Part shown: one piece after another, positions 1 to 64,000 of the stretch
How positions within the stretch are numbered: position 1 is the stretch's first letter
Layout: the number at the start of each line of letters is the position of its first letter
Assembly: GCF_000423525.1 (NCBI RefSeq)
Contig: NZ_AUID01000013.1
Coordinates: forward strand, 1 to 64,000
From: Proteocatella sphenisci DSM 23131
GTDB taxonomy: Bacteria; Bacillota; Clostridia; Peptostreptococcales; Filifactoraceae
Direction of reading: 5' to 3'
Length of the DNA stretch: 64,000 nt
Made by a program: the position numbers and the translations under genes
Notes under the pieces: model-generated
What the model saw: only the letters and a program-made list of their open reading frames with translations
Database searches by the model: none
Told to the model about the DNA's origin: nothing

Positions 1-207
1 ATGTGATTTGAACAATATGTGGACATGATCCATGTCGTGGTTCCATTCCAGCAGTGTAATATTATACTTTGGACAAATGTATTCAAATATGTTCTTAGCT
101 CTGTCTGAAATTTTCGAATCAAACACTTTTCTCCGGTATTTAGTAACCATAACCAGATGATAGTATAAGGAAAATACTGAATGTGCATTATTGTCTAATC
201 TATCCAT
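1..207 (-). CDS. tnpA: IS200/IS605-family transposase TnpA, partial (cut by window edge)
   Basis: The ATG at 207 opens a frame of 69 codons that runs off the left edge of the window. The translation has the typical TnpA (Y1 HUH single-strand transposase) start, with a VTKYRRKVF segment around residues 21-29. A DHVHILF segment at residues 60-66 contains the metal-binding HxH motif. The catalytic tyrosine would lie beyond the edge. An AGGAAAGGA-type ribosome binding site precedes the ATG. TnpA cuts and joins single-stranded ends at hairpins. Whether a tnpB/accessory gene follows, and whether the element is intact, cannot be seen here. Confidence 0.85.
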   Translation of the reverse strand, partial: MDRLDNNAHSVFSLYYHLVMVTKYRRKVFDSKISDRAKNIFEYICPKYNITLLEWNHDMDHVHILFKSH

Positions 208-360
208 ATTATAAGTATCCTTTCCTATTACGACTGATTATATTATACCCCTGCAGAAGTGTTCTAAACATTCATAAACCGATTCATCCCACCGCCTTCA
301 CTCTCGTTAAGACGAGAAAGGTAGTTTAGAGGAGGGGGAATTCTCGGTACATGTATTAAA
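208..360 (-). mobile_element. Probable left end of the IS200/IS605 element
   Basis: This non-coding stretch upstream of tnpA holds a small hairpin at 302-317 (CTCGT-TAAG-ACGAG). A G-rich segment lies just beyond it, at 330-345. Single-stranded hairpins near the ends are what Y1 transposases recognise, so this is the likely left end. I cannot place the exact cleavage site without a second copy or an empty site. Confidence 0.4.
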
Positions 361-377
361 TCATATCTAAATAATTC

Positions 378-1043
378 CTAGCTGTCTTTAATCACTATAC
401 CCATTAGTTTCGATAGCTCCGCAGCCTGATAAATGTTTACAATGACACCTTTTAACTCTGTTGCACCTGCTGAGACGGAAATTCCTTCGAGGATACAGTC
501 ACTAAAATCTATGCCCTTAAGTGCTGTTTGAAAAAATTCTGTGCGTATAAAGAGTGTGTCATTAACAAAAAAGTTTTTTAACGTACATTGAGCAAAAAAA
601 GAATTTGACATATCTGATTTTATAATCTCACACGCCTCAAATTTGTCTGATGTAAAATTAGCATAACTCATATTGCTGTCACAAATAGTAACATCCTTAA
701 ATTGTGATTCATTAAATGAGCAGCCCTTAAATTGTGAATTTTCAAAAAGACATTGCCTAAACCAGCTATTTGTAAAAACGCAATCAGGAAAAGTACACGC
801 AGTAAATACAACCTTGTAAAATGAACACCTGCTCAGGTTTACATTGGAGAAGTCACAATGATCAAAACACACATTTTCGAAGGAAGTCCCGCTAAAATTT
901 ACATCTTCTGCGTTAAAAGCTTTTACACATACATTTTCTACATCAATTTCTTGTTGCTGACATTCTTGTATATAATTTACCAAATCGCTGCATATTTCCA
1001 TGTCTAAAGACAATTTGATTTTTTTAACTTTTTTATTAGCCAT
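378..1043 (-). CDS. Pentapeptide-repeat protein
   Basis: A 221-residue protein. From about residue 45 to 180 it shows five-residue periodicity with F or L at every fifth position and N, C or S before it (for example NFSGT, SFENV, CFDHC, DFSNV, NLSRC), which predicts a right-handed quadrilateral beta-helix. The C-terminus, ELKGVIVNIYQAAELSKLMG, resembles the capping helix of Qnr/MfpA-like and other stand-alone pentapeptide proteins. Some family members mimic DNA and protect gyrase, but nothing here shows that role. It is rich in cysteine and phenylalanine inside the coils. It stands alone between the IS end and the next gene, so transfer is possible. The family call is secure, the function unknown. 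Confidence 0.8.
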   Translation of the reverse strand: MANKKVKKIKLSLDMEICSDLVNYIQECQQQEIDVENVCVKAFNAEDVNFSGTSFENVCFDHCDFSNVNLSRCSFYKVVFTACTFPDCVFTNSWFRQCLFENSQFKGCSFNESQFKDVTICDSNMSYANFTSDKFEACEIIKSDMSNSFFAQCTLKNFFVNDTLFIRTEFFQTALKGIDFSDCILEGISVSAGATELKGVIVNIYQAAELSKLMGIVIKDS

Positions 1044-1174
1044 AATTAACTTATACCTTTCATCAAATTGAAACTCGCTAGCTCACAGGCCGAAAGCTAT
1101 GCGCAATAATCAAGTAAAAGCTGAATAATCATCATTTATATACTCAATTCATAAGTTATGATTATCTCGGTTTT

Positions 1175-3691
1175 TTAATGATTCTTATGATTTAATACCT
1201 TTTCTATGAAGATTTTAACTATTTTTTCATCAAATTGTGTTCCCATGTTTAATATCAATTCATTTACTGCATCTAGTACGGTTATAGGCTCTTTATAATG
1301 CTTGTTTATCATAGAATCATACGCCTCAGCTATACTCAGTATCCTAGATTGAATTGGAATATTATTACCTTTAAGACCTCTGGGGTATCCCTTTCCGTCA
1401 GGCCTCTCGTGATGACAAAGCACATAATCTGCTATGTGAGAAAATTCGCTAACTGATTTTAATATATGATATCCTGTTTCAGGATGTTTTTTTATATCCT
1501 TCCATTCTCTTTCATTAAGCTTAATAATGCCGTTCACTATGTTTTGGTCTAATCCTATTTTACCTATATCATGGAGCATTCCTAGCAGTGATATTTCTCC
1601 GATCTGATGTCCCTCAAAATTCATAGCTTCTGCAATTTTCTTGCAAAGTTCTGCCACTCTTTCGCTGTGGGACTGCTCATTTTTATCTCTTTCATAAAGA
1701 CCTCTGGTTATAAGAGTTATCATTTCACTTTTCATACTTCCACTTTCCAACAGCTTTCTTCTATACATATGATCTTCTGCTTGAGAGAATACTTTTTCCA
1801 TATCCTCATATTCTGATTCTTTCGTCTCGAACCCGAATGATACGGATGCAGATATTTTGTCTATGACTATTTTAGATATATTTTCCTTCAACCTGTTTAC
1901 AATTAATCGAGCCGCTATATTATCTGTCTTCGGAAGAAGTAGAACAAATTCATCTCCGCCTATTCTTGCAAGAATGTCATCTGCTCTGAGCTCTTTTTTC
2001 ATAGTATCGGCAACGGCTTTGAGTAACATATCTCCAGATATATGTCCAAAGGCATCGTTTGTAAGTTTCAAGCCGTTTACATCTGCCATTACAAGTGTTA
2101 GCGGCAGATTTCTTTTTGTATCTATCCTTTTGAGTTCTTCTTCGTAAAATCTTCTGTTATATAGTCCGGTAAGCTGATCAAAATAGCTGAGATATAGGAT
2201 TTTTTCCTCTGTAGATTTACGCTCCGTTATATCTATAGCAAAGTGAAGGCTTGCCTCCTCGCCATTCCAGTCTATCTTTATTCCATCTGATTCAATCCAT
2301 CTTATTTCCTTGCCCTTATTCATTATTCTAAACTGCTGTTTGGTGCCATCAGTCATACCCTTAAGTCTTTTTTTATGAAAGATTAGTGTATTTTCCTTAT
2401 CCTCTTCATAAACAAAATCCGTAAATTTCATTTTAACCAGTTCTTCCTGACTATATCCTGTAAGTGATGATGTCATAGGATTGCATATTTTTATCTGCTC
2501 ATTTTGAATTACAAGAATAGCTTCTACTGCATTTTCAAAAAGAAGACGGTATTTTTCTTCACTCTCTCTTAAGGCGTCTTCTGCATGTTTTCTTTCCGTT
2601 ATGTCACTTAATAAATTAAATGTGGCCGGTCTTCCCTCCCAATTAATTTTAAGAGAATTCATTTCTACCCAGCGTACATATCCACCTTTTTTTAAAATCC
2701 TGTAACTGTAGATTCGGTCTACGGATTCATCCTTTAATCTTTTCATATGATTTGCGACTACAATCTCAGCATCGTCAGGATATATATAGTTTACAAAATG
2801 TATTCTTCTAAGCTCTTCTGATGAATAACCTGTTAGGACAGTCGCCATTTCATTACTTAGAACTACCTTCCCATCTTGTATTATTACTACTGATTCAGCA
2901 GCGTTTTCAAAAAGTAGCTTGTATTGTTCTTCGCTCTTTCGGAGTGCCTCTTCCATTTCTTTTCGTTCTGTTATATCATGCTGACTCGAAAGTACACATT
3001 GTTTCCCCTGATACTCTATGATTATGCCACTTCCCATAGCCCAAAGCTCTTTACCCGAAGTAGTCCTGATATTCATCTCAAAATCCGTTACTATTCCTTC
3101 ATTCTTTATCTTCTCAAGCCATATTAGTCTTCTATCAGGGTTTACCCAGTGCATCATAGCCGCTCTTTGACCTATTACATCTGCTTGTGTTTCAAAATAT
3201 TCCATCCCTTTTGGATTTACATAAAGTACTGTGCCATCAAGAGTTATAATGGAAAGAGAAAAAGGTAGGCTATCTATTATCCTTTCAAACTGCAGCTCAT
3301 TTTTAATTATAGTGTCTATCGAGTTCTTGTATGGCGTGATGTCCCTGTTGTTTGCTCTGTATCCCAGATAAAATCCATTTTCATCTATTACCGCTCTGCA
3401 TACATGCTCTATCCATATAATATAACCGTCTTTATGAAGTATTCTAAACTGTTTTTTAAACATTTTTCCTCGATTATGTATTTCAAGACGATGACTTTCC
3501 CATATTTTAAAATCTTCTTGTAATATTATAGATTCAAATAAGCCAGGGTCATCTAGAAACTCTTTCGCATCATAGCCTGATATCCTTTTACATGACGGAG
3601 ATATATACTGGAATTTTCCGTTTTTATCTTCCCAGGTTTCCCAATCGTATGAATAATCTGCTATTGTTTTATATTTAAATTCGTCAGACAT
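1175..3691 (-). CDS. Multi-PAS diguanylate cyclase / HD-GYP phosphodiesterase
   Basis: A cytoplasmic cyclic-di-GMP enzyme with about four N-terminal PAS modules (roughly residues 10-500, several ending in the DITERK-type PAC signature). A GGDEF domain follows, with an intact RIGGDEF signature and an RxxD product-inhibition site (RADD) five residues before it. A C-terminal HD-GYP domain has LHDIGKIG and HHERPDGKGYP. Both catalytic halves look intact, so it could both make and break c-di-GMP under control of the PAS sensors. I chose the ATG at 3691 (838 residues) over an upstream ATG at 3742 because GGAGG lies 9 nt before it. No transmembrane segment is evident. It stands alone, downstream of a terminator. 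Confidence 0.9.
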   Translation of the reverse strand: MSDEFKYKTIADYSYDWETWEDKNGKFQYISPSCKRISGYDAKEFLDDPGLFESIILQEDFKIWESHRLEIHNRGKMFKKQFRILHKDGYIIWIEHVCRAVIDENGFYLGYRANNRDITPYKNSIDTIIKNELQFERIIDSLPFSLSIITLDGTVLYVNPKGMEYFETQADVIGQRAAMMHWVNPDRRLIWLEKIKNEGIVTDFEMNIRTTSGKELWAMGSGIIIEYQGKQCVLSSQHDITERKEMEEALRKSEEQYKLLFENAAESVVIIQDGKVVLSNEMATVLTGYSSEELRRIHFVNYIYPDDAEIVVANHMKRLKDESVDRIYSYRILKKGGYVRWVEMNSLKINWEGRPATFNLLSDITERKHAEDALRESEEKYRLLFENAVEAILVIQNEQIKICNPMTSSLTGYSQEELVKMKFTDFVYEEDKENTLIFHKKRLKGMTDGTKQQFRIMNKGKEIRWIESDGIKIDWNGEEASLHFAIDITERKSTEEKILYLSYFDQLTGLYNRRFYEEELKRIDTKRNLPLTLVMADVNGLKLTNDAFGHISGDMLLKAVADTMKKELRADDILARIGGDEFVLLLPKTDNIAARLIVNRLKENISKIVIDKISASVSFGFETKESEYEDMEKVFSQAEDHMYRRKLLESGSMKSEMITLITRGLYERDKNEQSHSERVAELCKKIAEAMNFEGHQIGEISLLGMLHDIGKIGLDQNIVNGIIKLNEREWKDIKKHPETGYHILKSVSEFSHIADYVLCHHERPDGKGYPRGLKGNNIPIQSRILSIAEAYDSMINKHYKEPITVLDAVNELILNMGTQFDEKIVKIFIEKVLNHKNH

Positions 3692-3752
3692 TTTCAATTT
3701 TCCTCCGTACATTTCAATTTTATATTTGATTAATTTTATCACAGATAAAATT

Positions 3753-3793
3753 AAAAGTCATGTATGAGTTCAAATACCCATACATGACTTTTT
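3753..3793 (-). terminator. Intrinsic terminator after tRNA-Leu
   Basis: An 11-bp perfect stem (AGTCATGTATG at 3756-3766 with CATACATGACT at 3779-3789) is extended by A-T pairs. On the minus strand it follows the tRNA and is followed by TTTTAATTTTA. The symmetrical A/T flanks may allow it to work in both directions. Confidence 0.75.
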
Positions 3794-3794
3794 C

Positions 3795-3881
3795 TGGTGC
3801 GAGCGATGGGACTCGAACCCACACGTAAATTCATACACATGCCCCTCAAGCATGCCTGTCTGCCGGTTCCAGCACGCTCGC
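3795..3881 (-). tRNA. tRNA-Leu (anticodon GAG)
   Basis: An 87-nt class II tRNA. The acceptor stem is GCGAGCG paired with CGCTCGC, the discriminator is A and CCA is encoded. The anticodon stem CATGC/GCATG encloses the loop TTGAGGG, giving anticodon GAG, which reads CUU/CUC. There is a long variable arm, and a T-arm GTGGG-TTCGAGT-CCCAT. It has its own promoter at 3893-3921 and a terminator immediately downstream. Confidence 0.93.
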
Positions 3882-3892
3882 CCGACTTGATT

Positions 3893-3921
3893 ATTGTACA
3901 GTTATTTTTTTATTTTGTCAA
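3893..3921 (-). promoter_or_regulatory. Sigma-A promoter for tRNA-Leu
   Basis: On the minus strand a perfect TTGACA (3921-3916), a 17-bp spacer and TACAAT (3898-3893) lie about 12 nt before the mature tRNA 5' end. The -35 box overlaps the last codons of the upstream solute-binding protein gene. Confidence 0.8.
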
Positions 3922-5561
3922 CTGGGAATATAAATATTTTCTATTCCATTATATATTTCAAACTCTGTAGGTTCAAGCTCACCCGATAACCTTTTGTTTA
4001 TTATCATATAGTCATTTTTGTATCCAACTCCAATATATGGAATATTTTTTATTATGTCTTCTTGAATTTTTTTATATTTTGTTTTTTGAGCTTCTTTTGA
4101 AGGTGTTGCCTTTACTTGCATCATCATAGTATTTATTTCTTTTGGATTGTATCCTGCAAATACTGAGCTGTAGGTATTGATTATCCTTGTAACATTTTTG
4201 TCCACAGGTACATTATACTCAGCTACCAGTATATTAAAATTCTTTGCAGCAACTATTTCTCCAAGCTCGGTTTTTGCAACAGCCCTGACTTGAACATCTG
4301 GACTTATTCCCGAGGTCTCTATCGTATTCTTTATGATATATGCAAGCCTGTGTTTCATAGGATCGTCTTTATCAGTAAGAATAACTATCTTATCTTGTAG
4401 CTTAAGCTTTGATTCATATTTAAGTTCATCTGTTTTTAAGCTGTATATGTTTTCTGTGGCAAGATTAAGATCAGATTTTGTATTTACAGGCATTAAATTA
4501 ATATTTAATGTTCCACGATAAGCATCTTGTACTGTTTTTTCAAGATCAATTATCTTGGCTATTTCTATTCTGTTGGCTCTTTGATCAAATGGAGCATTTG
4601 CTGAATTGAAGATAATCATCTCAAATTTTCTGTTTTCAAACTTCTGTACTTTAAATATATCATACTGATATTTGCTGAGCTGGTAATAATCACTGTCTAT
4701 CATATCGATGTTTGAAGCTATAAACATATTTTGCCTTATATCCTTTGAATCGAAAATACTTACTTCAATATTTTCTATATGGGGCTTTGCTCCATAATAT
4801 AGTGGATTCCTTTGTAGTGTGAATTGCTTTCCCTGCTTGTACTCTATTACTTTGTACATTCCGTTTCCGATTACTCCAAAGCTGCCATCATTAAATACTG
4901 CGCTTTTGTTATTTTCTGATTTTGAACTTATGAGGGGAAAAATCATATTATATATCTCAAGTGAATTTGAATTTTTGAGTTTCAAGATGATGCTGCCGCT
5001 TCTGGCAGTCATAGATTCTATATTTGATACAAGTGAGCTATATGAGCTTTGAGGATTCTTCTTTATCAAATTTACCGTATACTCTACATCAAAGCCTGTC
5101 ACTTTACTTCCATCATGCCACTTGGCATTAGAGTTAATATTTATAGTAAGCTCCGAAGCATTTTCGTTGAAGGAATAATCTGATGCCAGTTCATTTTGCA
5201 GGTTGTAATTAGGATCATATTCAAAAAGCGAGTCATATACAAGTCTTAAGATACTGTCCAGCGATTTCTCTTTGTTTTCAATAGGATTAACTGTACTAAA
5301 TCTTGAAACCGACAAATTTATGGTTCCTCCGTCAACAGGTTTGGAGCCAGCAACATTTTCTGATTTAACTTCTTCTTGAACCGGTGAATTTTTGATTTCT
5401 TCAGTTTCTATATCACTTTTTTTGTCCATATCTAAAGTAAGCAAAAAAACATATAGCACAGCGAAAATTGCTAGTCCAACTCCAAAAAGTATCTTTTTTT
5501 GTTTAATTTTATTGTCTGTTATATCTTTTTTATCTCTTCTTACTATCTTTTTTTCTTCCAT
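3918..5561 (-). CDS. Family 5 extracellular solute-binding protein (peptide/nickel type), membrane anchored
   Basis: A 547-residue protein with the SBP_bac_5 (DppA/OppA-like) fold. Recognisable pieces are LRLVYDSLFEYDP, AKWHDGSKVTGFDVEYTV near residues 140-165 and YTV-type domain I features. The N-terminus has a charged cytosolic stretch of about 24 residues, then one hydrophobic helix (ILFGVGLAIFAVLYVFLLTL). There is no lipobox, so it is probably anchored by an uncleaved helix rather than by lipid. No permease or ATPase genes are adjacent. I chose the ATG at 5561 (AAAGGTAG upstream) over an earlier ATG that overlaps coaE. It may act in oligopeptide sensing or uptake with a transporter encoded elsewhere. 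Confidence 0.75.
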   Translation of the reverse strand: MEEKKIVRRDKKDITDNKIKQKKILFGVGLAIFAVLYVFLLTLDMDKKSDIETEEIKNSPVQEEVKSENVAGSKPVDGGTINLSVSRFSTVNPIENKEKSLDSILRLVYDSLFEYDPNYNLQNELASDYSFNENASELTININSNAKWHDGSKVTGFDVEYTVNLIKKNPQSSYSSLVSNIESMTARSGSIILKLKNSNSLEIYNMIFPLISSKSENNKSAVFNDGSFGVIGNGMYKVIEYKQGKQFTLQRNPLYYGAKPHIENIEVSIFDSKDIRQNMFIASNIDMIDSDYYQLSKYQYDIFKVQKFENRKFEMIIFNSANAPFDQRANRIEIAKIIDLEKTVQDAYRGTLNINLMPVNTKSDLNLATENIYSLKTDELKYESKLKLQDKIVILTDKDDPMKHRLAYIIKNTIETSGISPDVQVRAVAKTELGEIVAAKNFNILVAEYNVPVDKNVTRIINTYSSVFAGYNPKEINTMMMQVKATPSKEAQKTKYKKIQEDIIKNIPYIGVGYKNDYMIINKRLSGELEPTEFEIYNGIENIYIPS

Positions 5562-5565
5562 TTGT

Positions 5566-6168
5566 CTACCTTTTATCAATTTTTATTTTATTTAAAATTT
5601 CCTCTATCTGCCTGTTAAGATTAGATATTTCTGTGCTGTTGTCAGCTATATAATCTGCCATTTCAAGCTTTTCAGACTGATTCATCTGAAATGAGTCTAC
5701 CCTTTTTATTTCTTCTTGTGTTTTCTTATCTCTAATTGCTGCGCGCTTGTATCTTTCATTATCCTCACAGTATACCAGGATAACAGCGTCAAGATCATGC
5801 TGCATTTTTTTTTCATAAAGAAGTGGTATGTCAAGAAAAACGATATCTTCTGTCTTTTGGTATTTTTCCATAGTTTCATCCATTTTATTTTTTATATATG
5901 GGCCTATAGTCTCGTTTAGCAATTTTAATTTTTCATGATTATTAAATACTATGGATGATATGATTTTCTTGTCAAGTGATTGTGAATCGTCTATAGATAT
6001 GATAGATTCTCCAAAAACTTTTATCATTTTGGATATGAATTCAGGATTGTTGTAAATTTGTGCAACCAGTGCATCTGCATCCAAAACCTTATATCCCCTG
6101 GATAAAAGGTAGCTTGTCACCTGCGATTTTCCGCTTCCTATATTTCCTGTTATTCCGATTTTTTTCAT
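5566..6168 (-). CDS. coaE: Dephospho-CoA kinase
   Basis: A 200-residue P-loop kinase that performs the last step of coenzyme A synthesis, the ATP-dependent 3'-phosphorylation of dephospho-CoA. The Walker A motif is GITGNIGSGKS at residues 5-15. The DADALVAQIY segment and the FLDIPLLYE segment (substrate-side Asp and LLYE) are typical of CoaE. The length matches the family. It lies 8 nt after polA and 4 nt before the solute-binding protein, so the three genes are probably cotranscribed. polA-coaE is a common Firmicutes pair. Confidence 0.95.
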   Translation of the reverse strand: MKKIGITGNIGSGKSQVTSYLLSRGYKVLDADALVAQIYNNPEFISKMIKVFGESIISIDDSQSLDKKIISSIVFNNHEKLKLLNETIGPYIKNKMDETMEKYQKTEDIVFLDIPLLYEKKMQHDLDAVILVYCEDNERYKRAAIRDKKTQEEIKRVDSFQMNQSEKLEMADYIADNSTEISNLNRQIEEILNKIKIDKR

Positions 6169-6176
6169 TCTGCTCT

Positions 6177-8846
6177 TTATTTGGTCTCCAGCCAGTTTTT
6201 ACCAGTTTTTATGTCTACCTTAAGCTCTACAAGAAGCTGCACCACGTTTTCCATTATCTCTTTTATCTTGTCCTCAAGTTCGATAGCTACATCTTCTCTC
6301 ACTTCAAGTATTAGTTCGTCATGTACTTGAAGAATAAGCTTTGCATCTACTCCTGATTCTTGCAGATATTCATATACCTTAATCATGGCCAGCTTTATTA
6401 TATCTGCGGCCCCTCCTTGAATAGGAGTGTTCATTGCCAGTCTTTTTCCAAAATTTCTTACCATCATATTTTTGGCTTTAAGCTCTGGTATATATCTCTT
6501 TCTTCCAAAAATCGTAGTTGAATACCCTGTATGCTCTACTTCTGTAACTACATCACTTAGAAAGGACTTTATGTTTGTATACTTGTCCAGATACGTCTCA
6601 ATGTATTTTTTTGCCTCACTTTTGCTTATTCCAAGATTGTTTGAAAGCCCAAAATCACTTATTCCGTAAACTATTCCAAAGTTAACTGCTTTTGCAGCAC
6701 TTCTAAGCTCTGGGGTTACCTCATCTAAAGCTACATTAAATACCTCTGATGCTGTTCTTGTATGGATATCTTCATATTTTCTGAATGAATCGAGCATAAT
6801 CTCATCTTTTGCAAGATGGGCAAGTATCCTCAGTTCTATCTGTGAATAATCCGAATCTACCAGAAGATAGTCTTTTTTTGATATAAAAACTTCTCTTAGG
6901 GCTCTTCCTCGTTCTGTTCTTACTGGTATATTCTGAAGATTTGGGTCTGAAGAAGAAAGTCTGCCCGTTGAAGCTATTGTCTGATTAAATGTGGTGTGGA
7001 TTCTGCCGGTCTTTTCGTTTGTTATATTAAGTAGTCCATCTATATATGTTGATTTGAGCTTGGTTATCTGTCTGTACTCCATAATATGGTCTATTATTTC
7101 ATGTTTTCCCTGAAGGGCTTCAAGCACCTCTATATTTGTAGAATAACCTGTCTTTGTCTTTTTTATTACAGGAAGGGCCAGTTTGTCAAAGAGTATCACC
7201 CCAAGCTGTTTTGGAGAATTGATATTAAATGCTTCTCCTGCAAGAGAATAAATGTTATTTTCAAGCTCTGCAATCTCATGCTCATACTGCAAAGAAAGCT
7301 TTTTGAGAAGAGCTGTGTCAACTAGAAACCCCTCTTCTTCCATGTCTGATAATACCCTTACCAGTTTCATCTCTATTTCATTAAATACAAATGTGAGTTC
7401 CTGTTTTTCAATTTCAGGGCTCATAATCTTGTAGCAACTCTCTATTGAGTACATTGAATTTATATAGTAATCTGCAAGCCTTTTGGGATCTGCAAACAAC
7501 ATTTTCAGCTCTTTTTTGCCTTTTCCGAGGATATCTTCAAGGCTCTCAAAATTTTCCAGCCCATATTTGTTATTCAGGTATTCAAGGGTGAAATTAGTGT
7601 TATTAGAATCAATCAGATACTCCCCTATCTCTATATCAAAATATAGATTAGCGACCCTTATGCCGCATTTTTTAAGTGATTTGTATATGTTTTTGAGTCC
7701 ATGCCCTATGATTCTATTTGAAGGATTCTCAAGAAGCGCTTTGGCATCTATTATATTTTCTGATTTTATTACATAAATGCTATTTAAATTCTTTATATAT
7801 AGCTTGTCTATGTCATAGCAGTTGCTTTCTTCACTTTTTTCAGCCTGAACATTTATTATTATATCTGCATTTTCAATTGAGTCAAGCAGGCCATTGTCAT
7901 ATTCATGAAAGATTTCTGCTCTTTTTATATCATGTATAATCTCTACCTTACCACTATCAAGTGTCTCAGAAGAATTGCTGAGCTGGACTTTTTTGAGTTT
8001 ATTGAGAAGTATGGTAAACTCAAACTCCCTGAACATGTCTGAAAGCTCTTCGTAATTGAGTGATTTTACAAGAAGTTCATCCATGTCTGCTTCAATAGGC
8101 ATGTCCCTGACTATGGTAGCCAGTTTTTTGCTCAAAAATGCTGATTCTCTGTCATTTTCAAGCTTTGTTTTGACATTTCCCTTGATTTCTTCTATATGTT
8201 CGTATATGCCCTCTACAGACTTATATTCTTTTATAAGTTTTATTCCTGTTTTTTCTCCAATTCCTGCAACGCCTTTTATATTGTCTGATTTGTCTCCCAT
8301 TAGAGCTTTGAGGTCTATAAATTCTTTAGGAGTGAGCTCATATTTTTCAAGTACCTCTGCGTCTGTGTATTTTTCAAGCTCAGTTATTCCTTTTTTGGTT
8401 ATATACACAGCCGTAGTTGGTGATGCAAGCTGAAGGGCATCTTTATCACCAGTAACTATCATTACTTCAAATCCATCTTTTTCAGCAAAACTTGAAAGCG
8501 TTCCGATTATGTCATCTGCCTCATAACCTTCAAATTCAACCCTTGTTATCCCATAGGCATCCACCATTTTTTTAAGTGGCTCGACTTGCATCCTAAGCTC
8601 ATCTGACATGCCTTTTCTGGTAGCCTTGTATTGGTCATAAGACTTATGTCTGAAAGTCGGAGCCTTGAGGTCAAATGCTATTGCCATATGTGTTGGCTTG
8701 TAGTTTTCAAGTATGTTATTGAGCATCATCGCAAATCCATATATTGCATTTGTATAAAATCCATCCTTATTCATAAGTGGTGGAATCGCAAAATAAGCCC
8801 TGTTAAAAAGGGAATTTCCATCAAGAAGTATCAATCTATTTTTCAT
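6177..8846 (-). CDS. polA: DNA polymerase I
   Basis: An 889-residue family A polymerase for Okazaki fragment maturation and repair. The N-terminal 5'-3' exonuclease domain (residues about 1-290) has LLDGNSLFNRAYFA, EADDIIGTL and KALMGDKSDNIKGV. The polymerase domain has DSDYSQIELRILAH (motif A), AAKAVNFGIVYG (motif B) and QVHDELILEV (motif C). The middle 3'-5' proofreading domain is present but has lost the DEDD acidic residues (no FDTET-type motif), so it should not proofread, as in Bacillus and Taq PolA. The ATG at 8846 is preferred over one ten codons upstream because GGAG lies 8-10 nt before it. Confidence 0.96.
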   Translation of the reverse strand: MKNRLILLDGNSLFNRAYFAIPPLMNKDGFYTNAIYGFAMMLNNILENYKPTHMAIAFDLKAPTFRHKSYDQYKATRKGMSDELRMQVEPLKKMVDAYGITRVEFEGYEADDIIGTLSSFAEKDGFEVMIVTGDKDALQLASPTTAVYITKKGITELEKYTDAEVLEKYELTPKEFIDLKALMGDKSDNIKGVAGIGEKTGIKLIKEYKSVEGIYEHIEEIKGNVKTKLENDRESAFLSKKLATIVRDMPIEADMDELLVKSLNYEELSDMFREFEFTILLNKLKKVQLSNSSETLDSGKVEIIHDIKRAEIFHEYDNGLLDSIENADIIINVQAEKSEESNCYDIDKLYIKNLNSIYVIKSENIIDAKALLENPSNRIIGHGLKNIYKSLKKCGIRVANLYFDIEIGEYLIDSNNTNFTLEYLNNKYGLENFESLEDILGKGKKELKMLFADPKRLADYYINSMYSIESCYKIMSPEIEKQELTFVFNEIEMKLVRVLSDMEEEGFLVDTALLKKLSLQYEHEIAELENNIYSLAGEAFNINSPKQLGVILFDKLALPVIKKTKTGYSTNIEVLEALQGKHEIIDHIMEYRQITKLKSTYIDGLLNITNEKTGRIHTTFNQTIASTGRLSSSDPNLQNIPVRTERGRALREVFISKKDYLLVDSDYSQIELRILAHLAKDEIMLDSFRKYEDIHTRTASEVFNVALDEVTPELRSAAKAVNFGIVYGISDFGLSNNLGISKSEAKKYIETYLDKYTNIKSFLSDVVTEVEHTGYSTTIFGRKRYIPELKAKNMMVRNFGKRLAMNTPIQGGAADIIKLAMIKVYEYLQESGVDAKLILQVHDELILEVREDVAIELEDKIKEIMENVVQLLVELKVDIKTGKNWLETK

Positions 8847-8921
8847 AATATATCTCCAGTCTTTTTTGTGAATCATATATTAAGTATATCAGATTAAAGG
8901 ACTTATTTGTGGAAATTTATG

Positions 8922-8960
8922 TAAAAAATATCGCCAGACACTTAATGTGAATGACGATAT
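8922..8960 (-). terminator. Probable intrinsic terminator after radical SAM gene
   Basis: The stem AATATCG (8926-8932) pairs with CGATATT (8954-8960), with an inner CAC/GTG pairing. It is followed on the minus strand by a run of T. It lies between the radical SAM gene at 8980 and polA. Confidence 0.5.
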
Positions 8961-8979
8961 TAATTAATCTCTGCTTAAA

Positions 8980-9795
8980 TCATATCTTTATCATAGAAAT
9001 AAGCTTTTCCTTATCCTGAGGAAGTGTGCCTTTTATCTTTATTATGTTGGTTGGATGGGTCGTATCAAATATTGTCGGCTTAAGAGGCACAATGTTTTCA
9101 ATTAGAGTCTTCATCTCCAATAGTCTTTCGGTTCGTCCTGCTGCTTTAAAGTCGCCTCTTGATATCATTTGCGTCAGCTCTGTCCCATGAAATACGGTGA
9201 GATTCATCATTATGATTCTTGTTGTAATAAACTGGTTCAGCATTTCTGCGCTTACTCTTGCATTTTCAATGCACTGCCCTTCTCCCGCTATGCCATACAT
9301 AAGAATCGAATTAAACTGCAGTTTCGCTTCATTGAGTTTTTTTGCCTGTTTGACAGCTTCTTCTGCGGTATGACCTTTGTTCATAAGTTTTAATATGTCA
9401 TCTCGACCTGTTTCAAACCCTATATATAGCATTCTAAGGCCCAGGTCATGGAGCTCCGAAAGCTCTTTGGGTGAATACATTGAGATGTTTTTTAACGAAG
9501 CATATGAAGCAACACACCCACAATATGGGATGTGTTTTCTAATCATTTCAAGAATGATTTTCATCTTTTCAAAACCAATAGACATAGGGTCTGCACCTGT
9601 CAGAAATATTCTTTCAGTGTATATATTTCCATTTATAAGATGGTTTTCTATGTCAGTCAGTGGTATATGTGCGTATTCATTATCCTTATACATGGAGCAA
9701 AATGAGCATCTGTTATACGAACATCCTATGGTTACGGGAAGCAAAACCGTATTCATTTCATCTTGTGGGTAAAAAACCATTTCGTTTTCATTCAT
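8980..9795 (-). CDS. Radical SAM protein (B12-domain-less, uncharacterised)
   Basis: A 271-residue radical SAM enzyme. The 4Fe-4S ligands are in GCSYNRCSFCSMYKD near residues 24-38 (CxxxCxxC), and further TIM-barrel motifs include FLTGADPM and LYIGFETGRDDILKLMNKG. It is a paralogue of the plus-strand gene at 25895, which shares the SFCSMYK and GLESGNDEIL signatures. The GFETGRDxIL pattern is typical of the Elp3/MiaB/NifB-like superfamily. The substrate is unknown. It starts 10 nt after the next radical SAM gene with a good AGGAG site, so the two are probably cotranscribed. Confidence 0.8.
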   Translation of the reverse strand: MNENEMVFYPQDEMNTVLLPVTIGCSYNRCSFCSMYKDNEYAHIPLTDIENHLINGNIYTERIFLTGADPMSIGFEKMKIILEMIRKHIPYCGCVASYASLKNISMYSPKELSELHDLGLRMLYIGFETGRDDILKLMNKGHTAEEAVKQAKKLNEAKLQFNSILMYGIAGEGQCIENARVSAEMLNQFITTRIIMMNLTVFHGTELTQMISRGDFKAAGRTERLLEMKTLIENIVPLKPTIFDTTHPTNIIKIKGTLPQDKEKLISMIKI

Positions 9796-9805
9796 ATTTA
9801 CACTC

Positions 9806-10729
9806 CTATTTCAATCTGAATGTATCATATCCCTTGTAGTTTATAACATTCATTCTTTCGTCATTTCTAAGGTTTTCAACTATTTCTTTTATTCTTGGAC
9901 AATTTCTGGACTCCAAAAATCCTTCTACCTCGAACTGATTCATAGGATGACGCTTTATTATACTGACTATCGCTTCAAGATCGTCTGATATTTCACTGTA
10001 GAAGCCTTCAGATTCCAGTAAATCAATAGAGATTCCATTTAGGATTTCTACAGCAGTTTTCATACGTTCATTATCAATAGCCTCAACGTCTGATTCCGCC
10101 GGAGGTCTTACTGGAGTATTTATATACAGTCTGTCATATTTGAGCTCACTCAAGATGCTTTTGTATTTCTTAAGTGATTCATCGTCGTCATTTATGCCTT
10201 TGACAAGCATTATTTCAATCCACAACTGGCCTTTATACTCCTTTGAAAAAGCTTTCAGACCTTGGCTTACATTTTTAAAACTGATATTTTTATGAGCTCT
10301 GTTTATTCTTGAAAACGTATCCTCATCATATGCATCCAGAGTCGGAAGTACAATATCGGCCTTATTTAATTCATCTCTTAAATCAGCATCATATAAAAGG
10401 GCCCCATTGGTTATTACTGCCACAGGTTTAGATGTTCTTTCCTTAATTTCAGATATCAAACTTCCGAGCCCAAGATACAGCGAGGGTTCTCCTTCACCTA
10501 CAATAGTTACCACATCAAAAGAAACATCTTTTTTTAAAAAATCATCAAACTCTTTAATTATATCTTTTACAGGAAAAAACATTTGACGAGTGTTTGTCAT
10601 TTTATCAGTTCTTCCCAGCTGGCAGTAAATACAAGAATAATTGCATGTCTTCTTTGGAATAGGGCTGATTCCAAGTGAAATTCCAAGTCTTCTCGATGGA
10701 ACAGGACCATATACATATTTCATATCCAT
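9806..10729 (-). CDS. Radical SAM protein, COG0731-like
   Basis: A 307-residue protein. VYGPVPSRRLGISLGI at the N-terminus and CNYSCIYCQLGRT (residues about 30-42, CxxxCxxC cluster) mark the COG0731 family, which is related to wyosine synthetase-like radical SAM proteins. VGEGEPSLY follows, as in NifB-like enzymes. The C-terminus (residues about 230-307) resembles a small winged-helix segment. Members are common in anaerobes beside NifX/MinD-type ATPase clusters like the one just upstream, which suggests a shared but unknown cofactor or metal-cluster role. AGGAGG precedes the ATG. A terminator separates it from the NifX-like gene. Confidence 0.8.
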   Translation of the reverse strand: MDMKYVYGPVPSRRLGISLGISPIPKKTCNYSCIYCQLGRTDKMTNTRQMFFPVKDIIKEFDDFLKKDVSFDVVTIVGEGEPSLYLGLGSLISEIKERTSKPVAVITNGALLYDADLRDELNKADIVLPTLDAYDEDTFSRINRAHKNISFKNVSQGLKAFSKEYKGQLWIEIMLVKGINDDDESLKKYKSILSELKYDRLYINTPVRPPAESDVEAIDNERMKTAVEILNGISIDLLESEGFYSEISDDLEAIVSIIKRHPMNQFEVEGFLESRNCPRIKEIVENLRNDERMNVINYKGYDTFRLK

Positions 10730-10764
10730 TTTTCATCTCCTCCTTTTATAATTATGTATTAAAT

Positions 10765-10790
10765 AAAAAAGAGGAGCATTAATGCCCCCC
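10765..10790 (-). terminator. Intrinsic terminator after NifX-like gene
   Basis: On the minus strand a GC-rich stem (GGGGGGCAT/ATGCTCCTC, with one or two G-T pairs) is followed by CTTTTTTATT. It lies just after the stop of the 10800 gene. Confidence 0.7.
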
Positions 10791-10799
10791 TGTTTTGAA

Positions 10800-11159
10800 T
10801 TAATTTCCGCACTCATCACTATGATTGTGATCATGACAAACTGAACCAGTAGATTTAAGATTTCCCTTAAGATAAGAAGTTACAGCTTCATCAGCCTGAC
10901 CTCTTGCTCCCACTATTACCTCAATACCCTTTTCATTAAAAATCTCTATTGCTCCTCCGCCCATTCCACCTGATATGACTACGTTTACTCCCATTTCATT
11001 AAGGAAATTAGGTAGAAATCCCGGTTTATGTCCCGGATTCGGTATAGATTCTTGTTTTAATATTTCATAATTTTCAGTTTCAAATATATTGAAATTTATA
11101 CAATGTCCAAAATGCTCCGTTACTGTTTCATTCTCACTTGCTACCGCTATTTTAATCAT
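10800..11159 (-). CDS. NifX/NifB-like dinitrogenase cofactor-family protein
   Basis: A 119-residue protein of the COG1433 family (an RNase H-like fold that binds iron-molybdenum cofactor intermediates in nitrogenase systems). IKIAVASENETVTEHFGHC at the N-terminus and ISGGMGGGAIEIFNEKGI are typical. The C-terminus is histidine- and cysteine-rich (CHDHNHSDEC) and probably binds metal. No nitrogenase genes are seen, and stand-alone members with MinD-type ATPases are frequent in anaerobes. I chose the ATG at 11159, with GGAGG 5 nt upstream, over an ATG 4 codons earlier that overlaps the Shine-Dalgarno. It is the last gene of the cluster from 13485. Confidence 0.85.
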   Translation of the reverse strand: MIKIAVASENETVTEHFGHCINFNIFETENYEILKQESIPNPGHKPGFLPNFLNEMGVNVVISGGMGGGAIEIFNEKGIEVIVGARGQADEAVTSYLKGNLKSTGSVCHDHNHSDECGN

Positions 11160-11171
11160 CTTATCCTCCAT

Positions 11172-12032
11172 TTAATTAAATATTCCTAAAGTGTTTTTAT
11201 AAACTTGTCTTACGCCTCGTCCTGATGGGCAATCCAAATCAATAACTGTTAAGCCTCTGTTAATTGCTTTGACTGCATCAGGGTCAAAAGGTATTTTACC
11301 CGTGAAGGCTATATTTTTTTCGCTACAGAATTCTTCAATTTTCTTTGAATTTTCCAGATTTGTATCATATTTATTTATACATACTGCTATTTTTGTCTGA
11401 AAAGACTCTGCAGTCTTTATAACTCTTTTCATGTCACTTATTCCCGATATCGATGGTTCTGAAACAATAAGAACCATATCTACTCCGCTGATTGAAGCTA
11501 TGACGGGGCATCCTATTCCCGGAGATCCGTCAATAATTCCTATGTCAGCATTGAGCGCTGCAGAGCTCATCTGCTTTTTAACTTCGGTTACAAGCATTCC
11601 TGAAGTGCCACTGCCCATTTTTAGCTGTGCGGTAGAAAATGCTCTGTCCGGATTAGAATAAAGCATCAATTCTCCAGCAACTGCTGATTTTAGAGTCACC
11701 GCATTTACGGGGCATACCAGCTCACAGACGCCGCATCCTTCGCATGCATAATAATCTACCTGATGACTTCCATTTACTGTTATGGCATCAAATCTGCAGC
11801 TTTGTCTGCACAAATCACATCCAATACATATATCAGAGTCTATTTCTGCTTTTTGAAGCCCAAAATAATCTTTTTTTGCTGGTTCTTCAGACTCATTCAT
11901 TATCAAATGCAGATTTGGCGCATCGACATCACAGTCTGCGTATGCCCTTGCATTAAGGAGCTTTATAAATGCTCCCGCAACAGTTGTTTTTCCAGTGCCA
12001 CCTTTTCCACTAAGAATTAGCAATTGTTTCAT
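11172..12032 (-). CDS. MinD-superfamily P-loop ATPase with inserted ferredoxin domain (second copy)
   Basis: A 286-residue COG1149 protein. The deviant Walker A motif is SGKGGTGKTT at residues 7-16, and YADCDVDAPN follows. Two 4Fe-4S motifs are inserted in the middle: CIGCDLCRQSC and CEGCGVCELVCP. IDGSPGIGCP is the switch/Walker B region. The combination suggests ATP-driven delivery or assembly of an iron-sulfur or related metal centre in the cytoplasm. Its start lies inside the 3' end of the paralogue at 12010, an overlap of 23 nt, so translation is probably coupled. The exact substrate is unknown. Confidence 0.88.
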   Translation of the reverse strand: MKQLLILSGKGGTGKTTVAGAFIKLLNARAYADCDVDAPNLHLIMNESEEPAKKDYFGLQKAEIDSDICIGCDLCRQSCRFDAITVNGSHQVDYYACEGCGVCELVCPVNAVTLKSAVAGELMLYSNPDRAFSTAQLKMGSGTSGMLVTEVKKQMSSAALNADIGIIDGSPGIGCPVIASISGVDMVLIVSEPSISGISDMKRVIKTAESFQTKIAVCINKYDTNLENSKKIEEFCSEKNIAFTGKIPFDPDAVKAINRGLTVIDLDCPSGRGVRQVYKNTLGIFN

Positions 12033-12870
12033 TTTGCACCTCCCCTATTACCGTCTCCAGAAGATTTGCAAAAAGTTTCTTATACTTATCATCTTCTCTC
12101 ACCAGAATTTCTGCATTTGAATTGATTTCACCAATTTCACTGTCAAATGGGATTTTACCTAAAATCTTAATGCTATTTTCCATACAAAACTTTTCCGAAG
12201 GATTTTCTCCTTCAAGACACTTGTTTAGTACAACCCCATACGGCTTGTCAAAAAGTTTCACAAGATCATATACCATTTTTAGATTGTGAGTTCCAAATAT
12301 TGTAGGTTCAGCAACCAAAATGCAATAATCAGCATCCTTTATGCTTTCCATTACTATACAGGCACTTCCTGGTGGACAGTCAATTACATTAAGTACATCT
12401 TTTTTATTGTTTTTTTCTGGTAATATCTTCTTTATTATAGGGATTCCTGAAGCTTCCCCGGTGTTTAACATTCCTGTTACTACCTCAACATTTTCAGATC
12501 TACCTTTTTGTATTTCTCCAATAACTTTATCTTTTTCAGACATTGCTCCTTGAGGACATACAATTACACAACCTCCACATGAATGGCATATTTCTTCAAA
12601 TACAAATGGATATTTCCCTACTAAAGCCAATGCATTAAATTTGCAAAAATCTACGCATTTTCTGCAGCCGTCACAAAGCTCTTTATTTACATACGGAATC
12701 TTTACTGAAACTTTTTCAGTTTCGATATTTTCCGGTTTAAAGAAAAGGTATCCATTTGGTTCTTCAACGTCACAATCAATATAGACCGATTTTTCTGCAG
12801 CAGCCGCAAGGTTTACCGACAAAAGCGTCTTACCGGTTCCCCCCTTGCCACTTAGCACCGCTATATCCAT
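12010..12870 (-). CDS. MinD-superfamily P-loop ATPase with inserted ferredoxin domain (first copy)
   Basis: A 286-residue paralogue of the neighbouring gene. It has SGKGGTGKTLLS at residues 6-17, YIDCDVEEPNGYLF, CDGCRKCVDFC and CHSCGGCVIVCP (two 4Fe-4S clusters), then VIDCPPGSACIV. The ATG at 12870 is chosen because GGAGG lies 8 nt before it. A longer frame to 12936 would overlap the upstream NifX-like gene. Paired ATPases of this type probably form a heterodimer, by analogy with other duplicated MinD/Mrp families (inference). It follows the 12872 gene with a 1-nt gap. Confidence 0.87.
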   Translation of the reverse strand: MDIAVLSGKGGTGKTLLSVNLAAAAEKSVYIDCDVEEPNGYLFFKPENIETEKVSVKIPYVNKELCDGCRKCVDFCKFNALALVGKYPFVFEEICHSCGGCVIVCPQGAMSEKDKVIGEIQKGRSENVEVVTGMLNTGEASGIPIIKKILPEKNNKKDVLNVIDCPPGSACIVMESIKDADYCILVAEPTIFGTHNLKMVYDLVKLFDKPYGVVLNKCLEGENPSEKFCMENSIKILGKIPFDSEIGEINSNAEILVREDDKYKKLFANLLETVIGEVQNETIANS

Positions 12871-12871
12871 A

Positions 12872-13240
12872 CTAATTGCCTCCATGTCCATGAAATCCTT
12901 GATGGATTTCTTCAAGTAAAGATAGTTTCCCTTCATTAAAAGACGCTATGTTTTCATTGATAGAGTTACTTGTAGTCTTGTAAAGTTTTATATTAGCCGC
13001 ATTTATTACCATTGCCGCATTTTCACCACATCTTGGAGTAAGAAGCGCATCAACTTTATTATCAACAATTATCTGAGCTGCTTTTATTCCCGCTCCCCCT
13101 GGACTTTGAGCCGCTGTATTTTCCAGAAAAACACTTTCTTTTTTATCTGTATCATATATAAGAAAATATGGTGTTCTTCCAAAAGATATACATACGTTAC
13201 TATCCATGCTGCTCATGTCTACTGGCATTGCTATTTTCAT
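12872..13240 (-). CDS. NifX-like dinitrogenase cofactor-family protein
   Basis: A 122-residue COG1433 relative of the 10800 protein. MKIAMPVDMSSMDSNVCISF is the usual start of the family, and QSPGGAGIKAAQIIVDN plus LLTPRCGENAAMV form the central strand-helix unit. It ends in a short HGHGG tail. It is the second gene of the cluster and directly precedes the first ATPase, which supports joint work on a metal cofactor. Confidence 0.85.
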   Translation of the reverse strand: MKIAMPVDMSSMDSNVCISFGRTPYFLIYDTDKKESVFLENTAAQSPGGAGIKAAQIIVDNKVDALLTPRCGENAAMVINAANIKLYKTTSNSINENIASFNEGKLSLLEEIHQGFHGHGGN

Positions 13241-13263
13241 ATTTTTCTCCTGTCTAATCTAAA

Positions 13264-13485
13264 TTACATTCCTCTTCCGAATCCTCTGGAGCATCTTTTG
13301 TTAACATTTGAGCATGCTCCAGATCTTCTTCCTCTACCCGCTCCTTGACCCATTCCCTGTCCACTTCTTCTACCCACTCCTGGATTCATTTCAGTTTCTT
13401 GAACATCAGATGTATTACAAAAACCCATACCTCTGCCACTCATCTTGCCTTGTCCCATTGGACCTGTTCCATCTTTTCTTGGCAT
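13264..13485 (-). CDS. DUF5320 small Gly/Arg-rich protein
   Basis: A 73-residue protein, MPRKDGTGPMGQGKMSGRGMG at the start, followed by a cysteine and repeated GxGRR units. This GPMGxG-xGRGxG pattern is the DUF5320 signature. Such proteins almost always sit beside NifX-like and MinD-type ATPase genes in anaerobes. It has very low complexity, with several cysteines that may hold metal. It is the first gene of the cluster, behind a strong promoter. No function is known. Confidence 0.8.
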   Translation of the reverse strand: MPRKDGTGPMGQGKMSGRGMGFCNTSDVQETEMNPGVGRRSGQGMGQGAGRGRRSGACSNVNKRCSRGFGRGM

Positions 13486-13507
13486 ATCATTGCCTCCTTT
13501 TTATTTT

Positions 13508-13521
13508 ATGGCTTATGCCAT
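13508..13521. promoter_or_regulatory. Second dyad at the predicted transcription start
   Basis: A perfect ATGGC-TTAT-GCCAT inverted repeat just downstream of the -10. It shares the GGCATA/TATGCC core with the larger palindrome, so it may be a second site for the same regulator. Confidence 0.45.
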
Positions 13522-13532
13522 CTATATTTTTC

Positions 13533-13560
13533 ATTATACTCCGTTATTGGCATATGTCAA
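13533..13560 (-). promoter_or_regulatory. Sigma-A promoter of the DUF5320/NifX/ATPase cluster
   Basis: Minus-strand TTGACA (13560-13555), a 16-bp spacer and TATAAT (13538-13533). Two dyads surround it (see the operator entries), so it looks regulated. Transcription would begin near 13526. Confidence 0.85.
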
Positions 13561-13564
13561 TAAC
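13543..13564. promoter_or_regulatory. Operator-like palindrome over the -35 box
   Basis: A 22-bp palindrome, GTTATTG(G/A)CATATG(T/C)CAATAAC, with a single mismatched pair. It covers the -35 hexamer of the cluster promoter. A dimeric repressor bound here would block RNA polymerase. The regulator is not identified in this window. Confidence 0.65.
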
Positions 13565-13573
13565 TTTTTTTGC

Positions 13574-13615
13574 AAAAAAAATCCCGACCCGGAGATATTC
13601 TCCAAAGTCAGGATT
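13574..13615 (-). terminator. Intrinsic terminator after hppA
   Basis: On the minus strand AATCCTGACtttGGAGA pairs with TCTCCgggTCGGGATT around an ATAT loop, followed by eight T. It lies about 30 nt after the hppA stop. Confidence 0.85.
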
Positions 13616-13643
13616 GAAAATCTATTCTTAAATATTTTTCTTA

Positions 13644-15689
13644 TTAACCAAGTTTTAGTACTGAAAGAAGTATTCCACCGTATTGCACGAATAATGGTGC
13701 GAATACAAGTGATACTATAGTCATAAGCTTTATAAGGATATTTATTGATGGTCCAGATGTATCCTTGAATGGATCTCCAACTGTGTCCCCAACAACTGCC
13801 GCTTTATGTGGCTCTGATCCTTTTCCGCCATGTGCTCCCTGCTCGATGTATTTTTTAGCATTATCCCATGCTCCACCTGCATTTGACATCATTATCGCCA
13901 TAAGAACTCCAGCTACAAGTGCACCTCCAAGTAGTCCTCCAAGTGCTTCAGTACCCAAGATAAGTCCTGTAGCTATTGGTGAAAGTACTGCAAGAATACC
14001 TGGAATTACCATTTCTCTAAGCGCTGCTGCTGTTGATATATCAACGCATTTTGCATAGTCTGGCTTTCCAGTTCCTTCCATTATTCCTGGAATTGTCTTG
14101 AACTGTCTTCTAACTTCTTCAATCATTTCAAATGCAGCTTTACCAACCGCTTCCATAGTAATTGCTGAGAAAAGGAATGGCAACATACCACCTATAAGCA
14201 TACCTACTATTACTTCTGGTTTAGTTATAGATATTGAAGTAAGTCCTGTTACTGCTGTATATGATGCAAAGAGCGCTAGTGAAGTAAGTGCAGCTGAACC
14301 AATTGCAAATCCTTTACCTATCGCTGCTGTAGTATTTCCTACTGAGTCAAGTTTATCAGTTATTTGTCTTACTTCTGGAGGAAGATCACACATTTCTGCT
14401 ATACCACCAGCATTATCTGCTATTGGTCCGTAAGCATCAACCGCAATTGTCATACCTGCTGTAGCAAGCATTCCTACTGCTGCAAGTGCTATTCCGTATA
14501 ATCCTGCTGCCCAGTATGATCCAAGTATTCCTACTGAAATAAGGATTATTGGAACTGCTGTAGACTGCATACCAACTGCAAGTCCAGATATGATTGTAGT
14601 TGCAGGGCCAGTTTCAGCTTGCTTTGCAATTTTTTGAACATGTTTGTGTTCTGCTGAAGTATAAATCTCTGTTACATGTCCTATTAAAGTTCCTACAATA
14701 AGACCTATTAATATTGCGAAGAATCCTGTTGTGTTTCCTAGCATATATCTTGAAAGAAGGAATGCCGCAATCATTGTTATAGCTCCAGAAACATAAGTTC
14801 CCATGTGAAGTGCTTTTTGTGGATCTGAATTATCATCTCCTTTTACGAAGAATGTTCCCAGTATAGATGCAAGTATACCTACTGCAGATATAGTAAGTGG
14901 GAATATTGCTCCTATTACTCCATATGTTTCTCCTGCTGGATTTGTTGCTATTATTCCAAGTGTTATTGCTGATATTATTGAACCTACATATGATTCAAAA
15001 AGGTCTGCTCCCATTCCAGCAACGTCACCAACGTTATCACCAACGTTATCTGCTATAACTGCTGGGTTTCTAGGGTCATCTTCTGGTATTCCAGCTTCAA
15101 CCTTACCAACAAGGTCTGCTCCAACGTCTGCTGCTTTTGTATATATACCACCACCAACACGTCCAAATAGTGCAAGTGAAGAAGCTCCAAGTCCAAAACC
15201 TGTAAGTATCGAAGCTACTTCTGATGGATCTATTCCCATTGAAGTAAGCACTATGTAAAGTACTCCTACTCCAATTATCCCAAGTCCAACAACACACATT
15301 CCCATTACGGCTCCGCCTGAGAATGCAACTGAAAGAGCTTGATTCATTCCGCCCAATCTTGCAGCGTTTGCAGTTCTTACGTTAGCTCTTGTCGCAACTT
15401 GCATTCCAAAAAATCCTGCAAGTGTTGAAAAAACAGCTCCAAATAAGAAACATATTGCTGTAAGGTAACCTATTCCGAATATTAATATTACAAATAATGC
15501 CAATACAAACACTACAAGTGCTTTATACTCTCTTGTAAGGAATGCCATAGATCCCTCATGGATATAAGATGCAATTTCTTTCATTCTATCAGTTCCTGCA
15601 TCAACTTTGTTAATTTTGTTTGTAAGCACAAGTGCAAACAAAAGTGCTAATACTCCTGAAACAGGAACTAGCATTAAAATATTTTCCAT
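13644..15689 (-). CDS. hppA: Membrane-bound ion-pumping pyrophosphatase
   Basis: A 681-residue integral membrane protein with about 16 helices that hydrolyses PPi and exports H+ or Na+. The pyrophosphate site shows as [20 protein letters not shown] and [19 protein letters not shown], and a second acidic [15 protein letters not shown] site lies near the C-terminus with [32 protein letters not shown] has alanine where K+-independent enzymes have lysine, which points to the K+-dependent class. Na+ versus H+ cannot be decided by eye. In a glycine fermenter it would save energy from PPi made in biosynthesis. GGGAGG precedes the ATG. Confidence 0.95.
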
Positions 15690-15807
15690 TTAACTTAAAC
15701 CTCCCTGAATATAATTAAATTTTATTGAAGTGCTTAAAAAGCACAACTTAACAAGGCATGCCATAAGCAGACCAAAAAACAAACATATTTAATAAATATA
15801 CATTTAA

Positions 15808-16032
15808 TTACTGTAAAGCAACAAGTATAACAGCTATTAATATAAACAATACTGCTGCTATTGCAGTAATCTTTCTAAATACTACATCAGCGCCTCTAGC
15901 TTTGTTTCCTGTAAGTTGTTCAGCTCCACCGCTTATAACTCCCAGTCCAGCTCTGTTTCCTGATTGTAATAACACCGTTACTATCAATACTAAACTCACT
16001 ATAATTTCAACTAATAATAATCCTGTTCTCAC
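15808..16032 (-). CDS. secG: Preprotein translocase subunit SecG
   Basis: A 74-residue protein with two hydrophobic segments flanking a polar Gly/Asn-rich loop: LLVEIIVSLVLIVTVLLQSG, then RAGLGVISGGAEQL, then ITAIAAVLFILIAVILVAL. It assists the SecYEG channel. I propose a GTG start at 16032 because it gives the normal SecG length and a GGGGAGG site lies 10 nt upstream. An ATG at 16059 would add nine residues but swallows that site. Confidence 0.88.
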   Translation of the reverse strand: MRTGLLLVEIIVSLVLIVTVLLQSGNRAGLGVISGGAEQLTGNKARGADVVFRKITAIAAVLFILIAVILVALQ

Positions 16033-16072
16033 TCTTTGCACACCTCCCCAAAAACTCATAAATTACCTATCT

Positions 16073-16101
16073 AGTTTATCATAGACAAAATTTATTTACA
16101 A
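16073..16101 (-). promoter_or_regulatory. Probable promoter for secG
   Basis: Minus-strand TTGTAA (16101-16096), 17 bp, TAAACT (16078-16073). A moderate match to sigma-A, about 40 nt before the secG start. Confidence 0.45.
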
Positions 16102-16124
16102 GACTTAATGTCAAAATATGAACA

Positions 16125-16162
16125 AAAATAAATGTTGAGATTTATCTCAACATTTATTTTTT
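16125..16162 (-). terminator. Terminator of the glycine reductase operon
   Basis: A perfect 11-bp stem AAATGTTGAGA/TCTCAACATTT with a TTTA loop, followed by T. It lies 10 nt beyond the grdD stop in the minus-strand reading. Its location just after the last grd gene but before secG supports an operon end. On the minus strand the trailing sequence is TATTTTTG. Confidence 0.7.
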
Positions 16163-16171
16163 ATTAACTTC

Positions 16172-17323
16172 TTATGCTGTAGCAAAACCTTCTTTATTCA
16201 GGATTTCTTTTGCTTTTTCTATATTTGCTTCAGCAACTAGTATAATAGGTCCCGTACAACCCATTCCACTTTCTGCATATACTTTATTTTTCCAAAGTAC
16301 ATGAACTGCGTCTTCAAGTTCCATTATATCAACTCCTGATATCTGGCCAGTTACAACTTCTTTTTCAGGTGCAACTACTTCATCCGTTTCAGACTTAGTT
16401 TCTTTTTTTGCAGTATTTTTTGCAATAATGTCTGTCCAACCAATATTTTTTAGTTTTTCGTATTCTTTTTTAGCAATCTTGTTTATATCGCCATTTGAAA
16501 TATCAAATGCATATTTTAATGCGTTGGCTATTACAGGTGCTCCAGAAGCTCTTGATATGATAAGAATGTTTCTGTTGAAACCTTCACCTATACCTGGTCC
16601 ATATCCGTAACCTGAAACTTCATATTCTCCACCACTCATGAAAGAAGAGAACATCTTCATGAGTACATTTCCTGTAAGCGAATCAGTGACCATTACATCT
16701 GGAGTTCCAAGAAGCAGGTCGTTACCTCTCATTACTACTCCACCGTCACTTCTTTTTGATTCTGTGAAGTTTATATTGTAACCTTTATCTTTGATTTCTT
16801 TAAGGACTTTTTCAACCGTTCTGGCACCATCAAGGTTTAGTATCCCTACTTTAGGTTCTTCAATACCGATAGCTTTTGCAGCAATTATGCCTCCAATAGT
16901 ATTTTTTACCATTGCTTCAATTCTGTGTGGAGATGTAGTTCCAGTTGTAGTAGCAATAATCATCTCTTTTCCTTTAGATGGAGTCATAACTCTTCCAACG
17001 GTTGATACTCCAATTGGGAAATTATAATGCATAGTTACACATGCACTTATTTCTCCAGAATCAAGTTTTTCTTCCATTATTTTATACATCTCATCTTGAC
17101 AATCTGTTTCATATGTCTCGAATCCTGTATTATTTTTCATTCCTATTAAAACTATATCCATGTTAGGATAAAGTTTTTTTGCAAGTTTTGCGCCCTCAAT
17201 AAGAGTCTCTTCTCCGTGTTCACTTCCAAGTGTTGTAAGTGCAACTTTCTTTTTCTGAGCAAAGCTTCCACTCTCAATGGCACTTGCAATTTCTTCAAAT
17301 ACCTTTGCGATTGTATTATTCAT
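16172..17323 (-). CDS. grdD: Glycine/sarcosine/betaine reductase complex component C, alpha subunit
   Basis: A 383-residue subunit of protein C, which releases acetyl phosphate from the carboxymethyl-selenoether/acetyl-enzyme. The fold resembles PlsX/phosphate acyltransferases (GILNLDGARTVEKVL, TGNVLMKMFSSFMSGGEYE, SGYGYGPGIGEGFNRNILI). The C-terminal GMGCTGPIILVAE carries a conserved Cys (position 356), probably equivalent to the acetyl-carrying Cys reported for GrdD in Peptoclostridium (from memory). It lies 11 nt after grdC and is the last gene of the operon. Confidence 0.95.
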   Translation of the reverse strand: MNNTIAKVFEEIASAIESGSFAQKKKVALTTLGSEHGEETLIEGAKLAKKLYPNMDIVLIGMKNNTGFETYETDCQDEMYKIMEEKLDSGEISACVTMHYNFPIGVSTVGRVMTPSKGKEMIIATTTGTTSPHRIEAMVKNTIGGIIAAKAIGIEEPKVGILNLDGARTVEKVLKEIKDKGYNINFTESKRSDGGVVMRGNDLLLGTPDVMVTDSLTGNVLMKMFSSFMSGGEYEVSGYGYGPGIGEGFNRNILIISRASGAPVIANALKYAFDISNGDINKIAKKEYEKLKNIGWTDIIAKNTAKKETKSETDEVVAPEKEVVTGQISGVDIMELEDAVHVLWKNKVYAESGMGCTGPIILVAEANIEKAKEILNKEGFATA

Positions 17324-17334
17324 CTCATGCCCCC

Positions 17335-18870
17335 CTATTCAGCAAGATTTTGAGCAAGTTTTCTCATTGCATCCGCGATTAGAAGTTTTATTTTACCTTC
17401 GTCTATACCTTTTACGTCTTCTTCTATTCCCTTATTGCTTTCCATAACGAATGAAACTCCGTCAAACAGATTTGTCATTCTTCCAAGGAATAATGATCCT
17501 TTACCTACTACCATGACTTTTTCAAGATTTCCAGCTTTCATTTCATCTATTGCAAATCCTACAAATGGTACTCCTGACGGAATATGACCTTGTGTTGGTG
17601 CAAATCCTGGCATTCCGTGTTTCTTTCCAAATTCTAAAAGCTGTGATTTTTCAAGCTCTCCTCTTTTTACTCCAAGAGCAGCTATCATTTTATAGTTTGC
17701 TTCTGGAACATCTCCTGCTCCTGCAAGTTTTGTTATATCTGGGTTTTGCATTTCTACTGAGTATTTATCTATGTCAGTTATTTTCAGATTTCCTTTGTCT
17801 AGAGGCATAGTAATAAGCGAAGTTATTACAGCCTGTGGAGATGATCCTGTTCCTACTGTATGTCTTCCAACAAGGTCAGTGTTAAGGAATGGAGATACTC
17901 CATCATCTTCTGAAACAAGTATAGCAAATCCACCAAGTACATCTTCAAGTACTGGTGCATCTTTTTTTATGTGGTCTTTTGCATTCATTCCAAGTTTTGC
18001 TGTAGCTCCACCAGCTACTACCACTACATTTTTGTATACTCCAGCTTTTACAAGCGCTGCTGCAGATATAACAGAGTGAGCTGGCGCTGCACAGAATCCT
18101 CTAAGGTCTGATCCTGTAGCGTTTACAAATCCCGCACTTTCAGCTATAGCTTTAGCAAAGTTTCCTCCGCCTCTCTGGTTCATATCTCCGCAGGCTTCTT
18201 CTGAACACTCAATTACGTATTCAATTTCTGATGGAGAAATTCCTGCATTTTTTATAAGATGCCTTGCAGCTAGAACACCGGATGCCTTAACTACAAGGTT
18301 TTCAAACATTACATGCGATGTAAGGTTAAGGTCCACGTCATGAGCTCTTTTTACACATCCAACTAGTTTGCCTTCATGCTCAATAGGCTCTGAATGTTCT
18401 TTATTAACAAGCATTTCTACAACTTCAAATTCTTCACCTGTCTTGAAACAAGCAAGATCTTGCTCTGTAAATATAGGATCTGCTTTGATTTTTTCAACTA
18501 CCATTTGAGTAAATTCTTTTGTAAGCTTTACAAGATCAAAAGCATCAGATATCTTCATCATGGCGATAAACTCTGCCTGTGGCTGTATTTCACCATATTT
18601 TCCGTATCTTGATGCATTTTCCATTTTATGCTTGAACCATGGCTGTGAATAGTTTTCAAGCTCTTGAGGATGAAGATTTCCTATATATGACTGATTTGGC
18701 AGGTATGAAACTACTTCATCGTAGCTTCTTATATGATTCTTAACTGCCTTGAGAAATTCTGAGTCTGGGTTTGATTTTATTTCCATCTGACATGTGGTTC
18801 CATTATTAACTATCATATCTGGCGTATGAACTAGTACATAACTTGCATTTTTCAGTACGGCTTTAGACAT
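17335..18870 (-). CDS. grdC: Glycine/sarcosine/betaine reductase complex component C, beta subunit
   Basis: A 511-residue subunit of protein C with a thiolase/FabH-like core. SEEACGDMNQRGGGNFAKAIA and RGFCAAPAHSVISAAALVKAG carry candidate catalytic cysteines, and TQGHIPSGVPFVGFA and VVGKGSLFLGRMTNLFDG lie in the C-terminal half. It pairs with GrdD to form acetyl phosphate from the acetyl thioester. A hairpin with a T-run precedes it (18896-18932), which may lower its expression relative to grdB. GGAGG upstream supports the ATG at 18870. Confidence 0.95.
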   Translation of the reverse strand: MSKAVLKNASYVLVHTPDMIVNNGTTCQMEIKSNPDSEFLKAVKNHIRSYDEVVSYLPNQSYIGNLHPQELENYSQPWFKHKMENASRYGKYGEIQPQAEFIAMMKISDAFDLVKLTKEFTQMVVEKIKADPIFTEQDLACFKTGEEFEVVEMLVNKEHSEPIEHEGKLVGCVKRAHDVDLNLTSHVMFENLVVKASGVLAARHLIKNAGISPSEIEYVIECSEEACGDMNQRGGGNFAKAIAESAGFVNATGSDLRGFCAAPAHSVISAAALVKAGVYKNVVVVAGGATAKLGMNAKDHIKKDAPVLEDVLGGFAILVSEDDGVSPFLNTDLVGRHTVGTGSSPQAVITSLITMPLDKGNLKITDIDKYSVEMQNPDITKLAGAGDVPEANYKMIAALGVKRGELEKSQLLEFGKKHGMPGFAPTQGHIPSGVPFVGFAIDEMKAGNLEKVMVVGKGSLFLGRMTNLFDGVSFVMESNKGIEEDVKGIDEGKIKLLIADAMRKLAQNLAE

Positions 18871-18895
18871 TTTTTATCCTCCATTATGGTCTTAT

Positions 18896-18932
18896 TATTA
18901 AAAATTAGATGGGCTTTATGTAGCCCATCTAA
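18896..18932 (-). terminator. Internal terminator/attenuator between grdB and grdC
   Basis: A perfect 11-bp stem (TTAGATGGGCT with AGCCCATCTAA, loop of 6) at 18905-18932. On the minus strand it is followed by TTTTTAATAATAAG. Being inside the operon, it would allow partial readthrough or act as a processing/stabilising hairpin. That would separate expression of A/B/E components from component C. Confidence 0.65.
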
Positions 18933-18949
18933 TCCAATTTAATTTGTAA

Positions 18950-20260
18950 CTAGTCTTCAAATACTGTCTGAACGTGAACTTCTGTCTGTAGTGCTTTAAG
19001 TGCTCTAAGAACAAGTTTTCTTCTAAGTGCTTTTTCTTCTTTTGCATCCAGTGCAGGATTTCCAAGTGGATGAGGTATTGCTATAGCTGGGATTATTCTG
19101 TTTGCTCCAACTGTCAGAGATATAGGTACTACTGTACACATGTGAACTACCGGGATTCCCGCTCTTTCTATCTCTTTTACCATCGTTGCTCCGCAACGAG
19201 TACAAGTACCTCACGTAGATGTAAGTATTACTGCATCTACTTTTGCTGCAAGAAGGTCTTCTGCTATTGCTGCAGCGAATTTCTTAGAGCTTGCAACTGA
19301 TGTTCCATTTCCTACTGTTGAGTAGAAATAATCATGAAGTTTTCCTATAACGCCTTCTTTTTCAAGATCTCTTAGAACGTCAACTGGAATAACTCTGTCT
19401 GGGTCTTGATTTGCATAAACCGGGTCATGTCCACCGTGAGCAGTTTCATGATCAGCTTCTGTAAGATCATCGAATTTTGATATATCATATTTTCCATATT
19501 TTTGAGCAGAAGATGATTCTATTCTGTCAGGATTTCCCTTAGGAACAATACCACCTGAAGTAACTATTGCAATTTTAGCCTTTGACATGTCAATTATAGG
19601 CTGATTTGGAGCTACTCTGTCAAATGTTGGCATTGGATACTCTGTAGTGAATTCTTCACCTTTAAGTTTAGCAACAAGCATTTCTACAGCTCTTGTAGCT
19701 CCTCTTTTTGCATCAAACATATTAACACGTATTCCTCTTTCGATGTAGCCGCCTTCTGCAGGTGACCCAAGGTCTTCGCCCTTAATAACTTTAAGTGCAA
19801 AACCTGCCAGCGCTGGAAGTGCTTTTCTCATTCCTGCAGCTGAATCTGAAGTTCTTACTATATATAGTTGTTTTCTAAATACGTCTACACCTGGGTTTTC
19901 TTCGTACATTGCTGTTGCAACTTTAATTCCCAGTTCTTCTTGAACCATTGTAGCTACTGCGCCACAAGCCATTCCGTATCTTCCTGCATTAAATGCCGGT
20001 CCTGCTATTAGCATATCAGGGTTAGCCGATTTAATAAGTGCAAGTACCTGCTCTTTTGCAGTTTCAAGATTTTCATTGAAATAAGAGTCTCCACAAACTA
20101 CTGTTGCAACTATTTCAACTTCTTCTCCTAAATTCTTTTGAAGCTGTACACTTATTGGTGGCATACCTTCAAAAATGTGTGGTTCAGTTCCCGCTTTATC
20201 TTCTCCACCTATTCCAGCATAGAACTGGTTGATATAATGGACTACTCTCACTTTTCCCAT
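18950..20260 (-). CDS. grdB: Glycine reductase component B, selenocysteine-containing subunit
   Basis: A 436-residue selenoprotein of the glycine-specific component B. The frame is broken by TGA at 19213-19211, codon 350, the known selenocysteine position. The local motif is U-GT-C-TR-C (UxxCxxC). Reading on gives HMCTVVPISLTVGANRIIPA and the normal C-terminus. The selenol attacks the glycine imine bound to the pyruvoyl group of GrdE and passes the carboxymethyl group to GrdA. A SECIS-like hairpin lies at 19184-19198. A standard gene caller would split this gene in two. It follows grdA by 38 nt. Confidence 0.97.
19184..19198 (-). promoter_or_regulatory. Bacterial SECIS hairpin of grdB
   Basis: CGTTGC-GGA-GCAACG, a perfect 6-bp stem with a G-starting loop 18 nt after the TGA. 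UAC/GUA pairs can extend the base. This matches the spacing and loop rule for bacterial SECIS elements, which bind SelB. Confidence 0.8.
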
Positions 20261-20298
20261 ATTATAGCCTCCTTAGTTATATTGTATAACAACCGAAA

Positions 20299-20769
20299 TT
20301 AGAATTTACAGAATTCGCTTCTGATGCTTCTCATTTCTTCTACTATTTCATCAACATTCAGTACCATTTCCATCATGCCTATCTGATCTTCAAATATATC
20401 TGCATCAACTGCATCTTTGAATTCAGACTCTACCACGTGGTATACTGCAAGACCTAGTGCTACTCCTGCTAAAGGACCTGCAAATGTTGGATCTCCGGCT
20501 GTTACTGTTTCAGCTGCTAAACCAGCAGACTCGGCTTCTGATGCACCTATAAATACCATTACGTTTTCTGCGCCAAACTCATCGGCAGCATCTTTAACAC
20601 GTTTTTGGTTTTCTAAGTCCATCGCCCCAGCAGCAGTTCAGACAAAGCATTCTGTAGATGAGTATATTACTTCTGCATCTTTTCCTTTTACACATTCTTC
20701 TATGGCAGGACCCGGAATTCCGTCACGGTCGCCAATGATTATTAGTTTTTTTCCTTCAAAAAAGCTCAT
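20299..20769 (-). CDS. grdA: Glycine reductase selenoprotein A
   Basis: A 156-residue shared carrier protein that holds the carboxymethyl group as a selenoether. The ATG at 20769 (GGAGG 6 nt upstream) opens [23 protein letters not shown] at 20640-20638 is codon 44 in the motif C41-F-V-U44 (CxxU), exactly as in known GrdA. The rest (residues 45-156) includes [20 protein letters not shown]. Protein A takes the group from B and delivers an acetyl equivalent to C, and is reduced by TrxA. The region before the TGA is easily missed by gene callers. Order in the operon: grdE, grdA, grdB. Confidence 0.97.
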
Positions 20770-20818
20770 TGTGTTCCTCCTGTGATTTTTATTTTTATTT
20801 TTAGTGGTTATTTATTTA

Positions 20819-22105
20819 TTAGTATGTTCTTGCAGTTAGATGTCCAAATCCCACTTCACTTGTTGCTCCTGTTATAGCTTGAATCTCAACTTCTAATGAT
20901 CCGTCTTCTCTTATTGATCCAGCAAATCCTCCAGCTATATAATCAACAACATCTATGTGTCCTATTATCTTGTCAAGTTTTGGAAGTACTATAATCATGT
21001 TTGCGTTTCCGTTTGATATACAAGCATCTCCTGATGGATCAGAGTCAGCAAGTGACTGAGAAGCTCCGTCTCTACCAGCATACTCATCAGTTACTATTAC
21101 AGTTTTGATTCCTTTTGCAGATATCTTCTTACAGTTCATCATAAGGTCTGTATCTGGGTTACCAAATCCTTCTTCTGATATTATAACTGCATCTAGTCCC
21201 ATAAATTCTGCAAGTTTAGCTGACCAGTTTGAAGATCTCTCTTTGTCTGCAAGGTATACATTTTCGTTTGTTATTATAACTCCCATAAAGTTGTACTCTT
21301 TACCGTGAAGTTTGTAAAGGTCATGGATTATTGGGCTGTTCATATGAACATAAGTTGGGTTCTTGTCGCAAGCTGATACACAGTTTCCTGATACTATCGC
21401 TCCGTCCATTATTTCTGTTGGATATATTATTGTAGGAACTATTTTCTTGGCATCTACTCCATATACATATGTGTCATGAAGAAGTCCTTGAGTTTGAAGC
21501 ATATACACATAAGCTACCTTTGGAAGATCTGGATACTGAGCCGCTTGCTCAAAAAGAGGTTTTGTCTCATATACAGTTACTTCATCTGGTGTTACAGTTT
21601 TTCCTGCTTCTCCAAGATATTTTGCAGCTTTGAATCCTACTATTCTTACAGCTTCTTCGTGTGCATGTTGAAGAAGTCCATCAACTGGTTCTGCTATTAC
21701 AACCAGGTTGCATGTTTTTGAGAAAGGAGTATACTCCGCTCCTGGACCAGTCATATCGATAATTCCTTCTTGGAATCCAACAATTTTTCCTGTAGTTACA
21801 ACAGCTGCACCCTTAAGCACATTTGTTTTACCTTGTCCAACCACGTCAACTTTGCTTAGGAATCCTGGGAATATCCCACCGTTTCCTTCAACCTTAACTC
21901 TTGGTTCAATTACGTCTTTTACCGGTGTTATTCTTACACTGTCACCTGGCTTTACTATCTCTAAATCAATTGATTTTATATGCTCATCTACTGAAAGTAA
22001 GTTAACTAGCTCTTCTTTGTTAACATACAGCACTCCATTTTCAACCTTAGTTGTGTCAGCAAATTGTATGTCTTTTATGAAGATATTTCCAACTTCTAAA
22101 CGCAT
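20819..22105 (-). CDS. grdE: Glycine reductase component B proprotein (pyruvoyl-forming)
   Basis: A 428-residue precursor that is cleaved into alpha and beta chains, making an N-terminal pyruvoyl group that binds glycine as a Schiff base. The self-cleavage site is visible as GN-C242-VSACDKNPTYVH, with Cys242 the residue expected to become the pyruvoyl. Other landmarks are GPGAEYTPFSKTCNLVV and the C-terminal ITGATSEVGFGHLTARTY. It is closely followed by grdA and grdB. GGAGGTGGC-type site upstream of the ATG. Confidence 0.95.
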   Translation of the reverse strand: MRLEVGNIFIKDIQFADTTKVENGVLYVNKEELVNLLSVDEHIKSIDLEIVKPGDSVRITPVKDVIEPRVKVEGNGGIFPGFLSKVDVVGQGKTNVLKGAAVVTTGKIVGFQEGIIDMTGPGAEYTPFSKTCNLVVIAEPVDGLLQHAHEEAVRIVGFKAAKYLGEAGKTVTPDEVTVYETKPLFEQAAQYPDLPKVAYVYMLQTQGLLHDTYVYGVDAKKIVPTIIYPTEIMDGAIVSGNCVSACDKNPTYVHMNSPIIHDLYKLHGKEYNFMGVIITNENVYLADKERSSNWSAKLAEFMGLDAVIISEEGFGNPDTDLMMNCKKISAKGIKTVIVTDEYAGRDGASQSLADSDPSGDACISNGNANMIIVLPKLDKIIGHIDVVDYIAGGFAGSIREDGSLEVEIQAITGATSEVGFGHLTARTY

Positions 22106-22167
22106 ATAGCCACCTCCTGGTTTCCCTTGATATATTTTTTATAGTTTATCTTAAAATACGTTTTTAA

Positions 22168-22485
22168 TTAAATGTATTTTTTGATCATTGCTTCGATGTT
22201 TGCAACAGTTGCATCATCTTTTGTAAGCTCATCGATTTTTGCGCCATCCTTGTATACTGCCATTGTTGGAAGTCCAAGAACTTTTTCTTTTATTGAAAGT
22301 CTTCTTGCTTTTGTTGAATCAAGCTTTCCAAATTTAATTTGAGATCCGTAAGTCTCAGAAAGTTTTTCTACATCAGGCATAAGAGCTTTACATGGCTCGC
22401 ATCCTTCGCTCCAGAAATCTACGAATACATATCCTTCCGCTTGTAGCACTTCAGCTTCAAAGTTATCTTTGTCAAATATAAACAT
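22168..22485 (-). CDS. trxA: Thioredoxin of the glycine reductase system
   Basis: A 105-residue thioredoxin. The active site is WSEGC29EPC32K, so the canonical WCGPC is replaced by GCEPC. Deviating motifs of this kind are known in thioredoxins of glycine-reducing clostridia. The rest is standard (VFVDFW, LGLPTMAVYKDG with the cis-Pro). It receives electrons from TrxB and regenerates selenoprotein A. It lies between trxB and grdE. Confidence 0.95.
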   Translation of the reverse strand: MFIFDKDNFEAEVLQAEGYVFVDFWSEGCEPCKALMPDVEKLSETYGSQIKFGKLDSTKARRLSIKEKVLGLPTMAVYKDGAKIDELTKDDATVANIEAMIKKYI

Positions 22486-22552
22486 TTTTTCCTCCTCAAT
22501 TATAAAAAAAGTAATTTTTTTGTTGGCTTTATTATATTTAAAAATGAATTGT

Positions 22553-22578
22553 AATGATATACTAAAATGATATACTAA
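22553..22578. repeat. 13-bp tandem duplication at the trxB stop
   Basis: AATGATATACTAA occurs twice head to tail, covering the trxB stop and the first bases after it. It looks like a recent slippage duplication. It does not change the protein. Confidence 0.7.
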
Positions 22579-23519
22579 AATTCATTTTCTTCGACATATT
22601 TTTCTGCCATAACTGCTGCAATTGCTCCATCAGCTGTAGCTGTAACAACTTGTCTAAGAAGTTTTTCTCTGCAGTCTCCTGCCACAAATACTCCTTCAAA
22701 GTTTGTTTTCATAAGCTCATCACCTATGATATATCCTTGCTTGCTTGTGTTAAGTTTTCCCTGGAAAACTTTTGTCTGAGGATCATATCCTGTGAACACA
22801 AATATTCCAAATGTACCAAACTCTTCGTCTGCGTCATGTTGCTCTAGTTCTCCTGTTTTCACATTTTTGAAAACTACTGATTCAACAATTCCGTCTCCCT
22901 TAACCTCTTCTATTACCGTATCCCATTTAAATTCTATTTTAGGATTTGCCATTGCTTTTTCCTGAATTGATTTTGCAGCTCTAAGGGCATCTCTTCTGTG
23001 AACTATAGTAACTTTTGAAGCGAATTTTGTAAGGAACATTGCCTCTTCTACTGCTGAGTCCCCTCCTCCAACTACGAATACTTCCATATCTTCAAAGAAT
23101 GCTCCGTCACAAGTCGCGCAATAAGAAACGCCTTTTCCTGTAAGTTCTTTTTCTCCTGGACATCCAAGTTTCTTTGGAGTCGCTCCTGTAGCTATTATAA
23201 CTGATTTAGCTCTATACTCTTGTTTTTCACATTTAATTATTTTAACTTTGTTTTCAAAGTCAAAATCAATTACTGTGTCTTTTGTTCTTTCTGCTCCAAA
23301 TTCCTCACATTGCTCAACCATTCTTGCAACAAGAGATGGTCCAGTTGCGTTTTCTATTGATCCTGGGTAGTTTGCAACTTCATCTGTAGTCGCAATCTGT
23401 CCGCCTGTTTTGTCTTTTTCAATTATTAAAGTACTAAGTCTTGCTCTTGCCCCATAAAGTCCTGCTGAAAGTCCTGCTGGTCCTGCACCGATTATTATAA
23501 GATCATAAATTTTTGACAT
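22575..23519 (-). CDS. trxB: Thioredoxin reductase
   Basis: A 314-residue flavoenzyme. FAD site GAGPAGLSAGLYGARA near residue 11, redox CATC in SYCATCDGAFF near residues 132-142, NAD(P)H site GGGDSAVEEAMFL, and the C-terminal FAD motif GVFVAGDCREK. It feeds TrxA and, through it, glycine reductase. This operon order (grdX-trxB-trxA-grdE) is shared with other glycine fermenters. GGAGG precedes the ATG. Confidence 0.96.
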   Translation of the reverse strand: MSKIYDLIIIGAGPAGLSAGLYGARARLSTLIIEKDKTGGQIATTDEVANYPGSIENATGPSLVARMVEQCEEFGAERTKDTVIDFDFENKVKIIKCEKQEYRAKSVIIATGATPKKLGCPGEKELTGKGVSYCATCDGAFFEDMEVFVVGGGDSAVEEAMFLTKFASKVTIVHRRDALRAAKSIQEKAMANPKIEFKWDTVIEEVKGDGIVESVVFKNVKTGELEQHDADEEFGTFGIFVFTGYDPQTKVFQGKLNTSKQGYIIGDELMKTNFEGVFVAGDCREKLLRQVVTATADGAIAAVMAEKYVEENEF

Positions 23520-23538
23520 TTCTTTTCCTCCTAAATTT

Positions 23539-23907
23539 TTATTTTATTAATGCATTTTTAATTAGGTCCAAATCAATAACTCTGAAATCATCTAGAATTC
23601 TTTCCACCCACATAGGTGTTTTTAAGTCATGCTGCAATTTTTCATAAACAGCTACAGCATTACCAATAAGTTCGAGTGAAAATATATCCAATTCTGTCCC
23701 TTGTTCAATCGCTATTGATTTATAAGGTGTCTCATTTGGTTTTATGCTCCCAGACAAAGGATGTGTCAGTAGTTTGTAGTTTTTGTGAACATAATCTCTG
23801 ACTTTGTAAAGCACTTCACCATATCCGCCTTCTACAAATTCTACTTGGTATTTGCTCATTGGTTCAAAAAACTCTTTTACATTATTGTTGTTTGTTAATA
23901 TAATCAT
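23539..23907 (-). CDS. grdX: GrdX family protein
   Basis: A 122-residue protein with ILTNNNNVKEF, EGGYGEVLYKVRDYVHKNYKLLTHPL and KPNETPYKSIAI. These features and its place at the head of grd operons identify GrdX, whose function is unknown. No transmembrane segment, no cysteine pair. It is the first gene after the glycine riboswitch. AGGATGG precedes the ATG. Confidence 0.88.
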   Translation of the reverse strand: MIILTNNNNVKEFFEPMSKYQVEFVEGGYGEVLYKVRDYVHKNYKLLTHPLSGSIKPNETPYKSIAIEQGTELDIFSLELIGNAVAVYEKLQHDLKTPMWVERILDDFRVIDLDLIKNALIK

Positions 23908-23972
23908 TTTTTACCATCCTATGCCTTAATTTTAATAATTTAATTCTCTGGTATAACGTTTTCCTAATAAGT

Positions 23973-24004
23973 AAAAAATGAGGGAATCTCGCCGAGATTC
24001 CCTC
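23973..24004 (-). terminator. Riboswitch-controlled terminator
   Basis: On the minus strand GAGGGAATCTC-GG-CGAGATTCCCTC is a near-perfect stem followed by ATTTTTTAC. It lies immediately after the glycine aptamer and 65 nt before grdX. The 5' arm overlaps the ACAGAGG that can pair with ACTCTGG of the aptamer, giving a simple switch. Confidence 0.9.
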
Positions 24005-24120
24005 TGTAGTACCAGAGTGTTGTCAGAATTAAGTCCTTTTACCTGAGAAATTCATTGAAAAATGGCATTTTTCAACTTGTCCCTTCGGTGACCCCGTGTG
24101 AGTACTCTCCCTAATCCGTC
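24005..24120 (-). ncRNA. Glycine riboswitch (single aptamer)
   Basis: On the minus strand the core reads GGGAGAGTACTCAC, CACCGAAGGGACAAG, TGAATTTCTCAGGTAAAAGG and ACTTAATTCTGACAACACTCTGG. CCGAAGG and CTCAGGTAAAAGGAC are the conserved glycine-aptamer joints. Only one aptamer is visible, rather than the usual tandem pair, although leader sequence upstream could form a helper stem. With the terminator after it, glycine should turn the grd operon on. Confidence 0.9.
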
Positions 24121-24173
24121 ATTCAACCTTATAATTAAGTTTTATATTTCCTATGAATAATATCTATATTGAT

Positions 24174-24202
24174 ATTCTAATATAAAAACAAAAAATTATC
24201 AA
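24174..24202 (-). promoter_or_regulatory. Promoter of the glycine reductase operon
   Basis: Minus-strand TTGATA (24202-24197), 17-bp AT-rich spacer, TAGAAT (24179-24174). Transcription would start about 50 nt before the aptamer core. The remaining bases of the 331-nt gap 23908-24238 are the riboswitch and terminator. Confidence 0.6.
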
Positions 24203-24238
24203 TACTTTTTTTCATAATTTTTCAACATTTTTTTATCA

Positions 24239-24709
24239 TCATCTCATTTCATCACTACCAAGCTGTCTTATTGCTTCATAAACACCTATCGCCACTGAAT
24301 TTGATAAATTCAAAGACCTTACTCTTTCTTCATTTACCATAGGAATTCGGATCATTTTTTCGGGATATTTTTCAAGTATCTCTTCTGAAAGTCCTTTTGT
24401 TTCCTTACCAAATATAAGATAACATTCATCTTCGTAGTTAACATCATAATGTTTTTTTGGTGACTTAGTTGAAAATAGATGGTAATCTGCATTTGGATTC
24501 TTACTTTCAAATTCTTCAAAATTCTCATAAAGCTTTATATTTACAAGATCAATGTAGTCTAACCCTGCTCTTTTCATTTGCTTTTCATCCATAGAAAAAC
24601 CAAGAGGTTTTATCAAATGCAGCACTGCATTTGTACACGCGCATGTTCTAATTATATTTCCAGTATTTTGAGGAATTTCTGGCTCAACTAACACTATATT
24701 GATTGCCAT
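24239..24709 (-). CDS. trmL: tRNA (cytidine/uridine-34-2'-O)-methyltransferase
   Basis: A 156-residue SPOUT methyltransferase that modifies the wobble base of tRNA-Leu. It has NIVLVEPEIPQNTGNIIRTCA at the N-terminus, LIFGKETKGL in the middle and the knot residues IPMVNEERVRSLNLSNSVAI near the C-terminus. I chose the ATG at 24709 because AGGAG lies 6 nt before it. An ATG two codons earlier is inside the binding site. Confidence 0.92.
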   Translation of the reverse strand: MAINIVLVEPEIPQNTGNIIRTCACTNAVLHLIKPLGFSMDEKQMKRAGLDYIDLVNIKLYENFEEFESKNPNADYHLFSTKSPKKHYDVNYEDECYLIFGKETKGLSEEILEKYPEKMIRIPMVNEERVRSLNLSNSVAIGVYEAIRQLGSDEMR

Positions 24710-24747
24710 TAGCATCTCCTTTTTTTGAATTTTTTAATTTGTAAATT

Positions 24748-24777
24748 AAAAAAGAGCGCATGCGCACTCTTTTTTTT
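24748..24777 (-). terminator. Terminator after rpmA
   Basis: AAAGAGCGCATGCGCACTCTTT is a self-complementary stem with one mismatch and long A/T flanks on both sides. In the minus reading it closes the rplU-prp-rpmA operon. Confidence 0.8.
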
Positions 24778-24781
24778 GTTA

Positions 24782-25063
24782 TTAAGCTGTATATATACTT
24801 ACTTGTTTACGTTTTTTATCTTTTCTTTCAAACTTAACTACTCCGTCTATTAATGCAAACAGGGTGTCATCGCCACCTTTGCCAACATTAGTTCCTGGAT
24901 GTATTTTAGTTCCTCTTTGTCTCATTAATATTGAACCCGCTGTTACAACTTCTCCGTCGGCTCTTTTAACGCCAAGTCTTTTTGACGCAGAGTCACGACC
25001 ATTTCTTGAAGATCCAACTCCTTTTTTACTGGCAAAAAGTTGAAGATTAATTCTTATCATCAT
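24782..25063 (-). CDS. rpmA: 50S ribosomal protein L27 (with cleavable N-terminus)
   Basis: A 93-residue L27. The core is [20 protein letters not shown] and [11 protein letters not shown]-type sequence. The N-terminus, [11 protein letters not shown] before SKKG, is the Firmicutes extension that the protease Prp removes, and the LQxFA-S motif is intact. The protease gene lies directly upstream and ends 2 nt before this start. Confidence 0.96.
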
Positions 25064-25064
25064 A

Positions 25065-25391
25065 CTACTGCACCTCCTCTTTTTTTAATTTTAAATAACT
25101 TCCGTATTCTTGAATAAGATTTTCTATTCCAAGCTCAAAAGTATCTAATAGTGCATTTATTGAATCGTTATCATTTTTATTTTCCAGGCTGAACTCGAGA
25201 TATCCATCAGATATTTCGTATTCAACGTCTTGTTGTAGCACTTCTACCAGTCCTATAAGTATGGTTTGGGCTAATACCGATACTGCCGCACAGACAATAT
25301 CTTCTCCATGTTTTGCATAGTTTGCATGTCCAGATACTATAATCTTTTCTGTCTTGTGCATACTGTTTTTATAAATGCTTATGTCAATCAT
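25065..25391 (-). CDS. prp: Ribosomal-processing cysteine protease Prp
   Basis: A 108-residue YsxB family protein. The catalytic His is in [20 protein letters not shown], and the catalytic Cys is in the same segment about 12 residues later. It cleaves the L27 N-terminal extension, and sits between the L21 and L27 genes as usual. Confidence 0.93.
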
Positions 25392-25394
25392 ATC

Positions 25395-25694
25395 TTATGC
25401 ATTTATAGCTTCAATAGTTATTTTTGTGTATGGCTGTCTGTGTCCTTGTTTTCTTCTATAGTCTTTTTTAGCTTTATATTTGAAAACTATGATCTTCTTA
25501 GCCTTTCCGTGAGAAACAACTTTTGCAGTTACAGATCCAGCATTGTCGCCAGTAACAAGATTTCCATCTTTTGATATCGCTACAGTTTTGATTGTTATTT
25601 CTTCACCTTCGTTTGCAGTAAGTTTTTCTACATATAGAGTATCCCCTACTTTAGCCATATACTGCTTTCCACCAGTTTCGATTATTGCGTACAT
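25395..25694 (-). CDS. rplU: 50S ribosomal protein L21
   Basis: A 99-residue L21: [18 protein letters not shown] at the start, [26 protein letters not shown] at the end. The ATG at 25694 has AGGAGG 6 nt upstream. An earlier in-frame ATG at 25709 lacks one. Confidence 0.97.
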
Positions 25695-25699
25695 ATTAC

Positions 25700-25772
25700 A
25701 CCTCCTCATAATTAAGTCTCGCCGTCATAGGCACCTCTTCGGATTTAATACCTTTTTCGTGCGGAATGTCTA
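25700..25772 (-). ncRNA. L21 leader (ribosomal protein autoregulatory element)
   Basis: The minus-strand 5' UTR carries TTCCGCACGAAAAAGG and CCGAAGAGGTGCCTATGACGG, which match the conserved L21 leader of Firmicutes, upstream of rplU. It is expected to bind L21 and repress the operon. Confidence 0.75.
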
Positions 25773-25778
25773 CAAAGT

Positions 25779-25807
25779 ATTTTATCAAGTTTTAAGATGT
25801 TTGTCAA
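25779..25807 (-). promoter_or_regulatory. Promoter of rplU-prp-rpmA
   Basis: TTGACA (25807-25802), 17 bp, TAAAAT (25784-25779) on the minus strand. A strong sigma-A match. Confidence 0.85.
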
Positions 25808-25821
25808 TGAATATTTTCATA

Positions 25822-25851
25822 TAGACATATCTTATGTTTATGTTCTATAAT
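25822..25851 (+). promoter_or_regulatory. Probable promoter of plus-strand radical SAM gene
   Basis: TAGACA (25822-25827), 18 bp, TATAAT (25846-25851), about 40 nt before the start. It is divergent from the rplU promoter. Confidence 0.5.
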
Positions 25852-25894
25852 TTATATTAATTGCAGGCAAATTTAAAATACCATGGAGGTCATT

Positions 25895-26767
25895 ATGATA
25901 AATTATGAAGGTGCGGTTTTTAGACCGCCAAGTGAAGCAAGAAGTCTGATTATACAGGCAACTATAGGTTGTTCTCATAACAAATGCAGTTTTTGTTCTA
26001 TGTACAAAGAAAAACAGTTCAGAGCACGAGATTTCTCAGAAATAGAAAAAGATCTTAAAATCGCAAGAACCATGTATTCACATATAAAAAGAATATTCCT
26101 TGCTGATGGCGATGCCCTTATACTGAGCACCGAGAAGCTTACAAGGATACTCTTAGCAATCCAGACCATTTTCCCTGAATGCGAAAGAGTTGGGATATAT
26201 GCTACATCTAAGAGTGTGAACATAAAGACAAATCAAGAACTTGACAAGTTAAAGTCGCTCGGACTTGGTATCATATATCTGGGGCTGGAATCTGGAAACG
26301 ATGAAATACTTTGCAGGATAAACAAAGGTGAAAGCGCTTCAGATATTGTCAAAGCTGGCAAAAAAGCAAAAAAATCCAATATCCTTGTATCAGTAACTGC
26401 AATATCTGGTCTTGGCGGTCAGGAACTCAAAGCAGAGCACGCACTCGACACTGCAAAAGCACTTAGCCTGATGAACCCAGATTATATAGGCTTTCTTTCT
26501 CTTATGGTTGAGCCTGACACTGACATGTGGGACGAACTTTCAAGCGGGAGTTTCAAACTTCTTACTCCAAAAGAAATTATAGAAGAAATGATAATCTTTT
26601 TAAAGAATATCGATAGCCCTGGCACAGTTTTCAGGAGTAATCATGCTTCAAATTATTTCTCACTTTATGGAAATCTTAATGAAGATGTGCCCTCCATGCT
26701 TGAAGAACTTAATGAAGTAATGAAGGATCAGGATCTTTTAAAACAGGAGTTTATGAGAAGGCTTTAA
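25895..26767 (+). CDS. Radical SAM protein (paralogue of the 8980 gene)
   Basis: A 290-residue protein. GCSHNKCSFCSMYKEK (residues about 25-40) supplies the CxxxCxxC cluster, LADGDALILS matches the second strand, and LGLESGNDEILCRINKG is shared with the 8980 protein. The ATG at 25895 is preferred because GGAGG lies 5 nt upstream. The frame opens at an ATG four codons earlier that overlaps the site. It stands alone and ends at a strong bidirectional terminator. Substrate unknown. Confidence 0.82.
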   Translation: MINYEGAVFRPPSEARSLIIQATIGCSHNKCSFCSMYKEKQFRARDFSEIEKDLKIARTMYSHIKRIFLADGDALILSTEKLTRILLAIQTIFPECERVGIYATSKSVNIKTNQELDKLKSLGLGIIYLGLESGNDEILCRINKGESASDIVKAGKKAKKSNILVSVTAISGLGGQELKAEHALDTAKALSLMNPDYIGFLSLMVEPDTDMWDELSSGSFKLLTPKEIIEEMIIFLKNIDSPGTVFRSNHASNYFSLYGNLNEDVPSMLEELNEVMKDQDLLKQEFMRRL

Positions 26768-26780
26768 TTAAAAATCAAGA

Positions 26781-26830
26781 AAAACAGGTAGAAGTATCCA
26801 AGTTATTGTCGGATACTTCTACCTGTTTTT
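26781..26830. terminator. Bidirectional terminator
   Basis: A 19-bp perfect stem (AAAACAGGTAGAAGTATCC with its complement, loop 11 nt) between two convergent genes, with T-runs on both strands. Confidence 0.95.
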
Positions 26831-26844
26831 AGCTGTTTTAGTTA

Positions 26845-27822
26845 CTATTTTTCCATAGGCATGCTATCATCTGCCGACCATTCGTAGATTGAAGCCTCAT
26901 AGTTTCTTACTTTCTCAAAGCCAACTGCTCTGAGGACCGTGGACATATATCCAGATCTTATACCCATAGTTCAGTAAACAACAAAGTCATCTTCTGGCGT
27001 AACACCAAGATCACCCATAATTTGAATTATTTCTTCTGGAGATTTTGGAGTTGCATCTTCATTTAGAATAGATGACCACAACAAGTGCTTTGATCCTGTT
27101 ATATGACCACCTCTGGCTTCTCCTGACTTCTGACTGCCTTTATATTCACCCTCACTTCTTGCATCTATTATTACTGTTTTATACAGATTTTCATATACGT
27201 AATCTTTTGACGCTGAGTAGCTCTCATCAAAGTCCTTAAGTTCAAGGCCCTCAGATGGGATTGGTTCTGGAGAAACCTCATTTGTCACTTCATATCCAAG
27301 TTCTTTCCATTTTGGAAATCCCCCATAAAGTAATTTTACGTTTTCAAGTCCAGCCATTCTCATTTGCCAAACATTTCTTCCATCAGGACCTGGTCCAGGA
27401 AGAACATCTGAATAAAATACTACTGTTTTGTCATTAGTAACTCCATAAGACTCAAGTTTAGCTTTTAGCTGGTCTTTGTCAAGAGTTGTTCCCCAAAGCG
27501 GGTCTCCTGGTTTACCTTCCACATTTGAAAAAGAATGAAAACCAACTCCATAGGCTCCAGGAATATGACCTTTTGCATAAACGTCAGGTTTGTTTCCATC
27601 AAATATTATTACATTTGAGTCCCCCATTATTTCATTGAGTTCTTGAGGACTTATAAATAAGTCTCCATTTTCATAAATCGAAAGATCTGCCGCGAGTTCT
27701 GTAACTTTGCCTTCTGAACCTTGCCCACTGGATTCATCCGTGCCGCTGCATCCACTAAATATAAGCATAGATGCAAGTAAAAGTGACATTGCAATACTAA
27801 TTTTTCTTTTAACCAATTTCAT
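26845..27822 (-). CDS. Candidate selenocysteine-containing rhodanese lipoprotein
   Basis: A 325-residue protein with two rhodanese domains. The frame is interrupted by TGA at 26973-26971 (codon 284). The preceding residues are DDFVVY and the following TMGIRSGYMSTVLRAVGFEKV, then RNYEASIYEW, and TAG ends at 26845. In rhodaneses this is the CxxGxRS active-site loop, so selenocysteine replaces the catalytic Cys. Domain 1 (residues about 50-170) lacks a Cys at its equivalent loop (FYSDVLPGPG). The N-terminus is a lipoprotein signal with lipobox FSGC25, so it acts outside the membrane. GGTGGAGAG precedes the ATG at 27822. It overlaps the TVP38 gene by 14 nt. Gene callers would truncate it at 296 codons. 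grdA and grdB show the host decodes UGA this way. Confidence 0.85.
26941..26965 (-). promoter_or_regulatory. SECIS-like hairpin of the rhodanese selenoprotein
   Basis: GGGTATA (26965-26959) can pair with TATGTCC (26947-26941) over 7 bp including two G-U pairs, with an 11-nt loop that has G as its second base. It begins 5 nt after the TGA. The pairing is weaker and the loop nearer than in grdB, so it is only supportive. Confidence 0.5.
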
Positions 27823-28531
27823 TCTCTCCACCTTTATTTTTTTTCTTTGTATTTTTTTCATCCCAGACTTTTTTAATTAAAAACACTAGTATACTCATCG
27901 AAAACATCATCAAAAGCCCAAATACGAATTTCTTCATACCTCCGGTAAGCATACCTCCAATATAAGAATATATTATAGTAGCCGGGAGTTGACCTAAACC
28001 TGTAGCCCAAAAGAAAGACCAGAAGCTCATAGATGTAAGTCCTGCTGCATAACTCACTATATCAAAGGACATAAAAGGCAGAAGCCTTGCGATAAGTATT
28101 GCGTAATTACCGTACTTCTCAAAAAAATTATCTATTCCCTCCAGAGCAAACTTGCTTGAAAGCTTTTCCACCGCACTTCTTCCATAAAACTTTGCAATAA
28201 AGAAACACAATGCCGCTCCAGCCATTGCACTTGACCACGAGAGTATCGCGCCTTTTACCCACCCGAAGAGTCCAGCATTAGCAAATGTTATTAAAAATGC
28301 CGGCAACGGTGCCGCAATTGATTGAAATATCATTAGAAAAAATGATATTACAGGGGCCCAGATTCCAAATGACAGTATGTATCCTTTTACCAGCCCTACA
28401 TCTAAATTACTCATAATAAAAATAACCTGTTTAATGTTTTTTTGAACAGATTCAGAAAGCACATATACAAGTACTAATACGGCAACAAGACCTGTTTTAA
28501 GCATAATTGATCTTTTTTTATCAACATTCAT
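27809..28531 (-). CDS. TVP38/TMEM64 (DedA-like) membrane protein
   Basis: A 240-residue protein with about six hydrophobic segments. FQSIAAPLPAFLITFANAGLFG and FGRSAVEKL-type sequence, then LARLLPFMSFDIVSYAAGLT and the YSYIGG motif, are typical of the SNARE-associated/DedA (VTT) domain. Family members are linked to lipid scrambling or metal/selenite export, but their transported substrate is uncertain. It overlaps the next gene by 14 nt, so it is translated together with the selenoprotein. AAGGAG precedes the ATG. Confidence 0.82.
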   Translation of the reverse strand: MNVDKKRSIMLKTGLVAVLVLVYVLSESVQKNIKQVIFIMSNLDVGLVKGYILSFGIWAPVISFFLMIFQSIAAPLPAFLITFANAGLFGWVKGAILSWSSAMAGAALCFFIAKFYGRSAVEKLSSKFALEGIDNFFEKYGNYAILIARLLPFMSFDIVSYAAGLTSMSFWSFFWATGLGQLPATIIYSYIGGMLTGGMKKFVFGLLMMFSMSILVFLIKKVWDEKNTKKKNKGGENEIG

Positions 28532-28554
28532 TATAAACTCCTTAAAAATAACTA

Positions 28555-28995
28555 CTATTTATATTTATTCTCAATTACAACTAAATATATTATTAGGAAA
28601 ATCTCAAAAATAAATATCGCAATTGAAGCAAATGTTATATATCCCGATGTGTTTAAACTCATAAAAAACCTGTTCTTTAAGCTCAGAACAGCAATACTGA
28701 CTGCCAAGATGGCCGCAACATTGTGAGTCCAAAGAATTTTTCCTTGTTTTACTATTTGCTTTTTTTTGCCAGAGACAATCTGGATAAAAATAGCAAATAG
28801 TATAATTGCTATTAATCCAAATGTTAGTATTTTAATGTTTTCTGGAGTAAAATATTTTTCGTTCCATTGTATTTTTCTTGCAAGGACATGATGATTTACT
28901 CCAGCTTTTTGTCCAGACATTGTCTCAAGTATAAATAGCAAAGCCACAACTGATACTTCAATAAAAATTACTGCTACATTTATTATTTTGTTCAT
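28555..28995 (-). CDS. Four-helix membrane protein of unknown function
   Basis: A 146-residue protein with four predicted transmembrane helices: VAVIFIEVSVVALLFIL, ILTFGLIAIILFAIFIQIV, NVAAILAVSIAVLSL and FASIAIFIFEIFLIIYLV. The polar loop between helices 1 and 2 has GVNHHVLARK with two histidines. I do not recognise the family. Its ATG overlaps the TAA of the rhodanese gene (TAATG), so translation is coupled. A membrane redox partner or anchor of the lipoproteins is possible. Confidence 0.7.
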   Translation of the reverse strand: MNKIINVAVIFIEVSVVALLFILETMSGQKAGVNHHVLARKIQWNEKYFTPENIKILTFGLIAIILFAIFIQIVSGKKKQIVKQGKILWTHNVAAILAVSIAVLSLKNRFFMSLNTSGYITFASIAIFIFEIFLIIYLVVIENKYK

Positions 28996-30353
28996 TACTT
29001 TACAGGTTCTCCTGTTTCTGAAGCAAGATCTGCATTTGACCATCCAATCCATCCGTCACTGTATAACGATACATCATTTAGACCTGCTACATTTGCATAG
29101 TAAAGGACTTCTGCCGCTCTCCATCCGCTTCCACACATAAACGAAAGATGATTTTGAGTGTTGATTCCTTCACCTTGCCACATTGCAATTATTTCATCTG
29201 CATTTCGCATAGTGTCATCTATATTTCTAAAATAATCAAGCGAGTTCGAATCGCTCTTTCCTGCATATCCAAAAACCGCTCCTGGAATACGTCCCATTTT
29301 ATCATGATAGCTGTATCCTGAAGTTTTTCCGATATATTCATCCCATGTTCTGTTATCAACAAGTGTAAAAGTTTCCGATGGAAGCATTTGTTGAAGCTCG
29401 TCTATAGTATCAATTATATCCGGATTACCAGGAAAATCTCCTCCAAAATCAGTTATCGATACCGGTTTGTTGGAGGTCGTTTCAAGTTCATATCCTGCCG
29501 AAGTCCATGCTGCGGCTCCTCCATTAAGGACACGTACATCCTCAACACCTGCATATCTGAGCACAAGTGCTACTCTGTAGGCTGCCATTTGCGCTCCACC
29601 GCTCACTACTACTGTATCATTCTTGCTTATTCCATTTTCAAGCATTACATTTAAGAGAGTTTCATCCTCTGCAAGCATCCACGATGGAGGCGGTTCAATT
29701 GAATCTGTATTTATATGAATCGCACCGGGAATATGGCCGTTTGCATACGATTCCTTTTCTTCTCCCCAACTCGCTTCTATCATCTTGACAGTTTTGCCCT
29801 CTGTGAATGTTTCTGGAGTATCCCCATCAATCAGATCTTTTACAATACTCGCAGGAACAAGCAGCTCATATCCTGGGAACTGAACCATTGGCTTGTTTTC
29901 ATCAGCTGCCCACTCTTTTACATCATATGTGTATATATTTTCATATCCTTTGGCTGAAAGATAATCTGCAACAGCCAGTGAATCCGCTGAGTTAGCGTCA
30001 TATAGAACTACATTTTTATCAGGAAGTATCCCTTTAGTTTCAAGAGCTTCCTGAAGCATCTCTTCTTTTCCTTCTTTCTCAACAAGAAGCCAATTCGCAG
30101 AAAAATCCACTGCGCCTTCTATATGTCCGCCTCTTGAAACTCCGTCAAGTGCCCAGCCATTGAAGGCATTATTGTCTCTGGCATCTACTATAACCCAGTT
30201 TTCATCATCCAAATTTCCATTCAGCTCCTCTGTTGATACGGTTTTGTATAAAGTTTTTTCAGGTTCAGCATCAGGAGCATTACTGCTGCAACCCGTAACA
30301 GCGAGCATTGAAGCTACTGAAATCGCAATTATTTTTAAAAATGTTCTTTTCAT
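28995..30353 (-). CDS. Three-domain rhodanese lipoprotein
   Basis: A 452-residue lipoprotein (signal KIIAISVASMLAVTGCSSN, lipobox VTGC22). Three rhodanese domains start near residues 40, 185 and 310. Only the third keeps a catalytic Cys (SFMCGSGWRAAEV). The first has YDANSADS and the second VVSGGAQMAAY at the equivalent loop. Inactive domains probably support folding or binding, as in tandem-domain sulfurtransferases. It is the first gene of the four-gene operon ending with the selenoprotein. It lies outside the membrane, so reduced sulfur or persulfide transfer there is an inference. Confidence 0.88.
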   Translation of the reverse strand: MKRTFLKIIAISVASMLAVTGCSSNAPDAEPEKTLYKTVSTEELNGNLDDENWVIVDARDNNAFNGWALDGVSRGGHIEGAVDFSANWLLVEKEGKEEMLQEALETKGILPDKNVVLYDANSADSLAVADYLSAKGYENIYTYDVKEWAADENKPMVQFPGYELLVPASIVKDLIDGDTPETFTEGKTVKMIEASWGEEKESYANGHIPGAIHINTDSIEPPPSWMLAEDETLLNVMLENGISKNDTVVVSGGAQMAAYRVALVLRYAGVEDVRVLNGGAAAWTSAGYELETTSNKPVSITDFGGDFPGNPDIIDTIDELQQMLPSETFTLVDNRTWDEYIGKTSGYSYHDKMGRIPGAVFGYAGKSDSNSLDYFRNIDDTMRNADEIIAMWQGEGINTQNHLSFMCGSGWRAAEVLYYANVAGLNDVSLYSDGWIGWSNADLASETGEPVK

Positions 30354-30512
30354 AGTGTTTTCCTTTCCAAATAAATAAAGCCAGCCCTATAAGGACTGAC
30401 TTATTATATATCAGAAAATACCAACAGTCTATGTTCAAGCACTCTTTTCTTATGGATAATACTTATAGCATTTATTAATAATTGTTATATCATTATGTTC
30501 ATTTAGAATGAA

Positions 30513-31757
30513 CTATAATGCTTTCGCATTATCCGTTTCAAGTTTAAGGACTCTGGCAAGTAATTTTGATGTGCTTGCCTGAAGTGTAAGTGTTATCAAT
30601 ATAGTTGCAAATGTAACCGAAGATATTATATCTGCATGTTTTATTCCCATGGTCATTATCATACCAGAAAGAGCTGCTGGAATTACCCCAGTTTCTCTTA
30701 CCCACATCATATATACAATTTCCTGCCATTTCCACTGGGCTTTTCTATCAACAATAACGCTTAGTATAACCGAAATTGGACGTGCCACAAAAATTAGAAC
30801 AGCAACTACTATTAGAGCAGGAGTAAGATTCTTGAAAAGATTCACAAATTCCAGCTGTGTTCCCAGTAAAACAAATATCATCATCCTGAGGATTATAGTA
30901 AACACTTCTTTAAATCTCAAATGAGTTTGAAAGGAATTTTCTGGAATCCAAAAATCAAACATTTTTTTATTTCCACAAAACATACCTACTATAAATACTG
31001 CCATAAATCCGCTGAATCCAAATTTTTCTGAAATAAGGTATGCTCCAGTTACTGCAACTATAATTATTTCTGAAGGAGATTCTCTCAGTATTCCAAACTT
31101 CTTTTCGTCTATAAATATATGACTCAGATACCCTATAGCCCCACCTACAATCACTCCGCCTATAATGGATTTTGCAACCTCAAAAATTCCTGCTGAGATT
31201 GAAAATTCTCCTCCCATTATTATACCTATGATTGAAAATGTTATAACAGCTCCTGCCGCATCATTAAATGCTGATTCAGAGATTATTGTCTGTTTAAGCT
31301 TGTTGCTTATATTCATAGTCTTAAAAAGAGGTACCAGTACCGAAGGATCCGTAGAGGCTATTACAGATGCCATTAAAAGACCATACTCCAGCGGTATTTT
31401 GAACGCTTTAGTAGCCACATAACCTACAATCACAGTGGAGATTATAACTCCCAAAGTGGCCAGTAGTGAAACAGATACCTTTACTTTATTGAGAATCTTA
31501 AAATCAATTTCTCTTCCCCCATCATAGAGTATATATGCAGCTCCAAAAGAAAGAATCAACTGGTTCTCTACGGGATATTTACCTATATTTATCCAATTTA
31601 AAAGGTTGGGTCCAAGAATTATCCCAGCCAGTATATAAAGTACTACATCTGGCATTTTTATAACTTCACTTATCTTACCAAAGATTAATCCTGCAAGTAT
31701 GACAAGCCCTACCAGCTCCATCAGTTGATTTGCAGATTGAATTACAGCATTTTCCAT
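30513..31757 (-). CDS. Cation:proton antiporter, CPA1/NhaP type
   Basis: A 414-residue membrane protein with about 12 helices. Two signature motifs are clear: MASVIASTDPSVLVPLF (residues about 130-146) and SESAFNDAAGAVITFSI (about 160-176), the acidic ion-binding core of CPA1 antiporters. It would exchange Na+ or K+ for H+. No TrkA/RCK domain at the C-terminus. It stands alone. AAAGGAGCG precedes the ATG. Gaps 30354-30512 and 31758-32004 hold no gene. Confidence 0.88.
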   Translation of the reverse strand: MENAVIQSANQLMELVGLVILAGLIFGKISEVIKMPDVVLYILAGIILGPNLLNWINIGKYPVENQLILSFGAAYILYDGGREIDFKILNKVKVSVSLLATLGVIISTVIVGYVATKAFKIPLEYGLLMASVIASTDPSVLVPLFKTMNISNKLKQTIISESAFNDAAGAVITFSIIGIIMGGEFSISAGIFEVAKSIIGGVIVGGAIGYLSHIFIDEKKFGILRESPSEIIIVAVTGAYLISEKFGFSGFMAVFIVGMFCGNKKMFDFWIPENSFQTHLRFKEVFTIILRMMIFVLLGTQLEFVNLFKNLTPALIVVAVLIFVARPISVILSVIVDRKAQWKWQEIVYMMWVRETGVIPAALSGMIMTMGIKHADIISSVTFATILITLTLQASTSKLLARVLKLETDNAKAL

Positions 31758-31785
31758 TTTCGCTCCTTTAACTGCAAAAAATAAC

Positions 31786-31825
31786 TACATGCACAAGCTT
31801 GTTTTTTTATAAGCTTATGCATGTA
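31786..31825. terminator. Hairpin upstream of the antiporter gene
   Basis: TACATGCACAAGCTT pairs with AAGCTTATGCATGTA around a T-rich loop, with a single mismatch. It is followed by T on the plus strand and lies between two minus-strand genes. The role could be terminator or RNA stabiliser. Confidence 0.5.
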
Positions 31826-31949
31826 ATTGTTTTTGCAACTATTTATAATTTGTTTTATTTATAATTCCTGTCCGGGACTGAATCATTATACATCCATCAA
31901 ACAGGTTTGTCTACACAAATTTTTTATTTTTTTATGCATTTATTTATAC

Positions 31950-31996
31950 AAAAAAATCTGACAATGGGGCCCTTTTGGCATCAGTCAGATTTTTTT
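31950..31996 (-). terminator. Intrinsic terminator after the flippase gene
   Basis: AATCTGAC...GTCAGATT outer stem with an inner ATGCC/GGCCCCAT pairing, then a T-run on the minus strand. It lies 8 nt after the flippase stop and closes the glmU-prs-pth-mfd-prsA-flippase run. Confidence 0.8.
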
Positions 31997-32004
31997 GCAT
32001 AAAC

Positions 32005-33612
32005 TTATTTTAGAAGCTTCATTTTTTCGAGTTTTCCAATTATATTTTTACCCTTTGGTAGGTCCTGCAGATCTTCTCTTGTTATGGTCTTTGTAATGAA
32101 AAGAGTCACTACATATACAACACCACCAACAGCTACTGCCATAAGTGTAGCAATAGAATTACCAATTACTGGGACTATAACAATATATACAAGCCTCGTA
32201 ATTATTCCCATTATTCCAGCTGTAACAAGTGGTCTCATTAGAAAGTCTCTAGCACTGAATTTTAGTCCAAGATATTTCTTAACAGAGAAATAATCCAGAA
32301 CTGCTGCTACTATATATGCAACTACTGTACTTATTGCTGCACCCTTTACATTAAGTGACGGGATCGCAGTAAGCACATAAGTCATAATGAATTTTACACC
32401 CGCACCTATAAAAAGATTCAATACCGGAATGTGGGCCTTACCAATTCCTTGTAGAACTGATGTAAATGACTGTATAAGACTAAGGAACACCACCCCTATA
32501 GACATTATTGCAAGTATGCCTCCTACAGATGAAGGTTCGTTTGGATAAAGCAATCCTATAATAGGTGTTGCAAGTACAAATAGTCCTACTGCGCACGGAA
32601 GCCCTATAAGAAGACTGAGTCTTATAGCAAGATTTGTATTATCTCTTGTCCTTTTTAAATCATTTACTGCATATGCAGATGAAATAACTGGCACAAGACT
32701 TATTGCTATTGCTCCTGTAATAACTTGTGGAAGGTTTATAAGCGTTGCAGCTATCCCGGTAAGCTGAGCATACATGGTGTTTGCCTGAGCATGTGTAAAT
32801 CCTCCAGAAACCAGTCTTCTCATTACAAGTGCCAGGTCTATGGTGTTCATCGTAGGCATTACCAAAGCTCCTATTATAATAGGCAGTGCAATGGTGATAA
32901 GTTCTGCTAATATATCCGCGGTTTTTTCACGTGGAAAAACAGGACTGTTTTCAAGTTCATTGTTTCTTGTTGTTTTGTTTTTGTAATAAATATATAGCAT
33001 TACAGATAAACCACATACCGCTCCTGCCGTTGCACCAAAAGTAGCGCCAGCCGCCCCATATTCAAGTCCTTTTGGGACAAATATAAGGGCCAGCCCCACT
33101 CCAAAAACCACTCTGGCAAATTGCTCTGCTATCTGAGATATAGCCGAAGGATTCATATTATTTAATCCTTGGAAATACCCTCTAAATGCAGCCATGACAG
33201 GTACGAGCAGTATGGCAGGTACGAGCATTAAAAGAGCAAGATATGCCTTTGGGTTTTGAAGCATGACTGTAACAATATATCTTGCACTGAAAAGCATTAC
33301 AGTAGATGTGATTACACCCATTCCAAGAAGAATCATAAATATTATTTTAAATACCCTGTAAGCTCCTCTGTTATCCCCAAGGGCTCTTCTTGCGGAAACC
33401 ATTTTAGAAATAGCAACTGGGAATCCAGATGTAGCTATTGATATCAGAAGCACATAGATTGGATATGCTGTCTGATAATAACCCAGTCCTTCCGAAGTTA
33501 TTATCCATGTTATTGGAATCCTGAAAGCTGCCCCAAGTATCTTAACCACTACACCAGCCAAGCCTAATATAACAGCACCTTTTAGAAATGTACTTTTTTT
33601 CTCTTCACTCAT
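32005..33612 (-). CDS. Polysaccharide biosynthesis/SpoVB-MurJ-like lipid flippase
   Basis: A 535-residue MOP-superfamily protein with about 14 hydrophobic helices. KGAVILGLAGVVVKILGAAFRIP at the N-terminus, AYPIYVLLISIATSGFPVAISKM and GYFQGLNNMNPSAISQI are typical of the SpoVB/YtgP/MurJ group that flips lipid-linked precursors such as lipid II. The mfd-prsA-spoVB order matches Bacillus and clostridial genomes. Which paralogue (spoVB or murJ) cannot be told by eye, so no symbol is given. Confidence 0.85.
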   Translation of the reverse strand: MSEEKKSTFLKGAVILGLAGVVVKILGAAFRIPITWIITSEGLGYYQTAYPIYVLLISIATSGFPVAISKMVSARRALGDNRGAYRVFKIIFMILLGMGVITSTVMLFSARYIVTVMLQNPKAYLALLMLVPAILLVPVMAAFRGYFQGLNNMNPSAISQIAEQFARVVFGVGLALIFVPKGLEYGAAGATFGATAGAVCGLSVMLYIYYKNKTTRNNELENSPVFPREKTADILAELITIALPIIIGALVMPTMNTIDLALVMRRLVSGGFTHAQANTMYAQLTGIAATLINLPQVITGAIAISLVPVISSAYAVNDLKRTRDNTNLAIRLSLLIGLPCAVGLFVLATPIIGLLYPNEPSSVGGILAIMSIGVVFLSLIQSFTSVLQGIGKAHIPVLNLFIGAGVKFIMTYVLTAIPSLNVKGAAISTVVAYIVAAVLDYFSVKKYLGLKFSARDFLMRPLVTAGIMGIITRLVYIVIVPVIGNSIATLMAVAVGGVVYVVTLFITKTITREDLQDLPKGKNIIGKLEKMKLLK

Positions 33613-33624
33613 CTTAACCTCTCA

Positions 33625-34620
33625 CTATTTGTTTATTATGTCGTCAAATATTTCAATTTTAGAAGCTTTTTTAAGTTCTTCCATTTTTTTATCATAGATT
33701 TCATATCTTATTGATCCAAGTATATTTTCTTTTTCTTCTTCAAATGTCGTTATTTCTTCTCTTTTCTCATATACTTTTATTATATGATATCCAAATGATG
33801 ACTTTACGACATTTGATACCTGGCCTTTTTCAAGTTCAAAAGCTACTTTTTCAAATTCTGGAACCATTACACCTTTTGCAAAATATCCAAGGTCTCCGCC
33901 ATTTTTTGCTGACGCTTTGTCATCAGAATATTCCTTTGCCAAAGCTTCAAAATTCTCTCCCTGATTTATTTTACTCAATATATCAGCTGCCTTTGCTTCT
34001 TTTTTGGCAGATTCTTCTTCTGACAGAGGTTCTCCCATATCATTAAGAGTCGTTATCAGTATATGAGATGCCTTTATCTCCTCTTTTTTATATTCGTCAA
34101 TATGAGTATTATAATGCTCTTTTAGTTCATTTTCATTTGTTTGAGTTTCACTCATGATTTTGTTTCTGTACTTATCATAAATAAGTGTCTTTTTTAAATG
34201 ATCTTTTAAAAACTCCTCATCTATCCCATTTTCTTCCATGAATTTATTATATTCATCCACATCTTCTATAAACTGCATGTATGAATTCATTTCATTTGCA
34301 ACTTCTTCATCAGTAACCGTAATACCTTGTTTTTCAGCTTCCTGATACACTATTTCCTGACTTATCATTACATTTAATATTTCATTGTCAAATTCCTCTT
34401 TGAAAGTCTTTCCACCCTCAACTTCACTGGTCCAGATTTCTTCTCCAAAAATCGCTTCATATTCTTTGCCTACTTTTAAAGTGGTTTTTTCAAAATCGGA
34501 TTTGGTTATTTTTGTACCATTAACAACAGCTACTACGTCTTCGCCACTGGTTTTGCACCCCGTAAAAATAAGCGAAGTTAAAAGTGCCATCAAAAATATT
34601 TTAAAAAACTTGTTTTTCAT
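33625..34620 (-). CDS. PrsA/SurA-like parvulin peptidyl-prolyl isomerase lipoprotein
   Basis: A 331-residue lipoprotein (lipobox FTGC22). After a SurA_N-like helical part (residues 35-175) a parvulin domain at about 180-280 shows ASHILITTLNDMG, YSDDKASAKNGGDLGYFAKG and SSFGYHIIKVYEK. It assists folding of exported proteins at the outer face of the membrane. It follows mfd with a 41-nt gap. Confidence 0.9.
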   Translation of the reverse strand: MKNKFFKIFLMALLTSLIFTGCKTSGEDVVAVVNGTKITKSDFEKTTLKVGKEYEAIFGEEIWTSEVEGGKTFKEEFDNEILNVMISQEIVYQEAEKQGITVTDEEVANEMNSYMQFIEDVDEYNKFMEENGIDEEFLKDHLKKTLIYDKYRNKIMSETQTNENELKEHYNTHIDEYKKEEIKASHILITTLNDMGEPLSEEESAKKEAKAADILSKINQGENFEALAKEYSDDKASAKNGGDLGYFAKGVMVPEFEKVAFELEKGQVSNVVKSSFGYHIIKVYEKREEITTFEEEKENILGSIRYEIYDKKMEELKKASKIEIFDDIINK

Positions 34621-34661
34621 AACAATCTCCTTAAATTCAGATTTAATTTTTCACTCTGTAA

Positions 34662-37600
34662 TTATACCATCTTTTCAAGATACTGCGCTATGCTTTTAAC
34701 CAACTTGTAATCTTGGAGTTTTCCAAAGTCCTTTTTCACTATGATCTTACCTTCTCTTGAAATAAATGAGATTGTATTCTTGTCTTTTACAATTTTTGCT
34801 ATCTTAAGTTTTTTACCAAGCGATCTAATGTAGGCTACTTCTATCAGCGCGCTTACTGAAAATGGCATATCCGAGAATCTATCTTCAATTTCTATTTCAA
34901 TATCCATCTTGTCTTCTTGATTAGATATGCTGGATATTTTTTTATATACCTCGATCTTATCCATCTCATTTTCTATATAGTCATTTGGTATATATGCATT
35001 CAATTTTATTGCCACTTCAGTTTCAGGTACATCTTCTTCTACAGTCTCACCTTTTAGTCTCATTATTTCTTGTTCAAGCATTTTTACATACATTTCGTAG
35101 CCTATATCTGCTATATGCCCATGCTGAGTTTCTCCAAGGAGTGTTCCTGCTCCTCTTATTTCTAAATCTCTCATTGCAACTTTAAATCCGGATCCAAATT
35201 CCGTAAATTCTTTTATGGTCTTAAGTCTTTTTTCTGATACTTCGGTTAAGACTTTGTCTTTCTCGTACATAAAATATGCATATCCTTGCCTTGAGCTCCT
35301 GCCCACTCTGCCTCTAAGCTGATATAGCTGAGAAAGACCCATTTTGTCTGCATCATATACTATCATTGTATTTGCGTTACTTATGTCCATACCAGTTTCT
35401 ATTATTGTTGTAGATATAAGCACATCATATTCTTTATTTGTAAATCCATTTACTATCTTTTCCAATTTTCTTGGACTCATCTGTCCATGCGCTACTGCTA
35501 TTCTGGCCGAAGGAACTATCCTTTGCAGCATTTGATACATTTTTTCTATAGTCTGTACACGGTTATATACAAAATAAATTTGGCCTCCCCTGTGTATCTC
35601 TCTTTCTATAGCATCTGCTATTATACTCTCCCTTGCTTCCATCACATATGTTATTATGGCTTGACGTTCTCTTGGCGGTTCTTCTAATAAACTCATATCC
35701 CTTATGCCACTGAGCGACATATGCAGTGTTCGCGGAATAGGAGTTGCCGAAAGACTTATTACATCTGAGTTAGTTCTGAGTTTTTTGAGTTTTTCCTTGT
35801 CCTTGACACCAAAACGCTGCTCTTCATCAACTACTATCAGTCCCAGATCTTTGAATTTTATGTCTTTTGAAAGTAATCTATGCGTTCCTATAACTACATC
35901 CACTTCACCTGAAGATATCTTTTCTATAATCTTTTCTTGATCTTTGGTAGTTCTAAACCTGCTTAAAACCTCTACTTTAATAGGAAAATTTTCAAATCTT
36001 TCTTTTATTGTATTGTAATGTTGTTGACTCAAGATTGTCGTGGGTACAAGAAATGCGCACTGCTTGGATTCCATACAAGCCTTGAATATGGCCCTGATTG
36101 CCACTTCTGTCTTGCCATACCCAACGTCTCCACATATAAGACGGTCCATTACCTTTTCGCTCTCCATATCGTTTTTAACGTCTTCTATAGCTCTTAGCTG
36201 ATCGTTTGTTTCTACATATGGAAAATCATATTCAAATTCTTTTTGCCATACAGTATCTTGTGAATATCTGTAGCCTTTGGTGTTTTCCCTTTTTGCATAT
36301 AACTCTACAAGGTCTTTGGCTATAAGTTCGATGATTTTCTTAGCTCTTGATCTTGTTTTTTTCCACTCATTACTACTTAGTTTACTAAGCTTTATTCCAT
36401 CTTCTGCAGAGTTTCCAATATATCTTTGGATTTTTGACATTTGTTCAAGAGGAAGGTATAGAGTGTCTCCTCCACCATATATTATTTTGATATAATCTTT
36501 TGTAATACTGTCAAATTCCTTCTGTTCCACTGCTACAAATTTCCCGATTCCATAATTTTCATGTACTACAAAATCTCCTGGTTTCAGTTCAATAAAACTC
36601 TCTATTTTACTTGTTTTAACTTTATCTTTGAATTTTCTGTCAGTACTTTTTGAAGTGTTAAATATTTCATTCTTTGTAAATATTGCCAGCTTATGCTTTG
36701 AATAAATTGACCCACCAGCAAAATACTCATCTGTAAATATTACATTTGAGTGCTCCGATTCTTGTGTGCCTATATTAATTCTTACAGAACCCACGTTATT
36801 TTCTTTCAGTGCTTTTTGAAGGTTTTTTGTAAACTCTTCATCTTTAAGTGAAATCAAAATCACATAGTCATTACTTCTTAGATACTTAAGCTCATTTATA
36901 AAGTCAAATATCTTCCCGTTAAAGACTTTAGCTTCTCTAGTTTCAAAATCAACTATTGCATCAACTGGAAAATCCTTTATAGAAGAAGTCACAGCTGTAT
37001 TGAAAATGTTTTTTTTCTCTTTTATTTTTTCCACCACATAAGATGGTGCCAGCAACAACTCACCTTCTCTTTTTATAGCAAAGCCTTTTTCTAGTGCTCC
37101 TTCAAAATTGTCACTGAATTCTTGATGAACATTCTCAAGTTTTTGAACTACCCTGTTAGGATCATTAACTTCAAAAAGAGAAATATCTTTTACATAATCA
37201 AATATAGTGTTTTCTCTGTCATAAAAATAATTGATATATTTTGAAACACCTTCAAAGTATATCCTGTTTTTAATTCTTTCCAGATCAAAAGATATGTCTT
37301 GATTAGTAACATCACTTATATCATCTTCAATTTCTTTAATTGCCTGTAAAAGATTTTGTGGATATATAAATGATCTTGCGGGAAGGATTTTTACTTTATT
37401 TACTTTTTCTATAGATTTTTGAGTGAAAATATCAAATATTCTTATAGAATCCACTTCATCGTCAAAAAGTTCTATCCTTACCGGATTCTCAATTCCTGGC
37501 GTAAATATATCTACAATTCCGCCCCTCATGGAAAACTGCCCTATACCTTCTACCTTGTGTTCTCTTACATATCCTGTATTTATCAATTTTTCAATCAATT

Positions 37601-38048
37601 GGTTTTTGTCTAGCACCTGTCCAAAAGCTATATCTTGGGAATTACTTAATATATACTCTTTTGGTACATATTTTTTTATAAGCGAATCCGAAGAAAAAAC
37701 TGCCAGATCGTAGTCATTGTTGGAAAGCTTGTAGAGACTTTCTACAAGTTCTGCCTCAAGTTTTCTATCTTTTGCTTCCACTGAGTAAAATCTAATATCT
37801 TCACTTTGTATATAGACTGAATTTATTCTTTTTTTTATAAAAGCATTGTGAAGTTTTTGTGCCTCTGCATCACTGTGAGTAATGACAGCATGTCTAATTC
37901 CTTTTCTTAAAAGAAATGAAGACATTTCCGATCTTTGATTTTCAATAAGTCCTGTGGCAAGCACTGATTTTTTTCCAGAATCTATATTATCAAGTATTTC
38001 TGTATACTCAATTGATGAGTCCAGTACTGCTTTTAAATAATTATTCAT
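34662..38048 (-). CDS. mfd: Transcription-repair coupling factor
   Basis: A 1128-residue SF2 translocase that removes stalled RNA polymerase and recruits UvrA. UvrB-like N-terminal part, an RNAP-interaction CarD-like domain (ELKPGDFVVHENYGIGKF near residue 490), Walker A LICGDVGYGKTEVA, DEEQRF box, the SATPIPRTL motif, and the QLRGRVGRSSRQGYAYF motif VI. Full length. It follows pth by 8 nt. Confidence 0.97.
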   Translation of the reverse strand: MNNYLKAVLDSSIEYTEILDNIDSGKKSVLATGLIENQRSEMSSFLLRKGIRHAVITHSDAEAQKLHNAFIKKRINSVYIQSEDIRFYSVEAKDRKLEAELVESLYKLSNNDYDLAVFSSDSLIKKYVPKEYILSNSQDIAFGQVLDKNQLIEKLINTGYVREHKVEGIGQFSMRGGIVDIFTPGIENPVRIELFDDEVDSIRIFDIFTQKSIEKVNKVKILPARSFIYPQNLLQAIKEIEDDISDVTNQDISFDLERIKNRIYFEGVSKYINYFYDRENTIFDYVKDISLFEVNDPNRVVQKLENVHQEFSDNFEGALEKGFAIKREGELLLAPSYVVEKIKEKKNIFNTAVTSSIKDFPVDAIVDFETREAKVFNGKIFDFINELKYLRSNDYVILISLKDEEFTKNLQKALKENNVGSVRINIGTQESEHSNVIFTDEYFAGGSIYSKHKLAIFTKNEIFNTSKSTDRKFKDKVKTSKIESFIELKPGDFVVHENYGIGKFVAVEQKEFDSITKDYIKIIYGGGDTLYLPLEQMSKIQRYIGNSAEDGIKLSKLSSNEWKKTRSRAKKIIELIAKDLVELYAKRENTKGYRYSQDTVWQKEFEYDFPYVETNDQLRAIEDVKNDMESEKVMDRLICGDVGYGKTEVAIRAIFKACMESKQCAFLVPTTILSQQHYNTIKERFENFPIKVEVLSRFRTTKDQEKIIEKISSGEVDVVIGTHRLLSKDIKFKDLGLIVVDEEQRFGVKDKEKLKKLRTNSDVISLSATPIPRTLHMSLSGIRDMSLLEEPPRERQAIITYVMEARESIIADAIEREIHRGGQIYFVYNRVQTIEKMYQMLQRIVPSARIAVAHGQMSPRKLEKIVNGFTNKEYDVLISTTIIETGMDISNANTMIVYDADKMGLSQLYQLRGRVGRSSRQGYAYFMYEKDKVLTEVSEKRLKTIKEFTEFGSGFKVAMRDLEIRGAGTLLGETQHGHIADIGYEMYVKMLEQEIMRLKGETVEEDVPETEVAIKLNAYIPNDYIENEMDKIEVYKKISSISNQEDKMDIEIEIEDRFSDMPFSVSALIEVAYIRSLGKKLKIAKIVKDKNTISFISREGKIIVKKDFGKLQDYKLVKSIAQYLEKMV

Positions 38049-38056
38049 TTTTACCT

Positions 38057-38617
38057 CTACTTGTTATACATATTCATGGCTTTATCAAGATTAGTCTCAA
38101 CTGTTTCAATTACAGCTTTTCTAGCATTCTTGATTGATTCAACAACATTGTCTGCCTCTGTTTTATCGAATCTGCCAAGCACAAAATTTGCAAGATCTTC
38201 ACCATGTTTGGGCCTTGAAACACCTATCCTTATTCTTGGAAAATCCTGATTTCCAAGAATATATATTATATTTCTCATTCCATTATGAGTACCCGAGCTT
38301 CCACTTTTTCTTATTCTTATTCTTCCTGTGTCAAGATCTATATCGTCATATATAACAATCATTTTAGAAGGATCCACTTTATAATAGTTCATGAGTTCTA
38401 CCACCGCCTGACCACTCAAATTCATGAATGTCTGAGGTTTTGCCAGTATTATTTTCTCACTTCCTATCCTTGCTTCTCCTATTAATGATTTGAACTTTAG
38501 TTTATCTATTTTTATATCAAGTTCTTTTGCTATTTCATCAACTGCTACAAATCCCACGTTATGTCTTGTTGTTTCGTATTGTTTTCCTGGATTTCCAAGT
38601 CCTACTATAAGATACAT
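38057..38617 (-). CDS. pth: Peptidyl-tRNA hydrolase
   Basis: A 186-residue Pth. It opens LIVGLGNPGKQYETTRHNVGF with catalytic His19, has KPQTFMNLSG and DDIDLDTGRIRIRKSGSSGTHNG, with the second His near residue 112. It recycles peptidyl-tRNA. Between prs and mfd, with its own leader after a terminator. Confidence 0.96.
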   Translation of the reverse strand: MYLIVGLGNPGKQYETTRHNVGFVAVDEIAKELDIKIDKLKFKSLIGEARIGSEKIILAKPQTFMNLSGQAVVELMNYYKVDPSKMIVIYDDIDLDTGRIRIRKSGSSGTHNGMRNIIYILGNQDFPRIRIGVSRPKHGEDLANFVLGRFDKTEADNVVESIKNARKAVIETVETNLDKAMNMYNK

Positions 38618-38637
38618 TTTTTTCTCCTGTTTTTCAG

Positions 38638-38664
38638 CTGAAAAAGAGCCTTATTAAGGCCCTT
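38638..38664 (-). terminator. Terminator after prs
   Basis: On the minus strand AAAGGGCCTT-AAT-AAGGCTCTTT is followed by TTTCAG. It lies between prs and pth. Confidence 0.6.
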
Positions 38665-38665
38665 T

Positions 38666-38700
38666 CATATTTCATATTTCATATTTCATATTTCATATTT
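38666..38700. repeat. Seven-base tandem repeat, five copies
   Basis: CATATTT is repeated five times without interruption (reads AAATATG on the minus strand). It lies between the prs stop and the terminator. Such a track can change copy number by slippage. Confidence 0.9.
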
Positions 38701-38712
38701 CTTAATTATTAT

Positions 38713-39675
38713 TTACTTCTGTGGTTCAGGTGAGAATAAAACACTCACAGACTCACAGTCAAATATTTTTTCAATAGCTGATGCAAAAAGTGGCGCCGTT
38801 GAAAGTACTTTTATTTTATCAATTCTTTTTTCTTCAGGAAGAGGTATAGTATCAAGAACTATAATCTCCGTAAGATCAGAGTTTTGAAGTCTTTCTATTG
38901 CCGGTCCTGAAAGTACAGGGTGAGTACAACATGCATAGATATTCTTTGCTCCAAATTTTTTCAAAGCCTCTGCTGCATTACAAAGTGTTCCCGCTGTGTC
39001 TATCATGTCATCAAGTATAATAAGATTTTTATCTCTTACATCACCTATTATGTTCATAACTTCTGAAACATTGTCTTTTGGTCTTCTCTTGTCTACAATG
39101 GCAATCGGAGAATCCAGGTACTGTGCAAAAATCCTTGCCCTTGCAACACTTCCATGGTCTGGAGATACAATAACAAGATCTTCAATTTTCAACTTCTCAA
39201 AATGCTCCATCAAAATTCTTCCACCTAGAAGATGATCTACTGGTATATCAAAATATCCTTGAATCTGGTTTGCATGCAAATCCATTGTAAGAATTCTATC
39301 TGCGCCTGCAGCGGTAAGAAGATTAGCCACAAGTTTCGCTGTGATTGGATCTCTTGCTTTCGCTTTTCTGTCCTGTCTTGCATATCCATAATATGGGATA
39401 ACAGCTGTTATTCTTCCTGCAGAAGCACGTTTGAATGCATCTATCATAATAAGCATTTCCATTAGATGTCTGTTTACAGGAGAACATGTTGATTGAATTA
39501 TAAAAGCATCAACACCTCTCACACTCTCATTGATGTTTACAGAAATCTCTCCATCACTGAATCTTGTTACTACAGCGTCACCAAGCTCTACGCCTAACTG
39601 CGATGCTATTTTCTGAGCTAGTTCCTTGTTAGAATTTCCACTGAAAATCTTAATCTTATTACCACTAGTATTCAT
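38713..39675 (-). CDS. prs: Ribose-phosphate pyrophosphokinase
   Basis: A 320-residue PRPP synthetase. [38 protein letters not shown] (ATP and Mg sites), the PRPP-binding [13 protein letters not shown], and [11 protein letters not shown] are all present. Substrate supply for nucleotides, His and Trp. It follows glmU by 30 nt, a common clostridial pair. Confidence 0.97.
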
Positions 39676-39705
39676 TACTTCCTCCTAAAGATTATTAAGT
39701 TATAT

Positions 39706-41043
39706 TTACTTATTATTCCAATCATTTTTATTGACCTGACGACCTCTGGCTATTGCAAGATTGCCTTTTGGAACATCCTGAGTTATAGTTGATCCAGCCG
39801 CAATAAATGCATTTTCTTCTATAGTAACAGGCGCTACCAGGTTTGAATTTGACCCTATGAAAGAATTGTCTTTAACTACCGTCTTGAATTTATTTTCTCC
39901 GTCATAATTCACAAATACAACACCACAACCAATATTTACATTAGAACCTATTTCCGCATCTCCAACATAGCTTAGATGAGAAGCTTTTGAACCATCTCCA
40001 AAACTGGCATTTTTAAATTCTACAAAGTCACCAATTTTACAATTGTTTCCTATTTTAGTTCCAGGTCTAAGATACGCATATGGCCCCACAGTTGTATTGT
40101 TTCCAATTTTCGAATCCAATATTGTTGATGATTTTACAGTTACATTTTCACCTATGATACTGTTTTCTATCGTGGTATTTTCTCTTATCTCTGTATTTTT
40201 TTTAATTACAGAGCTTCCTTTTATATAACAATTAGGATGTATCATACAATCCTTTTCAATAATAACACTTTTGTCTATATAAGTACAGTCCGGATTGATC
40301 ATTGTAACGCCATTTTTCATATGACCTTCGTTTATTCTCTTTCTCATTACATACTCTGCCTGAGAAAGTTGCAAACGACTATTTATACCCAGTATAGATT
40401 CACTGTCCACGACAAATGTTGAGACCTGATGAGCTATCGCAATATTTTCAAGCACATCTGTAAGATAGTATTCATTTTGGCTGTTGTTAGTGCTAAGATT
40501 AGCAAGCTCACTTTTTAAAAGTTTTCCTTCTATTATATAGGTACCTGCATTTATCTCATTTATCTTCTTTTGGTTTTCGTCTGAGTCTTTTTCTTCTACT
40601 ATCTTTATAAATTTATCACGGGATTTTACTATTCTACCATACCCAGTTGGATCTTTTACAAATGATGTCATTATTACAGCTTTATTCCCCTGTTTTTTAA
40701 GATCATACATATTTTGCAGAACTTCTTTTTCTATAAGAGGAGTGTCTCCACATACAATAAGCACCTCATCATCGTCTGCAATGTAGTCTATCGCCATCAT
40801 CACAGCATGTCCAGTGCCCAGTTGTTCAGTCTGATATGCATATTTTACGCTTTGTTCAAAGTAGTCTTTTACAACTTCACTCTTGTGTCCAATAACCACA
40901 ACAGCTTCACTATTATCTATTTCAGTATTGTTTAGTACATGTTCAAGCATTGGCAGACCACATACTTTATGCATTACTTTTGGAAGTTCAGATTTCATCC
41001 TTGTTCCCTGTCCAGCCGCCAGTATAATGACTTTTAAGCTCAT
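39706..41043 (-). CDS. glmU: Bifunctional UDP-GlcNAc pyrophosphorylase / glucosamine-1-P acetyltransferase
   Basis: A 445-residue enzyme for UDP-GlcNAc, the first cell-wall building block. LAAGQGTRMKSELPKVMH at the N-terminus is the nucleotidyl site. The C-terminal half (residues 250-445) is a left-handed beta-helix with hexapeptide repeats (IGENVTVKSSTI). Slightly shorter than Bacillus GlmU. Upstream lies the 334-nt divergent gap before pycA. Confidence 0.96.
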   Translation of the reverse strand: MSLKVIILAAGQGTRMKSELPKVMHKVCGLPMLEHVLNNTEIDNSEAVVVIGHKSEVVKDYFEQSVKYAYQTEQLGTGHAVMMAIDYIADDDEVLIVCGDTPLIEKEVLQNMYDLKKQGNKAVIMTSFVKDPTGYGRIVKSRDKFIKIVEEKDSDENQKKINEINAGTYIIEGKLLKSELANLSTNNSQNEYYLTDVLENIAIAHQVSTFVVDSESILGINSRLQLSQAEYVMRKRINEGHMKNGVTMINPDCTYIDKSVIIEKDCMIHPNCYIKGSSVIKKNTEIRENTTIENSIIGENVTVKSSTILDSKIGNNTTVGPYAYLRPGTKIGNNCKIGDFVEFKNASFGDGSKASHLSYVGDAEIGSNVNIGCGVVFVNYDGENKFKTVVKDNSFIGSNSNLVAPVTIEENAFIAAGSTITQDVPKGNLAIARGRQVNKNDWNNK

Positions 41044-41275
41044 AAGAAACCTCTGTTTTCTATATAACGTTTATAATTATTCATAACCATACTAATAATA
41101 ACACTTTTTAATATATAAATACAAGTTTTTTCAACAGATTCATAATTTTTTTATTTTTTGATACAATTGAATCATAAATTTCATAAATTCCATTCTTGCA
41201 ACAAAGTGTTTTATAGTGCTCAAGTTATTGTTACAAATGGATTTTCAAAAAAATAGTTTTAATATAAATGCATGA

Positions 41276-41304
41276 TTGACTATTTCAATCTTGCATGATA
41301 TATT
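41276..41304 (+). promoter_or_regulatory. Promoter of pycA
   Basis: TTGACT (41276-41281), 17 bp, TATATT (41299-41304), giving a start about 67 nt before the ATG. In the rest of the 334-nt gap 41044-41377 I see only AT-rich sequence and no gene. A minus-strand glmU promoter is likely but not clear. Confidence 0.65.
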
Positions 41305-41377
41305 TATATAAAGAATTTTTTGTACTTCATTTTAATATTGATACTAATTTAACGCAAATATAGGAGGTTTTTTATAC

Positions 41378-44300
41378 ATGTCTCAAGAAATAAAGCAATT
41401 TAAAAAAGTAATGGTAGCAAACCGCGGAGAAATAGCCATAAGAATATTCAGGGCATTAACAGAACTTGGAATTAGAACTGTAGGAATTTATTCCAAAGAA
41501 GACAAATTATCCCTTTTCAGGACTAAGGCAGATGAATCTTACCTTATAGGAGAGAACAAGAGTCCTATCGATGCCTATCTTGATATGGAAGGCATCATAA
41601 GACTGGCAAAAAGCAAAAAAGTTGATGCTATACATCCTGGTTATGGATTCCTTTCAGAAAACCCTTTATTTGCAAAAATGTGTCGCGACAATGGAATCGA
41701 ATTTATAGGCCCTTCTGTAGAAACTATGGAGATGATGGGTGACAAGATAAGTTCAAAGAAAATAGCTGATATATGTGGTGTTCCCACTATTCCTGGAACA
41801 AAGGACGCTATAAAAACAGTAGAAGATGCTATAAGAATTGCCGAAGAAATCGGTTACCCCGTAATGGTAAAGGCTTCTAACGGTGGTGGTGGCCGCGGAA
41901 TGCGTATCGTAAGGTCAAGCAGCCAGATGCAGACAGATTTTCAATCTGCCATGAATGAATCTATAAAGGCTTTTGGCGATGACAAGATATTTATAGAAAA
42001 ATACCTTCATAAACCAAAACATATAGAAGTTCAAATCCTTGGAGATGCTTACGGAAACATAGTTCATCTTTATGAGAGAGATTGTTCATTGCAAAGAAGA
42101 CATCAGAAGGTGATTGAGTTTGCCCCCTCTATATCTCTTAAAGAAGATACAAAAAAGAAGCTCCTTGAGTCAGCTCTAAAACTTGCAAACCATGTAAACT
42201 ACAAGAGCGCGGGAACACTTGAGTATCTGGTTGATGAACAGGAAAACTTCTATTTCATAGAAATGAACCCTCGTATTCAAGTTGAACATACAGTTACTGA
42301 AATGATTACAGGAATAGACATTGTTCAAAGCCAGATTCTTATTGAAATGGGACATTCTTTAAAATCTGAAGAAATAAACATACAGTCACAAGAAGATGTA
42401 AAAGTTAATGGCTACTCAATTCAGTGCCGTTTGACTACTGAAGATCCTACAAAAGGTTTTATGCCTGACACAGGCAAAATTTCTGTTTACCGATCTGGTT
42501 CAGGATTTGGAATACGTCTAGATGGAGGAAACGGCTTTACCGGTTCAGAGATAACCCCATATTATGATAGTCTTCTAGTAAAAACCACTTCATGGGACAG
42601 AACTTTCCAGGGAGCGACTAGAAAAGTCATCAGATCCCTTAGAGAGTTCAGGATAAGAGGTGTTAAGACAAACACACCTTTCCTTATAAATGTGCTGAAC
42701 CACCCAAGTTTTATTGAAGGAAAATGTTATACTTCCTTTATAGAGGAAACAACAGAACTTTTTGATATAAAAGCCAGCAAAGACAGGGCCAGCAAGCTGA
42801 TTAACTTTATTGGTAATGTAACCGTAAATGAGCGTACTAATAACAGATTTGATGAAAGTATGATTAATATTCCTAAATTTGCAATCACAGATACACCTGG
42901 ATCTAGAGACTTGTTCCTTAAAATGGGTGCAAAAGACTTCACTCAGATGATCAAAAATGAAAAGAAGCTGTATATTACTGATACCACCATGCGAGATGCA
43001 CACCAGTCACTGATTGCTACAAGGCTTCGTACTCACGACATGGTAAAGATAGCCCCTTATGCAAACGAAGTATTTAAAGATACATTTTCTATGGAGACAT
43101 GGGGTGGAGCTACATTTGACGTAGCATACAGATTCCTCAAAGAATCTCCATGGGTAAGACTGCAAACACTAAATAAGCTCATGCCTAATGTGCTTCAGCA
43201 TATGCTCCTTAGATCTTCAAATGCCGTAGGTTACAAAAACTATCCCGACAATGTAGTTGCCGAATTTATCAAGCAATCTGCTGAAAGAGGAGTAGATGTA
43301 TTTAAAATATTTGACAGCCTTAACTGGATAGAGAACATGGAAAGACCAATCGAAGAAGCTCTAAAGACTGGAAAAATTGTCCATGGAGCAATATGCTACA
43401 CTTCAAACATACTTGATCCTAATAATACAAAATATACTACCCAGTATTATATAGAAAAAGCAAAACAGCTCGAAAGCATGGGAGTTCACATCGTAGGAAT
43501 AAAAGACATGTCAGGTCTGCTTAAACCTTATGCTGCAAAAGAGCTTGTAACTGCCCTAAAAAAAGAGCTTAATATCCCAATTGAAATCCATACTCACGAC
43601 TCTACCGGAAATGGGGTAAGTACAGTGCTTATGGCAGCAGAAGCAGGCGCAGATATAGTTGACTGCGCTATAGAATCAATGTCAGGACTTACAAGCCAGC
43701 CATCACTTAACTCTGTGGTTGAGGCTCTAAGACATACTCCTAGAGACACCGGCCTTGATATAGACAAACTTAATGAAATCAGCGCATACTATCTTGGCGT
43801 AAGAAACATATATTCAAAATTTGAGACAGAGTTAAAAACCCCTTCTGTTGAAATATATAAATATGAAATACCAGGAGGACAGTATTCAAACCTACTTCCT
43901 CAAGTTCAGAGTCTTGGTCTGGGAGACAGGTTCCAGGAAGTTAAAGCAGCATTTAAAGAAGCTAACGATCTTTTCGGTGATATAGTTAAAGTAACGCCAT
44001 CTTCTAAAATAGTTGGTGATATGGCTATATTTATGGTAAAGAATGACATCAACAAGGATAACATAATGGAAAAAGGAAAAGATGTCTCTTTCCCAGAGTC
44101 AGTTATAGAATATTTCATGGGATATATAGGCCAGCCTGAAGGCGGATTCCCTAAAGAACTTCAAAAACTTGTTCTTAAAGGTGCTACTCCAATTACCTGC
44201 AGGCCTGGGGAACTTCTTCCTCCTGAAGATTTTGATGCTATCAAAAAATATCTTGATGAAAATTATGATGGCAGAGGAAACTCAAGAAATGTAGTAAGTT

Positions 44301-44809
44301 ACTCTCTATACCCAAAAGTTTATGATGATTACTGCAAACATCTTGATCTTTATAACGACATAAGCAAGCTTCCGTCTAATGTGTTCTTTAATGGTCTTGA
44401 TGTCGGTGAAGAGGTCGATGTTGAAATAGAACCAGGTAAAGTACTCAACATGAAATTCCTTTCAATGAACGATCCTGATTCAAGCGGAATGAGAACGCTG
44501 AGCTTTGAAGTTAACGGTTCATCCAGAGAAACCGAGATCCTTGACCATTCAGTTGAGATCATCAAGTACGATGAAAGAAAAGTAGATTCTACAAATCCAA
44601 AACATATAGGTTCTCCAATTCCTGGAAATGTCGTTAAGATATTTGTAAAAGCAGGAGACGCTATCGAAGCCAATAAGCCAATAATGACTATAGAAGCTAT
44701 GAAAATGGAAACCACCGTACTTTCGAAGGCTAATGGCCTTATATCCGAAATACTTGTAAAAGAAGGTGACCGTGTTACCGATAATCAGCTTATAGCTACT
44801 TTAGAATAA
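41378..44809 (+). CDS. pyc: Pyruvate carboxylase
   Basis: A 1143-residue biotin enzyme that makes oxaloacetate from pyruvate, HCO3- and ATP. Biotin carboxylase domain: KVMVANRGEIAIRIFRAL, VKASNGGGGRGMRIV (ATP grasp), FIEMNPRIQVEHTVTE. Carboxyltransferase domain (about residues 530-800): TDTTMRDAHQSLIATRLRT and MSGLTSQPSLNS. Biotinyl domain at the C-terminus: IEAMKMETTV, with the biotinylated Lys in AMKM. GGAGG precedes the ATG. Ends at a bidirectional terminator. Confidence 0.97.
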   Translation: MSQEIKQFKKVMVANRGEIAIRIFRALTELGIRTVGIYSKEDKLSLFRTKADESYLIGENKSPIDAYLDMEGIIRLAKSKKVDAIHPGYGFLSENPLFAKMCRDNGIEFIGPSVETMEMMGDKISSKKIADICGVPTIPGTKDAIKTVEDAIRIAEEIGYPVMVKASNGGGGRGMRIVRSSSQMQTDFQSAMNESIKAFGDDKIFIEKYLHKPKHIEVQILGDAYGNIVHLYERDCSLQRRHQKVIEFAPSISLKEDTKKKLLESALKLANHVNYKSAGTLEYLVDEQENFYFIEMNPRIQVEHTVTEMITGIDIVQSQILIEMGHSLKSEEINIQSQEDVKVNGYSIQCRLTTEDPTKGFMPDTGKISVYRSGSGFGIRLDGGNGFTGSEITPYYDSLLVKTTSWDRTFQGATRKVIRSLREFRIRGVKTNTPFLINVLNHPSFIEGKCYTSFIEETTELFDIKASKDRASKLINFIGNVTVNERTNNRFDESMINIPKFAITDTPGSRDLFLKMGAKDFTQMIKNEKKLYITDTTMRDAHQSLIATRLRTHDMVKIAPYANEVFKDTFSMETWGGATFDVAYRFLKESPWVRLQTLNKLMPNVLQHMLLRSSNAVGYKNYPDNVVAEFIKQSAERGVDVFKIFDSLNWIENMERPIEEALKTGKIVHGAICYTSNILDPNNTKYTTQYYIEKAKQLESMGVHIVGIKDMSGLLKPYAAKELVTALKKELNIPIEIHTHDSTGNGVSTVLMAAEAGADIVDCAIESMSGLTSQPSLNSVVEALRHTPRDTGLDIDKLNEISAYYLGVRNIYSKFETELKTPSVEIYKYEIPGGQYSNLLPQVQSLGLGDRFQEVKAAFKEANDLFGDIVKVTPSSKIVGDMAIFMVKNDINKDNIMEKGKDVSFPESVIEYFMGYIGQPEGGFPKELQKLVLKGATPITCRPGELLPPEDFDAIKKYLDENYDGRGNSRNVVSYSLYPKVYDDYCKHLDLYNDISKLPSNVFFNGLDVGEEVDVEIEPGKVLNMKFLSMNDPDSSGMRTLSFEVNGSSRETEILDHSVEIIKYDERKVDSTNPKHIGSPIPGNVVKIFVKAGDAIEANKPIMTIEAMKMETTVLSKANGLISEILVKEGDRVTDNQLIATLE

Positions 44810-44843
44810 CAACATTAGTAACTAAAATTCAATAAATCTCTAT

Positions 44844-44879
44844 TTTAAAAGGCTCAGAATGGTTTCCGAGCCTTTTAAA
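44844..44879. terminator. Terminator after pycA (and DUF2202 gene)
   Basis: TTTAAAAGGCTC pairs with GAGCCTTTTAAA around a 12-nt loop, with T/A-rich flanks, between convergent genes. Confidence 0.85.
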
Positions 44880-44901
44880 TAATGAATCATATAGTTTTAA
44901 A

Positions 44902-45528
44902 TTATAAAGCCTGTCTTCTACCCTGTCCATTGCCATTTCCATTTCTGCGTCCCTGCCCCATTCCAGTACCATTGCCTGTTCCTGTGCATGTTCCTGATGC
45001 GGCATTTTCAAATGCTCTCAGATGGTTTTTGGATGCATTCATGAGTCTTTCAAATATTGCTCTCACATCATCGTTCAGGTCCTCTTTGAGGAATTTTTCG
45101 TACATTGCTATGTTATTCTCCTCAGCCTTGATTTCTATGCCATAGGATTCCTGTAGTGATGGTGGCATTTCAACAAGAGACTTCCAATCCTTTTCCGGTA
45201 CAGTCACCTTATATTTTTCAAAAAGAGGAAGCAGCATACTGACATGCCTCTGCTCAGCTCTCACAATGTTTGTGAACGGCCTCTGAGCGCCGAACTTTTC
45301 GATTATCATCTGATACCCTGCAAGCGCAAGATTTTCATCTTCAACAGCATAGACAAGCATCTCCTCAAGGGTATAGCTGCTGTCTGAAGAAGCCGCTGCT
45401 GCGCCATACTTTTCAGTGGATATACTGCTGTCTTCAACTGCATATACAGCTCCTCCTGATACTGCAGATACTATCATCGCAGCAGATAAAAATATGCCTG
45501 CCGATTTTTTCAAGATATTCTTTCTCAT
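44902..45528 (-). CDS. Secreted DUF2202 ferritin-like protein
   Basis: A 208-residue exported protein. The signal peptide runs MRKNILKKSAGIFLSAAMIV to about AVYA. The DUF2202 domain (residues 45-165) is a four-helix ferritin-like bundle with EMLVYAVEDENLALAGYQMI, VRAEQRHVSMLLPLFEKY and IKAEENNIAMYEKFL, whose Glu/His residues suggest a di-iron site. The tail is Gly/Asn/Arg-rich (GTGNGTGMGQGRRNGNG). I chose the ATG at 45528 with AAGGAG 9 nt upstream. The longer frame overlaps the sensor kinase. Function unknown. Confidence 0.8.
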   Translation of the reverse strand: MRKNILKKSAGIFLSAAMIVSAVSGGAVYAVEDSSISTEKYGAAAASSDSSYTLEEMLVYAVEDENLALAGYQMIIEKFGAQRPFTNIVRAEQRHVSMLLPLFEKYKVTVPEKDWKSLVEMPPSLQESYGIEIKAEENNIAMYEKFLKEDLNDDVRAIFERLMNASKNHLRAFENAASGTCTGTGNGTGMGQGRRNGNGNGQGRRQAL

Positions 45529-45670
45529 ACTATTCATCTCCTTATCATATATAAAGGTAAGCTTGAATTCCTTATGTCTTATCCTTATTATAACCATCAA
45601 ATATGACGGAAGTGTGATGGAAATATAAAATAAGTATGAAAGATATCTGATTAAAGATACTTTCAGTATT

Positions 45671-46996
45671 TCACTTAACAAAATCATATAGCATTATTTC
45701 CAGACAGAAAATATTATTAATTGTGGTTATTTTGCAGTATCCGCTCTGTTCTTTTACTAATTCCTGGATACTCTTAATTCCTATACCATGCATAACAGGA
45801 TTTTCCTTTTTAGTAACAGGTAATCCGCCATCAAATGCTATTACTCCTGAATATGGATTCGAAATTTTTATAAATAAATTTCCATCATCATCAAATATTC
45901 TTATAATTATACTTTTTTGCGTTAAAACTTCGGAGCTGTAGTTCTGTATGGCATTATCTATTGCGTTTCCAAGTATAATGTACAGACTATCTTCATCAAT
46001 CTCTGCATTTACTGCGACATTTATCTTTGTATCAGTTTCAATTCCTTTATTGCTTGCTTCTTGCAACTTATAATTTAACAATCTATTCAATCCCTGATTT
46101 TTTGTATAAATTTTTAAATCCCCTTTAAATTCTTCGCCAATTAAAAAATTTAGTTTGTCTTCTAATTCCATCAACGATTTCTCTGTATTTTCTTCTAACC
46201 TTGATTTTAAATACAGCAATTGATAGTTTAAATCATGTTTGATTGATCTTATTTTATCAAAAGAATTGCTTACAACTTGTTCCCGCTCTATGTAGTATTT
46301 CATTTGAGATTTCAAAAATTTATTATCATACTTTACTCTTTCAATTTCTTTCAATTTGTCAAAAAGATAGTATACGAATATATTTATAAATACCAGACTG
46401 ACAATCGAACCGGCTACCAGCCATTGAATAATTCCTGTTTTATTGTAAGCAATAGTGCTAAAAGTATATATTATAAATATACTGCAGATTGGAAGTATAA
46501 CAACTTGAAATGAATCAAAAATAACAAACTTGTCTCCATCTTCCTTTTTCAATTTATATGTTTGCAGTAATTTTATTGAAATCAGCGTGACAATTTTGGA
46601 TAAGATCGTTCCCACCAGTCTGGATAATTCATCTTGCAATATCAATTCTACTGAAAAATTCAGCAAAATTCCATAAATTATTGCTACAATTAGCTCAGAA
46701 ACTACTCCTAAAAATACCCATGCAATTGAAATGATAAATTTATCTAAATATCTGCCCGAATAATTAGATGCAATTATAAAAACTGTAAACAACTGGATTA
46801 ATATATTTGTCGCAGGTTCTGTATTCAGAAAATATGTTGCAAATCCAAATAATAAAAAAAATAAATAAGACAACATTCTGTAATTATTTAACTTTTTTTC
46901 TGGTTTTAAAAAGATTTTAATCGCAAGATCTATTGTATACAGTGATAAAATATTAATCGAAGAATATAAAAAAATCTCCATGCTTATAGATATCAT
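45671..46996 (-). CDS. AgrC/GHKL-type sensor histidine kinase
   Basis: A 441-residue kinase with six N-terminal transmembrane helices (residues about 10-205). A coiled segment leads to KIRSIKHDLNYQLLYLKS, which holds the phosphorylated His (RSIKHDLN is typical of AgrC/ComD-type kinases). The C-terminal ATPase has ILGNAIDNAIQN (N box) and MHGIGIKSIQELV (G box). It would sense a peptide and phosphorylate the neighbouring LytTR regulator. It starts 2 nt after that gene. No AgrB gene is nearby. Confidence 0.88.
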   Translation of the reverse strand: MISISMEIFLYSSINILSLYTIDLAIKIFLKPEKKLNNYRMLSYLFFLLFGFATYFLNTEPATNILIQLFTVFIIASNYSGRYLDKFIISIAWVFLGVVSELIVAIIYGILLNFSVELILQDELSRLVGTILSKIVTLISIKLLQTYKLKKEDGDKFVIFDSFQVVILPICSIFIIYTFSTIAYNKTGIIQWLVAGSIVSLVFINIFVYYLFDKLKEIERVKYDNKFLKSQMKYYIEREQVVSNSFDKIRSIKHDLNYQLLYLKSRLEENTEKSLMELEDKLNFLIGEEFKGDLKIYTKNQGLNRLLNYKLQEASNKGIETDTKINVAVNAEIDEDSLYIILGNAIDNAIQNYSSEVLTQKSIIIRIFDDDGNLFIKISNPYSGVIAFDGGLPVTKKENPVMHGIGIKSIQELVKEQSGYCKITTINNIFCLEIMLYDFVK

Positions 46997-46998
46997 TG

Positions 46999-47718
46999 TT
47001 ATAAATACCTCTTTTCAATATATTTCATGTATCTTTGCTCTGTATCCATCTTATATTTTGCTCCAATGCTATAGGTCTGTGGTCTTCCTTTGATAATCAC
47101 AACATCGGATTTCACACTTACGTATTTTAAATTGAAAATAAAAGATTTACTCGGCATAATAAAACAGTCTACGTTCTGCAGCTTTGACCAGGTACTTGAC
47201 AATGTATCACAGTATATTTCTTCAAATTTGGTTGAGTATAATATTATATTATTTCTTTGACTTTCAAAATATATAATATCTTGAATCGGAATGCATTGCA
47301 ATTTTCCTTGCTTTTTGTAAGTAAAAATACGTTCTTTATCTTTTCGAATGATTTCACAGGCTTTCAATAGCGCTGATTCTAGCTGACTTTTATCAATCGG
47401 TTTATCAATAAATGCTATTGTTTGAAAAGCAAATAATTCTTTGATTCTTTTATCGTAGCTGGAAATAAAAATAATCAGGCTTTCCTTTCCCATAGAACGA
47501 ATTTTTGTTGCAGTGTCAATTCCATCCATTCCATTCATAAGTATGTCTAATAGTATTACCTGAAAATCTTGTGTTTCTAAAGCATCACAAAGCTCTTCCC
47601 CACTGGAAAAAGATGCTATGTTGAATTCTTCTTTCCATTTTTCTTCAATAAAACTAAGTGAAGACATGATTTTATCCCGCTCATTTTTAATATCATCACA
47701 GTAGGCTATTTTTAACAT
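46999..47718 (-). CDS. LytTR-family response regulator
   Basis: A 239-residue regulator. The receiver domain opens MLKIAYCDDIKNERDKI, with the phosphoacceptor Asp in VILLDILMNGMDGIDTA. The C-terminal LytTR DNA-binding domain follows from about residue 140: IPIQDIIYFESQRNNIILYS and MPSKSFIFNLKYV. These regulators bind paired 9-bp direct repeats, and such repeats lie upstream at 49266-49295. The ATG at 47718 has GGGGGAGAG before it. The earlier frame start is not used. Confidence 0.92.
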   Translation of the reverse strand: MLKIAYCDDIKNERDKIMSSLSFIEEKWKEEFNIASFSSGEELCDALETQDFQVILLDILMNGMDGIDTATKIRSMGKESLIIFISSYDKRIKELFAFQTIAFIDKPIDKSQLESALLKACEIIRKDKERIFTYKKQGKLQCIPIQDIIYFESQRNNIILYSTKFEEIYCDTLSSTWSKLQNVDCFIMPSKSFIFNLKYVSVKSDVVIIKGRPQTYSIGAKYKMDTEQRYMKYIEKRYL

Positions 47719-47845
47719 GAGCTCTCCCCCAGTATTTGCTTTTTGCAATTTCTTTATATGTTCATAATGAACAAAAAAATTAGCTATTACCTTCAAATAT
47801 CAACTCTCTTCGTGTTTTTAAAATTAAGTGCCAATCTTATTTATC

Positions 47846-47851
47846 ATTATA
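47846..47851 (-). promoter_or_regulatory. Possible -10 box for the two-component genes
   Basis: A TATAAT on the minus strand about 130 nt before the regulator start, without a good -35. It lies after the terminator at 47876-47922. Confidence 0.35.
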
Positions 47852-47875
47852 CTCCAAAATCCATCCTAAATCTTA

Positions 47876-47922
47876 AAAATCATAAAATCCTCATCAGTTT
47901 CATGCAACAGGATTTTATGATT
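47876..47922 (-). terminator. Terminator after the 47965 gene
   Basis: AATCATAAAATCC pairs with GGATTTTATGATT around a 19-nt loop, followed by TTTAAG on the minus strand. It separates the membrane-protein genes from the two-component genes. Confidence 0.75.
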
Positions 47923-47964
47923 CAAATTCTACTATTCAATTTTACACGAATTTCCAAAATTATA

Positions 47965-48474
47965 CTAATTTCCTAAATTAGGTTCATAGACCAATGGTTC
48001 TTCATTCTTTAAATTGATGTCGTTTTCAATTAAAGGTTTTAACGGTGGTGTAACCGAAAATGCATCACTGGATTTTTTGTAAAAATCTCCACTTTTTTCA
48101 AAAATGATATTTCCTTTTTTGTCTATGGTGATTTTATTTCTGTCAGATTCATCTCTGCCAGAAAGCAAATATTCATTTTCGGATAACTTTGTAAATGTAC
48201 CTCTGTATATGCTGTTCTCACTGTTATTCATAAAGTCTTCATAGTAATAATAATGGTTTGGATTGTTTTCTATATGCGGAACCGTGATCATAGTATGTCT
48301 TACAATATAAGCAAAGCTCCCTTCCGTTTTCGATTCTTCTTGTAAGATGTATGTACCAACAAAACCAGATAAAGGAGGAGATTTAAAAGTATTGCAATTT
48401 AATGAAAATACAATATACATAAATAACATAATCGCTAAAGTTCCTATTAATATATTATTTCCTGTTTTTTGCAT
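47965..48474 (-). CDS. Membrane-anchored protein of unknown function
   Basis: A 169-residue protein. One hydrophobic helix (ILIGTLAIMLFMYIVFSLNC) sits at the N-terminus. There is a cysteine at its end, but no clean lipobox. The external part is polar and mostly beta (YRGTFTKLSENEYLLSGRDES). I recognise no family. It follows the 48495 gene by 20 nt and probably shares the LytTR-regulated transcript. An immunity or envelope-stress role is conceivable but unsupported. Confidence 0.6.
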   Translation of the reverse strand: MQKTGNNILIGTLAIMLFMYIVFSLNCNTFKSPPLSGFVGTYILQEESKTEGSFAYIVRHTMITVPHIENNPNHYYYYEDFMNNSENSIYRGTFTKLSENEYLLSGRDESDRNKITIDKKGNIIFEKSGDFYKKSSDAFSVTPPLKPLIENDINLKNEEPLVYEPNLGN

Positions 48475-48494
48475 TCTTATCTCCTCCTCTATAA

Positions 48495-48875
48495 TTATGT
48501 TGTCTCATATTTCATGCTTATAACAACGCACTTTACAAGATAGTATGAAAAGAATATCGCAGTGAATATCTCACTATTTGAGAATCCAAGTAGCTGAGCT
48601 GCGTATTTCCCTAAAATTAATGTGAACATACCTACGTATAAATCAGATTTACACGGATTGTCGAGCAGTCTGAAAAAATATCCCAAGTTAACATTCTTCC
48701 AGATGTATTCATTTGAATTCACTCGTTTTTTTATAGCATACACAACTATTACTACAGACAGTGCAAGTGGTATGACAAACTTGTCACTTAGAATAGCAAA
48801 TATAGGGTTTATAATGAATAAAAGAATTATAGTTATCAAAATAAGCAGATCTTTAATTATGGAGTATAGTCTCAT
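48495..48875 (-). CDS. Small membrane protein of unknown function
   Basis: A 126-residue protein with about four hydrophobic segments: LLILITIILLFIINPIFAI, VIPLALSVVIVVYAI, YVGMFTLILGKYAAQLL and FTAIFFSYYLVKCVVI. It lacks the AgrB catalytic His/Cys pattern, although the neighbouring kinase is Agr-like. AGAGG precedes the ATG and the stop of the short peptide frame is only 10 nt upstream, so they are coupled. Candidate immunity or peptide-handling protein (inference). Confidence 0.6.
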   Translation of the reverse strand: MRLYSIIKDLLILITIILLFIINPIFAILSDKFVIPLALSVVIVVYAIKKRVNSNEYIWKNVNLGYFFRLLDNPCKSDLYVGMFTLILGKYAAQLLGFSNSEIFTAIFFSYYLVKCVVISMKYETT

Positions 48876-48885
48876 TGCTCATCCT

Positions 48886-49094
48886 CTACTTTGTATAAAC
48901 TCTATAGGAATCGGGACTTATACCCCAAGGGTTCCCTGCGTAAATAACACAATACTTAATTCCGTTCCTTGTTACAATTTTTGTATACGATGTCCTACTT
49001 ATTTCAGAAAGCATAAAGTCTATAAGTTTTCCTCCTACATACCCAGTTATAAATTCAATTAATCCATAAGTTTAAACATCAGGATTCTTTTCAT
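48886..49094 (-). pseudogene. Short peptide gene, apparently frameshifted
   Basis: An ATG at 49094 with a perfect GAGGAG site opens an 11-codon frame ending in TAA at 49061-49059. The next frame then continues without a stop to 48886 (LIEFITGYVGGKLIDFML onward, ending in SPDSYRVYTK). Joined by one frameshift near 49066 they would make about 69 residues with a GG motif (GYVGG). Alternatively translation starts at ATA 49023 or ATG 49014, downstream of a second AGGAGG at 49031-49036. It is the first reading frame after the LytTR-type promoter. I cannot tell whether it is a functional small peptide or a remnant. Confidence 0.4.
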
Positions 49095-49230
49095 AAAATT
49101 CTCCTCTGAATCAACTAATGTTTTTTAATATAATACTTTCCAAAAAAACAATAATAATCATAAAAATAAAAATTTAAATATGAAGTATGAATATAATGAT
49201 TAGATTGAAATAATTAGTAACTTTAAAGCA

Positions 49231-49295
49231 ATTATAACCCAACTCTCACTTTAAAAACCACAAACAGGACGAAACAGCAAAAATCAAGGACGAAA
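49231..49295 (-). promoter_or_regulatory. Activator-type promoter with LytTR direct repeats
   Basis: On the minus strand TTTCGTCCT occurs twice (49295-49287 and 49274-49266), 21 bp start to start, or two helical turns. A TATAAT at 49236-49231 follows, and the -35 region (GGTTTT) is poor. Paired 9-bp direct repeats with a 12-bp spacer just upstream of a weak -35 are the usual arrangement for LytTR regulators (AgrA, ComE). The gap 49095-49398 otherwise holds only AT-rich leader and a hairpin. Confidence 0.65.
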
Positions 49296-49343
49296 TTCTA
49301 TATATACCAATAGCCTATATACGTTTGCCTTTTATTAACAAAC

Positions 49344-49384
49344 CATAAGACCCTAAAGTGATTTTTCACAATAGGGCCTTATAG
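49344..49384 (-). terminator. Hairpin beyond the displaced ppdK end
   Basis: CATAAG-A-CCCTA ... GTGA/TCAC ... TAGGG-C-CTTATAG forms a long stem with no T-run. It lies after the ppdK-like remnant, as the intact ppdK terminator lies after the real gene, so it is probably the old terminator. Confidence 0.5.
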
Positions 49385-49394
49385 TTCTATCTTT

Positions 49395-49415
49395 TTCTTA
49401 TTTGTCTCTTACTGT
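49395..49415. repeat. Direct repeat copy 1 (ppdK 3'-end core)
   Basis: A 21-bp sequence (TTCTTATTTGTCTCTTACTGT) identical to 52444-52464 in the same orientation. The pair flank the island. Confidence 0.9.
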
Positions 49416-49450
49416 TCCATCGCTTATAGCTGCCTGCGCGGCGGCTATCA
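49398..49450 (-). pseudogene. Displaced ppdK 3'-end remnant
   Basis: The minus strand encodes IAAAQAAISDGTVRDK and a TAA. The intact ppdK ends LAAAQAAIDDGTVRDK. Similarity stops upstream of residue -17. Silent and non-silent differences show it is not a recent exact copy, as expected for the old chromosomal end after an insertion brought a new 3' end. Confidence 0.8.
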
Positions 49451-49511
49451 AAATAGACCAATCGTTATTTTTTGCACATTATGTTACACTTTCTTGTAAT
49501 TCAATAAAACT

Positions 49512-50425
49512 TCAAAGCCTTTTTGCAATTAAATTGAACTCCGATCCCTGTTCATCTAACTTCATTTTATATACAGGTATCTGTAACTTATTTGCTATTT
49601 TAATAATGCTGTCTTTATATGACTGCATACAATTCATACCGATATATATTTCTTTTGGTATTGCTGAAAAGTAAGGCATTCCTTTTGCAGTTGCACCTGT
49701 AGTACATCTAAACTCGTTCTCATAACTCCATGAAACGTGTTTAATATTACAAAAAAATGATGACAAATATATCAGTGATAAATCATCTAATAATATCTGT
49801 TTTCTTACCTTTCTTGACTGTACTTCAATTTCTCTAATCATATTTTCCACTTGTTTAACCATCAAACTTGTAATATAGTATATTGAACTGGAAAAGTACA
49901 ACCTGATAATTGATTATTCAACTTCATATCATATGAAACACAATAACCCGTATGATTATTTGCATAATGTGCCCACATTGGCATTGAGTTTTCACTATTT
50001 GAAGTCAACGCTGATACTTTTGAAAAAGATGAAAAATCATCTATCAATCTTCCATCACAACCAGCTAACCTATCAAATCTTTTTAGTTCCTCTGGCTTAT
50101 GGAAGTACGCCTTATTATCAAAGGGGTCATTCAAATATTTCGCATCAGTCATAAATATCTTTTTCTGTTCTAATGTTTGTAGCTTTTGCTCATTTAAAGC
50201 TATATCATCCGTTAATGAATAATACTTAAACAATATTTCTGGTATGTATAACCTTGTAATTTTATAAATCTCATTAAAGACTTCATTTTTATTCGATGAT
50301 GTATTAATTAAATATATTGCTTTAAGATAATCTATTGGATTATCAATACGCCATTTCTCAATGTCAAAGTCTTTCTCGTCAATTGGCTTTTCTGGAATTG
50401 TATATTGAATGTCTTCTAGTTTCAT
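49512..50425 (-). pseudogene. DUF2971 protein, disrupted by a frameshift
   Basis: The first frame (50425 down to 49862) has LFKYYSLTDD, YLNDPFDNKA and MPMWAHYANNHTGYCVSYD, all DUF2971 signatures, then stops in the wrong frame after FPVQYT. A second frame from about 49900 to 49512 continues with YITSLMVKQVENMI and CNIKHVSWSYENEFRCTTG, the usual C-terminal half. One-base shift near 49870-49895. Together about 300 residues. DUF2971 genes are often found near defence or toxin loci. A sequencing error is possible. Confidence 0.75.
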
Positions 50426-50466
50426 TGATATCTCTCACCTCACAGTATATTTATCCACAGTTCTAT

Positions 50467-51708
50467 TCAATAATTTACTATATCCCTTCCTGAAATTAAG
50501 TACTCTGGAACTTCAACATCCTTTACCATCGGGTGATTAGCAAAGAATAGCCTGATCGCCCTAATAGCACCATAAGTATCATTCATTAAATCAACTTGTT
50601 TTTGATACAAACTAATGTCATATTTATTAGATGTTAATTCATGAGCTGGTATTTGACGTATACGTCGTATGTTTTTTAACGGTTTTATTATAATATCCTC
50701 AATATTCTCTTTAGTGCGTATATTTTTACACATCCACTCTTCTAACATTACAAGACTGCCTTTTTCTTTACCACTTTCATCAAATCGGTAAACACTAGCA
50801 ATGTAAGGAGCTGACTTTTGAAATATCTTATATGATAAGTTATGTACAACAAGTTTTTCTAGTAAAAGTACAAAATCGTAGTAGTTTTTTAGAGTAGGTA
50901 AAAAGATGTTTCTATATCCTTCCGGCATTTCTGAAAAATGTGTTCCAAATGTTTTATTAAATAATTTTGGAATACCCATTGCCTCACACTGTTCATTAAT
51001 AACATTCATTTCGTCAATCAAAGCATGAAAAATCCATGCTTTTGTTGCCCATTTACCATGTATTAGATTCTCAATAAAACCAGAGGCTATTTTACAGTGG
51101 CTTTGATTATGAAGTTCGAACCCTTTCCAAAGCATCTGTTTTCGAGGTGATAGCTTTGCTAAATCACATATAAAAACACCAATTGCTCGTTCTAAATATT
51201 CTCCTTCAATATAAGCCATACCATAGTCTTTTATGTATTCATCCTCAATAAAACTGTCATCACAGTATTCATCCTTAGGATATATATTCCCTCTATACCC
51301 ACTATCCATTAATATAAATTTAGGATTATTCGCATATCTCTCTAATATCTCTATATTAAAATATATTATCTTAAATTGATTTTCACCTTTTTGCATGGTA
51401 ATAGTATATGGACTATCATAATCAACCGCTATATCCTTTAATGCTTTTGGAGTTGGGTATAATACTGAGTACATTGTTTTTTGGGATATGTTTGATTTTT
51501 GTGTCTCAGCTGGAATGTTTAAGTTAACTCCCTTAATATGAGGATTTAAAACCTCATTGCTGGAGAGCACTTCGATGAGCTGTTGGTCTATCAATTCACA
51601 TAATATTTTATAATCATAGTTCTCCATTTGATAAACAGGCAATCCATTAAAATCAAAAGAATTTAAATAGTAACCAATTATCTCATTAAGTATTTGTTCT
51701 TTTCCCAT
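50467..51708 (-). CDS. Uncharacterised protein with HEPN-like C-terminal motif
   Basis: A 413-residue protein I do not recognise as a family. Residues about 345-400 (PLKNIRRIRQIPAHELTS, then VDLMNDTYGAIRAIRLFFANHP) show an RxxxxH motif (R-QIPA-H) between two helices, the mark of HEPN ribonucleases. The middle part (residues 185-320) is helical with HNQSHCKIASGF. The N-terminal third has a YFNIEILERY segment. AAGGTG precedes the ATG at 51708. Its setting in the island next to DUF2971 favours an anti-phage or toxin role, but this is inference. Confidence 0.6.
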   Translation of the reverse strand: MGKEQILNEIIGYYLNSFDFNGLPVYQMENYDYKILCELIDQQLIEVLSSNEVLNPHIKGVNLNIPAETQKSNISQKTMYSVLYPTPKALKDIAVDYDSPYTITMQKGENQFKIIYFNIEILERYANNPKFILMDSGYRGNIYPKDEYCDDSFIEDEYIKDYGMAYIEGEYLERAIGVFICDLAKLSPRKQMLWKGFELHNQSHCKIASGFIENLIHGKWATKAWIFHALIDEMNVINEQCEAMGIPKLFNKTFGTHFSEMPEGYRNIFLPTLKNYYDFVLLLEKLVVHNLSYKIFQKSAPYIASVYRFDESGKEKGSLVMLEEWMCKNIRTKENIEDIIIKPLKNIRRIRQIPAHELTSNKYDISLYQKQVDLMNDTYGAIRAIRLFFANHPMVKDVEVPEYLISGRDIVNY

Positions 51709-51744
51709 TATTTCACCTTACATATAAACCTATAGAAAATTCCA

Positions 51745-52227
51745 TTATATGTGTTTCCTTTCTCTGATATTATAATTTAGTTTCATATAAGTCCTTAAAT
51801 CTACTAGCTCTCTAGGAATCCTACCTTTTTCATTTGGTGCCTCTGTTCTCTCCATTAAACCTGTTTTACTGTTTATATCATCAAGTGCAATTAATACACT
51901 CAAAGTATACTCTCCTAACTGGCTTGCTGAATCAAATTTTTCTTTCCTTATGTATAAGGAAACATTCTTTTCTTGAGTCTGAACAATAAACCTAATTATT
52001 GATTTGATATTCTTACCTAATGAATCTATGCTATACACAAAGATTGTGTCTCCACTTCTTACATAATCAATCATCTCATTTAATACTGTATTTCCTACAT
52101 TCTTCTCATGAAATATCCTATACACATTTGAACTATTTAAAAAGTCCATTTGTGTTTTGTATGTACGACTGTTTTCTACTCCTCTTATATATCCTAATTT
52201 AATGTTAAACACCCCATATAAGTCCAA
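51745..52227 (-). CDS. Serine-recombinase (resolvase) homologue, catalytically degenerate
   Basis: A 160-residue frame with the resolvase catalytic-domain outline: LGYIRGVENSRTYKTQMDFL, IDYVRSGDTIFVYSIDSLGK, then VLIALDDINSKTGLMERT. The nucleophilic Ser of RVS is Val17, the Arg of DRLGR is Ser69 and the last Arg is Lys72, so strand cleavage is not expected. A TTG at 52227 would start it. The natural start by homology is ATT at 52203 (IKLGYIR), which has GGGGTG upstream, so the ATG is lost or ATT is used. No DNA-binding HTH of full length at the C-terminus. Probably a relic of the element's recombinase. Confidence 0.7.
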   Translation of the reverse strand: MDLYGVFNIKLGYIRGVENSRTYKTQMDFLNSSNVYRIFHEKNVGNTVLNEMIDYVRSGDTIFVYSIDSLGKNIKSIIRFIVQTQEKNVSLYIRKEKFDSASQLGEYTLSVLIALDDINSKTGLMERTEAPNEKGRIPRELVDLRTYMKLNYNIRERKHI

Positions 52228-52330
52228 ATTTTAATACTCTTATTCTAACACAAAGCGTTCCAAAATTAAACTTAAAAAGTGTTCTATAATAGCTAAACTT
52301 ATTTTCTGTTACGAAATACATTATTCTGAT

Positions 52331-52373
52331 AAAAAAGGGTAACACCTCAAAATTTACTAAGAGGTATCACCCT
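52331..52373 (-). terminator. Terminator after ppdK
   Basis: AGGGTGATACCTC/GAGGTGTTACCCT stem with one mismatch, followed on the minus strand by six T. It lies in the 219-nt gap between the recombinase homologue and ppdK. Confidence 0.85.
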
Positions 52374-52443
52374 ATTTAACTCTATAACTAATCCTTAAAA
52401 CACTTGATATATAAGGATTTTCTACTTATATCTACTATATTTG

Positions 52444-52464
52444 TTCTTATTTGTCTCTTACTGT
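52444..52464. repeat. Direct repeat copy 2 (within intact ppdK 3' end)
   Basis: Identical to 49395-49415. It covers the ppdK stop and last codons. Confidence 0.9.
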
Positions 52465-55080
52465 ACCATCATCTATTGCTGCCTGAGCTGCTGCAAGTCT
52501 TGCTATTGGTACTCTAAATGGTGAGCAGCTCACATAATCAAGCCCAACGCTCTGACAGAATGCGATAGATTTTGGATCTCCACCGTGCTCTCCACAAATC
52601 CCAAGCTTTATTCCTGGATTCGTCTCTCTTCCAAGTGTGCATGCCATTTTAACCATCTTGCCTATTCCTGCAATATCAAGTGTTTCAAATGGACTGTAAT
52701 CTAATATTCCTTTTTTAGTATAATCATCAAGGAATTTACCTGAATCGTCTCTTGAGAATCCAAATCCCATCTGAGTCAGGTCGTTTGTTCCAAAACTGAA
52801 GAATTCAGCTTCTTCTGCTATTTCATCTGCTGTTATCGCAGCTCTAGGAACCTCAATCATTGTTCCTATAGTGTATTCAACCGTTTCTCCAGTTTCCTCA
52901 AATACCGAGTTAATTTCTTCTATAAGGAATGTCTTTATATATACAAGCTCTGACTTTGCACAGATAAGTGGTATCATTATTTCCGGATTTACGTCTATAT
53001 TTTCTTTTTTCATATCAATAGCTGCTGCTATAATAGCTCTCACCTGCATCTTGTATATTTCAGGATATGTTACCGCAAGTCTGCATCCTCTATGTCCAAG
53101 CATAGGGTTAAACTCATGCAATCTTTCTACAACATCCTTAAGATGATCGAAAGTTTTTCCAATAGAATCTGCAACTTCTTTTATATCTTCATCTGTATTT
53201 GGAAGGAATTCATGAAGCGGTGGATCAAGAAGTCTTATTGTTACAGGAAGTTCTTTCATCACTTCATATATTTCTATAAAATCCTGTTTTTGGTATGGAA
53301 GGAGAAGTTTAAGTGCTGCTTCTCTTTCTTCAAGAGTCTCTGCTACTATCATTTTTCTTACGTTTAGGATTCTCTCCTCGTCAAAGAACATATGCTCTGT
53401 TCTGCAAAGTCCTATTCCTTCTGCTCCAAGTTCTATAGCTTTTCTTGCATCTCTTGCATTATCTGCATTGGCTCTGACTTTCATTGTCTTAAAATCATTT
53501 ACATACTGCATGAAAACTTCAAAATTTTCTATAAGACTCGTGCTCGCTTTTGGTATGCTTCCAAGATACACACCACCTGTTGATCCATCAAGTGATATTA
53601 CATCGCCCTCTGTAAGAACCATATCTTTTACTTTCATAGTTTTTGCGTGCTCATCTATTCTGATATCCTGACATCCTGCAACGCAGCACTTTCCCATACC
53701 TCTTGCAACAACGGCAGCGTGAGATGTCATGCCTCCTCTTGCCGTAAGAATCCCTTCAGAGTTGATCATTCCTGCTATGTCCTCTGGAGATGTTTCCTGT
53801 CTTACAAGTATTACTGAAATTCCCTTTTCTTTAGCTTCTACTGCACTATCTGCGGTAAAATATATCTGTCCTGAAGCTGCTCCTGGTGATGCAGGAAGTC
53901 CTTTTGCAAGAAGCTCATGGTTTTTTACTTCTTTTTCGTCAAAACTTGGGTGAAGAAGTTGTTCAAGCATATGCGGATCAATTCTTCCAACACTTTCCAA
54001 CTTAGTGATTTTTCCTTCTTCAACAAGATCCACCGCTATATTTACTGCAGCTTTTGCGGTTCTTTTTCCTGTTCTTGTCTGAAGAAGATAAAGTATTTCG
54101 TCTTCTATCGTAAACTCAATATCTTGCATGTCTCTGTAATGATTTTCAAGAATCTGAGTAGTCTTCATGAACTGATTATAAACTGCAGGCATTATAGACT
54201 CAAGCTCATCTATTGAAAGAGGAGTCCTTATCCCTGCTACAACGTCTTCGCCCTGTGCATTCATAAGGAATTCACCAAAAACCTTGTTTTCACCGGTAGC
54301 AGGATTTCTTGTAAATGCAACTCCTGTTCCTGATCTGTCGCCCATATTTCCAAATACCATACTCTGAATATTAACAGCAGTTCCCAGTTTATGCGAAATT
54401 TCATTAAGATTTCTGTATATTACTGCACGAGGGTTATTCCAAGAATCAAATACCGCTTTTAGAGAAAGTTTAAGCTGTTCTTTTGTATCTTGTGGAAAAT
54501 CTGTTTTAAGTTCTCTTTTGTATATTTCTTTATATCTTTCTACAAGCAGCTTCAGATCGGACGCATCTAAATCCGTATCATTTTCACACCCTTTTTCATG
54601 TTTCATTTTTTCAAGTTCATGCTCAAAGTTTGACTTTGAAACTCCCATTGCTACATCAGAAAACATCTGTATAAATCTTCTGTAGCTATCATATGCGAAT
54701 CTTTCATTTCCGCTCTTTTTTATAAGAGAAATTACAGTCTCGTCATTAAGTCCGAGGTTAAGTATTGTATCCATCATTCCAGGCATTGAAAATACTGATC
54801 CTGATCGAACTGAAACAAGAAGCGGATTTTCTCCGTGTCCAAATGTTTTTCCTGTCTCATCTTCAAGCTGAGCAAGTTTTTCAAAAATTTCATCAAGGAG
54901 CTGTGGCCAAAGCGTCTTTCCTTCTTCATCGTATTGTATGCAAGCTTCGGTAGTTACGGTAAATCCAGGCGGAACGTTAAGACCAATATTGGTCATCTCT
55001 GCAAGGTTTGCTCCTTTTCCTCCAAGCAGGCTCTTCATGTCCTTATTTCCTTCTTTAAAATTATAGACAAATTTTTTCAT
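52447..55080 (-). CDS. ppdK: Pyruvate, phosphate dikinase
   Basis: An 877-residue enzyme that interconverts pyruvate+ATP+Pi and PEP+AMP+PPi. ATP-grasp domain at the start (NFKEGNKDMKSLLGGKGANLAEMTNIG). The phospho-His is in GGMTSHAAVVARGMGKCCVAG near residue 455. The TIM barrel has GIGLCRTEHMFF and the C-terminal GICGEHGGDP. With the pyrophosphatase and pyruvate carboxylase here it supports a PPi-linked PEP cycle. Its last codons are the site of the island insertion. GGAGAAAA precedes the ATG. Confidence 0.96.
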   Translation of the reverse strand: MKKFVYNFKEGNKDMKSLLGGKGANLAEMTNIGLNVPPGFTVTTEACIQYDEEGKTLWPQLLDEIFEKLAQLEDETGKTFGHGENPLLVSVRSGSVFSMPGMMDTILNLGLNDETVISLIKKSGNERFAYDSYRRFIQMFSDVAMGVSKSNFEHELEKMKHEKGCENDTDLDASDLKLLVERYKEIYKRELKTDFPQDTKEQLKLSLKAVFDSWNNPRAVIYRNLNEISHKLGTAVNIQSMVFGNMGDRSGTGVAFTRNPATGENKVFGEFLMNAQGEDVVAGIRTPLSIDELESIMPAVYNQFMKTTQILENHYRDMQDIEFTIEDEILYLLQTRTGKRTAKAAVNIAVDLVEEGKITKLESVGRIDPHMLEQLLHPSFDEKEVKNHELLAKGLPASPGAASGQIYFTADSAVEAKEKGISVILVRQETSPEDIAGMINSEGILTARGGMTSHAAVVARGMGKCCVAGCQDIRIDEHAKTMKVKDMVLTEGDVISLDGSTGGVYLGSIPKASTSLIENFEVFMQYVNDFKTMKVRANADNARDARKAIELGAEGIGLCRTEHMFFDEERILNVRKMIVAETLEEREAALKLLLPYQKQDFIEIYEVMKELPVTIRLLDPPLHEFLPNTDEDIKEVADSIGKTFDHLKDVVERLHEFNPMLGHRGCRLAVTYPEIYKMQVRAIIAAAIDMKKENIDVNPEIMIPLICAKSELVYIKTFLIEEINSVFEETGETVEYTIGTMIEVPRAAITADEIAEEAEFFSFGTNDLTQMGFGFSRDDSGKFLDDYTKKGILDYSPFETLDIAGIGKMVKMACTLGRETNPGIKLGICGEHGGDPKSIAFCQSVGLDYVSCSPFRVPIARLAAAQAAIDDGTVRDK

Positions 55081-55100
55081 AGGTTTTCTCCTTTTAATTG

Positions 55101-55922
55101 TTAATCATTATATATTCTTATACCCTGTTTTTTTAAAATGTTAATTATTATATCCGCTGTTTCTTCTATTGCCTTGTTAGAAACATCAATCACCGGACAT
55201 CCTATTTTTTTCATTATTTTATCTGCATAATCCAGTTCTTCAAGTATTCTTGACATTGAAGCATAATTTGCCCCACTTGTAAGGCCCAGGGCCTTGAGTC
55301 TTTCTTCTCTTATCTGATTCAATTTTTCTGGAGAATTTATGAGCCCTATTACCCTAGATGATGATACCTCATAAATTTCTCTTGGTGGAAGAGATTCTGG
55401 AACTAGCGGAACATTTGCTACTTTTATATTTTTATTTGCAAGATACATGGAAAGTGGAGTCTTTGACGTTCTGGAAATCCCCAAAATTACTACATCAGCT
55501 AACTTAAGACCTCTTGGATCTTTTCCATCGTCATACTTTACTGCAAATTCTATAGCCTCAACTCTTTTAAAATAAGCCTTATCCAACTTTCTTATGACTC
55601 CCGCCTCTCTGCTTGGCTCCATTGAAAATTTTTCTGATATGGCATTCATTGTTTCGCCCATTATATCCATACACAAAATCCCATATTCAGCAGCAAATTT
55701 ATTTATCATTTCAACCAGTTCAAGTTCTACAAGTGTATATACTAAGATTGAATTGCAGTTTTTTGCTTCTTCAAGAATTGGCATGAGAGTTTCTTCGTCA
55801 AGTACATATGAACGCTTCTTTATTTCATAATTCCCTGTATCAAATTGAGCCACACAAGCTTTTGCAATTTGTTCAGCTGTATCTCCCAGAGAGTCTGAAA
55901 CTACATATATGTTTAATTTCAT
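55101..55922 (-). CDS. PPDK regulatory protein (bifunctional kinase/pyrophosphorylase)
   Basis: A 273-residue DUF299 protein. P-loop-like GISRTSKTPLSMYLAN near residue 150, N-terminal IYVVSDSLGDTAEQIAKA, C-terminal IDVSNKAIEETADIIINIL. It turns PPDK off by ADP-dependent phosphorylation next to the catalytic His and turns it on by Pi-dependent removal. The ATG at 55922 has AAGGAG 8 nt upstream. It lies between the CcpN-like gene and ppdK. Confidence 0.93.
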   Translation of the reverse strand: MKLNIYVVSDSLGDTAEQIAKACVAQFDTGNYEIKKRSYVLDEETLMPILEEAKNCNSILVYTLVELELVEMINKFAAEYGILCMDIMGETMNAISEKFSMEPSREAGVIRKLDKAYFKRVEAIEFAVKYDDGKDPRGLKLADVVILGISRTSKTPLSMYLANKNIKVANVPLVPESLPPREIYEVSSSRVIGLINSPEKLNQIREERLKALGLTSGANYASMSRILEELDYADKIMKKIGCPVIDVSNKAIEETADIIINILKKQGIRIYND

Positions 55923-55940
55923 CAAATATACTCCTTATAT

Positions 55941-56567
55941 CTAATTTTTTATCAGTTCTGCAAGTAATTTTGTAGCGTTTGTCTTTGTAAATCTTCCTAC
56001 TATTTCTGTAAACTCTAATTTGTCGCTTGCCCTTACTACGGGAAGACTGTCAATTTCATGGACAATGAGTTTGTTGATTGCTTCTGGAACATTTGCATTT
56101 TCATCTACAGTAACCACATTTGGCATTCTTGTCATAGCCATGCTTACTGGAACTGAATTAATGTCTTTTTCTCCAATTGTGCTCTTCAGGAGATCTTTTC
56201 TTGAGATTATACCACTAAGACCCTTTTCATTTACTGCAAATATACTTCCTACGTCTTCTAGAAAGAACTTTACCATTGCATTATGAAGTGATTCTTTCTC
56301 ATCTATTACTACTGCTATACTCATTACCTGTGACACTTTTTTATTAAGTATATTTTCCGATGAAACTTTTACATTTCTCTGAAGTATATAACCAACTTTG
56401 GGCCTTGCAGCCAGGTATCCAAGTTGCGTAAGTACACTCAAATCAGATCTAAGCGCTGCTCGAGTCAGTCCTAACTCTCCAGCTATGGTTTCACTCGTAA
56501 CCGGCTCTGATTCTTTAACAATTTCTATTATTTCAAGCTGTCTTTTTGATAAATTTATAATACTCAC
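55941..56567 (-). CDS. CcpN-like HTH-CBS transcriptional regulator
   Basis: A 208-residue protein. N-terminal winged helix: LSKRQLEIIEIVKESEPVTS then GELGLTRAALRSDLSVLTQL. Two CBS domains occupy residues about 85-200 (QVMSIAVVIDEKES, MTRMPNVVTVDENANVPEAI). Related to CcpN/YqzB, which represses gluconeogenic genes in response to ATP/ADP. It starts at GTG 56567. The binding site upstream is weak, and an ATA four codons on has better spacing. It shares a promoter with the PPDK regulator and ppdK. Confidence 0.88.
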   Translation of the reverse strand: MSIINLSKRQLEIIEIVKESEPVTSETIAGELGLTRAALRSDLSVLTQLGYLAARPKVGYILQRNVKVSSENILNKKVSQVMSIAVVIDEKESLHNAMVKFFLEDVGSIFAVNEKGLSGIISRKDLLKSTIGEKDINSVPVSMAMTRMPNVVTVDENANVPEAINKLIVHEIDSLPVVRASDKLEFTEIVGRFTKTNATKLLAELIKN

Positions 56568-56595
56568 CTCGCTTTAGGATACTCTATATTTATGT

Positions 56596-56623
56596 AGTAT
56601 ATCACATTTGTTTTTTATGTCAA
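56596..56623 (-). promoter_or_regulatory. Promoter of ccpN-like/ppdK-regulator/ppdK operon
   Basis: TTGACA (56623-56618), 16 bp, TATACT (56601-56596) with a TGTGA extension. Good sigma-A match about 30 nt before the first gene. Confidence 0.8.
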
Positions 56624-56661
56624 TATGTATATAAAAAGAACCGGATATATTTAATCAGATT

Positions 56662-57195
56662 CTATAGTTCTTTCTGAAGGATTTTCAATTTGCTTTCTCT
56701 TTTTTTGTAATCTGGCATGTATTTTTTCACTTCTTCATAAAATTTAATTTGATGATTCTTGACCCTTATATGCGCAAGTTCATGAACGACAATATAGTCT
56801 ATCACGTCATCTGTAAGAAGCATTAACCTCCACGAAAAACACAGATTGTTTTTTGAACTGCAGCTTCCCCACCTTGTCTTTGCCGAAGTTATTTTAATTC
56901 CCTGAGGATTTACACCCATAATTTGGGAGTAGTATCTTACTTTATCTGGAATTACACTTTTCGCTTTTTTCTTCAGGTTAATGATATCATCTTCGCCAAG
57001 TCTGCTTAATACCCCATTTTCAGATCTTTCTTTCATTATCTCAAGTTGTTTTTTTATCCAGTCAATATTATTATTAACTATATTATCCACTTCTTTTTTT
57101 GTAATGCACTTTGGCGCCCTTACTATTATTTTTTGCTCTTTTGAAACTGAAATAGCCAGTGTCTTTCTATCTGTTTTTATTATTTGATAATTCAT
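56662..57195 (-). CDS. YgjP-like metallopeptidase domain protein
   Basis: A 177-residue protein with the zinc motif VVHELAHIRVKNH (HExxH, third ligand likely in the following helix) and upstream TRWGSCSSKNNLCFSWRLML, the YgjP/DUF45 signature. Cytoplasmic, no signal. Function unknown, with a relation to SprT-like proteins. It stands alone between the CcpN-like gene and the divergent pepD. Confidence 0.85.
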   Translation of the reverse strand: MNYQIIKTDRKTLAISVSKEQKIIVRAPKCITKKEVDNIVNNNIDWIKKQLEIMKERSENGVLSRLGEDDIINLKKKAKSVIPDKVRYYSQIMGVNPQGIKITSAKTRWGSCSSKNNLCFSWRLMLLTDDVIDYIVVHELAHIRVKNHQIKFYEEVKKYMPDYKKRESKLKILQKEL

Positions 57196-57356
57196 ATTGT
57201 CCCCTTAATTTTGACATTATAATATTACTTAATTCTTCTAAAATATTACTTCTTTTATATGTTAAAGTCAATATGATTTGATATTAGGAAATAGCATATG
57301 ATTTCTCAGAAAAATATGTTATCATAATTATATGAAAATTAAGGGAGGTATTTAAA

Positions 57357-58820
57357 ATGAATCATTTTGAAAATTTAGAGTCAAGTAAGGTTTTTCATTT
57401 CTTTGAAGAAATCTCAAAAATTCCAAGATGTTCTGGAAGTGAAAAAGAAGTAAGCGATTATATGGTTAAGTTCGCAAAGGACAGAAATCTTGAAGTCTGG
57501 CAGGATGAGATTTACAACATTATAATAAAAAAAACAGCCACGCCTGGATATGAAAATTTTCCTTCGATAGCACTTCAGGGACACCTTGATATGGTATGCG
57601 AAAAAAATGTAAATACTATACATGATTTTAGTAAAGATCCAATCAAACTCATCATAAGATATGGAATGATATACGCTGATGGTACTACACTTGGCGCGGA
57701 TAACGGGATAGCAGTTGCCATGGCTATGGCTGTCTTGGATTCTAACGATTTAAGCCATCCTTGTCTTGAAGTAATACTTACTGTGCAGGAAGAAACTGGT
57801 CTTACCGGAGCAAAGATGCTTGATCCCGAAAAAGTAAATTCAAGAACACTTATAAATATCGATTCCGAAGAGGAAGGAAAACTTCTAACGAGCTGCGCGG
57901 GAGGAATAAGAAGTAAGCTGGACCTTCCTGTAGAATGGACTTCCCTTGAAACAGAATATGATACATACAAGCTTACGGTGGGAGGTCTCAGTGGCGGGCA
58001 TTCAGGAGCTCAGATAAATCTTGGAAGGGGCAATGCAATAAAAATATTAGGAAGAGTTTTAAGAGAATTTAGTAAAGATCTTAAATTTGAAATATTTTCT
58101 GTTACAGCTGGCTCAAAAGATAATGTAATCCCAAGGGAAGCAAGCGCAGACATAGCAATAAATACGGACTGTTTCGACAAACTTAACTCACTTTCTCAAA
58201 AATGGACTGAAATTTTGAGAAAAGAATTTGTGCTAAAGGACGAGGATGTAGTTGTCAGTGTTGAAAAAATGGGCAATGATTCTAATTCCGTCTTAAACAT
58301 GAAATCAAAAAGAGATCTAATATTTATGTTAAATCACCATCCTAATGGTATAAATACAATGAGTGCTCATATTCCTGGACTTGTAGAGTCTTCTCTTAAT
58401 ATAGGTGTTTTGGAGACAAGTAAAAGAAACATAAGTTTTCACTCAGCGCTAAGAAGCAGTATAAGAACTCTTAAATATGAAATATCAGAAAAACTTCAGC
58501 TCATTGCTGACTACACCTGCTCTAAACTGACTTTATCCAATGAATATCCAGAGTGGAGCTTTAATCCTGATTCCAAAATAAGAGACCTGTTTGTAAGCTG
58601 TCACAGTGATCTTTTTGGCAAAGAACCTGAGATAATAGCTATCCATGCTGGTGTTGAGTGCGGAATATTCAGCGAGAAATTTGAAGATATGGACATGATT
58701 TCATTTGGACCCGATACATTTGACCCTCACTCTCCAGATGAGCACATTTCAATTCATTCAGTCGACAATTGTTACAAACTGCTGCTTGATGTTTTAAAAA
58801 GTTCTGGCAAACTAAACTAA
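57357..58820 (+). CDS. pepD: Aminoacyl-histidine dipeptidase (M20 family)
   Basis: A 487-residue dinuclear zinc peptidase. FEEISKIPRCSGSEKEVSDY at the N-terminus, ALQGHLDMVCEKN (first metal His/Asp), GADNGIAVAMAMAVL, EETGLTGAKML and the C-terminal IHAGVECGIFSEK and HSPDEHISIHS. It splits Xaa-His and other dipeptides for amino-acid fermentation. GGGAGG precedes the ATG. The 161-nt gap to the previous gene has no clear promoter. Confidence 0.94.
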   Translation: MNHFENLESSKVFHFFEEISKIPRCSGSEKEVSDYMVKFAKDRNLEVWQDEIYNIIIKKTATPGYENFPSIALQGHLDMVCEKNVNTIHDFSKDPIKLIIRYGMIYADGTTLGADNGIAVAMAMAVLDSNDLSHPCLEVILTVQEETGLTGAKMLDPEKVNSRTLINIDSEEEGKLLTSCAGGIRSKLDLPVEWTSLETEYDTYKLTVGGLSGGHSGAQINLGRGNAIKILGRVLREFSKDLKFEIFSVTAGSKDNVIPREASADIAINTDCFDKLNSLSQKWTEILRKEFVLKDEDVVVSVEKMGNDSNSVLNMKSKRDLIFMLNHHPNGINTMSAHIPGLVESSLNIGVLETSKRNISFHSALRSSIRTLKYEISEKLQLIADYTCSKLTLSNEYPEWSFNPDSKIRDLFVSCHSDLFGKEPEIIAIHAGVECGIFSEKFEDMDMISFGPDTFDPHSPDEHISIHSVDNCYKLLLDVLKSSGKLN

Positions 58821-58836
58821 ACTATTAAATAAATAT

Positions 58837-58884
58837 AAAAATCCCTGTTTCAGATTTCAATTAAATGAGTCTGTACAGGGATTT
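58837..58884. terminator. Bidirectional terminator between pepD and rodA
   Basis: AAAATCCCTGT pairs with ACAGGGATTT (58875-58884) around a 27-nt loop that folds partly. T-runs both ways, between convergent genes. Confidence 0.7.
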
Positions 58885-58900
58885 ATTGTTTATAGTTTTA

Positions 58901-60001
58901 TTAATAAGCAAAGCTTGAATGTGATTTACTATATATATTTATTATCAATGCTATTGTAATCATAGTAGTCAGCATGGAACTTCCTCCGTAGCTGACAAAA
59001 GGCAGAGTAACTCCTGTAACAGGCATCAACCCTATGGTCATACCAATGTTTTGCATTACCTGATAAAACAGCATTCCCATAAATCCGGTACTCACAAGCG
59101 TTCCATAGAAATCTTTTGCATGTTTTGAAATTGCGTATATACGACTCAGAAACAGAAAAAACAAGATTATAACAAATGCCATTCCTACAAACCCAAACTC
59201 TTCGCCAAGAACCGCAAATATAAAATCACTTTCAGTTACCGGCAGGAAACCGTACTGACTTATAGTTCCATTAAAGAGTCCTTTGCCAAAAAAACCGCCT
59301 GATCCAATTGCTGTCATTGACTGTATAACCTGAAAGTTACCTTCATATGATGGATCTCCAGGGTTTAAAAAAGCATCTATTCTTACACGTTGATGATCTC
59401 TTAGTATAAATTTGTATATTATCGGAGTTGAAAGAGCAAATATAACTAGAGAGTTGAATATAAATTTCAAGTTCAGTCCTGCAACAAAAAGGCATACCAG
59501 AGTTATCGATATAAATACTATCACCCCACCAAGATCTGGCTGTTTAAGGAGCAATAGGAGTATTGGCACCGGATACATGAGCGCTGGAAGTATTTCTGAC
59601 ATAGTATCAAGTTTATTTTTTCTTCTGTCAAGAAACGAAGCATAAGCAAGTGTAAATGTTATCTTTGCAGCTTCTGATGTCTGAAAATCCATAAATCCCA
59701 GATTTATCCAGCTCCTTGCCCCAAATTGAGCTTTACCAAGCCCCGGTACATAGACAAGTAACAGTAGTACTATCGTTGCTATATAAAGCTGCTTTTCGTA
59801 TCTTTTCATTATCCGATAATCAAACATCGCAGACATTAATATAACAAATATTCCCATTACAAACGATAAACTCTGTATCATTAACCTCTTTTTATCAAAC
59901 TGTGTTGCACTCGTGATAAGTACAATTCCTATTACAAAAAGTATTGATATTATAAGTAAGAGCGACCAGTCATATTTATTTTTATTTAAATTATTATTCA
60001 T
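58901..60001 (-). CDS. rodA: RodA-type SEDS peptidoglycan glycosyltransferase
   Basis: A 366-residue protein with ten hydrophobic helices. VYVPGLGKAQFGARSWINLGFMDFQTSEAAKI, LKQPDLGGVIVFISI and GLMPVTGVTLPFVSYGGSSM are the SEDS signatures. It polymerises glycan strands with the PBP2 encoded upstream (mrdA). The ATG at 60001 has GAGG 6 nt before it. An earlier ATG at 60013 is less likely. Order mrdA-minC-minD-minE-rodA is typical of clostridia. Confidence 0.93.
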   Translation of the reverse strand: MNNNLNKNKYDWSLLLIISILFVIGIVLITSATQFDKKRLMIQSLSFVMGIFVILMSAMFDYRIMKRYEKQLYIATIVLLLLVYVPGLGKAQFGARSWINLGFMDFQTSEAAKITFTLAYASFLDRRKNKLDTMSEILPALMYPVPILLLLLKQPDLGGVIVFISITLVCLFVAGLNLKFIFNSLVIFALSTPIIYKFILRDHQRVRIDAFLNPGDPSYEGNFQVIQSMTAIGSGGFFGKGLFNGTISQYGFLPVTESDFIFAVLGEEFGFVGMAFVIILFFLFLSRIYAISKHAKDFYGTLVSTGFMGMLFYQVMQNIGMTIGLMPVTGVTLPFVSYGGSSMLTTMITIALIINIYSKSHSSFAY

Positions 60002-60016
60002 TTCTTTCCTCAATTA

Positions 60017-60280
60017 CTATTTAAACGTCCTTATTGGAATATTTGCAACCAACGCATTTACAAGTTCTCCATTCTCATTTTCCATTTTTGTAAGTTCTAC
60101 ATCAACAGAAGAACTCCCTACTTCTACATATTTTTCAAGAGCACGTATGATCTCATCCTTAATCTTTGTAAGAAGTTCATTGGACATTCTCCCCTTGTCT
60201 TGCATAAGTACAAGTTTTAGTCTTTCTTTTGCAACATCCTTAGACTTGTTTTTTGATGACATGAATCCAAAGTTTATCAT
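60017..60280 (-). CDS. minE: Cell division topological specificity factor MinE
   Basis: An 87-residue MinE. KDVAKERLKLVLMQDKGRMS is the MinD-binding segment. The C-terminal part forms the dimer domain. It drives MinD release from the membrane. Confidence 0.94.
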   Translation of the reverse strand: MINFGFMSSKNKSKDVAKERLKLVLMQDKGRMSNELLTKIKDEIIRALEKYVEVGSSSVDVELTKMENENGELVNALVANIPIRTFK

Positions 60281-60305
60281 AATAGTTATCCTTTCTTTTT
60301 AAGAA

Positions 60306-61100
60306 CTATCTGTTAAGAAACAGTTTCTGAAATCTTCTAAAAAAACTTTCTTGAACGTCAAGATCTAGAAATTTAACATCATCTCCCATTATTCTTCTTG
60401 CTATATTGTTATATGCTGTTCCTGCAAGTGAGTGACCATATTCTACTACTGGTTCTCCTTTGTTGGTTGATATTACAACATTTTCATCATCTGGAACTAC
60501 TCCCACAAGCTTTATTCCAAGAATATCCAAGATATCATTTATATCAAGCATGTCTCCGTTTCTTACCATGTTCATTTTTATTCTGTTGACAATCAAATTT
60601 ATGTCATCTACGCTGTGTGCCTCAAGGAGGCCTATTATACGGTCTGCATCTCTTACCGCAGAAACTTCTGGAGTTGTTACAACAATAGCACTGTCTGCTC
60701 CTGCTATTGCATTTTTAAATCCATTTTCAATTCCAGCTGGGCAATCTACCAGAACAAAATCGAATTCTTCTTTCAATTCGTCACATAATTCTTTCATTTG
60801 CTCTGGATTTACAGCGTCCTTGTCTCTTGTCTGTGCAGCTGGTATAAGGTATAGTCCTTCAAATCGTTTATCTTTTATCATAGCTTGTCTTGTCTTACAT
60901 TTCTTTTCAACAAGATCTACAAGGTCAAAAACTATCCTGTTTTCAAGCCCCATAACTACGTCGAGATTTCTTAGCCCTATATCCCCATCGATAACTATTA
61001 CTTTATTACCTAATTTGGTAAGCGCTGCCCCTATATTTGCCGTCGATGTAGTTTTACCAACTCCACCTTTACCTGAAGTTACCACTATTACTCTGCCCAT
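60306..61100 (-). CDS. minD: Septum site-determining ATPase MinD
   Basis: A 264-residue ATPase with the deviant Walker A motif TSGKGGVGKTTSTANIG, IDGDIGLRNLDVVMGLE, and LVDCPAGIENGF. The amphipathic C-terminal helix (SFFRRFQKLF) binds the membrane. It works with MinC and MinE in placing the division site. Confidence 0.96.
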   Translation of the reverse strand: MGRVIVVTSGKGGVGKTTSTANIGAALTKLGNKVIVIDGDIGLRNLDVVMGLENRIVFDLVDLVEKKCKTRQAMIKDKRFEGLYLIPAAQTRDKDAVNPEQMKELCDELKEEFDFVLVDCPAGIENGFKNAIAGADSAIVVTTPEVSAVRDADRIIGLLEAHSVDDINLIVNRIKMNMVRNGDMLDINDILDILGIKLVGVVPDDENVVISTNKGEPVVEYGHSLAGTAYNNIARRIMGDDVKFLDLDVQESFFRRFQKLFLNR

Positions 61101-61133
61101 AAAGTCCTCCTGTTTTTTATTGAAAAATTTCTT

Positions 61134-61850
61134 CTAAAAATTTTCTATTACAATTTCCCCATCTTTGTTTTTAACCAAAGCATTTGTAAGCATTGTCGCA
61201 TCTTCAGGCGGAACTGCAAACATATCTTCAATCCTTATCTGAAGTGGTAAAAGTTTAAGAGCAGCAAGAAAACAGTCAATGTTACCTTTTCCCGCATGAG
61301 CCATTCCCCTGAAACTCCCTAATACTACAATGTTTCCAGTAGCTGTTATTTTTGCCCCTGGATTAACGTCTCCAAATATAACTACATTACCGTCATATTC
61401 TATTTCAGCTCCTGACCTTAGGTTCTCAAATAAAAATTTTGTAGGAAGCGCCATTGATTCTGATTCTTCTTTTTTTACTTCTGTCACATTTGTTTTTGTC
61501 AGGTTCTTTATCCTGTTTATGGTTTCATCTATTGATGTCATTTTATCTCTGAGTACATTTACATTGGAGGAATCTATATGACCACTCTGTACTGTATTAC
61601 TTTGAATTTCTTCTACTACATCTTCCTCTTCAAATATTATATCATAAGATTCTTCTAATAAACTCTTAAGATAATTAATATCTGAATTTTTCAGACCAGG
61701 AGCATTGAATTTGATAAATTTACTTCCTTTGAAAAATTCGTTTGATTCTTCAAATTTATCAAGTAAGAGCTTTCTTGCATTTATAAAATCTATGGATTCC
61801 GCAATATTAACTATGAAACCTGACTTGGTGCCTTTTATTTCCAACTCCAT
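61134..61850 (-). CDS. minC: Septum site-determining protein MinC
   Basis: A 238-residue inhibitor of FtsZ. The C-terminal beta-helix domain has LRSGAEIEYDGNVVIFGDVN, GAKITATGNIVVLGSFRGMAHAG. The N-terminal domain (residues 1-100) is less conserved. It lies 33 nt before minD and 14 nt after mrdA. Confidence 0.93.
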   Translation of the reverse strand: MELEIKGTKSGFIVNIAESIDFINARKLLLDKFEESNEFFKGSKFIKFNAPGLKNSDINYLKSLLEESYDIIFEEEDVVEEIQSNTVQSGHIDSSNVNVLRDKMTSIDETINRIKNLTKTNVTEVKKEESESMALPTKFLFENLRSGAEIEYDGNVVIFGDVNPGAKITATGNIVVLGSFRGMAHAGKGNIDCFLAALKLLPLQIRIEDMFAVPPEDATMLTNALVKNKDGEIVIENF

Positions 61851-61864
61851 AATCTTCCTCTCTT

Positions 61865-64000
61865 TTAACTTATTTCATCACTAAATGAAAAACCCTCATC
61901 AACTACATCATCTTTTATCAAATTAAAATATTCTGCATAAACATCTCTTGCTATAGCTGCTCCAAAACCTCCATGACCACCTTGAAAAATCAGAGTTACA
62001 ACTGCAATCTCTGGTTTGTCTGCAGGAGCATATGATACCAGCCACGCAAATGGGTCATATGAATCTTTGTAGACATTTATTCTGTCTGATGTTATGTTCT
62101 GATTCAATTCCATAATTGCTCTTTTCATATATATATGTCTGGGATATCTCGATTTATCATCTTTTTCATAGCTATTTGTAAGTGATATTACCTCGTTTTT
62201 GTTTACACCGAAACTCCCCATATGTTTTAGCAGATATGCTTCCTCGTCAGCTACTGGTATCCTTCCAGATTTTTGTGCTGTTCCAGTTTTGGATGCAATC
62301 TTGATTGGAAAATTCTTGAGGTAGGAGCTTGACGAACCTTCATCAGTTACATCTTCCATCCCCTGTCTTATGAATTTCAAACTTTCTGGGTTCTTGAGAG
62401 CTATTTTCTCACTAATCCTGTCTACCATTTTTGTACCTGTTTTATCTGCTGTTTCTACCTTGTCAACTATGGTTACTTTGTTAAGGTATCCTCCATTTGC
62501 TATAGCTGAGACGTAATTTGCGAGCTGTATCGGAGTGTATGCATGCTCCCCTTGTCCTATAGAAAGATTGAAAGTATCACCTGTCTGCCATTTTGCCTGA
62601 TTGAAATAACTGTATTTTACAACATCTGTAACTTCTTCTATATATTGAGCTTTGATACCTAGCTTTTCAAGTCTAAGCATTATTTCGCCTCTTGAAGGAT
62701 TTTCCGTCATCCAGCTTATTATCTCGTTTATTGCTTCTTCATACTTAGGATCTTTGCTGTCAAAATCATTGAAATAAGTCCTCATTCTCCTGTTCAAATC
62801 GTTTTTGAGCCTATAGGTTAGTCCTTTTGCCTTACTGTCAGGGTCTGGTACTTTTCCTGGTATTTCTTCTATCTGGATTCCTGTTTTCTGATCGAGTCCA
62901 AAAAGCTTGGAGTATGTCAATACATCTTCTGCTTTCATCTTTACAGGAAGAGGCGTTTCTGTGGAATAATTATATCCTACACTTACACAGTAGAAATAGT
63001 AGTTACATGAATCTTTAAGCGCACTCATAAGATTTTCGTAACCGTGGCTTCCACCTCTCTCATTCCATATCCAACAACCAAATGTCCTTCCACCCATTTC
63101 GATACGTCCTTCATCATATATCTCCATGTATGGATCCATCCCATTTTCCAGTGCTGCGATTCCTGTTATCATTTTGAATGTTGACCCGGGCTGTACTGAT
63201 GTCATGGTTGCTATATTATAAAGAGGCTTGGGAGCTATAGGGTCATTCATATTTTTGGGCATTAGCGAATCCATATCTTTGGTGCTTATTCCTTGTACAA
63301 ATAGATTTGGATCATAATCTGGATAATTTGCAAGTGCAAGCACTTCTCCTGTCTTTACATCGAGTACAACAACCGCCCCTGATTCTGCTTTTGAATAGAT
63401 TCTCTGGTTGTCTCTCATTCTCATATTTCCCCATATACTCTCATAGGTTCCACCCGACTTTATAGTCTTCATGGTTTTTTCCAGAGAATCTTCAGCGACT
63501 TTTTGAAGTTTTTGATCTATTGTCAGATATACTGTGCTCCCGATTTCTGGGTCTGCTCTTTCTATAGTCTCTATTATTCTCCCACTTACATCAACCTGAA
63601 CCTTGGTATATCCATTTTTACCCTTTAATACTTCTTCATAAGTCTTTTCTATACCAGTTTTTCCGATTATATCTGTGGTGAAATAGCCCATACCTCTTAC
63701 ATATTTATCAATTTCTGACTGGCTTGAAATTTTCCCAAGCTGACCTAATATGTGAGATGACTCTGGCCCATCAGGATAATATCTGACTGAACTTGTTCTC
63801 ACGGCAATCCCCGGGAAATTAATTGCATTTTCTTCGAGCTTTGATATTGTTTCTTTATTTATATCTTCAGAAATTATCGTAGCTTCATATTGATAGTAGC
63901 CTTTAGATCTTATAAGATCTCTTACTGAAAGTATTTTTCTAGCTTCAATATCAGAGGAGATGCCCTCGATATCATAATACTTTTTTATATATGCAAAGGC
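61865..64000 (-). CDS. mrdA: Penicillin-binding protein 2, partial (5' end outside window)
   Basis: A transpeptidase of the elongation complex. The frame is open from 61865 through the right edge (at least 711 codons shown), so the GTG at 63802 is internal and not a start. Catalytic motifs: SxxK in QPGSTFKMITGIAAL, SxN in DSCNYYFYC, and KTG in SKTGTAQKSG. An upstream PBP dimerisation domain is visible. Unusually long insertion between the catalytic motifs. The natural start and membrane anchor are beyond 64000. Confidence 0.95.
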   Translation of the reverse strand, partial: AFAYIKKYYDIEGISSDIEARKILSVRDLIRSKGYYQYEATIISEDINKETISKLEENAINFPGIAVRTSSVRYYPDGPESSHILGQLGKISSQSEIDKYVRGMGYFTTDIIGKTGIEKTYEEVLKGKNGYTKVQVDVSGRIIETIERADPEIGSTVYLTIDQKLQKVAEDSLEKTMKTIKSGGTYESIWGNMRMRDNQRIYSKAESGAVVVLDVKTGEVLALANYPDYDPNLFVQGISTKDMDSLMPKNMNDPIAPKPLYNIATMTSVQPGSTFKMITGIAALENGMDPYMEIYDEGRIEMGGRTFGCWIWNERGGSHGYENLMSALKDSCNYYFYCVSVGYNYSTETPLPVKMKAEDVLTYSKLFGLDQKTGIQIEEIPGKVPDPDSKAKGLTYRLKNDLNRRMRTYFNDFDSKDPKYEEAINEIISWMTENPSRGEIMLRLEKLGIKAQYIEEVTDVVKYSYFNQAKWQTGDTFNLSIGQGEHAYTPIQLANYVSAIANGGYLNKVTIVDKVETADKTGTKMVDRISEKIALKNPESLKFIRQGMEDVTDEGSSSSYLKNFPIKIASKTGTAQKSGRIPVADEEAYLLKHMGSFGVNKNEVISLTNSYEKDDKSRYPRHIYMKRAIMELNQNITSDRINVYKDSYDPFAWLVSYAPADKPEIAVVTLIFQGGHGGFGAAIARDVYAEYFNLIKDDVVDEGFSFSDEIS

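Follow-up and report, generated by a model that had tools for sequence, protein, structure and literature searches.

Two-domain rhodaneses containing selenocysteine (Sec) have been predicted since 2005, when three Sec-containing COG2897 sequences were described from the Sargasso Sea (PMC1088965), and the preliminary description of the present locus was right to mention such proteins from metagenomic surveys. In the GOS data, as the table was read, Sec occurs in eight cd01449 sequences and one COG2897 sequence (PMC2398784), and a 2026 review distinguishes five rhodanese forms, two of which (forms 2 and 4) carry UxxG (PMC13188914). Two NCBIfam families, NF041203 (rhodanese_LYCAU) and NF045694 (TsoB), are likewise rhodanese-related selenoproteins, and ExtH (NF040901), from a selenite/tellurite cluster of Geobacter (PMC5877670), is rhodanese-like. 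No rhodanese is named among the eight predicted selenoprotein genes of the Eubacterium acidaminophilum genome (PMC4056300), nor does one appear in a table of eight C. sticklandii selenoproteins, and the titles and abstracts listed by searches of open-licence literature yielded no Sec rhodanese lipoprotein of Clostridia and no DedA-linked one.

Here we describe a gene of Proteocatella sphenisci DSM 23131, located in a 64,000-nucleotide stretch of contig NZ_AUID01000013.1 (positions 1 to 64,000; hereafter, the window), which on comparative sequence grounds is very probably a selenoprotein gene with UGA 284 read as Sec. Its product shares with the marine COG2897 proteins the predicted combination of this sulfurtransferase type with Sec and the UxxG motif ("form 4" of the review). 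The marine proteins are metagenome sequences and were compared by description only, whereas the present protein comes from the Bacillota, has a lipobox and a DedA neighbour, and belongs to a clade with Sec in all 17 of its tree rows. Sec two-domain rhodaneses as such were thus predicted before; new are the lipid anchor and the DedA neighbour (as far as a comparison with the marine proteins by description goes), the Bacillota clade and an unusual hairpin.

No NCBIfam model scored above its cut-off for the window protein. Its assignment to either NCBIfam seleno-rhodanese family was rejected, with NF041203 at 26.2 of 115 bits and TsoB not listed at E ≤ 0.001; NF008557, consulted for 3-mercaptopyruvate sulfurtransferase (MST), scored 59.4 of 250 bits. 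The similarity to ExtH was weak (37.2 of 200 bits, below the cut-off), and no ext neighbours were recognised beside the gene. Four solved two-domain sulfurtransferases (1uar, 3aay, 3hzu and 1e0c) share the whole fold and the position of the catalytic loop, but have Cys in place of Sec and are ~26–32% identical over the aligned part. The nearest non-Sec relatives are eight Cys rhodanese lipoproteins of the same order (L015, L072–L075, L077, L078 and L080), 36–40% identical, which also adjoin a DedA gene orthologous to that of the window, but which have a catalytic Cys, form at most six of the nine hairpin pairs, and have DedA downstream rather than upstream.

Gene structure and conservation of the in-frame TGA

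The reading frame contains a single in-frame TGA (Table 1), situated in the rhodanese active-site loop between DDFVVY and TMGIRSG, just where it had been reported. The frame does run on past the TGA to a normal stop, as claimed, but this stop, a TAG, follows after 41 sense codons and not the 43 counted earlier. By eye, the start codon is preceded by a AGGTGGAG stretch; a second in-frame ATG lies upstream, at 27861.

Table 1. Features of the Sec-rhodanese locus, in window coordinates
Feature	Position	Strand	Basis
Sec-rhodanese lipoprotein gene, 325 aa with TGA read as Sec284 (predicted)	26845..27822	-	frame and orthologues
TGA at catalytic position, predicted to be read as selenocysteine	26971..26973	-	20 genomes share the codon
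SECIS-like hairpin of 9 pairs with a 4-nt loop and one bulged pyrimidine, +14 to +36 from the TGA	26935..26957	-	
Signal peptide and lipobox-like sequence, last residue Cys25	27748..27822	-	
N-terminal rhodanese domain (loop VFYSDVLPGPG), no catalytic Cys	27301..27651	-	
C-terminal catalytic rhodanese domain with Sec284	26872..27204	-	
DedA/VTT membrane protein, conserved neighbour, 14-nt overlap with start of Sec-rhodanese gene	27809..28531	-	
Terminator-like hairpin, 20 pairs, 16 nt past the full-length stop codon	26782..26828	-	
165-aa hydrophobic protein, same strand, possibly on the Sec-rhodanese transcript	28555..29052	-	
EanB/YnjE-like lipoprotein with three rhodanese domains and Cys loop CGSGWR, possibly on the same transcript	28995..30353	-	

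In the order, 393 genomes were searched at E ≤ 1e-40 and 40 had matches; the best match had one in-frame TGA in 17 of these, the genome of P. sphenisci included, and in G514 a second TGA copy was present besides the best match. At the level of the phylum, 18 of 398 genomes had matches and four the TGA (again including P. sphenisci), which added three genomes from outside the class. Among 391 genomes drawn across the class, 15 matches reached E ≤ 1e-20, with the TGA in the P. sphenisci genome only. The total is 20 genomes with a TGA rhodanese, not all of one class, whose proteins are 53–76% identical to the window protein. All 20 have the TGA at the identical codon, followed by TMGIRS (motif UTMGIRS) and a conserved C-terminus. 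Because the same TGA recurs in 20 genomes, the suspicion that it might be a misread TGC can be set aside, and sequencing error or a pseudogene was rejected for the same reason; since the related genomes show the same arrangement, the gene represents a real enzyme group. The L009 and L010 loci appear to be those of genomes G391 and G514 (the last 400 nt of the gene are identical). The L010 genome carries a second 3′ part of the gene, encoding the same protein sequence, on a different contig (L011, 1–547; C23 of G514), which reflects either duplication or an assembly artefact. In L071 (G608) the N-terminal part of the Sec rhodanese is missing from the frame, which looks like a frameshift. A plasmid search returned 234 records, every one below 60% identity.

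At the TGA column of a 31-row alignment, 4 rows have U and 27 have C, all 27 non-TGA homologues thus having Cys as a Sec codon would lead one to expect, and in 28 aligned rows the column is invariant when TGA is read as C. Conservation past the TGA, which the preliminary description had proposed as a check, is evident both in the motif and in the substitution rates: dN was 0.07–0.15 and dS 0.46–1.26 after the TGA (six pairs of four sequences), as compared with 0.11–0.28 and 0.82 to saturated over the 44 codons before it. The in-frame UGA is therefore followed by a frame under selection up to a normal stop, and Cys homologues align at it, both of which are features of selenoprotein genes.

Selenocysteine machinery and use of TGA

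A selenoprotein gene is also expected to be accompanied by SelA, SelB, SelD and tRNA-Sec. The P. sphenisci genome contains selA, selB and selD matches above their curated cut-offs and one tRNA-Sec above the gathering score. The three genes are adjacent (G000:C4:36213-40537), and the selD match itself has one in-frame TGA. Among the 19 other genomes with the Sec rhodanese, 18 have a tRNA-Sec above the cut-off; G391, with no match above the cut-off, is 88% complete and in 820 contigs. Because tRNA-Sec is equally present in all 25 tested genomes whose matches carry Cys and never TGA, it does not separate Sec from Cys genomes.

The window also holds grdA, a known selenoprotein gene type, and grdB, and both do contain the in-frame TGA ascribed to them (20640-20638 and 19213-19211, respectively). 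Rfam matched SECIS_4 on grdB (19173-19210, reverse strand) and called no SECIS on grdA in the window. A glycine riboswitch (24021-24122, reverse strand) lies near the thioredoxin/glycine-reductase genes. TGA does serve as a stop codon, though rarely: among 31 window genes chosen by eye, one ends in it. Of the mechanically called open frames longer than 150 codons, 9 of 49 end in TGA, two of these being the grdB and Sec-rhodanese TGAs. With a TGA stop in one of those 31 genes and zero in-frame TGA in long genes such as those at 34662-38048 and 41378-44809, a reassigned genetic code was rejected.

A covarying hairpin after the TGA

RNAalifold, applied to 13 sequences, drew a helix pairing positions +14 to +22 with +27 to +36 after the TGA, as well as a second helix at columns 41–59. 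Over 16 distinct 66-nt segments, 96.5% of the 144 cells of the first helix were paired and 6 cells were changed on both sides. The paired fraction, the both-side changes and the covariation score were reached by none of 500 shuffles; 122 of 500 reached the count of double-changed pairs (two) and 35 of 500 that of further pair types. Related sequences can beat shuffles of this kind without any structure, and slid versions of the helix were used as a second control; these were 21–44% paired. Pair 21/28 is A-U in 11, C-G in 2 and U-A in 2 and is broken once (A-G, L066), and pair 18/31 is U-A in 11 and A-U and C-G in 1 each and is broken three times (A-A; L067, L070 and L088). Of these four bases, 18 and 21 occupy the third place in Ser and Gly codons and their partners, 31 and 28, the first place in theirs, so that it is the synonymous base that follows its partner.

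The helix distinguishes the two types of gene, with 7–9 of the 9 pairs formed in the 18 Sec rows tested versus 1–6 in 24 Cys rows; energies run from −5.3 to −10.8 kcal/mol in the former and from 0 to −5.3 kcal/mol in the latter, touching at −5.3. In 17 Sec genes, synonymous-codon identity over the 20 codons after the TGA was 0.72, against a mean of 0.52 for 20-codon windows, and the six best such windows begin at −1 to +8, so that the peak coincides with the hairpin. An invariant GG lies at +19/+20, inside the stem. The folding energy of 50 nt was no better than that of shuffles for the window (z −0.20) and L009 (z −0.06) and better for L010 (z −2.75). Since single-sequence folding energy is uninformative for the window, it is covariation, pair counts and synonymous conservation that support an RNA element.

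The published bacterial SECIS model calls for an apical loop of 3–9 nt, a stem of 4–16 bp, a spacing of 16–37 nt and a minimum free energy (MFE) of at most −7.5 kcal/mol, and the same source places a subset of bacterial SECIS elements outside it (PMC13188914). In geometry the present hairpin agrees with the model, having a 4-nt loop, 9 pairs with one bulge and a spacing of 22 nt, and the MFE of its 29-nt stretch is −8.5 kcal/mol in the window, although 5 of 18 rows (L061, L063, L065, L066 and L070) range from −5.3 to −6.5. The G that the model places in the apical loop is absent, +23 and +24 being AT or AC in all 20 Sec rows, and a scan for any alternative hairpin fitting the model found none in 15 of the 20, the window included. 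The same scan found a good candidate in grdB and none in grdA. A known Rfam SECIS was rejected, as region 26840-27060 has zero family matches at E ≤ 1. The SECIS check suggested earlier has yielded a covarying hairpin after the TGA, but one that does not conform to the published model; because its loop without G does not fit, a standard search would probably miss it.

Protein architecture and active site

Pfam rhodanese PF00581 matched in two stretches, and the presence of two rhodanese domains with the catalytic residue in the C-terminal one is as in COG2897. The protein had been called a lipoprotein, with which its signal peptide and lipobox-like FSGC ending in Cys25 agree; a relaxed lipobox pattern is found in 19 of the 20 Sec rows (L071 is incomplete), the fit being loose for FSGC itself and for ASAC in L067 and SAGC in L088. 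An AlphaFold2 model (mean pLDDT 89.4, pTM 0.84) places residues 284–325 within the folded domain, with the active-site loop, a helix (288–300), a strand (305–307) and a second helix (311–317) from the TGA onward. The best structural matches, in the Foldseek list too, are two-domain sulfurtransferases aligned over residues ~43–325, with Z up to 33.5 over 261–277 residues among the first 13 rows. Structures of thiosulfate sulfurtransferase (TST), MST, EanB and YnjE lie within ~3 Z units of one another, and the fold therefore does not choose the reaction. Nor does the loop point to a particular sulfur donor: published motifs are CG(S/T)G for MST and C(R/Y)(K/H)G for TST (PMC3276061), and UTMG matches neither.

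The loop of the N-terminal domain has no Cys, and Cys25, predicted to bear the lipid, and Sec284 are the only Cys or Sec residues of the window protein, which favours sulfur-transfer chemistry. Five full-length relatives (L009, L010, L058, L060 and L062) likewise have no Cys past the lipid Cys, besides the Sec, so that an internal Sec–Cys couple is impossible in these six proteins. In 13 of the 20 Sec rows there is at least one further Cys past the lipid Cys, and in all 13 one lies in a DCN motif of domain 1.

Phylogeny and gene neighbours

The 17 Sec rows of a 41-row tree grouped in one clade with support of 100/100 and zero Cys rows inside. The P. sphenisci genome also encodes a Cys paralogue, 36% identical, which groups among the Cys rows. 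A DedA gene directly precedes the rhodanese gene on the same strand in 15 of the 18 Sec loci that could be assessed, the window included, its products being 65–82% identical to that of the window; for this count the G417 locus was seen in L082, and L067 and L069, which end too early, were left out. The three assessable loci with no upstream DedA are L068, L070 and L071. Among the 17 Cys rows nearest the Sec clade, DedA lies downstream, on the same strand and within ~0.5 kb, in eight (61–71% identical); a ninth with a downstream DedA, L081, is cut by the locus end. Eight further Cys loci from the phylum search include three with DedA downstream (L092, L094 and L096; 48–60% identical). In the loci examined, the gene order thus goes with the residue, DedA being upstream with Sec and downstream with Cys. 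A second, distant DedA (27–30% identical to that of the window) lies downstream of the Sec-rhodanese gene in L061, L063, L064, L065 and L066.

Two further genes may share the transcript (Table 1). The three-domain rhodanese gave long matches to EanB (E 5.8e-75) and YnjE (E 6.8e-69), and the 165-aa protein has zero Pfam or NCBIfam matches. Neither is found in the 5.0 kb upstream in L010 or the 6.5 kb upstream in L082, and the 165-aa protein was seen in no locus outside the P. sphenisci genome; most of these loci include ~1.5 kb of flank.

Discussion

The selenoprotein reading is supported by the Cys homologues, the conservation after the TGA, the recurrence of the TGA in 20 genomes and the covarying hairpin. 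We propose that SelB and tRNA-Sec decode UGA codon 284 as Sec under the direction of the hairpin that follows immediately, giving an exported, lipid-anchored two-domain rhodanese. Its N-terminal domain would be a non-catalytic partner, and Sec284, in the U-x-x-G-x-R-S loop, would most likely serve as a nucleophile, accepting sulfane sulfur on its selenium from thiosulfate, a persulfide or polysulfide, or a similar donor and delivering this sulfur to an acceptor at the membrane's outer face, perhaps working with the co-encoded DedA/VTT membrane protein. In the simplest reading the sulfur atom would be carried on Sec, comparable to the persulfide of Cys rhodaneses. Rhodanese and MST are debated as selenium carriers (PMC8538045), and selenium carrying is a possible second role of this protein. 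We judge the full explanation, an exported and lipid-anchored Sec rhodanese with sulfur transfer on the outer side of the membrane, to be probable; we do not rate it higher because the structures do not separate the kinds of sulfurtransferase and because most Sec rows have further Cys.

The main competitor accepts the selenoprotein but would assign Sec284 to redox chemistry (peroxidase activity, or reduction of disulfides, selenite or tellurite) or to selenium binding instead of sulfur transfer. Predicted selenoproteins mostly resemble thiol oxidoreductases (PMC9312934), rhodanese and MST are able to bind selenium (PMC8538045), and the similarity to ExtH, weak and far below the cut-off, and the further domain-1 Cys in 13 of 20 Sec rows point in the same direction. 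Against this, sulfurtransferases are the best matches in both sequence and fold, and the internal Sec–Cys couple is lacking in the window protein and the five relatives named above; on balance we consider such a function less probable than sulfur transfer. A very improbable alternative is that a near-cognate tRNA reads the UGA without selenium and the hairpin merely stimulates readthrough. The hairpin does lack the loop G of the SECIS model and has zero Rfam matches at E ≤ 1, but grdA fails the same model scan, the UGA position is the catalytic Cys in 27 of 27 Cys homologues, and the Sec machinery is present in the genome. Least credible of all is that the TGA is a true stop yielding a 283-residue product, with the remainder a relic or sequencing error, for although TGA stops are occasionally used in this genome (1 of 31 genes, by eye), the TGA and the downstream frame are conserved in 20 genomes with dN far below dS, a protein cut short there would lose its catalytic residue together with two helices and one strand of the AlphaFold2 model, and the terminator-like hairpin comes after the full-length stop.

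Returning to the Sec rhodanese with a sulfur-transfer role, we put forward as a tentative and rather doubtful extension that the Sec-only clade of lipid-anchored rhodaneses and its dedicated DedA/VTT protein may form an extracytoplasmic sulfane-sulfur (or selenium) unit, and that its UGA may be decoded through a distinct class of SECIS in which the invariant GG of the stem replaces the G of the apical loop.

Our analysis places selenocysteine in predicted membrane-anchored sulfur-transfer proteins of the Bacillota, with orthologues in 20 genomes, and offers a test case for predicted Sec rhodaneses in an organism whose own genome encodes a Cys paralogue. A hairpin that covariation supports but the SECIS model does not accept could be the reason that genes of this kind escape detection or are annotated as truncated. 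Work on DedA subfamilies noted DedA–rhodanese fusions, describing the connection as unclear (PMC10127716); the loci described here link a sulfurtransferase-like protein to DedA proteins by gene neighbourhood.
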